This document shows positions 1-36,803 of a stretch of DNA of 36,803 bases, in pieces. The stretch is from Segetibacter sp. (lineage in GTDB: Bacteria > Bacteroidota > Bacteroidia > Chitinophagales > Chitinophagaceae): assembly GCA_028288485.1 (NCBI GenBank), contig JAQBNO010000036.1, forward strand, positions 1 through 36,803, read 5' to 3'. The position numbers were made by a program, and so were the translations under genes. The notes beneath the pieces were generated by a model. That model did no database searches, was not told the origin of the DNA, and saw only the letters and a program-made list of their open reading frames with translations. How positions within the stretch are numbered: position 1 is the first letter of the stretch; each line of letters starts with the position of its first letter.

Positions 1-1178
1 GGAACATACAATAAAAAGAAGAGAAGACCTAAAATTCCCAGCCCCGCTAAGGAAGCAAACCCGATTCCATAACCGAAGCTTTGTACTATATAGCCCGCGA
101 CAATGCTGCTAACGGCGGCGGCAAGACCTATTGAAGAGTAAACAACACCTTGTAAGAGGTTAAACCTACCGGTTCCTTTACTAAGGTCAGCTATCATTAA
201 TATACTCACGACTCCAAAAATACCTGCTCCAATTCCATCGAGGAGTTGAATCGCAGTGAGTACTATCGGCTGGTCAATAAACGCGAATAACAGGGCCCGC
301 ACCGGTAAAAGGAGAAAAGCAACAATCATAATTTTTTTTCTGCCGTTTTCGGCTTTATGGCCGCTATAAGTAGCTACAAAAGCCATGACACCCTGGGCAA
401 CAATAATTGCCCCGGATAAATACAGTGACGAGTTTTCTTTGTCAAGTAGTCCCATCTTCTGTCCGACGAGGGGTAGCATTGCAGCATTTGCCAGGTGAAA
501 AAGAGCCATTGAAATGGTAAAAAACAGGATATTCCTATTCCGAAACAGTTCCTTTAAACTTGCGGCTCCGGCATGGGTTTGTTCTGTGTTTACTGCCCCT
601 CTTGCCAGTTCATGGTCAATATCCTTTTCGCGAATATATAAGACTGCTGCAACAAGGGCTGCGCATTGGAAGATAGAAAAGTAAAAGATTCCTTCATAGG
701 AAATAAACCGACCAATAAGACCCGCTAATACAGCGGCGATCATATTTCCCAAATGGTTAAAACTCTCGTTACGGCCTATTCTTTTGGGCAACAATGCATG
801 TCCCACCATACCGAGGGTAATGGCTGCAACACAAGGGGAATAAACGCTTTGAACAAATCCTACAACAGCCTGCGACAGGAATACCGGCAAAAACCCGCCG
901 GTAACAATAATCACAAAACAGCAGATCGCGATAACGATCGAAGCGCTCATTAGCAGTAAACGTTTATACCTCGTCCGGTCTATCAGAGCACCAGCAGGTG
1001 GTTGTACAAGTATGCCAACGATCCCCGGAACTGCAATTACCAAACCGATTTCGTCGGCCTGCCAGTTTTGAACTGTTAGTAAATAAACGGAGAGATAAAC
1101 TCCAACTCCATCCTTAACATCTGCCATGAACAAGTTTGCCCAATCCAGTCCTTTTAAACTCCCTGACGATGATTTCAT
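1..1178 (-). CDS. MFS transporter, 3' end cut by window edge
   Basis: The frame opens with ATG at 1178 and stays open for 392 codons to the window edge, so the C-terminus is missing. The translation starts MKSSSGSLKGLDWANLFMAD and is very hydrophobic, with about ten visible membrane spans. A major-facilitator-like loop, GALIDRTRYKR, follows the second span, and a charged central loop separates the two six-helix halves. An inner-membrane secondary transporter is therefore expected, but the substrate cannot be read from sequence. The secreted GH31 glycosidase lies upstream on the same strand, about 860 bases away, so sugar or sugar-acid uptake is a reasonable guess and no more. The start is preceded by an A-rich stretch with AAGAAG and has no strong ribosome binding site, as is usual in Bacteroidota. 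Confidence 0.85.
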   Translation of the reverse strand, partial: MKSSSGSLKGLDWANLFMADVKDGVGVYLSVYLLTVQNWQADEIGLVIAVPGIVGILVQPPAGALIDRTRYKRLLLMSASIVIAICCFVIIVTGGFLPVFLSQAVVGFVQSVYSPCVAAITLGMVGHALLPKRIGRNESFNHLGNMIAAVLAGLIGRFISYEGIFYFSIFQCAALVAAVLYIREKDIDHELARGAVNTEQTHAGAASLKELFRNRNILFFTISMALFHLANAAMLPLVGQKMGLLDKENSSLYLSGAIIVAQGVMAFVATYSGHKAENGRKKIMIVAFLLLPVRALLFAFIDQPIVLTAIQLLDGIGAGIFGVVSILMIADLSKGTGRFNLLQGVVYSSIGLAAAVSSIVAGYIVQSFGYGIGFASLAGLGILGLLFFLLYV

Positions 1179-2040
1179 ATACCTATATTTATTCTTCTTT
1201 AATCAATCTGTTAGAGTTAGGTTTTGGCAGATGGCAACCCCGGGTAAGGTTGAGGGAAGCCGGGTGAAATAAGGAAGACTTCTCCCGGAAAGCAGTTCTT
1301 TTTAAAGAGTAGTTTAAAACGAAAGACGTGCCAGTTGCACTTGCATAGTTAAAAGGATTTTACAGCCTGACAAGAGTGTTTGAAATCGCATTTAAAAAAC
1401 GAAATTGTACATTTTTCCTCGTATTAAGAGACGCCCTTTACTTTTATATGGTCGTTAACTTTAATGTGTCCAATTTTAGCTACAAATAATTTTCCCCCCT
1501 TTCTGTATTCAGTACCATAATATTTTTTTTCGCCTGCATTGTCCTTATTGTAATTAGTACTGTTCTTAATTTCTTTTGTAGATCTTAACCGTTGCTACTT
1601 ACATGTGTTTAATTGAGTAAATAAAACATTTAAGAAAACGTGGAAGTGATTAAGGTTATCGTTTGCAAATAATGGCTAAATCGATAGTATCCTACGGTTA
1701 ATACGATTGAGGACATCGGCAGTTCGGGCCACTTTATCACTTGTGGATTCAAAATACATACAGACCTATTTCTAAGTCTTGTAGTTGCCGACAGAAGACG
1801 AATAAATTGGAATAACAAAAATTGCTGAAAGCAACATAGCAGCAATGCCCGCTACGTTTCCGTTTTCGTCAACGCTCAGGCACATTCAACAGTACAAGAC
1901 TGCGATCCTTTGGCTTTGCCCAGGGTAAACTGCTCCGCTAAGTTCAATGAGAAATTAAGTGTTGAACTGAGCGTAGCAACAATGCACAATCTTGATTCTG
2001 TCGCCCGAAACCAAAAAAAGTCGCACTCATCCAGACCAGC
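1179..2040. other. Intergenic region without a supported gene
   Basis: About 860 bases between the MFS transporter and the GH31 gene. Short open frames here have no recognisable motif or plausible composition, and I take them as chance. The right-hand part (about 1885-1984) is one copy of a dispersed intergenic repeat that recurs at 16878-17010. No clear terminator or promoter was found. Confidence 0.6.
1885..1984 (-). repeat. Dispersed intergenic repeat, long form (copy 1)
   Basis: Read on the minus strand this starts CATTGTTGCTACGCTCAG, continues TTCAACACTTAATT, then GAACTTAGCGGAGCAGTTT and AAGCCAAAGGATCGCAGTC, and ends TTGTACTG. The same blocks occur in the same order at 16878-17010. The outer blocks resemble the short repeat motifs found elsewhere in the window. 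It lies wholly between genes. Confidence 0.65.
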
Positions 2041-4200
2041 TTACTCGGTCACCCTTTTCCAGTCGCTAATTTTGTATAACTGTTGTTTAAAATTACCGGT
2101 ACGGATTGCATTTCCACTTTTACCTTTCCACGTGAGAGTGAGCCAGTTGTACTGTCCGTTTTCGAAATTATAATCGGTGCTGTTGTCTTCGAAGAGTTTC
2201 ACGGTAGCGGTAGGGTTGCCATAAATATTACAGGTAACGTTGAAAACGGTGGAAGGTGTAACATAGCTGACAGGATCGGCAAGCGGAAGCAGGGTATTGT
2301 CTTTTACAAACATCGGAATTTGGTCGAGCGACATAGAGATAGTGTATGACTTTCCACCTTCATATTTTTTGTTGGTATTGTAATCGTACCAGGTACCGGC
2401 AGGAAGATAAACGGTTCTTTCGGATGCACTATCTAAAAAAGGTGCGCACAATAAACTTTCACCCATCATGTATTCGTCATCTATCTTCCACACTTTTTTA
2501 TCGGTTGGATAATCCATCAGCAATGCGCGGAATGGAGGTGTACCTTCGAAGTGATACCGGGCAAAAGCGGCGTATAAATAAGGTAGCAGCCTCATGCGCA
2601 ATTGGATCAGTTTTTTCGCCTTCTGCTCGAGGTCCTTATAGTTCGGCAGCAATTCGTTTTTATTGTTCTTGTCTATGTTGTGTTGCAGCCACGGCGGCAG
2701 GTTCATATACCAGCAGTTCACCACCATATGAGCAGACATGGTGATGGTTTGCAGCCGCCTGATCAGTTCCGCATCATTGGATGTTTCCCTTATCTCGGGC
2801 GACCAGTTAACACCTGAAAAACCTGAATTCACGATCATTCTTACAAAATCGGCGTGGCTATACATGTCGGAATACAATGCTGAAGTGTACGGCGCAGCAA
2901 AGAGGTGAGAAGCCCTTACATCGAACATCGTACGCTGGTTATTTTTGCGATACAGGTTTAGCATGGTTTGCTGGTACAATAAGCCATACAATTGCCGCAT
3001 CTGTTCGCCATCGAGGCCCGACGGGAAAGTTGCTATATCAGGAAAGCTCCATTCCCTGTCGGCCTTACTGTAATCAGCGGCGTCGCATTCGTCGAGTTTG
3101 AAAGCTGCAATACCTTTTTTTACAAAGCTGTTTTCGTGGTAGTCGCCGAAAATTTTTCGGCCGCCTGTTGAAATGAAATCTGGTACAGCGCCTCCCCAAA
3201 CAGTATAATTAGATGAATAAGGAGCAATCTTTTCGAAAATAGGGGAGGTGGGATGGGTATAAGCATGTTCCCAAAGGTTTAACTTGAAACCATTTTTGTT
3301 CATCTTATTAATAAAAGAATCGGGGGCCGGAAAGTTTTTTGGGTTCCAGGCAAATGAACACGAGTACGCTGCGGTCTGCCACCCTGGCTCCAGTCCAAAC
3401 ATATCGCACGGTATATTGTTGTCGCGAAAATATTGCCCTGATTGCTGCACCTGCTGATCGGTAAAAGTGGCCTTTGCCCGGTATTTAAACCCCAGTCCCC
3501 ACATTGGAGGAATGCCGCCGCCGCCTGAAAAAAGGTTGTAACGTTGCATTACCTGCATCATTTGCGGTCCGGCAAAAACGTAAATTTCCATGCCCTTCGT
3601 GCCTTCTACCTGGATACTCACTTCATTCGATGGTGTCACCGCCTTTCCGTATAACTGAACGGTATTCAGCACTATTTTTTCTTCCTTCTGGTTTGGTTTC
3701 TTATTAATAAGCCGTTCGTCGAGTTTGCCTTTCGATGCCATGTAAAAGGTAACGTACCTCGATGAATTTACCAGTACGCCATACCCCTTTGTTGAGATAT
3801 AAAATGGCATGGGCGCATGCCCGAGACCGGTGTTGCCAAGGATCCAGCTGTTTGTTCGGATTTCGCGCCGCATCCCTGTTTGATCAAATGTATTTGTTTG
3901 AAGTCCGAAGCCATAAAACCGTTCTGACGTGTCGATTTTTATATCGGCCATAACTCCTTTCGGCATTTGTTTGAAACGAATATTTTTTACATCAACAGGA
4001 GGCGTTTTTATCTGCTGCATTTTGTTGAGGCCATCAGTAGCGGGTGGATTTTTAAACTCTGTTGGTAGATGACTTTCGGGAGTACCATAAGTTATTTTCC
4101 AAATACCATTGGCAACTTTTTGAACGGTTTGAGCATTAGCGGGCTGGAAAGTAAGTAGCAGAACACTGACAAGGAGCCTGTGGGAGTTTTTCATGGGCAA
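2041..4200 (-). CDS. Secreted glycoside hydrolase family 31 (alpha-glucosidase/xylosidase type)
   Basis: A 719-residue protein with a Sec signal peptide (residues 1-23, ending PANAQ), so periplasmic or exported. An N-terminal beta-sandwich (about 25-225) includes the GH31-like pattern SERFYGFGLQ (92-101). The (beta/alpha)8 barrel follows from about 230, with IPPMWGLGFKYR at 230-241. FKLDECD (367-373) matches the family nucleophile strand, making Asp370 the probable nucleophile. YSDMYSHADF (443-452) sits where the acid/base Asp (about 445) is expected, and GFSGVNWSPEIRE follows. C-terminal beta domains complete a normal family layout. GH31 enzymes retain the anomeric configuration and attack alpha-linked glucose, xylose or galactose; the substrate here is unknown. 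YSD replaces the more common W-x-G-D, so this is a divergent subgroup. The neighbouring MFS transporter may import the product. Confidence 0.92.
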   Translation of the reverse strand: MPMKNSHRLLVSVLLLTFQPANAQTVQKVANGIWKITYGTPESHLPTEFKNPPATDGLNKMQQIKTPPVDVKNIRFKQMPKGVMADIKIDTSERFYGFGLQTNTFDQTGMRREIRTNSWILGNTGLGHAPMPFYISTKGYGVLVNSSRYVTFYMASKGKLDERLINKKPNQKEEKIVLNTVQLYGKAVTPSNEVSIQVEGTKGMEIYVFAGPQMMQVMQRYNLFSGGGGIPPMWGLGFKYRAKATFTDQQVQQSGQYFRDNNIPCDMFGLEPGWQTAAYSCSFAWNPKNFPAPDSFINKMNKNGFKLNLWEHAYTHPTSPIFEKIAPYSSNYTVWGGAVPDFISTGGRKIFGDYHENSFVKKGIAAFKLDECDAADYSKADREWSFPDIATFPSGLDGEQMRQLYGLLYQQTMLNLYRKNNQRTMFDVRASHLFAAPYTSALYSDMYSHADFVRMIVNSGFSGVNWSPEIRETSNDAELIRRLQTITMSAHMVVNCWYMNLPPWLQHNIDKNNKNELLPNYKDLEQKAKKLIQLRMRLLPYLYAAFARYHFEGTPPFRALLMDYPTDKKVWKIDDEYMMGESLLCAPFLDSASERTVYLPAGTWYDYNTNKKYEGGKSYTISMSLDQIPMFVKDNTLLPLADPVSYVTPSTVFNVTCNIYGNPTATVKLFEDNSTDYNFENGQYNWLTLTWKGKSGNAIRTGNFKQQLYKISDWKRVTE

Positions 4201-4654
4201 TACATTTATAAAGAATTGAAAAGCTAAGATTCTAATCTAATCGTTTAAACTTTTTTGCGCGGCCATTCAATACGCTCACCTGATAATCCCTTTCGAACAA
4301 CTGCACCACGGCGCAATAGTAAGTCAAAAAAAGTGAATGTAAATTATTTTGCAGTAAATGCTGCGAATAAATGACGGCAGTTTTTTTACTTAGCTTTCCT
4401 GCTACTTTCCGGCATTGTTGTGTCACTCCCTTTTACAGTCTTTTCAGTATTGGGCAAAAAAAAGAATATTAGTTTGTAACAGGATAACGGTCAGCTTGTA
4501 GAGCTAAGGAGTGATTTTTTCGCGCTATTTAACCGGTTGTTCAAAAGATCCTGGTTCATCGATACGAATAAGGGGAAATGTTGGGGACTTATCAAACAGC
4601 GTCTGCGATAAGCACGAAAGGAGAGATATATACAGGGCAGCCGACCGGCAAATT
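4201..4654. other. Intergenic region with one short dispersed repeat
   Basis: About 450 bases between GH31 and the hybrid kinase, both on the minus strand. Short open frames lack recognisable features. A copy of the short repeat family lies at 4413-4436. No convincing terminator was seen. Confidence 0.6.
4413..4436 (+). repeat. Short dispersed intergenic repeat
   Basis: Reads CATTGTTGTGTCACTCCC followed by TTTTAC. It is nearly identical to copies at 10003, 12527 (inverted), 19985 and 27569. Confidence 0.7.
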
Positions 4655-6397
4655 TTACGGGTTCGCGTGAGCCGGAAGCGGCGTACAAAATTTTTGTATT
4701 TTCTTATACAGTTCCTGCGCCTTGAATGGCTTCGTTATATAACCATCAAATCCTAGATTCAGTAGTTCGTTCTTCATTAGGTCGTCCACCAGTGAAGCTG
4801 TGAAGGCTAAAACAGGAATACGGGGATATAATTTTTTAATTTCAATTATCGCTTCATATCCATCCATTTCCGGCATTTGCAGGTCTAATAAGATAAGATC
4901 ATAGGCGTGGTTTTCGGCCAAAGAGTCCATGCCTAGTTTGCCGTTCACAGCAGTATTTATTTGGGCCTTCCAATCCTTCAGTAATTTGGAGATGATCATC
5001 AGGTTGATAGGGTTGTCTTCCACTACCAAAATTTGCATTCCCTCCAGGTCATATTCATTTTCTTTCTCAATCTCTACAGGAACTGAAGCAGTACTTACAC
5101 GCTCGAAAGCGCAAGTAAAAAAGAAGGTACTTCCTTGTCCCGGTTCGCTGGTTACCTCTAATGTGCTTCCCATTAATTCGAGCAGCCGCTGGCTGATGGT
5201 AAGACCAAGGCCCGCCCCTTGCTGTTTCCGGGTATTTTCGTTGATGACCTGACCAAAGCTTTCAAATATTTTTTTCTGGTACCGGGCATCAATCCCAATG
5301 CCGCTATCCTGCACTGTAAACCTTACACCAATCGTTTTGTAATCTCTTTGTAAAGTTTCGGCCATAAGTTTAACCTGCCCCGATTCTGTAAATTTTAAAG
5401 CATTTGACAGAAGGTTGTTTATTACCTGTACAAGACGCAGATCGTCGGCCATGATATTTTCGTCAAGGCTATTATCGATTTGAACTTTCAGGGCTACATT
5501 TTTTTGTTCAAACCTGTAATAAAAGGGTTGCACCGCCTGGTTCAGCAATTGCTTTACATTAAAAACGATCGGGTGTAGTTCTAATTTTCCTGCTTCGATT
5601 TTATTAAAGTCAAGTACATCATTTACAAGACCCAGCATTTGGTCGGAGCAATATTTTAAAAGGTTTAGGTACTCTTGCTGACCAGGAGTAAGTTCCTCTT
5701 TTTTAAGCAGGCCGATAATTCCGCTGATGCCGTTCAGGGGTGTTCTTAATTCGTGACCCATGTTCGATAGAAATGCAGTTCTCGTATGCATAGCATTTTC
5801 TGCTTTCGCAATTTGATCAAACAGGGCTGCCGCGTATTTTTTTTCAAAATAAAAACTGAAGTAAACAAAAATAATGGCCACCGTTAACGTTCCGGTTGTA
5901 TTTAGGTGAAACATACTCTTATAGGTCTCATCCGAAATATGCTGCCAACTGCTTTTTTCGGGGCAAAATAGAATGCAGCAACAAAAAGCTGAGCAATCAA
6001 CGATGAAATAAAAAATGAGTTCCTTTTTGTACGGTTTGTTGCTCTCGGTTAATAACGGCAGGGCAAACAAAATCGGTATGAAATACAGGTAACCTCCTGC
6101 CGCAAGTCCCTCGGCAAAAGCAAGCAAAAGAACAAAAAGCATTATGGTTGTGAGGATAATCGGCTTTGTGTATTTTTCATAGCCCCTGTTATTAAACCAA
6201 ATGCCGATAAGTGTGAAAACCAATAATAAGCCAACGAGTAGAGCCGACAAATAAAGGGAATAAAACAAGTATAGTAGTAGTGTAACAAAACATACACCTA
6301 CACAAACATAAGCCAGTTGATAAGTGCGTTTAGAAACTTCCTTAATGTCAGTCATCTCCGCCACCTTTATGCTTGTCTTATTATTGGGACGGTTCAT
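4655..6397 (-). CDS. Membrane-bound hybrid histidine kinase with receiver domain
   Basis: A 580-residue sensor kinase. Residues 25-190 form about five to six membrane spans with no sizeable extracytoplasmic domain, so it may sense through the membrane itself. HisKA follows, with the phospho-accepting His215 in SNMGHELRTPLNG. The ATPase domain has an N box around 327-335, DSGIGI (364-369) and GAGLGLT (394-400). A C-terminal receiver domain (about 454-570) has acidic residues Glu460 and Asp461, phospho-acceptor Asp505 in LILLDLQMPEMDG, and Lys557 in ITKPF. No DNA-binding output domain is present, so the signal must pass to another protein. The next gene upstream is divergent and encodes the exported enolase-like enzyme; the two share a 980-base intergenic region. 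A regulatory link to the carbohydrate genes is possible but unproven. Confidence 0.95.
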   Translation of the reverse strand: MNRPNNKTSIKVAEMTDIKEVSKRTYQLAYVCVGVCFVTLLLYLFYSLYLSALLVGLLLVFTLIGIWFNNRGYEKYTKPIILTTIMLFVLLLAFAEGLAAGGYLYFIPILFALPLLTESNKPYKKELIFYFIVDCSAFCCCILFCPEKSSWQHISDETYKSMFHLNTTGTLTVAIIFVYFSFYFEKKYAAALFDQIAKAENAMHTRTAFLSNMGHELRTPLNGISGIIGLLKKEELTPGQQEYLNLLKYCSDQMLGLVNDVLDFNKIEAGKLELHPIVFNVKQLLNQAVQPFYYRFEQKNVALKVQIDNSLDENIMADDLRLVQVINNLLSNALKFTESGQVKLMAETLQRDYKTIGVRFTVQDSGIGIDARYQKKIFESFGQVINENTRKQQGAGLGLTISQRLLELMGSTLEVTSEPGQGSTFFFTCAFERVSTASVPVEIEKENEYDLEGMQILVVEDNPINLMIISKLLKDWKAQINTAVNGKLGMDSLAENHAYDLILLDLQMPEMDGYEAIIEIKKLYPRIPVLAFTASLVDDLMKNELLNLGFDGYITKPFKAQELYKKIQKFCTPLPAHANP

Positions 6398-7374
6398 AAT
6401 AGAAAATTTGATCTGTTGAGCATCTCAAATTGTTTTTTGTATCTGTTTTTGAAAGAATAAAGTTCGTTGATCATTTTTTTGATCCTTTCATTACAACAGA
6501 TCCAATTAGGCTTAGCCGTGTTTATTTGTTTATTAATTTTTGCTCGTTCATTTCAACAGTCAAAACAAGAAACGGATTAATGTGTATTTTCAGTATGTAG
6601 GCATTCTTTTTTCTGAATTCCTGAATCCTTTCCCGTAAATGCTGCATTGAAGATTACAGTAAAAAGAATAGAAATTGAGTCTTTACCTCGTCGACCTTCT
6701 TTTAATACAAATCTTGCCTGTTTCCTGTTAGCAATAATAACGGCAACCTTAAAGACCTTATTGTTCATTTTTTTGACAGGGCACACAAGACTCGCGGCGG
6801 TAAGAAATTGATTTTTTTAATTCTTTTTTTCCCAAAATCTGCGGTCGCGGCTGAAACAATAACTTTGATCATATAAGTGTGTCGTATCAAACATGCTGGT
6901 TGATCCGCTTTTTTAATTTCTCAGTTAAAGCTTGCTGGTATTCAATACTGCGTCTGTAATAATCCTTTATCGATAATATCTGGAACGTAATGTTATAGCA
7001 GAGCATTGACTACTTAATCCGCCAATATGCCGTGAGCCGCTGTTGTACTTACAATGAGTTGGCTTTTATGTCTGCCACCACATAACTCTTAAGCCCTGGG
7101 CGCCATTTACTATCTCCGGATTGTCAACTATTATTTTCAACTCCTTATAAAAAAGCAAGGTTTTTATAAATTTTCTTTTAATTTTCATCTCGCTTATTTC
7201 CCGGCTAACATTGCTATGTTCGCTACATACTTTAGTCAATATCATGGCTGTCGATAACAAGGACTCTTTTATAACGGAAGGTTTATTTTTCAATTCACTT
7301 TCCCCGTCTCCTTTTATATCCGTGAATCATATAGCTGTATAAAAACTTCGATTAAACAGACCAAAAAAACGATT
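6398..7374. other. Long divergent intergenic region with doubtful small frames
   Basis: Nearly 1 kb separates the kinase start from the enolase-like gene start. Minus-strand frames at 6577-6786, 6887-7006 and 7066-7293 are the only candidates. None has a recognised motif. The 6887-7006 frame has the most protein-like composition and is listed separately. The region may hold control sequences for the divergent genes, but no site was clear. Confidence 0.5.
6887..7006 (-). CDS. Possible 39-residue small ORF or gene remnant
   Basis: An ATG frame on the minus strand includes KDYYRRSIEYQQALTEKLKK, a charged, amphipathic segment that looks more like real protein than the surrounding sequence. It has no Shine-Dalgarno, no signal peptide and no family I recognise. 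It may be the C-terminal remnant of a decayed gene whose upstream part was near 7066-7293. Chance cannot be excluded. Confidence 0.2.
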   Translation of the reverse strand: MLCYNITFQILSIKDYYRRSIEYQQALTEKLKKRINQHV

Positions 7375-8862
7375 ATGACTCCATCTGAAAAATTCTTAAC
7401 CAAATTGGGTCTTAAAGACCCGGAAGTTAATGAGCCTGCCGATACAAATCCTGTTAAGGAAAATAGCCGGCGCTCCTTTTTTAAGAAATCTACTTTGGGC
7501 GGCATTGCCTTAGGTAGCTCTTATTTGTTTAGTCCTGTGGAAGATGTAATAGCCCAAACTACCGGGGGCGTAAACAGGTTTTCATCTCCGTCGGATCTGA
7601 AAATTACCGATATGCGCTATGCCGTAACTACAGTTCTTGGCCGCACTGCTATGATACGTATAGATACAAACCAGGGCATCTATGGCTTAGGTGAAGTAAG
7701 AGACGGAGCCGACGAAAGGTATGCGTTGATGTTAAAAAGCCGGATCCTCGGCCTAAATCCCTGTAATGTGGAAATGATCTTTAAGATCGTTAAGCAATTT
7801 GGAGGACCGTCAAGGCAGGCCGGTGGAGTGTGCGCAGTGGAGATGGCGCTGTGGGACTTATGCGGCAAAGCGTATAATGTTCCTGCCTGGCAGTTATTAG
7901 GCGGAAGATACCGTGATAAAATAAGGTTGTATGCCGACACTCCGGAGGCTGACTCTCCTGAAGAACAGAAGAAGCTAATGGAGTTTCGTATCAAAGAGCA
8001 GGGATATACCTGGCTAAAGATGGACCTGGGCATAGGCGAGCTGAAAGACATACCAGGTGGAGTGGTCAATTCAAAGTTCTGGGAAAATGAAAAGGGGGTT
8101 CTTCAGCAATGGGGGGCCAGCAATTATATGTCATATGGCAATGCCCGGCACCCCTTCACCCAAATACAAATCACCGACAAGGGTTTGGATGGATTAGCAA
8201 AATTAGTTGACAACGTTCGCGGTATGCTCGGTTACGATATTCCGCTTTCTACAGACCACTACGGCCATTTCGATTTAAATAACGGAATAAGGTTGGGCAA
8301 AAAGGTTGAGCAATACAGGCTTGCCTGGCTGGAAGATATTGTTCCCTGGGATTATCCCGAGCAGTGGAAAACAATCTCTGATGCTTTAGAAACACCAACC
8401 CTTACCGGTGAAGACATTTACCTGTTGTCGGGATTTAAGAAGTTGATAGATACCCGCGCCGTCGACATCATTCATCCCGACCTCGCAAGTTCAGGCGGCC
8501 TTTTAGAGACCAAACGCATCGGAGATTACGCTGAAGAGTATGGAATAGCTATGGCACTGCACCAGGCCGGTACACCTATATCATTTATGGCCAGTGTACA
8601 TTGTGCAGCAGCCACCCAAAACTTTTTGGCACTCGAACACCATTCAATCGATCTTCCCTGGTGGGAAAGTTTAGTGAAAACAACGGATGGCAGAAAATTA
8701 ATCACCAAAGGTTTTGCCAACCTTCCTCTTACCGCCCCGGGTTTAGGAATTGAGTTAAATGATGAAGTAGTGAAACAACACCTGCACGCTAAGGATAAGA
8801 GCTACTTTGAGCCTACTCCGCAATGGAATGATATCCGGTCTCACGACAGGATTTTTAGTTGA
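7375..8862 (+). CDS. Tat-exported mandelate racemase/muconate lactonizing (enolase superfamily) enzyme
   Basis: A 495-residue protein with a twin-arginine leader after a 30-residue hydrophilic tail: SRRSFFKKS at 31-39, then a hydrophobic stretch to about residue 52. Export folded to the periplasm is likely. The N-terminal capping domain (about 75-180) contains GIYGLGEVRDG. The barrel shows WLKMDLG (213-219), STDHYGHFD (292-300), WLEDIVPWD (318-326), TGEDIYLL (344-351), HPDL (367-370) and MALHQAGTPI (393-402). Likely metal ligands are Asp294, Glu320 and Glu346; His396 and Asp369 could form the His-Asp pair typical of sugar-acid dehydratases. K-x-D at 215-217 replaces the family's common K-x-K. 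Members abstract a proton alpha to a carboxylate, usually dehydrating or isomerising a sugar acid. Two RraA genes and an isomerase follow on the same strand, which fits sugar-acid breakdown. The exact substrate is unknown. Confidence 0.88.
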   Translation: MTPSEKFLTKLGLKDPEVNEPADTNPVKENSRRSFFKKSTLGGIALGSSYLFSPVEDVIAQTTGGVNRFSSPSDLKITDMRYAVTTVLGRTAMIRIDTNQGIYGLGEVRDGADERYALMLKSRILGLNPCNVEMIFKIVKQFGGPSRQAGGVCAVEMALWDLCGKAYNVPAWQLLGGRYRDKIRLYADTPEADSPEEQKKLMEFRIKEQGYTWLKMDLGIGELKDIPGGVVNSKFWENEKGVLQQWGASNYMSYGNARHPFTQIQITDKGLDGLAKLVDNVRGMLGYDIPLSTDHYGHFDLNNGIRLGKKVEQYRLAWLEDIVPWDYPEQWKTISDALETPTLTGEDIYLLSGFKKLIDTRAVDIIHPDLASSGGLLETKRIGDYAEEYGIAMALHQAGTPISFMASVHCAAATQNFLALEHHSIDLPWWESLVKTTDGRKLITKGFANLPLTAPGLGIELNDEVVKQHLHAKDKSYFEPTPQWNDIRSHDRIFS

Positions 8863-8960
8863 GGTGTAAAAAGCAGTTCGAATGGTTCAAATAATAAATG
8901 GAGTTTCTTCAAACAATTCAAACTTTTACAACTGTAAAAAGCAAAGCTTAACGTCCGGCT

Positions 8961-9893
8961 ATGAATAAAAAATTGGTATTAATTACGGCACTGACCTTAT
9001 CAGCACTTTTTGCCCAATCCCAGCATGTCGGCTCTCCTCCCGAGTACGTAAAAATGCTAACATCAAAATGGGAAGGGGAGCGTTCTGCTGATGGCCGGCC
9101 TAAAGTTGCAGATGCTATTCTTGAACGTTTGCAAAACTGCACTCTCGAGCAGATCTGGGGTTATTTAGGCAACAGGGGATTTCGTAACCAGGTCGAAAAG
9201 AACTGGATCATATTAAAACCCGGCGAGACCATGGTTGGGCGGGTAGTAACGGCCCAGTTCATGCCCTCCAGGCCCGACCTCGACACCTTTGTAAGGGTAC
9301 AGGGTAGAGCCGAAGGCCGGTCGCAACATGGAGGGATAAATATCTGGCCGATTGATATATTGACAAAGAATGATATTTATGTGGCTGATGGTTATGGAAA
9401 GATTAAAGACGGCACGCTCATAGGTTCAAGCCTGGGTAACGCTATTTTCGGCAAAACCGGTAAAGGGGTCATCTTTTACGGATCTATTCGCGACATGCAG
9501 GAATTGAAGGAAACGAATGGCTTCAATGCCTGGATAAAAGGAAGCGACCCGTCGTACATCAGGGATATGACGCCTACTTCTATTAATGCACCTATTCGAC
9601 TTGGCGAAGTGACTGTAATTCCCGGTGATGTGGTTTTTGCCAACGAATATGGGGTGGTGTTTATACCCGCCTACTTGGCGGAGGCTCTTGTTACAGCTTC
9701 AGAAATGACAGGTCTGCGTGATGAATTTGAAAGAGCGATGCTGCAGTCCGGTAAATATCCTTCAGGGGAGGTTCACGGCGACTGGGCCGATAAGATCAAA
9801 GATGAATTCAGGGCCTGGTTTAAGAAATATCCAAAGAAAACAGCGATCACTTCAAAAGATATCGAAGCCTATTTAAAGAAAGAAGGGCATTAA
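8961..9893 (+). CDS. Exported RraA-family (aldolase fold) protein, copy 1
   Basis: 310 residues with a Sec signal peptide (about 1-21, ending AQSQ). The RraA/HMG-aldolase fold covers about 90-250: GRVVTAQFMPSRPD (93-106), YVADGYGKI (140-148), GTLIGSSLGNAIF (151-163), GVIFYGSIRDMQEL (169-182), and PGDVVFANEYGVVFIP near the end of the fold. The Arg177-Asp178 pair and Glu181 match the family's R-D-x-x-E/D site. The residue 21 positions before Arg177, an acidic residue in characterised class II pyruvate aldolases as I recall, is Ser156 here. Family members cleave 4-hydroxy-2-oxo acids to pyruvate or, as RraA, bind RNase E. An exported protein cannot do the latter, so an aldolase, lyase or decarboxylase role is favoured. 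The gene starts 98 bases after the enolase-like gene. Confidence 0.88.
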   Translation: MNKKLVLITALTLSALFAQSQHVGSPPEYVKMLTSKWEGERSADGRPKVADAILERLQNCTLEQIWGYLGNRGFRNQVEKNWIILKPGETMVGRVVTAQFMPSRPDLDTFVRVQGRAEGRSQHGGINIWPIDILTKNDIYVADGYGKIKDGTLIGSSLGNAIFGKTGKGVIFYGSIRDMQELKETNGFNAWIKGSDPSYIRDMTPTSINAPIRLGEVTVIPGDVVFANEYGVVFIPAYLAEALVTASEMTGLRDEFERAMLQSGKYPSGEVHGDWADKIKDEFRAWFKKYPKKTAITSKDIEAYLKKEGH

Positions 9894-10002
9894 TTCGGTT
9901 AATTAGTAGAGGTTGACTTTAACGACTAAGCCTGAAATTTTTAGTAGCTGCTTCTGCTTAAAATGTTTTTCTTTGGGTGGCCAGCGATAGTTTTCATAGC
10001 AT

Positions 10003-10028
10003 CATCGTTGTGTCACTCACTTTTACTG
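10003..10028 (+). repeat. Short dispersed intergenic repeat
   Basis: Reads CATCGTTGTGTCACTCAC then TTTTACTG. It matches the copy at 19985-20010 at all but one of 26 positions and is close to those at 4413 and 12527. Confidence 0.75.
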
Positions 10029-10094
10029 TAACTTATGAAGCGACAGTTTACTGTATTTGACATCTGCCAGCTTCCTGTTTTAGTAAGTGCATCA

Positions 10095-10199
10095 TGTTTA
10101 TAGAAAAAAGCAGAAATTATTAACGACTCGCGGGGAGTCCCGTGAGAACATAAACGTCATCTGGAGCTTTACTAATTAAGGTTGCGTTTTCTATAAACA
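10095..10199. repeat. 13-bp perfect inverted repeat enclosing a hairpin
   Basis: TGTTTATAGAAAA (10095-10107) and its exact reverse complement TTTTCTATAAACA (10187-10199) flank 79 bases. Inside, CTCGCGGG (10127-10134) pairs with CCCGTGAG (10139-10146) around a GAGT loop, with one G-U pair. Further short complementary segments, GGAGCT with AGCTCC and CGTGAG with CTCACG, lie within and just beyond. It could be a structured RNA leader for the second RraA gene or a small mobile-element remnant. No target-site duplication was seen. Confidence 0.6.
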
Positions 10200-10319
10200 C
10201 GTAGCTCCTCCGGGGCTTAACTCACGACAATGATATAGCAATGAGCAATTTTTGCAAATTAGGAAAAAGAAACTTTTCGGGTCAACCCCTATTTTTTGAT
10301 TAAAACCAGCATTAAAATA

Positions 10320-11252
10320 ATGAAATGCACAGGCCGTTTATTATTACCATTTCTCATCTGTTTTTGTATTACAGGTTCTTTGTTTGCTCAAACCATTTCA
10401 AAGGACGAATTGATTTTTCTGACTTCAGAATGGAAGGGAGAAAGGTTTGCGGATGGCCGCCCGAAAATACCGGATGGACTATTGGAAAGGGCCAGGAATA
10501 TAGTGATTGACGACGCCTGGACTGTATTAAAAAATGAAGGCTATACCAACCAGTTTGAAGGCAATTGGAAAATGGTGCAAAATAATGTTCCTGTTATAGG
10601 CAGAGCGGTTACGGCCATGTTTATGCCCAGTCGCCCCGATATAGAGAAAAATATTAAGGAGCGTGGAACTTCAAGGCAGGGGAGAAAAGGCAATACGAAT
10701 GCATGGCCGATTGAAACACTTACAAAAGGCGACGTTTATGTAGCCGACGGCTTTGGAAAAATTGGCGGAGGAACGCTGATGGGATCTACTTTGGCTAATG
10801 CAATTTTCAGTAAATCAGGTAATGGAGTCGTTTTTAACGGGGCAGCACGAGACTTGCAGGAACTGCAGAATATCAAAGGCTTCAATGCTTTTGTTCGCGA
10901 TTTTCATCCCTCTTTCCTTGAAGAAATGGTTTTGATGGGTTTAAATACACCTGTTCGAATAGGCGCTGTAATGGTATTGCCCGGCGACCTGGTAATAGCA
11001 CAGGGAGAAGGTGTTCTTTTTGTTCCGGCTCATTTAGCCGAACAGGTTGTCGGTACGGCAGAGTTCGTACTGCGGAAGGACCAGTTCGGATTTGAAATGG
11101 TTAAATCGGGCAAATACACCACAGGCCAGGTAGACAGCCAATGGTCAGATGAAATTAAAACGGCTTTTCTTAAATGGCTGGAGCAGCACCCGGAGCTCGG
11201 TAAGATGACCCGGGCCGAACTCGATAAAATAATGAGCAAAAGAACCTGGTAA
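10320..11252 (+). CDS. Exported RraA-family (aldolase fold) protein, copy 2
   Basis: I start this at the ATG at 10320 rather than an in-frame TTG at 10296, because it gives a clean Sec signal peptide ending GSLFAQ (about 1-24). The resulting 310 residues equal copy 1 in length. The two align over most of their length: SEWKGERFADGRPKIPDG here against SKWEGERSADGRPKVADA there. GRAVTAMFMPSRPD, YVADGFGKI, GTLMGSTLANAIF and GAARDLQEL repeat the copy 1 blocks, and Arg177, Asp178 and Glu181 fall at the same numbers. Ser156 again stands 21 positions before the Arg. They are clearly tandem paralogues, diverged enough to suggest separate substrates or a hetero-oligomer. The RNase E regulator role of the family is unlikely for an exported protein. 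The sugar isomerase-like gene follows after 103 bases. Confidence 0.88.
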   Translation: MKCTGRLLLPFLICFCITGSLFAQTISKDELIFLTSEWKGERFADGRPKIPDGLLERARNIVIDDAWTVLKNEGYTNQFEGNWKMVQNNVPVIGRAVTAMFMPSRPDIEKNIKERGTSRQGRKGNTNAWPIETLTKGDVYVADGFGKIGGGTLMGSTLANAIFSKSGNGVVFNGAARDLQELQNIKGFNAFVRDFHPSFLEEMVLMGLNTPVRIGAVMVLPGDLVIAQGEGVLFVPAHLAEQVVGTAEFVLRKDQFGFEMVKSGKYTTGQVDSQWSDEIKTAFLKWLEQHPELGKMTRAELDKIMSKRTW

Positions 11253-11355
11253 TTTAATTTTACTTTACAAAGTTCCAATGTCATCCTAAAACTTAACTGC
11301 TCCGCTGAATACAAATTCTTAAACCTTGCCAAGTAGAGTTAACCGGAAACTCAAA

Positions 11356-12276
11356 ATGAAAAAATATCCCAGGCGACATTTTCTGCAAAATACTGCCGGC
11401 CTTATTGCAATGGCTTTGGCAGGAACTGCCGTTGATTTTAAAAAATACAAACCTCTTCTTTCTTTTTCGACACTCGGTTGCCCCGACTGGAGTTTTAGAA
11501 GCATAGTAGATTTTGCTGAAAAAAACGGCTATGATGGAATAGAGGTACGGGGCATTCAGCGACAACTACACTTACCTAAATGTCCTGAATTCAGCACGCC
11601 GAAGAAGATTGCCGAAACACGTAAAGTCGTAAAAGACAAAGGAGTTAAAATAGTTAACCTTGGGGCGTCCTCTTCTCTTCACTATAGCAATGCGGTGGAA
11701 CGCAAAAAGAACATAGACGAGGCAAAAGAGTTTATTGATCTCGCAGCAGCATTAGGATCCCCTTACATCCGTGTTTTCCCAAATGATTTTCCACCAACCC
11801 AGGAACGCAATGCGACCATTGATCTGATTTCACAAGGTTTATTGGAATTGGGTGATTACGCTAAAGGAAGCCTCGTTACAGTTTTATTGGAATCGCACGG
11901 ACAGGTTGTAAAAAGTGATGATCTTGAAACAATCATGAAGGCTGCTGAACATGACCGCGTGGGTTTGGTATGGGACATTGTAAATATGTGGGTAGTGACA
12001 AAAGAACCACCTTCACTTGTTTACTCGAAGTTGAAAAAATATATCAGGCATACGCACATTAAAGATTTAAAGGTCGTTAATAACAAAGAACAATACACGT
12101 TATTAGGCAAAGGCGAAACGCCAATTTTTGAAGGCATTGATGTATTGAGCAAAGGCAACTACAAAGGCTATTATAGTTTTGAATGGGAAAAACTCTGGCA
12201 CCCGGAAATTGTTGAACCAGAAATTGCACTTGCCGACTATCCAGAAGTAATGAAGGCGCACTTTGAAAAAAAATAA
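11356..12276 (+). CDS. Tat-exported sugar phosphate isomerase/epimerase-like TIM barrel
   Basis: The ATG at 11356 is preferred to an in-frame TTG at 11326, because it puts a twin-arginine leader at the N-terminus (PRRHFLQNTAG, 5-15, then a hydrophobic core). 306 residues in all. This is the xylose-isomerase-like/AP-endonuclease-2 barrel: FSTLGCPDWSF (37-47), GYDGIEVRG (58-66), VTVLLESHG (174-182), VGLVWDIVNMW (202-212), IRHTHIKDLK (230-239) and YYSFEWEK (272-279). Probable divalent metal ligands are Glu179, Asp207, His234 and Glu276, all present. Family members isomerise or epimerise sugars or keto-acids, or act as sugar lyases; annotation as a phosphosugar enzyme is generic. Together with the exported enolase and RraA proteins it completes a set of three enzyme types likely to act on one carbohydrate outside the cytoplasm. 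Confidence 0.88.
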   Translation: MKKYPRRHFLQNTAGLIAMALAGTAVDFKKYKPLLSFSTLGCPDWSFRSIVDFAEKNGYDGIEVRGIQRQLHLPKCPEFSTPKKIAETRKVVKDKGVKIVNLGASSSLHYSNAVERKKNIDEAKEFIDLAAALGSPYIRVFPNDFPPTQERNATIDLISQGLLELGDYAKGSLVTVLLESHGQVVKSDDLETIMKAAEHDRVGLVWDIVNMWVVTKEPPSLVYSKLKKYIRHTHIKDLKVVNNKEQYTLLGKGETPIFEGIDVLSKGNYKGYYSFEWEKLWHPEIVEPEIALADYPEVMKAHFEKK

Positions 12277-12408
12277 CCATTTCACTTCAACCTTATCTCT
12301 AACCGATCTGTCATTACTGCCATTCTTTTTATACTTCAGTCTTATTTCATCATTGGTCAATTTTTCTTTTTCAGCAGCACTAATTTTGCTACGGTCGTCG
12401 TAGCTCAT
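12277..12408 (-). pseudogene. Possible small-gene remnant
   Basis: From ATG at 12408 the minus strand reads MSYDDRSKISAAEKEKL and continues TNDEIRLKYKKNGSNDR, hydrophilic and protein-like for about 44 residues. The open frame then runs to 12103, antisense to the isomerase gene, where the composition turns improbable. It looks like the N-terminus of a small protein whose 3' end was lost where it meets the neighbouring gene. I do not recognise the family. Confidence 0.3.
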
Positions 12409-12526
12409 TCTTCATTGTCCCGATGGGTGTTGGTAAGCGTTGTATTGACGCAATCTTTCGTTGCTATTACTAATAAATCTTCCCCTCAAAAACAATTTTT
12501 ACTTAAAGGCTGAATAGAATCTATAC

Positions 12527-12555
12527 CAGTACAAGGGAGTGACACAACAATGTTG
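12527..12555 (-). repeat. Short dispersed intergenic repeat (inverted copy)
   Basis: On the minus strand: CATTGTTGTGTCACTCCC then TTGTACTGG. The first half matches the 4413 copy exactly; the TTGTACTG tail matches the second half of the GCGTCGCAC-type copies, linking the two forms. Confidence 0.7.
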
Positions 12556-12695
12556 CGTAAAGTACTAAAGTCAGCTACCAAAAAAACAAAACTATATTCT
12601 AAAAGATTTGAGTTGAGAAGCATCAAATATTCCATTGTCACGCTCTAAGTCGTTTAGGCGTAAAAGTTCACCCAACAAAACATGCGGTTCTAATT

Positions 12696-12703
12696 TACTT
12701 TTG
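12696..12703 (+). promoter_or_regulatory. Putative Bacteroidota -7 box upstream of murQ
   Basis: TACTTTTG matches TAnnTTTG. No good TTG lies about 19 bases upstream, so the -33 element is weak. Transcription from here would give a leader of about 110 bases holding the hairpin at 12749-12784. Confidence 0.4.
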
Positions 12704-12748
12704 TATGGGGTTTTCTTATCGGATCCTTACCAAAATTCTGAATATTCT

Positions 12749-12784
12749 AACTCCTGATTGAAGCTCTGGCTTTGATCAGGAGTT
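12749..12784 (+). promoter_or_regulatory. Hairpin in murQ leader
   Basis: AACTCCTGAT (12749-12758) and ATCAGGAGTT (12775-12784) form a perfect 10-bp stem with a 16-base loop, ending 34 bases before the murQ ATG. There is no T-tract, so it is not a standard terminator. It could stabilise or regulate the messenger. Confidence 0.5.
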
Positions 12785-12818
12785 ATAAAGATAAACTAAA
12801 CTAAATAAGGCTAATACT

Positions 12819-13634
12819 ATGGAAGAATTTATAAAAATAACTGAACAACCGTCGAAATACAGGCACCTGGAAAAAATGGCCCTGAAGGAAATTCTTGCTA
12901 ATATAAATAACGAAGACAAGACTGTACCGAAGGCTGTTGAAAAGGTAATTCCTCAAATTGAAAAGCTGGTAAGTGCGATCACTGACCGAATGCTGGCCGG
13001 CGGCCGATTGTTTTATCTAGGAGCAGGTACCAGCGGACGGCTGGCAATTGTGGATGCAAGCGAGTGTCCACCAACTTATGGTGTGCCTTATGGCCTTATT
13101 ATAGCGTTAATTGCAGGTGGAGAGAAGGCGATAACACAGGCAGTGGAATTTGCCGAAGACAACAGTGAAGAAGGCTGGAATGATTTGCAAAAACATTTTG
13201 TGAGTGAAAAGGATGTTGTGATAGGTTTGGCAGCCAGCGGAACTACACCTTATGTGGTGGGCGCGCTGCAACAATGCCGGAAAAGAGGCATAAAGACGGG
13301 GTGTATTGTCTGCAACGAAAACAGTCCTGCAGCTTCTGTCTCTGATTTCCCGGTAGAAGTAATCGTGGGGCCGGAGTTTGTTACAGGCAGCACCCGCATG
13401 AAAAGCGGAACGGCCCAAAAACTGGTGTTGAATATGATTTCTACCACGGTTATGATACAATTAGGGAGGGTAGAGGACAATATGATGGTGAATATGCAGT
13501 TAAGTAATGCGAAGCTTGTTGATCGCGGAGTAAAAATGGTAATGGAACAATTGAACGTTGGTGACTATGCAGCTGCAAAGTCGCTGTTGCTTACCCACGG
13601 CAGCGTGAAAAAAGCAGTAGAAAGCGCCAAGTAG
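12819..13634 (+). CDS. murQ: N-acetylmuramic acid 6-phosphate etherase
   Basis: 271 residues, cytoplasmic, SIS-fold. MurQ cleaves the lactyl ether of MurNAc-6-phosphate to give GlcNAc-6-phosphate and D-lactate in peptidoglycan recycling. Diagnostic motifs are GAGTSGRLAIVDASECPPTYG split over 68-88, AVEFAEDN (108-115), LAASGTTPYVVGAL (137-150), and GPEFVTGSTRMKSGTAQK (184-201). Glu82 (in SECPP) and Glu113 (in AED) correspond to the catalytic Glu89 and Glu120 of the E. coli enzyme. Length is slightly short of the usual 295-300 residues, because the C-terminal helical part is trimmed; the end GSVKKAVESAK is natural for Bacteroidota forms. No MurNAc transporter, kinase or NagA lies beside it, so it appears to stand alone with its own promoter and leader hairpin. 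Confidence 0.96.
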   Translation: MEEFIKITEQPSKYRHLEKMALKEILANINNEDKTVPKAVEKVIPQIEKLVSAITDRMLAGGRLFYLGAGTSGRLAIVDASECPPTYGVPYGLIIALIAGGEKAITQAVEFAEDNSEEGWNDLQKHFVSEKDVVIGLAASGTTPYVVGALQQCRKRGIKTGCIVCNENSPAASVSDFPVEVIVGPEFVTGSTRMKSGTAQKLVLNMISTTVMIQLGRVEDNMMVNMQLSNAKLVDRGVKMVMEQLNVGDYAAAKSLLLTHGSVKKAVESAK

Positions 13635-13636
13635 AA

Positions 13637-13663
13637 TTGTGTTATAAATATTATGTAACTTAG
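13637..13663 (+). promoter_or_regulatory. Putative promoter of the T9SS-secreted propeller gene
   Basis: TTG (13637-13639), a 16-base spacer, then TAACTTAG (13656-13663), close to TAnnTTTG. It begins just after the murQ stop codon and ends 21 bases before the next ATG. The spacer is a little short. Confidence 0.4.
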
Positions 13664-13684
13664 TATCATTAAAAAAAACATCTT

Positions 13685-14896
13685 ATGAAGTATAAAATTC
13701 TACCTGCTTTAGCCATCTCGGCTCTCTTACTTTCGTCTGAAACAAACGCCCAGAAAAACACTGCTTTTGCTGTAACCGGCCAAGCAAAAGGAAATTTTAC
13801 CTGGAATGTGATCAGGGAGATTGACCTTACTACAGGCGAGGTTTTACGAACCGTTTATGATCCGGCTACCAACAAAAACATTCACTTTAAAGCGGTTGGA
13901 GGAGCTGCATTAAAGGAAAATATAAAACGTTCTGCAACAGGTAATGGAGTAGCTGCTGCAGCTTACGATGCTTTACACAACCGCCTTTATTTTACCAACA
14001 TGCGCGGGAACGACTTACTGTATTTCGACCTGGCTTCTAATGAAACGAACGTAGTCGTTAATAATGATCCTTCCTTTAATACCGGTAATAAATTTGATGA
14101 AGGCAATGTAATCACCCGTATGGCTTTCGCATCGGACGGTTTTGGTTATGCTATAACAAACGACGGTAAAAGCCTGGTCCGGTTTACCACCGATCAAAAA
14201 CCAACTGTTTCAAATCTTGGTGAGTTGATCGACGGTAAGAAAAACGGAACAATGAGCATTCACAGCCAATGCAGCAGCTGGGGAGGCGATATGGTAGGTG
14301 ACTCTTATGGTAACCTGTACCTGGTTACTTATCGTAATCACCTGTTCAAAATTAATCCTCAAACAAGAATTACCGATTATCTCGGGCAGGTTAAAGGCTT
14401 GCCTGCAGAATTTACCAGTAATGGAATGGTAGTAAATGATGAAGGTGAGGTAATTGTTACCAGTGCAACTATCAGCGATAATTATTATAAGATCAACATT
14501 TCTACTTTAGACGCTTCTGCAGTTAAAAAGAAGGATGATAAAGTGTATAATGCGTCTGACCTCGCCAACAGTAATCTTTTGTATCAAAACAAAGAGATAA
14601 CAAACAAGTTTCTGGTGGGTGAAGTTAAAGGCAACCAAATGGTAAGCTTTTTTCCGAACCCTGCAATAAATAAAACATTCAATGTTCAGTTTGATAAAGT
14701 TCCTGCCGGAAGATACAACCTCGCTTTAAGCGATCCCTCAGGCCGAACTGTTTTAAGCAGAGCATTAAATGTTGCGGTAAAGGGACAGGTGGAAAGAATT
14801 TCACTTCCACGTATTTCAGGAAGCGGAATGTACCTTGTAAAATTGACCGGTGGCGATACCAAAGTAATATACAGTGACAAAATAGTTATTCCTTAA
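13685..14896 (+). CDS. Secreted beta-propeller protein with T9SS type A sorting domain
   Basis: 403 residues. Signal peptide 1-22 ends ETNAQ. Residues about 25-310 consist of repeated short beta segments such as REIDLTTGEVLR, YDALHNRLYFTN, MAFASDGFGYAITN and DSYGNLYLVTY, typical of NHL/YVTN-like propeller blades. The C-terminal 80 residues are a type A sorting domain: VSFFPNPA near 318-326, then a beta sandwich with RYNLALSDPSGRTVLSR and GMYLVKLTGG, ending KIVIP. Such tails direct export through the type IX secretion system and anchoring or release at the cell surface. No catalytic residues could be recognised, so ligand binding or a structural role is likely. A rho-independent terminator follows directly. 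Confidence 0.85.
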   Translation: MKYKILPALAISALLLSSETNAQKNTAFAVTGQAKGNFTWNVIREIDLTTGEVLRTVYDPATNKNIHFKAVGGAALKENIKRSATGNGVAAAAYDALHNRLYFTNMRGNDLLYFDLASNETNVVVNNDPSFNTGNKFDEGNVITRMAFASDGFGYAITNDGKSLVRFTTDQKPTVSNLGELIDGKKNGTMSIHSQCSSWGGDMVGDSYGNLYLVTYRNHLFKINPQTRITDYLGQVKGLPAEFTSNGMVVNDEGEVIVTSATISDNYYKINISTLDASAVKKKDDKVYNASDLANSNLLYQNKEITNKFLVGEVKGNQMVSFFPNPAINKTFNVQFDKVPAGRYNLALSDPSGRTVLSRALNVAVKGQVERISLPRISGSGMYLVKLTGGDTKVIYSDKIVIP

Positions 14897-14911
14897 CGAT
14901 GAAAGTTTTAG

Positions 14912-14944
14912 AAAAAAGGGTCGCCAAAAGCGGCCCTTTTTTTG
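14912..14944 (+). terminator. Rho-independent terminator
   Basis: AAAAAAGGGTCGC, loop CAAAA, then GCGGCCCTTTTTTT. A GC stem with one G-U pair, flanked by A- and T-tracts, 15 bases after the propeller gene stop. Confidence 0.85.
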
Positions 14945-15045
14945 TTTCAGGCATAAAACTAGCCCGACAATTACAGAAAGTTGTATATTATAACAGCATT
15001 TCAGCAGTCAGTGGGTTAATATTTGAAAGTCTATTTTTACTGTAA

Positions 15046-15072
15046 TTGATATCGTTATCTCTATTACCTTCG
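15046..15072 (+). promoter_or_regulatory. Putative promoter for conserved hypothetical gene
   Basis: TTG (15046-15048), 16 bases, TACCTTCG (15065-15072), one mismatch from TAnnTTTG. It sits 38 bases before the ATG at 15111. Confidence 0.4.
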
Positions 15073-15110
15073 CTGTTGAAAATTAAAAAAAGAAAGACCG
15101 GTTTGTAGTT

Positions 15111-15674
15111 ATGCACGACATTGAACCTTTTTTTAACTGGAGGCATATGTACACAGCCGAAGAAGATGAAAAGTCGCCTTTCTTCGGTCGTACCTATAGT
15201 GAATTTGAGTATTCCCAAACGGTATACAACTATTATATCCATCCGCAGTGGGACGATTTTGGAAGTAAAACTTTATACCTGAAAGTATTATATGCAGATT
15301 ACGGAGAAAACTTTGCAGTAATTGAATTAATAGGAGAGTGGAACGACGCAATAGAAAATGACATCATGACGTTAAAGCGGGATGTAATTGACGATATGTT
15401 TTTTGAACATATCACAAAGTTTATACTCATAACCGAGAACGTCCTCAATTTTCACAGTGGCGATAAGGATTATTACGAAGAATGGTTTGAAGAAGTAACA
15501 GATGAAGGTGGATGGATTGTCGCATTAAATATGCCCGAGCAAAGCCAGTATGATTTCAAGAGAAAAAAGCTGAATTATTTTGTCGAGTTAATGGAGATTC
15601 CTAATTGGCGGGTGTATAAACCGCAACATTTATTCGATAAAATCGATGCAGATATCAGCAAGAGGATAGGATGA
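15111..15674 (+). CDS. Conserved hypothetical protein
   Basis: 187 residues, very acidic and rich in aromatic residues, with no signal peptide, membrane span or cysteine pattern, so a soluble cytoplasmic protein is expected. Notable segments are FFNWRHMYTAEEDEKSPFFG (7-26), IHPQWDDFGSKTLYLKVLY (43-61), and FAVIELIGEWNDAIENDIM. The family is not one I can name with certainty. The reading frame is convincing: a plausible promoter sits in front, codon use is normal, and the ending is followed at once by the CHRD lipoprotein gene (an ATG overlaps its TGA stop, although the true start there is probably further in). The two may be co-transcribed. Confidence 0.7.
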   Translation: MHDIEPFFNWRHMYTAEEDEKSPFFGRTYSEFEYSQTVYNYYIHPQWDDFGSKTLYLKVLYADYGENFAVIELIGEWNDAIENDIMTLKRDVIDDMFFEHITKFILITENVLNFHSGDKDYYEEWFEEVTDEGGWIVALNMPEQSQYDFKRKKLNYFVELMEIPNWRVYKPQHLFDKIDADISKRIG

Positions 15675-15748
15675 TTTTAGATACTATTAACAGAATTTAT
15701 AATGCAGGCAACTTTTTTGTCGTTCCTGCTGTCAATATAAGAGAAAAT

Positions 15749-16597
15749 ATGAAAAGAAACGTCATGCGAATAAAAGTGTACCCTTTTGTGTCTATCGTTG
15801 TTATGATTTTTTTAGCTTCTTGTGGTAAACCAAATGATTACAGCAATATATATAATACCGAAGTTGTAAAAGAATGGAAGCTCCAGCTTTTATCTGTCAA
15901 TGAAAATCATCCTACTCCCCAAATAGCCGATTCCTCTATTCTTTATTTTCAGCTCAATTCTGATAATAGTTTAAGGTTCGATGTCTTTATAGACAGTTTC
16001 CAATACAGGGGCGATGCAATCACCGCTGTTCAACTAAATTTAGGAGACCCTGTAACTGATGGTCCGCTGATCATGAATTTCCCTGCAAGAATTTCTCCTG
16101 GTGGTGTAACAGGTATTATATACAATCTTAGACAAGGCCTTATAGATACCCTGAACAATGATAATATAGAAAAGTACATTAATATTCTTACAACAAAAGC
16201 ACCTACAGGTTTGGTTCGCGGACAATTAACTCCGCAAATTCTGTATGCTGCAAATGTAAACCTAACAGGAAGCGAAGTGGTTCCTACTGTAAATACCAAT
16301 ACTACAGGTACTGCCTACATTCGCGTCGGCGCAAATAATATCCTGTATAGTAAGGTGATTATTAACAACGATGTTCCGGCTGATCCTATTACTTCTGCGG
16401 CTCTTTACCAGGCTGTAGCTGGTTCTAACGGTCCATTAATCAGAACGCTGGTTTCGAGCCAGGCCGGCTTTGGTACAGCTACGAAAACAACGCTCACCCC
16501 TTCAGAGACTAATAATTTATTAAGTACCAACTCTTATCTTGTTGGCAGTTCCGCAGCTTTTCCTAATGGAAAAATCAGGGGGCAATTCAAAAAGTAA
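15749..16597 (+). CDS. CHRD domain lipoprotein
   Basis: An in-frame ATG at 15671 overlaps the preceding stop, but the ATG at 15749 puts a lipoprotein signal peptide at the N-terminus: a hydrophobic core and the lipobox FLASC with Cys25. I use that start (282 residues). The mature protein contains two CHRD-like halves. The first includes SSILYFQLNSDNSLRFDVFI, VQLNLGDPVTDGPL and GLVRGQLTP; the second has NVNLTGSEVVPTVNT, GTAYIRVG and GKIRGQFKK at the very end. CHRD modules, named from chordin, are beta-rich extracellular domains of unclear function in bacteria, probably involved in binding. Location is the outer or inner membrane, lipid-anchored. A strong terminator follows. Confidence 0.85.
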   Translation: MKRNVMRIKVYPFVSIVVMIFLASCGKPNDYSNIYNTEVVKEWKLQLLSVNENHPTPQIADSSILYFQLNSDNSLRFDVFIDSFQYRGDAITAVQLNLGDPVTDGPLIMNFPARISPGGVTGIIYNLRQGLIDTLNNDNIEKYINILTTKAPTGLVRGQLTPQILYAANVNLTGSEVVPTVNTNTTGTAYIRVGANNILYSKVIINNDVPADPITSAALYQAVAGSNGPLIRTLVSSQAGFGTATKTTLTPSETNNLLSTNSYLVGSSAAFPNGKIRGQFKK

Positions 16598-16632
16598 TTG
16601 TTGATAATATCGAAGAATTGATAAAATACTTG

Positions 16633-16658
16633 CGCCGGCCATTAAGCCGGCGTTTTTT
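16633..16658 (+). terminator. Rho-independent terminator
   Basis: CGCCGGC (16633-16639), loop CATTAA, GCCGGCG (16646-16652), then TTTTTT. It lies 36 bases after the CHRD gene stop. Confidence 0.9.
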
Positions 16659-16715
16659 GTTGAGCCTCTTGAACATGAAGATTTTTGTCTCCGGCACTAG
16701 TGCTTACCTGAGCAT

Positions 16716-16740
16716 TCATTGCGTCGCACACTTGTACTGC
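16716..16740 (+). repeat. Short dispersed intergenic repeat (GCGTCGCAC form)
   Basis: CATTGCGTCGCACACTTGTA followed by CTGC. It matches inverted copy 27831-27855 almost exactly and is a variant of the GTTGTGTCACTC form. Confidence 0.7.
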
Positions 16741-16877
16741 AGCAAAAAAATCGAAAGGCTCATTTTTGTTTGGCTTTAAAGCCTCTTTAGTGGCTTGCGG
16801 TTACTCTACTAACGAACTCGTTTTGCTGTCTTGATTCTTAATGTTTTTTAGATACCGGCTTTTTGTACTATAAGAAT

Positions 16878-17010
16878 CATCGTTGCTACGCTCAGTTCAA
16901 CTTTTAATTCTTAATAGAACTTAGCGTGCCAGTTTTTACCCGGAGCTTGCCTGAGGGCAGGGTGAGCTAAGCCGAAGGGTGCAATCCTTGTGTCTGCCTT
17001 GCCAGTGGCA
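16878..17010 (+). repeat. Dispersed intergenic repeat, long form (copy 2)
   Basis: CATCGTTGCTACGCTCAGTT, then CAACTTTTAATTC, GAACTTAGCGTGCCAGTTT, and after a short insertion AAGCCGAAGGGTGCAATCC then TTGT. The same blocks in the same order occur inverted at 1885-1984. Confidence 0.65.
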
Positions 17011-17255
17011 ACAAAAGAGTAAAGTTGCTGCCTGTTTTTATGGCTGGTGTTATAATATTCGCTTCCGACAACAGGTATTGCATAAGGGACATCAGCGGGT
17101 TGGGCACCAGGCGAAGCGGAAGGCATTCTGAAACCGGAGAAGCAGTTTCAGAAACAAGCGGTTGGAGTCCGTTGCAATAAGAGGCTACGCGGCTTGAGCT
17201 ATAAATGATCGCACTAAAACTTTATTTTGCACGGTTTCGCGGCCGCCGCTGAAGT

Positions 17256-17282
17256 TTCCTGCGTCGCACTCCTGTACTTGTA
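17256..17282 (+). repeat. Short dispersed intergenic repeat (GCGTCGCAC form)
   Basis: TTCCTGCGTCGCACTCCTGT then ACTTG, about 155 bases before the phosphoesterase gene start. Confidence 0.6.
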
Positions 17283-17436
17283 GTATTTTACCTCTGCAAA
17301 CCTTTACGATTTTAAAACATAATATTCGCTTAATCTTGAATTCGCCTGAAGTAATAACTTGCAGCTTTATTCACGTAAAAAAACGGTTGTTGGTGAAAAG
17401 TGTAACTTGCTCTATCTAACAACCGATAAGCCTCTT

Positions 17437-19926
17437 ATGAAAAAATTTACCTTTTTTACTTTTTACACTTTCCTTGCCATTGTTTCTTTCGCTCAACCAA
17501 AGAGCGCCTCGTTGCAAAATCAATTGGCAAAAAAGCAAGTCCGTCTTCCCAACGGCTGGCATCTTTCTCCGGCAGGCCGTTCACTACCGCTGGGCGATCT
17601 GCCCCTCAATATGGCAGTTTCACCTTCCAAGAAGCTGATAGCTGTAACCAACAATGGACAGAGTATTCAAAGCATCCAGTTAATTGATCCCGTTACAGAA
17701 AAGGTGTTGCATGATGTTATTATTCCAAAGTCGTGGTATGGACTAAAGTTTAGTGCAGATGAAAAGTTTTTGTATGCATCTGGCGGCAATGACAACTGGA
17801 TCTTTCAATATGCGGTGATCGGCAACAAACTTCAATTGCGGGATAGCATTATTCTCGGGAAAAAGTGGCCCGAAAAAATCTCTCCGGCCGGTATTGAAAT
17901 AGATGACGCTCAAAAATTGATGTACATCGTAACCAAAGAAAACAACTCCTTGTATGTTGTTGACCTTGGTACAAAAAAAATCGTTTACCAGCAGGAACTA
18001 GGTAAAGAATCCTATGCCTGTTTGTTATCACCCAACAAAAGCGAGTTATATATTTCACTTTGGGGTGGCGATAAAGTGCTGGTGTTTAATACAAGACAAA
18101 GAAAAATAGTGGAAGAAATTCCGGTAGGGGATAACCCGAACGAACTATTATTGAATAAGAATGGGAACGTTTTATTTGTCGCCAATGCCAATGACAATAG
18201 TGTTTCTGTAATTGATATAAAAGCCCGTAAAGTACTTGAAGTTCTGAACGCCGCCTTATTTGCAAATGCACCGGAAGGCTCTACTTCTAACGGGCTTGCT
18301 TTGTCTGTATCAGAAAAGAATTTATATGTTGCAAATGCCGACAACAATTGCCTCGCTGTGTTTGATGTATCTGTGCCCGGAAAGAGTAAATCAAAAGGTT
18401 TTATTCCTGTAGGCTGGTATCCGACCAATATAAAAGTTATTGGTAAAAAAATCTTTGTTGCTAATGGTAAGGGCTTTTCTTCTTTCGCTAATCCTAAAGG
18501 ACCCAACCCAATAGCTACGCAGCAACTGGTAACTCGCCACCTGGGAGATACCTCTGCAGAAGTACGCGCCGATTACATTGGCGGATTAATGAAAGGAACG
18601 ATGTCAGTTATTGATGAACCTTCAGATGCTGCACTTGCTGTTTACTCAAAAGCCGTTTATAAAAACACACCTTATACAAAAGCTTCCGAGATGACTGCAC
18701 AGGGTGAAGTTGGAAATCCGATACCTATGAAAGTGGGCGCCGCTTCGCCTATAAAACATGTTTTTTATATTATTAAGGAAAACAGGACGTATGACCAGGT
18801 TTTGGGCGATGTGCGGGAAGGAAACGGCGATACAAGCATTCTTTTATTTGGCGAAAGAATTACGCCAAACCAACACAAGCTGGTAAAAGAGTTCGTACTG
18901 CTCGACAACTTTTATGCCGATGGAGAAGTAAGTGCCGATGGACATAACTGGAGCACATCGGCAATGGCGACTGATTATCTTGAAAAAAATTGGGTAACAA
19001 GTTACGGGGCACGCGGGGGTAGTTATCCTGGTGAAGGAAAGCGTGAAATAGCAAATCCTAAAAGAGGTTTTATCTGGGATTATTGCAAAAGGGCCGGTGT
19101 AAGTTTTCGTACTTATGGCGAGTTTGCCGACAATGGAAAAGCAAACATCCCGGTTTTGGAAAATCATTTCTGCCCATACTATACCGATTATAATTTGAGT
19201 GTAAGAGATACGGTACGCTTTAATCAATGGCGAAGAGAGTTCGATTCACTCGTAGCTGCTAATGCTGTTCCGCAATTTAATTCACTTCGTTTCGGTAACG
19301 ATCATACCGAAGGTTTACGTCGTGGCAGTGCAACACCGTTTGCTCATGTGGCCGACAATGACCTGGCAGTTGGGTTATTTGTCGAGTATCTTTCAAAGAG
19401 CCCCATATGGAAAGAAAGCGTTGTATTTATAGTAGAAGATGATGCACAGAACGGCCCCGACCATGTAGATGCTCACCGAACCACTGCTTATCTTGCCGGG
19501 CCATATGTAAAGAGAAATTTTGTGGACCACTCTATGTACTCCACCTCCTCTATGTTACGCACGATGGAGTTAATTTTAGGTCTTCCGCCAATGAGCCAGT
19601 ACGACGCGTCAGCAACACCTATGTTTAAAAGTTTCACAGCCACACCCAATTACAGTACCTTCCAATCGGTGCCCGCCAACATAAACCTTAATGATAAAAA
19701 TACAGCTACAACAGCAACAGCAAAGCTGAGCGATGAGATTGACTTAACTAAAGAAGACAGGGTGCCTGATTTATTGTTTAGTAATATAATATGGAAAGCG
19801 GTAAAAGGAGAGGACAGTATAATGCCGGCACCACGTCGTAGCGCCTTTGTAAAAGTTGCAGATACTGATGACGAAGAGGAAGAAGAGAAAGAAATGAAAT
19901 TGAAACGCAAGTCAAAGAAAAAATAA
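17437..19926 (+). CDS. YncE-type beta-propeller fused to phosphoesterase (alkaline phosphatase-like) domain
   Basis: The ATG at 17437 gives a Sec signal peptide ending SFAQ (1-20); an upstream TTG in frame at 17359 would bury it. 829 residues, exported. Residues about 45-370 form a YVTN/YncE propeller with repeats such as MAVSPSKKLIAVTNNG, LLLNKNGNVLFVANANDNSV and LSVSEKNLYVANADNN. Residues about 435-730 are a phosphoesterase-family domain: KHVFYIIKENRTYDQVLGD, where Glu and Asn usually bind metal, then LLDNFYADGEVSADGHNWS, and VFIVEDDAQNGPDHVDAHR late in the domain. Such domains hydrolyse phosphate esters with bound metals. The tail is unusual: TDDEEEEEKE followed by KLKRKSKKK. The next gene, a TonB-dependent receptor, could import the released product. 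The substrate is unknown. Confidence 0.9.
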   Translation: MKKFTFFTFYTFLAIVSFAQPKSASLQNQLAKKQVRLPNGWHLSPAGRSLPLGDLPLNMAVSPSKKLIAVTNNGQSIQSIQLIDPVTEKVLHDVIIPKSWYGLKFSADEKFLYASGGNDNWIFQYAVIGNKLQLRDSIILGKKWPEKISPAGIEIDDAQKLMYIVTKENNSLYVVDLGTKKIVYQQELGKESYACLLSPNKSELYISLWGGDKVLVFNTRQRKIVEEIPVGDNPNELLLNKNGNVLFVANANDNSVSVIDIKARKVLEVLNAALFANAPEGSTSNGLALSVSEKNLYVANADNNCLAVFDVSVPGKSKSKGFIPVGWYPTNIKVIGKKIFVANGKGFSSFANPKGPNPIATQQLVTRHLGDTSAEVRADYIGGLMKGTMSVIDEPSDAALAVYSKAVYKNTPYTKASEMTAQGEVGNPIPMKVGAASPIKHVFYIIKENRTYDQVLGDVREGNGDTSILLFGERITPNQHKLVKEFVLLDNFYADGEVSADGHNWSTSAMATDYLEKNWVTSYGARGGSYPGEGKREIANPKRGFIWDYCKRAGVSFRTYGEFADNGKANIPVLENHFCPYYTDYNLSVRDTVRFNQWRREFDSLVAANAVPQFNSLRFGNDHTEGLRRGSATPFAHVADNDLAVGLFVEYLSKSPIWKESVVFIVEDDAQNGPDHVDAHRTTAYLAGPYVKRNFVDHSMYSTSSMLRTMELILGLPPMSQYDASATPMFKSFTATPNYSTFQSVPANINLNDKNTATTATAKLSDEIDLTKEDRVPDLLFSNIIWKAVKGEDSIMPAPRRSAFVKVADTDDEEEEEKEMKLKRKSKKK

Positions 19927-19984
19927 ATTATAGCTTTAAAGAGAATGTGGATTTTTTTGTTACGACATTTATAACTCGTTTCAA

Positions 19985-20010
19985 CATCGTTGTGTCACTC
20001 ACTTTTGCTG
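19985..20010 (+). repeat. Short dispersed intergenic repeat
   Basis: CATCGTTGTGTCACTCAC then TTTTGCTG, one base different from the copy at 10003-10028. Confidence 0.75.
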
Positions 20011-20061
20011 GCAGAAACTTTATTCAGCTATTTAAGCGCTTTGTTCTTTAATTTATTACTG

Positions 20062-20166
20062 GTGTCAACTCAAAAGTGAATCGTCAAATAACAGAATGAG
20101 TGAACCTTTTTGACGTTTTACTTTTGTCGTTTTACGAAGCGATAATTTTAATTTGACTTCGCAACC
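20062..20166 (+). repeat. MITE-like repeat, copy B (decayed)
   Basis: GTGTCAACTCAAAAGTGA, CGTCAAA, GAATGAG, TACTTTTG and ATTTTAATTTGACTT occur in the same order and spacing as in 27195-27305. Over 41 aligned bases at the right end, about 30 match. The terminal inverted repeat is weaker than in copy A. Confidence 0.55.
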
Positions 20167-20279
20167 GTCTCTTTCCAGGTACTTAACAAACGTACAAGAG
20201 ACGCGCCACCACCGGAACGATTTAAAGTAGTAGCAATAAAGCCGGCCTCATAAAAATGATTGCATTTCCCGGAATTACA

Positions 20280-22301
20280 ATGAGAAAATTTACCGCCTTT
20301 GCCATGCTGTTTTTTGTAGCCGCGCGAACTTCTTATGCCCAACAGGATACGAGCACACAATTATTAGATGAAGTCGTGATCACCGCACAACGCACACAAC
20401 AAAAGGAATTGCTCGTTCCATACAGTACCAAAACTATAACAAGGGCCTATACAGAAAACTTTCAGCCCCGTACTACTCCTGAAGCACTTACGGGAGTGAA
20501 CGGCGTGTTTATTCAAAAGACAAATCATGGCGGTGGCTCACCTTTTATAAGAGGTCTAACCGGTAATCAAACCCTGATCCTCGTCGATGGCATTCGCTTA
20601 AACAATTCTACTTTTCGTTATGGCCCGAATCAATACCTGAACACTATCGACGCCTATACCATACATAGAATGGAAGTGGTAAAGGGAACCGGTTCTGTTC
20701 AATATGGTACGGATGCTTTGGGAGGAGTGTTGCAAATTTTTACCAAAGAGCCGGCCTTTAGCGACGCTAAACAAAAATGGTCAGGAAGGGCACTGGGAAA
20801 ATACATGACCGGTGATATGGAGAAAACGATTCGGGGTGAAGCAGGTTTTAGGTCACAAAAATTTGCAGCACACGTGGGAGCCACTTACCGCAACTTTGGT
20901 GACCTCTTTGGTGGCGATACAACAGGTAAACAATCGCCGTCAGGTTATAAAGAGTTTGCTTTTGATACTAAGCTGAAATTCCTTTTACAACCCAGGGTGG
21001 TACTAACGCTGGCTAACCAGTTTTTGCAGCAGCAACATGTACCGGTGTACCACAAAGTAGTTTTGGAAAACTTTGCAGTAAATGAATTTGATCCCCAGTT
21101 TCGCATGTTGAACTATGCCAAATTGACTATTGGCGGTAACAGCAATCTGCTTGGTAATATCGAAATAATTGCTTCGTGGCAAAAAAGTATTGAAGGGCGA
21201 AACAGCCTAAAAAATGGCAGCACAACGCTACGGAAAGAGAAAGATGAAATAAATACCCTTGGCCTTACTACAGATATATCTTCCCGTCTCTCGGGAATTT
21301 GGACAGCCAATTCCGGAGTAGAGATCTATAATGACAGGGTGGGCAGCACCCGGGAAGATATTAATATTCAAAATAACCGGCGAGCATTGTTAAGAGGTCT
21401 TTACCCTGATGGTTCGGGGTATACAAATTCTTCTGTCTATTCTTTACATCATTTCAATTTAAATAAATGGGCAATTGAAGGTGGACTTCGTTTAAATACT
21501 TTTTCCATTCGAATTTCAGATACTACTGTAGGTAAAGTGACAATTAACCCTTCCGCATTTGTTTACAATGCTGCTGTCATGTACAACATTTCAAATCAAC
21601 ATCATTTGTATGCAACAGTGAGTTCAGGTTTCAGGGCTCCTAATATTGATGATTTGGGTACGCTCGGCATTGTCGATTTCAGGTATGAAGTTCCCACAAC
21701 TTCTCTTAAACCTGAAAAGTCGACGAATACAGAAGCAGGATATAAGTTTAAAACGAAAAAGTTTGGCGGAACTGTAGCAGGCTTTTATATGCACCTGGAC
21801 GATTTAATTACGAGGTTGAAAGTTGAGGGACATATCATTAATGGCTACCAGGTATATGCAAAGGAAAATGTGGAAAAGGCATATATAAAAGGATTTGAAA
21901 CAGAAGTTTATTATGATGTTTTAAAAAGTCTTACTCTTACCGGTAACCTTTCCTATACGTATGGACAAAGTCTTTCAAAAGCTGAACCCTTACGTCGCAT
22001 TCCTCCTATGTTCGGTCGGGTGAATACTACCTGGCACAAACAAGAGTGGTTTGCTTCAGCAGAGTTGTTGTTTGCTGCAAAACAAGAGCGGCTGGCACAG
22101 GGAGATAGAGAAGACAACAGGATACCTACGGGTGGAACGCCCGGTTGGAATATTTTAAACGTTTACACCGGCTATGAATTGAAGCATGTTAAACTGAATG
22201 TTGGTTTGCAAAATTTATTCGATGAAGATTACCGCACACATGGTTCGGGCATGAACGGTGTGGGAAGAAGCGCATGGATAGCTGTTGCTATAAAATTGTA
22301 A
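20280..22301 (+). CDS. TonB-dependent outer-membrane receptor
   Basis: Starting at the ATG at 20280 (a further ATG at 20256 adds eight residues before the signal), this gives 673 residues with a signal peptide ending TSYAQ. The mature N-terminus has LLDEVVITAQRTQQ as TonB box region. The plug (about 45-165) includes PEALTGVNGVFIQKTN, GGGSPFIRGLTGNQTLILVD, and VKGTGSVQYGTDALGGVLQI. The rest is a 22-strand barrel, ending YRTHGSGMNGVGRSAWIAVA with a C-terminal aliphatic/aromatic residue pattern. There is no N-terminal carboxypeptidase-like domain, unlike the SusC neighbour, so it resembles siderophore, haem or cobalamin receptors. RGLTGNQTLILVDGIRLNN and the SSGFRAPNIDDL block recall haemoglobin/transferrin receptors, but the ligand is not certain. 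Its position just after the phosphoesterase suggests a joint role. Confidence 0.92.
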   Translation: MRKFTAFAMLFFVAARTSYAQQDTSTQLLDEVVITAQRTQQKELLVPYSTKTITRAYTENFQPRTTPEALTGVNGVFIQKTNHGGGSPFIRGLTGNQTLILVDGIRLNNSTFRYGPNQYLNTIDAYTIHRMEVVKGTGSVQYGTDALGGVLQIFTKEPAFSDAKQKWSGRALGKYMTGDMEKTIRGEAGFRSQKFAAHVGATYRNFGDLFGGDTTGKQSPSGYKEFAFDTKLKFLLQPRVVLTLANQFLQQQHVPVYHKVVLENFAVNEFDPQFRMLNYAKLTIGGNSNLLGNIEIIASWQKSIEGRNSLKNGSTTLRKEKDEINTLGLTTDISSRLSGIWTANSGVEIYNDRVGSTREDINIQNNRRALLRGLYPDGSGYTNSSVYSLHHFNLNKWAIEGGLRLNTFSIRISDTTVGKVTINPSAFVYNAAVMYNISNQHHLYATVSSGFRAPNIDDLGTLGIVDFRYEVPTTSLKPEKSTNTEAGYKFKTKKFGGTVAGFYMHLDDLITRLKVEGHIINGYQVYAKENVEKAYIKGFETEVYYDVLKSLTLTGNLSYTYGQSLSKAEPLRRIPPMFGRVNTTWHKQEWFASAELLFAAKQERLAQGDREDNRIPTGGTPGWNILNVYTGYELKHVKLNVGLQNLFDEDYRTHGSGMNGVGRSAWIAVAIKL

Positions 22302-22470
22302 ATTAAAATAGTCCAGTCATTCAATATCCAGTGGTAAGTTGCAGGTAAAAAAGTACTGACGAAAAAACCTGTCGGGTCAATTGAACGAAAAAACGTTGAG
22401 CCGCGAAACTAAATAATTTTACTTCACCTTTTGTTAATACAACTTTGCTTTCCAAACCTAAACTGCCTAT

Positions 22471-22478
22471 TACTTTTG
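22471..22478 (+). promoter_or_regulatory. Putative -7 box upstream of susC-like gene
   Basis: TACTTTTG matches TAnnTTTG, 26 bases before the ATG at 22505. The nearest TTG upstream is at 22445, a 23-base spacer, longer than usual. Confidence 0.4.
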
Positions 22479-22504
22479 TAAATTCAAGTAAAATTTTAAA
22501 GCTT

Positions 22505-25489
22505 ATGAGTCAAATGATTAGACGATATTTAAGGCCTTTTTTCCTGGTAATGTTTGCATTAATCTATACATCGATTTTGCATGCTCAGCAATCGCGAATT
22601 AGTGGTACTGTAAAAGACAGCGCCACCAACCGACCTGTTTCTGGTGTTTCAGTTGTAAATAATGCTGCTAGAAGCTCCGGAACTTCTACCAGTGAAACCG
22701 GTGAGTTTACGATTGTTGGCAAGCCCGGCGATCGATTGACCCTTACTTCGGTAGGTTATGAAAGTGTCACCGTAACGGTGGGCAACGAAACACAAATAGA
22801 AGTAACACTTTTGGCAAAAGCGGGTCAGTTAAACGAAGTAGTTGTGGTGGGATATGGAAGCACTACTAAGAAAGACGTGACCGGCTCGGTTAAGTCGATA
22901 AAAAGCGAAGATTTTAACCGTGGTATCATTAATTCGCCTGAACAATTATTACAGGGTAAAGTGTCAGGGGTAAATGTAACTTCAGCCAGCGGTGAACCAG
23001 GCGGGGCACAAAATATCACGGTCCGGGGCCCCGGTGGAGTAAGAACCGGAAGTACCCCGCTGTTTGTGGTTGATGGTTTCCCTTTAGATAATTCAGGCAC
23101 GGGAGGCGCTACCAACCCGCTTACTTTTTTAAATCCCCAGGATATTCAAAGCATTGATGTATTAAAAGATGCTTCCGCAACAGCTATTTACGGATCAAGG
23201 GGAGCCAATGGCGTAATTATAATTACTACCAAAAAAGGCAGGGCGGGTTTTAGTACAGTTAATTATGGGTTTAGCATGGGCGTAGCGACGATGGCAAGAG
23301 CATTGCCATTGTTTTCGGCTGACGAATTTAAGAAGCAGGTAGTGGGATTGGGTGGAGTGTTAGATGATCAGGGCGCCAACACCGATTGGCAAAAAGAAAT
23401 CACGCGCTCTGCAATCACCCAAACTCATAATCTTTCATTAAGTGGCGGAGCAAATAAATTCACTTATTATGCATCGCTTAATATGCAAAAGCAGGAGGGT
23501 ATAATCAAAGGAAACAGGTTTGATACCTACAGCGGCAGAATAAACTTAAGTCAAAAATTATTGGATGATAAGCTGACAATAGAAGTTAATTTAAATGCTA
23601 CTAACACTTACAATGAAAGACCACCCAGCCAGGGCATGATTGGCAGCGCGCTTGCAGCAAACCCTACTTACCCGGCCTATGCTCCTGACGGCACGGCGGC
23701 AAGATACCAGGGTGTAACCAACCCGCTGATTACATTAGCCCTCGATAAAGAATATACGACGAAAGACCGGGTGCTAGGCAATATAGCCGGTAGTTTAACC
23801 CTGGCAAAAGGGCTCGTTTACAGGCTTAATTTTGGTATTGACAACTCCACATCTACCAGCGATAATCAGTCTCTTCCCAATGCCCTGCCTGCGCAAATAG
23901 GCGGGTTGACCACGATAAATAATAACAACAGGAATAACCTGGTGGAAAATTACCTTACTTATTCCCGCAGGATGAATGACCATAATATCTCTGCACTTGC
24001 CGGTCATTCTTACCAGAAAATATTTGTGCAAAGCCGTGCAACAAGTATTACCGGTTTTCCTATACTGGATATAGAGCCTCGTTATAATCCGGGACTTGGA
24101 CAGCAGCTTACCCTGGCTAATAACCGTCCTACAGGTTATGCTTTCATCAATGAGCTTCAGTCTTTTTTCTCCCGTATCAATTATCAATACCAGGATAAAT
24201 ACCTGTTAACCGCTACATTTAGAGCGGACGGATCCTCAAAATTTGGCGAAAATAATAAGTATGGTTACTTTCCTTCCTTCTCTGCGGGATGGATTGTATC
24301 GGAAGAAAAATTCATGGAGTCTTCCATATTCAATAGCCTGAAACTAAGGGCGGGTTGGGGACAAACGGGTAACCAGGAAATTCCGCCAAAAATTACGCAG
24401 GAGTTATATACTTCTGTTGCAACAGGTTCTTCAAGTTATCCGCTTTTTCCAATAGGCACTTATCCAGGTGGTACAACCGTAACACGTCTTGCTAATGAAG
24501 ATATACAGTGGGAAGTGTCTACACAAACCGATGTCGGGCTGGATTTCTCACTTTTAAAAGGGCGCCTTACAGGTACAGTAGATTATTTCCGCAAGGTGTC
24601 GAACAATATACTTCTTCAGATTGTACCTGCCGACCCGGTACAACCGGCCAGCACCACCTGGTCTAATATAAAAGATATGACCGTTACCAACAAAGGTCTT
24701 GAGCTTGAATTGAATTATCAGCATACTGCTAAAGGTGGCTTTGGCTATAATGTAGGTGGTAATGTCACCTTCATTAATAACGTTGTAGCAGGATCGCCCT
24801 ATAGCATTTTATCAACCGGCTCGGCCTCGGGATCGGGTATTACCAGCGCTACCATAAATGGTTATATTAATGGACAGCCTATCGGTACTTTTTTCCTGAA
24901 AGAATTTATAGGCTTCGATTCCGTTGGTAAAACCAGGTTTACGGATGTAAACAAAAGCGGCGGACCTGCAAACGATAACGACCGGGTCGCCTTGGGCACA
25001 GCCTTACCTACCTTCATGTACAATTTCAATGGAGACGTGAGCTATAAGAACTTTTATTTTTCTGCGAATTTCAACGGGGTATCGGGTAATAAAATTTTTG
25101 ATAATACTTCCAATGCATTCTTTAGCAAAACGCGGTTAGCGAAAGGCATTAACACAACAGCAGAAGCTGTTCAATTTCGTGAAGAATCGACAAGCAATAC
25201 CACAGACGTTTCATCGAGATACCTGAAAAGCGGGGCTTACCTGCGATTAAACAACGCATCGATAGGATATACATTTAAACCAGAAGCTTTAGGCCTTAGC
25301 CGGTGGGTATCAAACCTACGTTTATCGCTTACCGGTCAAAACCTTTTCGTGATAACCGATTACGATGGCTACGATCCTGAAGTAAATACAGATAGAAGCG
25401 ATGGCGGAATTTCATCGTATGGTATTGATTACCTCAGTTATCCTAAAGCAAGATCTTTTATTTTAAGTTTAAATGTTGCATTAAAATAG
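22505..25489 (+). CDS. SusC/RagA-family TonB-linked outer-membrane protein
   Basis: The ATG at 22505 gives 994 residues with a signal peptide ending ILHAQ (1-28). An upstream TTG would place the signal too far in, and it precedes the likely promoter. Domains in order: carboxypeptidase-regulatory-like (about 30-100, SGTVKDSATNRPVSGVSVV and LTLTSVGYESV), the TonB box region LNEVVVVGYGSTTKKDVTGS, a SusC plug with LLQGKVSGVNVTSASGEPGG and VLKDASATAIYGSRGANGVI, and a long barrel ending SFILSLNVALK. SusC proteins form the channel of the SusCD import pair, opened by a SusD lid. The susD-like gene follows after six bases, so they are translated together. No glycosidase, peptidase or anti-sigma pair lies beside it, so the imported ligand (glycan or peptide) cannot be deduced. 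Confidence 0.95.
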   Translation: MSQMIRRYLRPFFLVMFALIYTSILHAQQSRISGTVKDSATNRPVSGVSVVNNAARSSGTSTSETGEFTIVGKPGDRLTLTSVGYESVTVTVGNETQIEVTLLAKAGQLNEVVVVGYGSTTKKDVTGSVKSIKSEDFNRGIINSPEQLLQGKVSGVNVTSASGEPGGAQNITVRGPGGVRTGSTPLFVVDGFPLDNSGTGGATNPLTFLNPQDIQSIDVLKDASATAIYGSRGANGVIIITTKKGRAGFSTVNYGFSMGVATMARALPLFSADEFKKQVVGLGGVLDDQGANTDWQKEITRSAITQTHNLSLSGGANKFTYYASLNMQKQEGIIKGNRFDTYSGRINLSQKLLDDKLTIEVNLNATNTYNERPPSQGMIGSALAANPTYPAYAPDGTAARYQGVTNPLITLALDKEYTTKDRVLGNIAGSLTLAKGLVYRLNFGIDNSTSTSDNQSLPNALPAQIGGLTTINNNNRNNLVENYLTYSRRMNDHNISALAGHSYQKIFVQSRATSITGFPILDIEPRYNPGLGQQLTLANNRPTGYAFINELQSFFSRINYQYQDKYLLTATFRADGSSKFGENNKYGYFPSFSAGWIVSEEKFMESSIFNSLKLRAGWGQTGNQEIPPKITQELYTSVATGSSSYPLFPIGTYPGGTTVTRLANEDIQWEVSTQTDVGLDFSLLKGRLTGTVDYFRKVSNNILLQIVPADPVQPASTTWSNIKDMTVTNKGLELELNYQHTAKGGFGYNVGGNVTFINNVVAGSPYSILSTGSASGSGITSATINGYINGQPIGTFFLKEFIGFDSVGKTRFTDVNKSGGPANDNDRVALGTALPTFMYNFNGDVSYKNFYFSANFNGVSGNKIFDNTSNAFFSKTRLAKGINTTAEAVQFREESTSNTTDVSSRYLKSGAYLRLNNASIGYTFKPEALGLSRWVSNLRLSLTGQNLFVITDYDGYDPEVNTDRSDGGISSYGIDYLSYPKARSFILSLNVALK

Positions 25490-25495
25490 TTTTAT

Positions 25496-27184
25496 ATGAA
25501 AAAGCATCTGATTTTAATAATGGTAATAAGTACACTCCTATATAGCGGGTGTACAAAACTGGATGAAGAAATTTTAGATGAGGCGCCACCAACAGGGCAG
25601 TCAGATAAGGCAACAGCCGAAGGCTTCATCGCCCCGGTTTATGCTAACTTACCTGCCATCTTTCAGCACACCAATTATTTTGCACTGCAGGAGATAAGTA
25701 CCGATGAAGCCATCCTGCCGTATCGTGGAGGTACCGACTGGGGGGATAATGGTATTTATATCGGTATGCATACCCATAGTTTTTTTACAACCGACAATAA
25801 TATCAGGAGTACCTGGAACCTTATTTTCCAGGGTATCTCAAGGGCTGTAGCCGCTTTAAATACATTGCCTTCTTTAAATGATCCATCTGTTAAAACCTTT
25901 GTAGCAGAAGCAAGGGCCATGCGGGCTTATTACTCTATGTTGAGCCTCGATTTATATGGAGTAGTGTTTGTAAAGGATGACCCAAACGCCAATTCAAAAA
26001 TACTGAGGGGTAAGGATGCGGTAGATTATGTGATCGCCGAATTTTTAAAGGCGGAGCCAGACCTGGATGCTGTGCCGGTAACACATGGCAGGTTGAGCAA
26101 GCCCGCCGTCTGGAGCCTGTTGGCAAGACTTTACCTGAACGCCGCCGTTTACAGGAATGTATACGCCGCCAACATCGCCTTTGCTAATGAAGACATGGAT
26201 AAAGTGATCGAATATTGCGATAAGGTGCTTGGCTCAAACCAATACCAATTGTCCAATGATTACTTCTCCATTTTTAATGATAACAATAACACCAACAAAG
26301 AAATTATTTTTGCAGTAGATCAAAGGGCCGATCTGAATGGCCACAACCGTATGGCATATTTTTCCTTGTCGGGCGACCAGTTTCCCCTTCCCGAATTTCC
26401 TGCCGCAAATGGTACCGATGGCCCAGGCATTACACCTGATTATTACAGAACCTGGGTGAATGCATATGCCCCGCTCGACCCTTCTGTCGACCCCCGCTTT
26501 CATAAGCAGAATCTCGGTATTTATACTAACCCCGCAGACTCATGTGTACCAGCCGATAAATTCCATATTAACAGAGGGATACTACGGGGACAGCAGTATG
26601 GGTTGGTTAAGAATGCCAACAACACGTTTATACGTTGCGCTAATGGGAATATGAAAGTGCTGCCGTTGTATAATGTTTCGAGAAACAGGCCTACGCTGCC
26701 CGTTATTTTCACTGAAAAAATTGATTATACCCAGGCGGGCAGTGACTACAGTTCAGGATACCGTGTAGAAAAATATGAGTTTAGCAGAAAGTCAGTAAGC
26801 GGCAGAAACTTTGGCGAGGCCAATATTGTAATTACCCGGCTCGCCGATATTTACCTGATGCGTGCTGAAGCTAAACTAAGAAAATCAAACGATGCGGCGG
26901 GGGCCCTTGCCGATGTAAATTTTGTTCGGGCATCGCGAAACAGTACTACACCTCCACCTGCATTAACTGCTATGAATTTAGATCTTTTGTTTAGAGAGAG
27001 AGGGTTTGAGCTGTACTGGGAAATGGTTCGCCGGACAGATATGATACGGTTTGGCAAGTACGAAGACACATGGACAGAAAAAACAAATACTGATAAACAA
27101 AAGAGGTTATTCCCAATACCTCAATCCGCCATCGATGGGGCGTCAAACATTCCCGGTTATTTAGTACAGAACCCAAGCTACTAA
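25496..27184 (+). CDS. SusD/RagB-family nutrient-binding lipoprotein
   Basis: 562 residues. Lipoprotein signal with lipobox LYSGC and Cys19. The helical, TPR-rich SusD fold is visible in segments such as FQGISRAVAALNTLP, AEARAMRAYYSMLSLDLYG (family hallmark: acidic/arginine-rich helix followed by a tyrosine-rich one), PAVWSLLARLYLNAAVY, and near the C-terminus ITRLADIYLMRAEAKL, LLFRERGFELYWEMVRRTDM and KQKRLFPIPQSAID, all standard for RagB/SusD. It works as the surface lid and binding protein of the SusC-like transporter just upstream. The ligand-binding residues are too variable to name. A hairpin-rich repeat and then a strong terminator end the transcription unit. Confidence 0.95.
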   Translation: MKKHLILIMVISTLLYSGCTKLDEEILDEAPPTGQSDKATAEGFIAPVYANLPAIFQHTNYFALQEISTDEAILPYRGGTDWGDNGIYIGMHTHSFFTTDNNIRSTWNLIFQGISRAVAALNTLPSLNDPSVKTFVAEARAMRAYYSMLSLDLYGVVFVKDDPNANSKILRGKDAVDYVIAEFLKAEPDLDAVPVTHGRLSKPAVWSLLARLYLNAAVYRNVYAANIAFANEDMDKVIEYCDKVLGSNQYQLSNDYFSIFNDNNNTNKEIIFAVDQRADLNGHNRMAYFSLSGDQFPLPEFPAANGTDGPGITPDYYRTWVNAYAPLDPSVDPRFHKQNLGIYTNPADSCVPADKFHINRGILRGQQYGLVKNANNTFIRCANGNMKVLPLYNVSRNRPTLPVIFTEKIDYTQAGSDYSSGYRVEKYEFSRKSVSGRNFGEANIVITRLADIYLMRAEAKLRKSNDAAGALADVNFVRASRNSTTPPPALTAMNLDLLFRERGFELYWEMVRRTDMIRFGKYEDTWTEKTNTDKQKRLFPIPQSAIDGASNIPGYLVQNPSY

Positions 27185-27194
27185 AACAAAGGTA

Positions 27195-27305
27195 GTGTCA
27201 TGTAAAACGTGACACGTCAAAGGGAAAAATGAGAAATTCATTTTTCCCGATTATCGATCACTTTTGAGGTTTGACAGAGTCACAATTTTAAGTTGACTTG
27301 TCACC
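27195..27305 (+). repeat. MITE-like repeat, copy A, with two hairpins
   Basis: GTGTCATGT/ACGTGACAC (27195-27203 and 27207-27215) form a 9-bp stem with loop AAA and one G-U pair. GGGAAAAATGA/TCATTTTTCCC (27222-27232 and 27238-27248) form a perfect 11-bp stem. GTGACACGTCAA (27209-27220) and TTGACTTGTCAC (27293-27304) are imperfect inverted ends with two mismatches. A diverged copy lies at 20062-20166. Confidence 0.65.
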
Positions 27306-27313
27306 AGTATATA

Positions 27314-27356
27314 AAAAGGCAGCAATGATCTATTTTCATCGCTGCCTTTTCGTTTT
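27314..27356 (+). terminator. Rho-independent terminator after susD
   Basis: AAAAGGCAGC (27314-27323) pairs with GCTGCCTTTT (27341-27350), with ATGA/TCAT pairing nearer the loop; TTTT and CGTTTT follow. Symmetric, so it could end transcription from either strand. Confidence 0.88.
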
Positions 27357-27568
27357 ACCAGGTGATGGAAAAGAGACGCACTTTTTTGATCACTGCTGAA
27401 TAATTACTATTTGGCATTATTCGAATGTAGCGGAACACTGGTACCTGCAAACAACAACTGAGCACGGGAAGGGCGGGATATCTTACTGCCCGCCGGGCGA
27501 AGAATGTTTCTTTAACAACCGAAAAGGATGCTCCAAAACGGTATGCAGATGAACGTAAGCAGCCAAAT

Positions 27569-27595
27569 CATCGTTGTGTCATTTATACTTGTAAT
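27569..27595 (+). repeat. Short dispersed intergenic repeat (diverged)
   Basis: CATCGTTGTGTCATTTATAC then TTGTAATTG. The first 13 bases are identical to copies at 10003 and 19985; the rest has drifted. Confidence 0.55.
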
Positions 27596-27830
27596 TGCTC
27601 TTCAGCTTTATTTTGGTAAAAATCCTTCAGATCGTTTTCCCGTGGTGGCAGAAGTGACAATTAAATAAACGTTGCTCGTAGTAGCCTTTGATCTTATGTA
27701 TGGCTGCTCTATTGCAAATGCAGGTAAGTTACGGTAGCTATATCAGCTTGATAAAAGTAACGGTGTAATGTGGCGGGTCTAACGGTTCTCTATATGAATA
27801 ACCGGGTAAGACAGTTGCTTAAAGAGAAAA

Positions 27831-27855
27831 AGTACAAGTGTGCGACGCAACAAAT
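27831..27855 (-). repeat. Short dispersed intergenic repeat (inverted, GCGTCGCAC form)
   Basis: On the minus strand: CATTTGTTGCGTCGCACACT then TGTACT. Matches 16716-16740. Confidence 0.7.
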
Positions 27856-27951
27856 GCTTTATAGATATTCCATTGCCCGCACCAAAAAAAGGCTTCTTCA
27901 AGGAATCTTTCCGCTGCACAGGTCGTTATTGCCGAGTGAGGAATTGCAAAT

Positions 27952-29469
27952 TTAGTTGGCAATTTTTGCAATAGTGTGGTTGTAAATAGTAGTAAACAGG
28001 TCTGTAGGATTGAAAGGTTTGGAGATGTATTCAACCATTCCGGCTTCGAATATTTTGTCCTCAATGTCCATTGCTGCCGCTGCTGTGAGCGCTATAATAG
28101 GGGTATGCTTATTAAAGTTACGAATGGCGATGGTGGAGTTATAGCCGTCCATGACAGGCATTTGCAGGTCCATTAAGATAATATCGTATTCCTTGTGCTG
28201 CGCTTTATCGACCGCGATTAAGCCGTTTTCGGCTACGTCGATTTTTGCATTCCAGTTTAACAACATGTTTTTTGCAACAAACACATTAAATTCTACGTCT
28301 TCAACCAGTAATACTTCTATTCCCTTAAGATCGCGTTTAACGGGAGCTTGCAAAATTTCTTCTTTTCCTGTTTTTTCACTCGGTTTAAATGCAAGTGTAA
28401 AAAAGAATTTCGACCCTTTATTTATTTCGCTTTCCACGAAGATCTCACTTCGCTGCAAGAGTAAAAGGCGTCTTGTAATGGTCAGTCCCAAGCCAGAGCC
28501 ACCAAACTGCCGGGTAATGTCGGAGTTTGCCTGGGTGAAGTTTTCAAAGATGAGCTGTTGTTTATCGGGAGGGATACCAATACCTGTGTCAAGTACAGCA
28601 AATTCGATGTGGACCGACTCAGGGGTCGTTTCCTTTAACTGAACTTCTACTGTGATTTTTCCGTTTACAGTAAATTTGACTGCATTGGAAACAAGATTAT
28701 TTAAGATCTGGTTTAAACGAACAACATCCCCTTTTACAAATCGGGGGATGTTGTTGTTAATGTTTAATTCAAGTAGGTTGCCTCGCTCTTCTGCGCCAAC
28801 CCGGTGCGCTAATTTGAGATTATCCAATTGCTGCCGCAGGTCGATTTCCTTTTCGGAGAAGAGGATCTTTCCTTCTTCTATTTTTCCAAAGTCAAGAATA
28901 TCGTTGATAAGCGTTAGCAGGTTGGTAGAAGAAATATGTAAGATTCTGAGAATTTCTGTTTCCGCCGGCGCCAGGTCCTTTTGCTGAAGCAAGTGAACAT
29001 TTCCAATAATCGAATTTAGTGGAGTTCTTATTTCATGACTCATGACGGAAACAAACTCACTCTTTACTTTTGCCGCTTTTTCCGCTTCCTCTTTTGCACG
29101 AATCAACTCATTCTCAAGTTCCTTGGTTCGTTCAATCTGTTTTTCGAGGTAAAAGATGATGCTGATTAATTCATCTTCATCTGTTTCTTGCAAGCCCACC
29201 GCACTTTTACTGTCTAACGATATGATCGCTTCTTTTAATTTCCTGATTGACTGGTTCTTTATTTCGTTTTGGTGTTGTAAATATTTTGTTACTTCCTGGT
29301 ACTCTTTTTCGCTAATGGCAAAAGCATGTTCCGCTAATCTTTTATCTTTTTCAAAATTTCCGTACGTGGTACTTATGGCTGCAAGAAAAACCTTCATTGA
29401 CGGGTCGGCGGCAAAGTGTTCCGGGAGCAGTCTTTTTATTTGTTTTTCAAGTACCGTATGGAAGCTCAT
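27952..29469 (-). CDS. Soluble hybrid histidine kinase with receiver domain
   Basis: 505 residues, no signal peptide and no membrane span, so cytoplasmic. The N-terminal 100 residues (HTVLEKQIKRLLPEHFAADP, then TTYGNFEKDKRLAEHAFAIS) are a helical linker of the type found in PAS-less sensor kinases. A coiled coil runs about 100-138. HisKA has phospho-accepting His145 in SVMSHEIRTPLNS; the ATPase domain has NNLVSNAVKF (257-266), DTGIGIP (294-300) and GGSGLGLT (323-330). The receiver domain (about 384-500) has acidic pair Glu390/Asp391, Asp434 in ILMDLQMPVMDG and Lys484 in ISKPF. It starts seven bases after the FIST gene on the same strand, so the two are co-transcribed and translated together. 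The FIST protein is the obvious sensory partner, since the kinase has no sensor domain. No output domain is present. Confidence 0.95.
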   Translation of the reverse strand: MSFHTVLEKQIKRLLPEHFAADPSMKVFLAAISTTYGNFEKDKRLAEHAFAISEKEYQEVTKYLQHQNEIKNQSIRKLKEAIISLDSKSAVGLQETDEDELISIIFYLEKQIERTKELENELIRAKEEAEKAAKVKSEFVSVMSHEIRTPLNSIIGNVHLLQQKDLAPAETEILRILHISSTNLLTLINDILDFGKIEEGKILFSEKEIDLRQQLDNLKLAHRVGAEERGNLLELNINNNIPRFVKGDVVRLNQILNNLVSNAVKFTVNGKITVEVQLKETTPESVHIEFAVLDTGIGIPPDKQQLIFENFTQANSDITRQFGGSGLGLTITRRLLLLQRSEIFVESEINKGSKFFFTLAFKPSEKTGKEEILQAPVKRDLKGIEVLLVEDVEFNVFVAKNMLLNWNAKIDVAENGLIAVDKAQHKEYDIILMDLQMPVMDGYNSTIAIRNFNKHTPIIALTAAAAMDIEDKIFEAGMVEYISKPFNPTDLFTTIYNHTIAKIAN

Positions 29470-29476
29470 ATGAATA

Positions 29477-30613
29477 TTACGATTCAGAAAAAGTAGTGAT
29501 AGCCATTACCTGGTTATGCAATTCACAACTGGTACCTGAATTTGCCGGTGCAATTTCTCCATAGGAATAGAAACCGGTGACACATGTTTTTTTACCCAGG
29601 GTATCTATTGCCGCCTGCACCTCTTCCTCTGTTCTGTCATGAAGAATTATTTTTCTTCCGACGCAACTAACTAAAATAGCCAGTTCGGGTTCCTTGTTTT
29701 TATTTTTCTTCAGCGAATCCTCTGCAGCTACAGAACATCCTGCTATTAATTTATCGAAGGTTCCCTTCATTAATCTTACTTTACTTCCAACAGGAAGGTT
29801 TCCGGCTGAAGTGAGAGATTGATCTTCTTCACTTACTGCTAAGATTGTTCTAACCAAAAATTCATCTGAATCGGTGCGGATCGAAAAAGGGAAGTGTAAT
29901 GCTGATCCCGGTAATTGGTCCGCATATGGTCCGAGATATTCTTTATAAAGATCGAGGGCATTTTTGCCGTCTAATTCAAACAAAACATTCTTTTCGGATT
30001 TGGTAATGGTCCTTTCACGACCGAATTCATCCCATCCGCCAAAATAGCCACTACCTATTTCCAAACTGCTTCCATAAAAACCAACTGCAACTATTTTTCC
30101 TTCAGAAGGAACTTCATTTAGCCCTACAAAAGTCTTTTCGAATCTTGCTCCATCGCCTGCCATGCCACCTGCAATAGGAACATGCTTGCTATTAAGATCG
30201 TTTAACCCCAAAACCAAATCTGCACCATTGATATTTGTACCGTCAGAAAGAACAAACACACCGCAAAGGTCATCGGCCTCAAGTTTTTGCATTAAATGCT
30301 TGCCTATATGGTAACTATCCTGGTGATCTTTATAACTAGTTTCAAAACACTCTACCCTTGTTTTCTCAAATTCAATTGCTGTAACTACTACACTTTCGTG
30401 CACGGTGTTGCTTAATATTTCACCGGATGATGAAGAGAATACAAGGTCTGCGTTTGGATAAGAAGATCGGATGTGAGCAGTGATTTCAGGAATAGTAATG
30501 TAGTCTTTGGAACCAAAAACGATTACTAATTGGCATTTACCGTTATCGAAAGAAGGACTTAAAGAAGTGCTGCTCCATTCGTTGTTGTTAAATAAAAGCT
30601 GTTGGGTTTTCAT
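29477..30613 (-). CDS. FIST domain sensor protein
   Basis: 378 residues, soluble. Residues about 28-215 match FIST_N (VIVFGSKDYI, VFSSSSGEILSN, HVPIAGGMAGDG, VAVGFYGSSL) and about 216-365 match FIST_C (LDGKNALDLYKEYLG, RLMKGTFDKLIAGC, GFYSYGEIAP, and ELHNQVMAITTFSE at the end). FIST proteins are thought to bind small ligands, perhaps amino acids, and to signal to adjacent kinases, cyclases or chemoreceptors. A hybrid kinase lacking its own sensor is directly downstream, giving a two-gene signalling unit. No signal peptide is present, so the ligand is sensed inside the cell. Confidence 0.93.
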   Translation of the reverse strand: MKTQQLLFNNNEWSSTSLSPSFDNGKCQLVIVFGSKDYITIPEITAHIRSSYPNADLVFSSSSGEILSNTVHESVVVTAIEFEKTRVECFETSYKDHQDSYHIGKHLMQKLEADDLCGVFVLSDGTNINGADLVLGLNDLNSKHVPIAGGMAGDGARFEKTFVGLNEVPSEGKIVAVGFYGSSLEIGSGYFGGWDEFGRERTITKSEKNVLFELDGKNALDLYKEYLGPYADQLPGSALHFPFSIRTDSDEFLVRTILAVSEEDQSLTSAGNLPVGSKVRLMKGTFDKLIAGCSVAAEDSLKKNKNKEPELAILVSCVGRKIILHDRTEEEVQAAIDTLGKKTCVTGFYSYGEIAPANSGTSCELHNQVMAITTFSES

Positions 30614-30759
30614 TCGTTATTTATTTAACTGAAATAACGGTTCAACACGTTTTTATATTGTTTATACTTCCGCGCTAAATCACGCCGGTGCTGCTTGCGA
30701 TGTTCCCGGCTGGTGCTTTCTTGAACAATATCGAAGGAGATTGAAAATGGGTAATGATA

Positions 30760-31392
30760 TTAGGAGCTGGAAGCTACCCAAACTAAAGTAAGGTTTTCCA
30801 TCAACTTATAATGGAGTAAAAGTTTCTTCTGAAATCCCTGTTTAGCAAAAGCCGCTTCTATTTCGCCCTGGCTTTCTAATTGAAAAGGAAACGTTCGCAT
30901 CATTTCACTGAAGTGGACTTCACCGGCTCCATACCATTTAAACATAGCTTCTTTCGCACTCCACAGAATACTTAGCAAGTTGAGTTGTAAGTGAGGCAAC
31001 TGTGAGTTTACAAATCGTAACTCGTCAGCATGCAGAAATTTCTTTTTGATTCTTTCGAGCCGTGGAGTGATAAATTCCACATCTACGCCAACTCTTAAAT
31101 CAGAACTTACAATGGCTGCCGCAATATTTCCGCAATGTGAAATAGAGAAATGATATTGTGCGTTCGGAAGAAATGGTTTACGTGTATCTGCAATTTCAAT
31201 TTCCCGGTGCGGGAAATCGGGAAATAGGTAGGGTAGTAAAAAGCGCCCCGCCAAATGTTGTAACCGTTTGTTAGGATGTGTTATATCGTGTTGTAATGGC
31301 ACTTTTACCCGGAAGAACGCTTCCGGTTCTTCAATTCGCCAAACCGCCAGCTTTGTATTTTCGTTGATATTTTGTTGATAAAAAAGGGGCAC
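30760..31392 (-). CDS. 4'-phosphopantetheinyl transferase
   Basis: 210 residues, cytoplasmic. It transfers the phosphopantetheine arm of CoA to a carrier-protein serine. Motifs: FSISHCG (82-88), GVDVEFI (102-108) with metal-binding Asp104 and Glu106, FLHADEL (119-125), and WSAKEAMFKWYG (144-155) with the W-x-x-KEA signature. Length fits the Sfp/EntD-type group rather than the shorter AcpS type. It may be the sole enzyme activating the fatty-acid carrier protein or serve a secondary pathway; no polyketide or peptide synthetase is in the window. It is transcribed away from the dCTP deaminase gene across a 232-base gap in which no clear promoter was recognised. Confidence 0.92.
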   Translation of the reverse strand: MPLFYQQNINENTKLAVWRIEEPEAFFRVKVPLQHDITHPNKRLQHLAGRFLLPYLFPDFPHREIEIADTRKPFLPNAQYHFSISHCGNIAAAIVSSDLRVGVDVEFITPRLERIKKKFLHADELRFVNSQLPHLQLNLLSILWSAKEAMFKWYGAGEVHFSEMMRTFPFQLESQGEIEAAFAKQGFQKKLLLHYKLMENLTLVWVASSS

Positions 31393-31624
31393 TGAAAGTT
31401 TTACGGTTATAGTTTGCAGATTTACGATTTATTTGCAAAACAATTGGAGAAATACTTGGAATTGCTTTAAACGTCTGGTCTGTTTGCCCAGCATTGTTCT
31501 GTAATTCTAACGGCTCCTGCTCACTGGAAGCAACGATGATGCCTGGCGAGATGTTGCCGGTACACAAAAAGTATTTCAAGAGTTTAAAGGGATTGCTATT
31601 CATCTGAATTTTAAAGAAGTAACA

Positions 31625-32161
31625 ATGATCTTATCTGACGAACGTATATTGGAAGAGATTGGAAAAGGAACAATAAAAATTGAACCTTATGACAGGGAAT
31701 GTCTTGGCAGTAATAGTTACGACGTGCATTTGGGAAAGTGGCTTGCAACGTACAAAGAGCACATTCTCGATGCAAAAAAACACAACCAGATCGAATACTT
31801 TGAGATCCCGGAAGAAGGATTCGTTTTGTACCCGCATATTTTTTACCTGGGCGTAACAGAAGAATATACAGAAACACATGCGCAGGTTCCTTTTTTGGAA
31901 GGCAAGTCTTCTACAGGCAGGTTAGGCATCGACATTCACGCAACAGCGGGAAAAGGAGATGTAGGTTTTTGCGGTAATTGGACTTTGGAGATCTCGGTAA
32001 AGCAACCGGTAAAAGTTTATAAAGGGATGCCCATAGGCCAACTCATCTATTTCCCCGTAGTTGGCGAAGTGTTGGTTAAATACAATAAGAAGGCGAGTGC
32101 CAAGTACAGCGGGCAGGGAAATAAGCCTATTGAAAGTATGATGTGGAAGAATACTTTTTAG
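31625..32161 (+). CDS. dcd: dCTP deaminase
   Basis: 178 residues, trimeric dUTPase-fold enzyme turning dCTP to dUTP plus ammonia, for thymidylate synthesis. It starts MILSDERILEEIGKG, typical of Dcd. Conserved blocks: LGSNSYDVHLG (27-37), FLEGKSSTGRLGIDIHATAG (90-109), and GNWTLEIS (117-124), where Glu122 is the proposed general base (Glu138 of the E. coli enzyme). PIGQLIYF (137-144) and YSGQGNKP near the end (161-168) also match. KGDVGFCGNW replaces the common FIDPGFEGHIT, a feature of the Bacteroidota form. The gene ends overlapping the convergent DUF3810 gene by four bases. Confidence 0.93.
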   Translation: MILSDERILEEIGKGTIKIEPYDRECLGSNSYDVHLGKWLATYKEHILDAKKHNQIEYFEIPEEGFVLYPHIFYLGVTEEYTETHAQVPFLEGKSSTGRLGIDIHATAGKGDVGFCGNWTLEISVKQPVKVYKGMPIGQLIYFPVVGEVLVKYNKKASAKYSGQGNKPIESMMWKNTF

Positions 32162-33252
32162 ATCTTTCCGTATTTTTTATAATAGCCAATTAACCAGCCT
32201 ACGACCTGGCTATAGCTTTTCATGCCGGCGCTTTGTTGGTTTGCCTTTAAATAGCGATCGTAGAATACCTTTATAATAGGTTCAATCACATTATTACTTT
32301 TTCGCCAGTATTCTCTAACTTCTGCTACGTCGGTTTTTACAAGCGTGTCGAGATTGTTGTAATTAATTTTTGCTGCAACAGAATCTCTTAAAGCCAGTTC
32401 ATGATTGGCATAATTGAATAGGTCGAAATAGGTAGAATAATGAAACAGCACTTCTTTTGACCCCATTGCTGCAAGATATCCAACAAAATTTGCTTCACTT
32501 TCGCTGGCATAACCTACCTGGTGAGCCATTTCGTGGCAGGTAACATAAGGGATCAAAAACCGCGGCTGCGTTAAGTTTAATTGAGCCTCGCCTGTAAATG
32601 GATTGTAATAACCGAGGAATCCGAGGAAATTACCTAATCGTCCATACATCGATTTCTTTATCGATTCTGCCTTATATTCTAAAAAAGGAAAACCACTGGC
32701 GGCGGCTTGATAAGCTTTCTTTGCTTCGTTGAAAACAGTATCGGTAGACTCGTAATTTATTTTACCCCTTCCTAATAATAACCTGTTTTCATTTACCTTC
32801 TTAACTAAGATCCCTGTTATCAGTTTAAGATCCTCGTCGTTTTGCATGGCAGGGTTTAACTGTAATTGATACGCTATTCCCGGACGGTTATAATTCAGTC
32901 CCCACGATAAATTAAAATAAATGTAGATGCCGGAAAGTATAAAGAAAGCTTTTAGGAGCCCTTTTTTATAATTAACCTCCCGGGTCTTACGCCGTATCAG
33001 AAGATTAACAAATTTTAAAACTTTCACGAACAGGTATATTCCGGCACTGATATAGAGCAGATCGCCAAGGCTAAATGGTATCCATCCAAAGAGTTTCCGG
33101 TAGAACCAGGAGATATTGGGGTACAACCCGCGGCTGTAATTTTTTTCGATCCATTCAGGGTAAAAAGTAACAATCTTTATAAGTACTATGAATACCAGGA
33201 TACAAACGGCGGAAATAATTGTAAGTATCCTGTTATCCTTGTTTGTTTTCAT
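32158..33252 (-). CDS. DUF3810 membrane protein with HExxH metallopeptidase motif
   Basis: 364 residues. Three hydrophobic N-terminal spans (about 10-30, 58-84 and 100-118) are followed by a soluble domain. The zinc-binding signature is HEMAH at 240-244, within VTCHEMAHQVG. Glu251 or Glu253, in SESEAN, is a likely third metal ligand, as in gluzincin-type peptidases. YYNPFTGEAQLNL (215-227) precedes it and is typical of the DUF3810 family, which is widespread in Bacteroidota and Firmicutes and of unknown substrate. A membrane-anchored zinc peptidase is the best guess. Its stop overlaps the dcd stop on the other strand. A good promoter lies 12-40 bases upstream of the start. Confidence 0.9.
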   Translation of the reverse strand: MKTNKDNRILTIISAVCILVFIVLIKIVTFYPEWIEKNYSRGLYPNISWFYRKLFGWIPFSLGDLLYISAGIYLFVKVLKFVNLLIRRKTREVNYKKGLLKAFFILSGIYIYFNLSWGLNYNRPGIAYQLQLNPAMQNDEDLKLITGILVKKVNENRLLLGRGKINYESTDTVFNEAKKAYQAAASGFPFLEYKAESIKKSMYGRLGNFLGFLGYYNPFTGEAQLNLTQPRFLIPYVTCHEMAHQVGYASESEANFVGYLAAMGSKEVLFHYSTYFDLFNYANHELALRDSVAAKINYNNLDTLVKTDVAEVREYWRKSNNVIEPIIKVFYDRYLKANQQSAGMKSYSQVVGWLIGYYKKYGKI

Positions 33253-33263
33253 ATAATAAATGG

Positions 33264-33292
33264 CGAAGTTAAGTTGAGCGCCTTAAATTCAA
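33264..33292 (-). promoter_or_regulatory. Promoter of DUF3810 gene
   Basis: On the minus strand: TTG (33292-33290), an 18-base spacer, then TAACTTCG (33271-33264), one change from TAnnTTTG. The start codon follows 11 bases later, giving a very short leader. Confidence 0.6.
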
Positions 33293-33391
33293 AATGTAAT
33301 TTTGCTCTCGAAGCGATGAATGTGTACAGGTGTAATCCGGTTTTTAGGAAAGGTTAAACGTCTTTTATAACTACTTATTACAATTTTCTAC

Positions 33392-33421
33392 TTGGTTATT
33401 GAGTACAAACCCCTACCTTTG
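33392..33421 (+). promoter_or_regulatory. Promoter of DUF177-rpmF operon
   Basis: TTG (33392-33394), 19-base spacer, TACCTTTG (33414-33421). This is a perfect match to the Bacteroidota housekeeping promoter TTG-N19-TAnnTTTG. It lies 13 bases before the ATG at 33435, which rules out the upstream TTG start at 33399. Confidence 0.75.
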
Positions 33422-33434
33422 CGTGCCCAAAAAA

Positions 33435-33986
33435 ATGAGTATGAGCCATCGGAGAGAATATGAGATTGCATTTGTTGGTTTGAAGCCGGGGGAGCATCAT
33501 TTTACGTACGAAATCAATGATCGGTTCTTCGAACCTTTCCAGGAGCAGGACTTTACGAATTGCCAGGCAACTATAAAACTGACGCTTGATAAAAAGATAG
33601 GTTTTATGCTGTGCAAGTTCGACGTGGATGGCCGTGTTGAATTGATTTGCGACAGGTGTGGGAATAATTTGAAGTTACAGTTGTGGGATGAATTCAAGAT
33701 CGTGGTTAAAATGGTTGATGATCCTGAGGTAATGAATGAACGGGAAGAAGACCCGGACATTTACTACATTAGCAAGGGCGAAAGCCATTTGCATTTGGAA
33801 GACTGGATGTATGAATTCATCAACCTAAGCATACCAATGCAGCGGAGATGTAAGGAAGAAGAGGTGGGTGGACCGCAGTGCAATTTGGAGGTGCTTGAAA
33901 AGCTGAAAAAGATGGAAGAGGATATTAAAACAGCAGAAACCAGTTCCATCTGGAAAGGACTCGATCAATTTAAAGATTTACAATAA
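33435..33986 (+). CDS. DUF177 (YceD-like) protein
   Basis: 183 residues from the ATG at 33435; a second ATG at 33441 is equally possible. The open frame extends back to a TTG at 33399, but that lies inside the promoter. The protein contains MLCKFDVDGRVELICDRCG, the cysteine pattern of the YceD/DUF177 family, followed by LKLQLWDEFKIVVKM and an acidic stretch with EREEDPDIYYI. Further cysteines in RRCKEEEVGGPQC near the C-terminus may bind metal. YceD homologues are linked to 23S rRNA accumulation and are almost always next to rpmF, as here (31 bases apart). Co-transcription with L32 is expected. Confidence 0.92.
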   Translation: MSMSHRREYEIAFVGLKPGEHHFTYEINDRFFEPFQEQDFTNCQATIKLTLDKKIGFMLCKFDVDGRVELICDRCGNNLKLQLWDEFKIVVKMVDDPEVMNEREEDPDIYYISKGESHLHLEDWMYEFINLSIPMQRRCKEEEVGGPQCNLEVLEKLKKMEEDIKTAETSSIWKGLDQFKDLQ

Positions 33987-34016
33987 GGTTTTTTGATATT
34001 TTTTAAAATTTAAGTT

Positions 34017-34211
34017 ATGCCTAATCCGAAGAGGAGACACTCGCAGCAACGCAGTGCTAAAAGAAGAACACATTATAAAGCCGAGCCGGTTACTTTGAGC
34101 AAAGACTCTGTAACGGGCGAATTACATGTACGCCACCGTGCACACGTAAGCGAAGGAAAGTTGTATTATAAAGGCCGTGTAGTTGCCGAAAAAGCGCCTT
34201 TAAAAGCTTAA
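34017..34211 (+). CDS. rpmF: 50S ribosomal protein L32
   Basis: 64 residues, highly basic: starts MPNPKRRHSQQRSAKRR, the universal L32 opening, and continues HRAHVSEGKLYYKGRVV. Part of the large ribosomal subunit near the peptidyl transferase region. It lacks the CxxC...CxxC zinc pattern seen in many L32 proteins, so it is a zinc-independent (C-minus) form, which is common in Bacteroidota. It is in the usual order DUF177-rpmF-plsX. A strong AT-rich terminator follows, separating it from plsX. Confidence 0.97.
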   Translation: MPNPKRRHSQQRSAKRRTHYKAEPVTLSKDSVTGELHVRHRAHVSEGKLYYKGRVVAEKAPLKA

Positions 34212-34229
34212 TATAAAATTGCAATTCAT

Positions 34230-34270
34230 AAAAAAATTATTCATACCTGCAAAGGATGAATAATTTTTTT
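34230..34270. terminator. Bidirectional AT-rich terminator after rpmF
   Basis: AAAAAAATTATTCAT (34230-34244) and ATGAATAATTTTTTT (34256-34270) form a perfect 15-bp stem with an 11-base loop, ending in seven T. Located 18 bases after the rpmF stop. Confidence 0.85.
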
Positions 34271-34285
34271 ATTGTATAAAGCCAT

Positions 34286-34293
34286 TACTTTTG
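34286..34293 (+). promoter_or_regulatory. Putative -7 box of plsX
   Basis: TACTTTTG matches TAnnTTTG, 43 bases before the plsX ATG and just after the rpmF terminator. No TTG at the right distance upstream, where the terminator T-tract lies. Confidence 0.45.
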
Positions 34294-34336
34294 TTTGCGA
34301 ACGTCGCGGTTCACGTAACTTAAATATAAGCTTTGT

Positions 34337-35278
34337 ATGAATATCGGAATAGATATGATGGGTGGGGATTTTGCGCCGCTTGAAGCGGTAAAAGGTCTCC
34401 AAACTTATTTATCTACGTCCGGTTCTCCTGCCCAATTATTTTGTTATGGCAATGAAGCACAGTTAACAGCTCTTTTAACCGAATTTTCTCTCACGGCTCC
34501 TGAAATAATTATTGTGCATACTCCACAGGAGATCGACATGCACGAACACCCTACCAGGGCGTTTAAAGAAAAACAGCAGTCGTCTATAGCTGTCGGCTTT
34601 CACCAGCTAGCTACCGGTAAGATCGATGCATTTTTAAGTGCCGGAAACACGGGTGCGATGCTCGTGGGCGCCCTGTATAGCATTAAAGCCATTAACGGTG
34701 TTCAGCGTCCTGCTATTGCAACCATAGTTCCTAAAACAAATGGTGAGAACGGTATTTTATTAGATGTGGGGCTAAATGCAGATTGCAAACCGGAAAATCT
34801 AAACCAGTTTGCCATCTTAGGAAGTCTGTACGCTAAAGACATTTTTGATATTCCGCATCCTAAAGTCGGATTATTAAACGTAGGTGAAGAGGAAGGCAAA
34901 GGAAATATTCTTGCACAGGCTACCTACCAATTATTGAAAGACAACAACGCCATAAATTTTGTTGGTAATGTTGAAGGGCGAGATGTTTTTTCCGACAAAG
35001 CAGATGTGATCGTTTGCGAAGGGTTTACGGGAAATGTAGTATTAAAGATGGCTGAAAGCCTGTACGGTACGGCGGTGGAGCGCAACATAAAAGATGATTT
35101 TATGCTCCGTTTTAATTATGAAAATTACGGCGGAACACCGGTTTTAGGCGTAGCGAAGCCGGTCGTGATCGGTCACGGAATTAGTAGCGCAATTGCTTTT
35201 TCTAACATGATCAAACTTGCAGAAAAAATGGTAGTGTCTGATATCTGTGGCGACATCGTGGAGAGTTTTAAGTCGTAG
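34337..35278 (+). CDS. plsX: Phosphate acyltransferase PlsX
   Basis: 313 residues. PlsX makes acyl-phosphate from acyl-ACP for the PlsY step of phospholipid synthesis; it is cytoplasmic and loosely membrane-associated. Diagnostic: the N-terminal MNIGIDMMGGDFAPLEAVKG, then AFLSAGNTGAMLVGAL, PAIATIVPKTNG, LLDVGLNADCKPENL, VGLLNVGEEEGKGN, GNVEGRDVF, and VCEGFTGNVVLKMAES. All standard family blocks are present and length is normal (about 310-340). It is in the conserved DUF177-rpmF-plsX order, but fabH, which often follows, is absent. Instead a decayed Uma2 gene lies downstream. Confidence 0.97.
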   Translation: MNIGIDMMGGDFAPLEAVKGLQTYLSTSGSPAQLFCYGNEAQLTALLTEFSLTAPEIIIVHTPQEIDMHEHPTRAFKEKQQSSIAVGFHQLATGKIDAFLSAGNTGAMLVGALYSIKAINGVQRPAIATIVPKTNGENGILLDVGLNADCKPENLNQFAILGSLYAKDIFDIPHPKVGLLNVGEEEGKGNILAQATYQLLKDNNAINFVGNVEGRDVFSDKADVIVCEGFTGNVVLKMAESLYGTAVERNIKDDFMLRFNYENYGGTPVLGVAKPVVIGHGISSAIAFSNMIKLAEKMVVSDICGDIVESFKS

Positions 35279-35434
35279 TTTTTTTTAGCCCGCATTTGTC
35301 TTACCCTTTAGCAGCCGTTCCCGCCTTTGGCGGACTCTTCAACTGAAAACCTTTGATTGACCCTTTTACTCAATCTGTTATTTCTACGATTAACTCCGGG
35401 AGATTCTCAATCTTCCGGAACAGAAAGGTCAAAT

Positions 35435-35999
35435 TTAAAACCAGGCAAAACATTCTCTCCTGAACCTTTTATCAAAACCTATTATCTCGGCAACAGTTCC
35501 ATCAGCGGGGTAGATAAAAGTCGATTGTTCTTTTGCTACTATCAGCCATCCAAGTTGAGTTCGGTTTTGTATCCACTTTTGCATTTTTGCTCGTGCTGTA
35601 ACAAGCTTATCTCTGGTTGATAGTACTTCTAATAAAAATGCAGGGGCAAATGGTAAAAACGAAATTTTTTCCTTGTCCGAAAGTTGATTCCACTTCTCCT
35701 TCTTTATCCTGGCAGCATGAGGGCTTCTCAATGAACCAGCGAGCAGCTCAACCTGTAGAGCTGTCAAAGGCTGCTCCTAAGCCAGTTTTTGTACTCCTAC
35801 TTCTATTGGGGAAGCAATTTTTAAATGTTTTCTTCCGGTTTCACGACTACAGGAGGCATAATAAATATTGATTATTTTCATCTCTCTCAATCCGCCTATG
35901 ATTGGTTGCTATACAAAACGCATGAAACTCCTCTCTGCTCATTTCTTCCCCGCCAGGTAGATACACCGGCATTTGACATTCCCCCACAAACGAAGTCAT
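35435..35999 (-). pseudogene. Uma2-family (PD-(D/E)XK) nuclease pseudogene
   Basis: Pieces of one Uma2 protein lie in order on the minus strand but in different frames. From ATG 35999 the first frame reads MSREEFHAFC and RRIERDENNQYLL, then hits a stop at 35847. Shifting frame gives IMPPVVVKPEENI and then another stop; a third piece gives GLGAAFDSSTG; the last, long frame (35767-35435) gives GSLRSPHAARIKKEKWNQ, FAPAFLLEVLSTRDKL, KMQKWIQNRTQLGWLI and YPADGTVAEIIGFD. These are the standard Uma2 blocks. RSPHAA has His where the family has the metal-binding Asp (SPDAA), while the Glu in LLEV remains. With at least three frame breaks and this change, it cannot encode a working nuclease. Confidence 0.8.
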
Positions 36000-36072
36000 A
36001 TAGAAATCTTTATTCAAATTTATTGTTTCTTTCCAAATCTCCCTTTAAGTAACTTGCAGTAAATGCTCTGCT

Positions 36073-36803
36073 ATGGATTTTGGAAAAGTGGCTCTTGAGG
36101 AGCTAAAAACAATCAACCTCTCCTTATCTGGTGAGCCTCAATGGAATAGCAAGATTTTAAAAGGGAAAAAAATATCCAGCCCAAAAATTTATGTTGGCTG
36201 CGCTAAATGGGGTCGGACTGAATGGTTAGGTAAAATTTACCCCGAGGGAACCAAAGAAGCAAAGTTCCTCGATCATTACGTACAGCATTATAATTCTATT
36301 GAACTGAATGCAACCCATTATAAAACATACCCGCCAGAGGGAATAAAAAAGTGGGCAGATAGAGCGGCCGGCAAGGATTTTCTATTTTGTCCCAAAGTGC
36401 CACAAACTATCAGTCACTATAGCTCATTTGTAAATATTGAAGATAAAACCAACGATTTCCTTAAAGGTATTGTTGCATTTGGTGACCACCTCGGCCCAAT
36501 TTTCCTACAGGTGAGCGATCGGTTTTCTCCCAAAAAGAAGGAAAGCCTTTTTAATTACCTTGAAAGCCTTCCTACCGACCTGCAATTTTTCCTGGAAGTG
36601 AGAAATCCTGAATGGTTTGGAACTAAAGAGGAAAGTGAGTATACACTAAAAACATTAAACAAATTAAACGTCGGTTATATCATTACAGACTCAGCTGGTC
36701 GGCGCGACTGTGTACACATGTACTTAACCATTCCAAAAGCTTTTATCCGCTTTGTTGGTAACAGCCTTGATCCTTCTGATTATACGAGGATAGATGACTG
36801 GGC
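36073..36803 (+). CDS. DUF72 domain protein, 3' end cut by window edge
   Basis: ATG at 36073 opens a frame of 243 codons that runs off the window. After about 40 residues of variable N-terminus, the DUF72 core starts with KIYVGCAKWGRTEWLGKIYP, then FLDHYVQHYNSIELNATHYK, PPEGIKKWADRA, FLFCPKVPQTISHY, FLEVRNPEWF and GYIITDSAGRRDCVHM. DUF72 is a TIM-barrel-like family, widespread in bacteria, of unestablished biochemical function. No signal peptide. The gene lies about 70 bases after the start of the divergent Uma2 remnant. Confidence 0.92.
   Translation, partial: MDFGKVALEELKTINLSLSGEPQWNSKILKGKKISSPKIYVGCAKWGRTEWLGKIYPEGTKEAKFLDHYVQHYNSIELNATHYKTYPPEGIKKWADRAAGKDFLFCPKVPQTISHYSSFVNIEDKTNDFLKGIVAFGDHLGPIFLQVSDRFSPKKKESLFNYLESLPTDLQFFLEVRNPEWFGTKEESEYTLKTLNKLNVGYIITDSAGRRDCVHMYLTIPKAFIRFVGNSLDPSDYTRIDDW

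What the first reader, a model, noticed from the sequence alone, without database searches (positions are those of the whole stretch)
7375..12276. A complete-looking sugar-acid enzyme set, all with export signals
Four consecutive genes on one strand encode an enolase-superfamily enzyme (Tat leader), two RraA/aldolase-fold proteins (Sec leaders) and a xylose-isomerase-like barrel (Tat leader). In known pathways these types act in the cytoplasm: the enolase enzyme dehydrates a sugar acid to a 2-keto-3-deoxy acid and an aldolase cleaves it. Here every protein carries an export signal, so the chemistry would take place in the periplasm, with only small products crossing the inner membrane. I know of no characterised pathway of this kind. 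The neighbouring secreted GH31 and MFS transporter could supply substrate and take up product.
Basis: partly seen in the sequence, partly recalled or inferred. Interest (0 to 1): 0.75.

Follow-up and report, generated by a model that had tools for sequence, protein, structure and literature searches.

The report
Periplasmic sugar-acid breakdown enzyme module
Three neighbouring genes make exported enzymes that probably break down sugar acids outside the inner membrane; the same set recurs across Bacteroidota, often with a matching transporter, which would move a textbook cytoplasmic pathway into the periplasm.

Summary
Four same-strand genes encode a Tat-leadered enolase-superfamily enzyme (ENO), two Sec-leadered RraA-fold proteins (RRA1, RRA2) and a Tat-leadered xylose-isomerase-like barrel (XI). 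The first three belong to a module conserved in Bacteroidota. Among 395 evenly drawn phylum genomes, exported-type ENO occurs in 20 and exported-type RraA in 24; all 20 lie within the 24. The other four pair RraA with a DgaE-like lyase and amidohydrolase, expected also to yield 2-keto-3-deoxygluconate (KDG). Frequent neighbours are SusC/SusD and a bile-acid-symporter-family transporter (BASS). The fullest operon, L182, has exported UxuA x2, RraA, ENO, BASS, ENO, PQQ dehydrogenase, SMP-30 lactonase, KDG kinase and KDPG aldolase. I read this as a periplasmic upper half of an Entner-Doudoroff-like route, with import of the keto-deoxy product. RraA probably acts on that product; aldolase, epimerase and dehydratase cannot be told apart. 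XI, GH31 and MFS look like bystanders. Leaderless dehydratase-RraA pairs exist in Alphaproteobacteria, so what is new is the compartment and the modular set, not the chemistry. No activity or location was measured.

The parts
7375..8862 (+). ENO: Tat-leadered enolase-superfamily (MR/MLE) probable sugar-acid dehydratase, ENO-A type (D-H-Y-G at the first metal ligand)
7375..7557 (+). Tat leader of ENO (end placed by eye after AQ), with a conserved pre-RR extension of MTPSxKYLxKxGL type; RR at residues 32-33
   Evidence: alignment of 11 ENO-A proteins
8961..9893 (+). RRA1: Sec-leadered RraA/HMG-aldolase-fold protein of the clade most often beside ENO-A
9894..10319 (.). gap between RRA1 and RRA2 holding pieces of a dispersed genomic repeat (not part of the mechanism)
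   Evidence: 42 matches in the own genome including itself; inverted arms 10095-10107/10187-10199
10320..11252 (+). RRA2: second Sec-leadered RraA-fold protein, of another clade; true start ATG 10320
   Evidence: PF03737; of 27 members of its clade 17 have another RraA, 9 BASS and 3 DgaE within two genes; 24 of 27 have no ENO within 700 bases
11356..12276 (+). XI: Tat-leadered xylose-isomerase-like barrel; judged a neighbour, not a module member; true start ATG 11356
   Evidence: AP_endonuc_2; orthologs unlinked

Best explanation
ENO, RRA1 and RRA2 are members of a Bacteroidota module that degrades sugar acids in the periplasm. A sugar acid reaches the periplasm through SusC/SusD, or is made there from a sugar by a PQQ-type dehydrogenase and an SMP-30-type lactonase in the loci that carry them. 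Tat-exported ENO (elsewhere exported UxuA, or exported amidohydrolase + DgaE-like lyase + RidA for amino-sugar acids) removes water, or ammonia, to give a 2-keto-3-deoxy acid such as KDG. Sec-exported RraA acts on that product at a metal-dependent pyruvate-enolate site, most simply as a retro-aldolase giving pyruvate and an aldehyde. A BASS-family symporter (less often an ACS-type MFS) carries the keto acid across the inner membrane, where KDG kinase and KDPG aldolase, or other enzymes, finish the route. Shown by sequence: families, leader-like N-termini, co-occurrence, gene order, conserved active-site residues. Inferred: compartment, substrates, the transporter's cargo and direction, the RraA reaction. 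In the window only the exported enzymes are present; a BASS gene lies with a paralogous ENO-B/RraA pair elsewhere in the genome, and relatives of KDG kinase and KDPG aldolase lie elsewhere again.
For: 395 evenly drawn phylum genomes: exported-type ENO in 20, exported-type RraA in 24, both in 20, ENO alone in 0; Fisher p 5e-30, not corrected for relatedness; 27 of 33 ENO hits have RraA within 1 kb. The four RraA-only genomes carry DgaE-like lyase, amidohydrolase and BASS, three of four also RidA. Of the 80 best related loci (chosen for RraA) 67 carry leadered ENO, 37 BASS, 36 SusC, 34 SusD, 9 KDG kinase, 6 Tat-UxuA, 5 KDPG aldolase. L182 holds the route on one strand, L163 nearly so. RraA clades follow dehydratase types: the ENO-B clade is beside ENO-B in 31 of 35. 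RD in 148 of 149 RraA copies; D-X20-RD or RD-X2-E/D in 137 of 149. ENO metal ligands and His in 122 of 122. TatC in the own genome. An RraA-family enzyme acting on a 2-keto-3-deoxy acid is published (FlDet, PMC8563752, passages).
Against: No activity, localisation or growth data. RraA coexists with KDG kinase plus KDPG aldolase in 5 of 80 loci and L182, which sits badly with RraA consuming all KDG in the periplasm. RRA1 and RRA2 have S in place of the aldolase D102 and rely on the alternative RD-X2-E motif, which I recall rather than read. ENO-A proteins mostly have Y or F where galactonate dehydratase has His, so the substrate is uncertain. The window has no BASS, SusC/SusD or kinase beside the genes. 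In G215 ENO-A and RRA1 are on different contigs; in G130 ENO-A sits beside BASS near a contig end, RRA1 on another contig. The one ENO and the one BASS protein scanned pass no curated NCBIfam cut-off. FlDet did not act on KDG.
Confidence: 0.72

Rival explanations
1. Same periplasmic module, but RraA is not an aldolase: it isomerises the dehydratase product (for example a C4 epimerase working by retro-aldol/aldol, turning 2-keto-3-deoxygalactonate into KDG) so that one transporter and one KDG kinase can serve several sugar acids.
For: RraA coexists with KDG kinase plus KDPG aldolase in five of the 80 loci, which were however chosen for RraA, and in L182; a periplasmic aldolase would waste the kinase there. 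RraA paralogs are matched to dehydratase paralogs. The same site chemistry would serve.
Against: DgaE-type loci would give KDG directly and still have RraA; no RraA epimerase is known to me.
Confidence: 0.2
2. RraA dehydrates (and for hexarates decarboxylates) the 2-keto-3-deoxy acid towards alpha-ketoglutarate semialdehyde, as FlDet does, and the transporter carries that or 2-oxoglutarate; a cytoplasmic aldehyde dehydrogenase finishes.
For: FlDet is an RraA-family Bacteroidota enzyme with this activity (PMC8563752). A leaderless RraA stands next to an NADP aldehyde dehydrogenase in Pseudooceanicola. In the first 36 loci an aldehyde dehydrogenase family occurs in 9 and an FAH family in 3. That first-set count was missing from my draft; it is why the odds went from 0.18 to 0.2.
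Against: In the 80 loci aldehyde dehydrogenase occurs in 1 and FAH in 4, KDG kinase in 9; FlDet accepted only its hexarate substrate and not KDG.
Confidence: 0.2
3. One reading: all four genes, XI included, form one periplasmic pathway fed by the GH31 and drained by the MFS.
For: Adjacency and a shared export route in this one window.
Against: XI is unlinked in the 11 ortholog neighbourhoods read and on other contigs in six genomes with both, not found in same-genus G215, and XI, GH31 and MFS match nothing in 80 related loci.
Confidence: 0.06
4. The leaders are misleading: the proteins stay in the cytoplasm, or serve as non-enzymatic envelope proteins.
For: Only sequence evidence of export; the ENO family passes my hydrophobicity test in only 15 of 26; homologous pairs without evident leaders exist.
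Against: Leader-like stretch in 112 of 112 testable RraA copies and RR in 120 of 122 ENO; catalytic metal ligands invariant; TatC present.
Confidence: 0.04

Closest known systems
Semi-phosphorylative Entner-Doudoroff / De Ley-Doudoroff galactonate route (DgoD-DgoK-DgoA type; recalled)
   Same: Aldonate dehydration by an enolase-superfamily enzyme, then KDG/KDGal kinase and phospho-aldolase; the own genome has a leaderless ENO beside an Eda-like gene at C217 (L053)
   Different: Cytoplasmic there; here dehydratase and RraA are leadered and a transporter would separate dehydration from phosphorylation
RraA-family 2-keto-3-deoxy-hexarate dehydratase/decarboxylase FlDet of Flavobacterium UMI-01 (PMC8563752, passages read)
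   Same: RraA-family Bacteroidota enzyme acting on a 2-keto-3-deoxy sugar acid
   Different: 237 residues, native protein begins at its Met without a leader; partnered with an alpha-KGSA dehydrogenase and an alginate lyase gene. Its sequence was not compared here
HMG/CHA aldolase and RraA-like class II pyruvate aldolases (3noj; PMC5065237, passages read)
   Different: 18% identity in that alignment, a leader, about 50 residues longer without it, S instead of D102 in RRA1 and RRA2
Oxidative chitin (ong) pathway of Pseudoalteromonas (PMC9537276, passages read)
   Same: A deacetylase and a PLP deaminase turn N-acetylglucosaminate into KDG for KDG kinase, with a RidA protein needed in vivo; the DgaE-type Bacteroidota loci have the same kinds of enzyme
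   Different: Predicted cytoplasmic in that paper; the Bacteroidota set is leadered and comes with RraA and BASS; kinship of DgaE-like lyase and OngC not tested
Dehydratase-RraA pairs on alphaproteobacterial plasmids
   Same: MR/MLE directly beside RraA with a sugar ABC importer in four of six records opened; a Terrarubrum plasmid has RraA-NTF2-UxuA and araD-RraA
   Different: No evident leaders: the hydrophobicity measure is 0.84-1.68 in 13 of 14 proteins and 2.05 in one, the Microvirga MR/MLE; RR-x-[FL] occurs in two, a Terrarubrum RraA and its NTF2 protein. Importer brings the acid in before dehydration; 24-32% (ENO) and 25-30% (RRA1) identity

Membership tests
Enolase superfamily, MR/MLE acid-sugar dehydratases | MR_MLE N- and C-terminal domains and fold | tested here: met
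Enolase superfamily, MR/MLE acid-sugar dehydratases | three acidic metal ligands and the late catalytic His | tested here: met
   D294, E320, E346, H396 in 122 of 122 relatives
Galactonate dehydratase (NF010624) or ManD (NF043051) equivalogs | score over curated cut-off | tested here: not met
   172.8 bits against 311; 155.3 against 550
Galactonate dehydratase (GalD) type | His two residues after the first metal Asp (recalled from GalD/ManD) | tested here: not met
   window has D-H-Y-G; ENO-B relatives keep D-M-H-G
RraA / HMG-CHA aldolase family (PF03737) | Pfam model and fold | tested here: met
Class II pyruvate aldolases of the RraA family | Arg-Asp of the active site | tested here: met
   RD in both window copies and 148 of 149 aligned copies
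Class II pyruvate aldolases of the RraA family | D-X20-R-D or G-X20-R-D-X2-E/D metal motif (recalled, Mazurkewich 2014, not held) | tested here: inconclusive
   window has S-X20-R-D-X2-E twice; of 149 copies 137 have the D or the E/D, 12 neither
Class II pyruvate aldolases of the RraA family | aldol cleavage releasing pyruvate | not testable with these tools
   needs an enzyme assay
Tat substrates | twin-arginine motif before a hydrophobic stretch, TatC in genome | tested here: met
   RRSFFKK (ENO), RRHFLQN (XI); TatC 199.4 bits; transport itself not testable
Polysaccharide/sugar utilisation locus (SusC/SusD) | SusC/SusD pair beside the genes | tested here: not met
   none beside the window genes; nearest pair 22445-27184, about 10 kb away, named by eye; SusC in 36 and SusD in 34 of 80 related loci
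Semi-phosphorylative Entner-Doudoroff route | KDG kinase and KDPG aldolase linked to the dehydratase | tested here: not met
   not seen in the window ORF lists; relatives elsewhere in the genome; kinase in 9, aldolase in 5 of 80 loci, both in L182

The most novel reading that the evidence does not exclude
Bacteroidota run an interchangeable periplasmic KDG factory: exported enolase-type, UxuA-type and DgaE/RidA-type front ends, each coupled to a cognate exported RraA pyruvate lyase and commonly to a BASS transporter, so that sugars are oxidised, dehydrated and even cleaved outside the inner membrane and only small keto acids are imported.
Probability: 0.4. Interest if true: 0.85.

Novelty: new variant of a known kind. 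Interest (0 to 1): 0.7.

Why it matters
Sugar-acid dehydration and keto-deoxy-acid chemistry are taught as cytoplasmic. A conserved exported set with a keto-acid-like transporter would mean that many soil and marine Bacteroidota finish half of such a pathway in the periplasm, in some loci coupled to sugar oxidation by PQQ-type dehydrogenases. It gives a testable role to a large family annotated as RNase regulators and to uncharacterised enolase-superfamily and BASS proteins.

Tried and rejected
Rejected: XI as pathway member; GH31 and MFS as supplier and uptake. Not claimed: RraA as a shown aldolase. Not claimed: monophyly of exported ENO; in a quick tree rooted on one leaderless row the common ancestor of 122 exported rows also held 6 leaderless rows. 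The promoter and terminator scan gave no excess over shuffles (15 against a mean of 14.0, and 4 against 6.4).

Literature: paper searches returned no paper. Searches returned listings; of those papers I read passages of PMC8563752, PMC5065237, PMC9537276, PMC10963439, PMC5698469 and PMC13390454 and saw only the listing and abstract start of the rest. None of what I saw described an exported set like this. The library holds open-licence papers only, so absence there is weak. I recall, but did not find, a published periplasmic 3-keto-glycoside route in Bacteroides.

Limits of counts: the 34 and 80 loci were chosen by similarity to RRA1 or RraA, so RraA is there by construction; the best 80 of 538 confirmed relatives were kept, with stretches of 3 to 17 kb. 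In some searches at most 4 or 5 candidates per genome were scored, so copy numbers are lower bounds, and 'exported-type' there means by profile score; leaders were read only in the genomes from which I took stretches. In one search I split exported from leaderless ENO by score (281 bits and up against 262 and down); that split is mine. My ORF caller lost RraA in L045 and L048. The names SusC, SusD, AraC and SnoaL were given by eye and carried over by BLAST. The clade cut is an arbitrary depth on a midpoint-rooted FastTree (supports 0.985, 0.954 and 0.906 for the three main clades, 0.235 for a fourth of 13).
Full report

Are the leaders real? No signal-peptide program was available. I scored an 11-residue hydrophobic stretch behind a basic residue, choosing the best start. 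In the first set 37 of 37 RraA relatives pass; controls from the same loci pass in 1 of 11 (FGGY kinase), 1 of 9 (aldehyde dehydrogenase), 2 of 10 (AraC type) and 0 of 3 (FAH). ENO passes in only 15 of 26, with RR ahead of the stretch in 20 of 26; two of the 26 are leaderless paralogs, and the picker chose starts downstream of the RR in several. In 80 further loci 112 of 112 testable RraA copies have a hydrophobic stretch before the mature part (4 untestable, no control, cleavage-like site in 71). RR-x-[FLIVMAY] is in the first 80 residues of 120 of 122 ENO proteins; the two exceptions are a contig edge and an over-long ORF. TatC is encoded. Leaderless enolase-superfamily paralogs sit in the same genome (L053, L054), one beside an Eda-like gene.

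What belongs together. In 34 loci fetched for RraA the RraA family recurs with ENO, BASS (21 of all 36 loci fetched), FGGY kinase (11), AraC-type regulator (10) and aldehyde dehydrogenase (9). In the 80 best loci from named genomes a frequent order is SusC-SusD-RraA-ENO-BASS: leadered ENO in 67, BASS in 37, SusC in 36, SusD in 34, SnoaL/NTF2-like in 12, KDG kinase in 9, FGGY in 7, Tat-UxuA in 6, KDPG aldolase in 5, ACS-type MFS in 5. As those loci were found by RraA, I searched 395 evenly drawn phylum genomes with both profiles. Exported-type RraA occurs in 24, exported-type ENO in 20, all 20 among the 24; 27 of 33 ENO hits have RraA within 1 kb, four lie 2.7-2.8 kb away and two are on contigs without it. 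The four RraA-only genomes carry instead DgaE-like PLP lyase, amidohydrolase and BASS, three of four also RidA; in the first set RR stands before the stretch in 10 of 11 DgaE-like and 5 of 6 RidA proteins, and 14 of 14 amidohydrolases pass the hydrophobicity test. XI is different: in 26 of 147 family genomes, with no ENO or RraA in the 11 short neighbourhoods read, on other contigs in six genomes that hold both, not found in same-genus G215 and matching nothing in the 80 loci.

Why I read it as a periplasmic keto-deoxy-acid route. Three different dehydratase or lyase types that should converge on KDG-like products (MR/MLE, UxuA, DgaE with RidA) occur with leaders beside the same RraA family. 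Of 13 UxuA-family ORFs in the 80 loci 8 show the Tat motif; of the other five, three sit beside kinase and aldolase and look cytoplasmic, and two start at a contig edge. An exported UxuA of L163 passes NCBIfam's mannonate dehydratase cut-off (265.7 against 191 bits) and the KDPG aldolase of L173 passes its own (378.5 against 275); the KDG kinase matches KDG-kinase models below cut-off. L182 has on one strand SusC, two Tat-UxuA, RraA, ENO, BASS, ENO, PQQ dehydrogenase, SMP-30 lactonase, KDG kinase, KDPG aldolase. L163 has SusC-SusD, three Tat-UxuA, ENO, RraA, PQQ dehydrogenase, BASS, kinase, aldolase. The DgaE-type loci mirror the published, predicted cytoplasmic conversion of N-acetylglucosaminate to KDG (PMC9537276, passages). 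One BASS protein scanned is nearest to the ketopantoate/pantoate transporter PanS (241.7 bits, below its 400 cut-off); ketopantoate is itself a 4-hydroxy-2-keto acid.

What RraA does. The pair known as Arg-123 and metal-binding Asp-124 in the HMG/CHA aldolase (PMC5065237, passages) is present in 148 of 149 copies; the D-X20 position or an acidic residue at RD-X2 is present in 137 of 149, nearly excluding each other (99 and 37, one with both, 12 with neither). RRA1 and RRA2 have S and E. RraA clades track dehydratase types: the ENO-B clade has ENO-B as nearest ENO within 700 bases in 31 of 35; the RRA1 clade has ENO-A in 46, ENO-B in 7, other ENO in 3, none in 16 of 72. A Terrarubrum plasmid pairs each of two dehydratases with its own RraA, and two rhizobial plasmids show ABC importer, MR/MLE and RraA in a row. 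So RraA most likely works on the dehydratase product. Whether it cleaves, epimerises or dehydrates it is open: RraA coexists with kinase and aldolase in five of the 80 loci and L182, and FlDet, an RraA-family enzyme from a Bacteroidota, dehydrates and decarboxylates a keto-deoxy hexarate but leaves KDG alone (PMC8563752).

In this genome. A second leadered pair, ENO-B with RraA and BASS, lies on contig C115 (L055); relatives of KDG kinase and KDPG aldolase lie at C80 and C31 (40% and 44%). The window genes could use that transporter and those enzymes. RRA1 and RRA2 are separated by 426 bases holding a dispersed repeat, so a single transcript is uncertain. In G215 RRA1-RRA2 are followed by an ACS-type MFS, while ENO lies on another contig.

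Known or new. The chemistry is known, and dehydratase-RraA pairs without evident leaders exist on alphaproteobacterial plasmids: 6 of 443 matching records were opened, and one of 14 proteins tested there, the Microvirga MR/MLE, exceeds my hydrophobicity cut-off. A haloarchaeal paper also shows manD and RraA in one cluster (PMC10963439, passages). What I did not find in print, within paper searches of an open-licence library, is an exported version with its transporter. I rate it a new variant of a known kind, interest 0.7.

Noticed in passing
window 9894-10319: Gap between RRA1 and RRA2 contains pieces of a short dispersed repeat with 42 matches in the genome, itself included, probably a small non-coding repeat family.
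   Followed up: partly
window 7375-7470: ENO-A proteins share a conserved stretch (MTPSxKYLxKxGL type) ahead of the twin arginines, and the model gives residues 3-10 as a helix at pLDDT about 82 although the rest of the leader is of low confidence; a possible binding site for a dedicated Tat chaperone.
   Followed up: no
L105 and L108: Tandem expansions: L105 (Adhaeribacter aquaticus) has 8 ENO ORFs around 3 RraA, L108 (Pedobacter MAG) has 6 ENO ORFs around 1 RraA, edge fragments included.
   Followed up: no
L148, L155, L163 region, L168, L173 and others: A small SnoaL/NTF2-like protein, leadered by eye, recurs in 12 of 80 loci; an NTF2-family gene sits between RraA and UxuA in a Terrarubrum plasmid. 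Role unknown. (L163 itself has none; the clear cases are L148, L155, L168, L170 and L173.)
   Followed up: partly
L071, L072, L175, L176: Second module type without ENO: DgaE-like PLP lyase, amidohydrolase, RraA and BASS, with RidA in three of the four; L176 also has GSDH-cytochrome and SMP-30-type genes. Looks like periplasmic breakdown of amino-sugar acids.
   Followed up: partly
window 11356-12276: XI orthologs form a well conserved family (46-66% identity to XI) in 26 of 147 family genomes; the 11 read are solitary Tat-type barrels, function unknown.
   Followed up: partly
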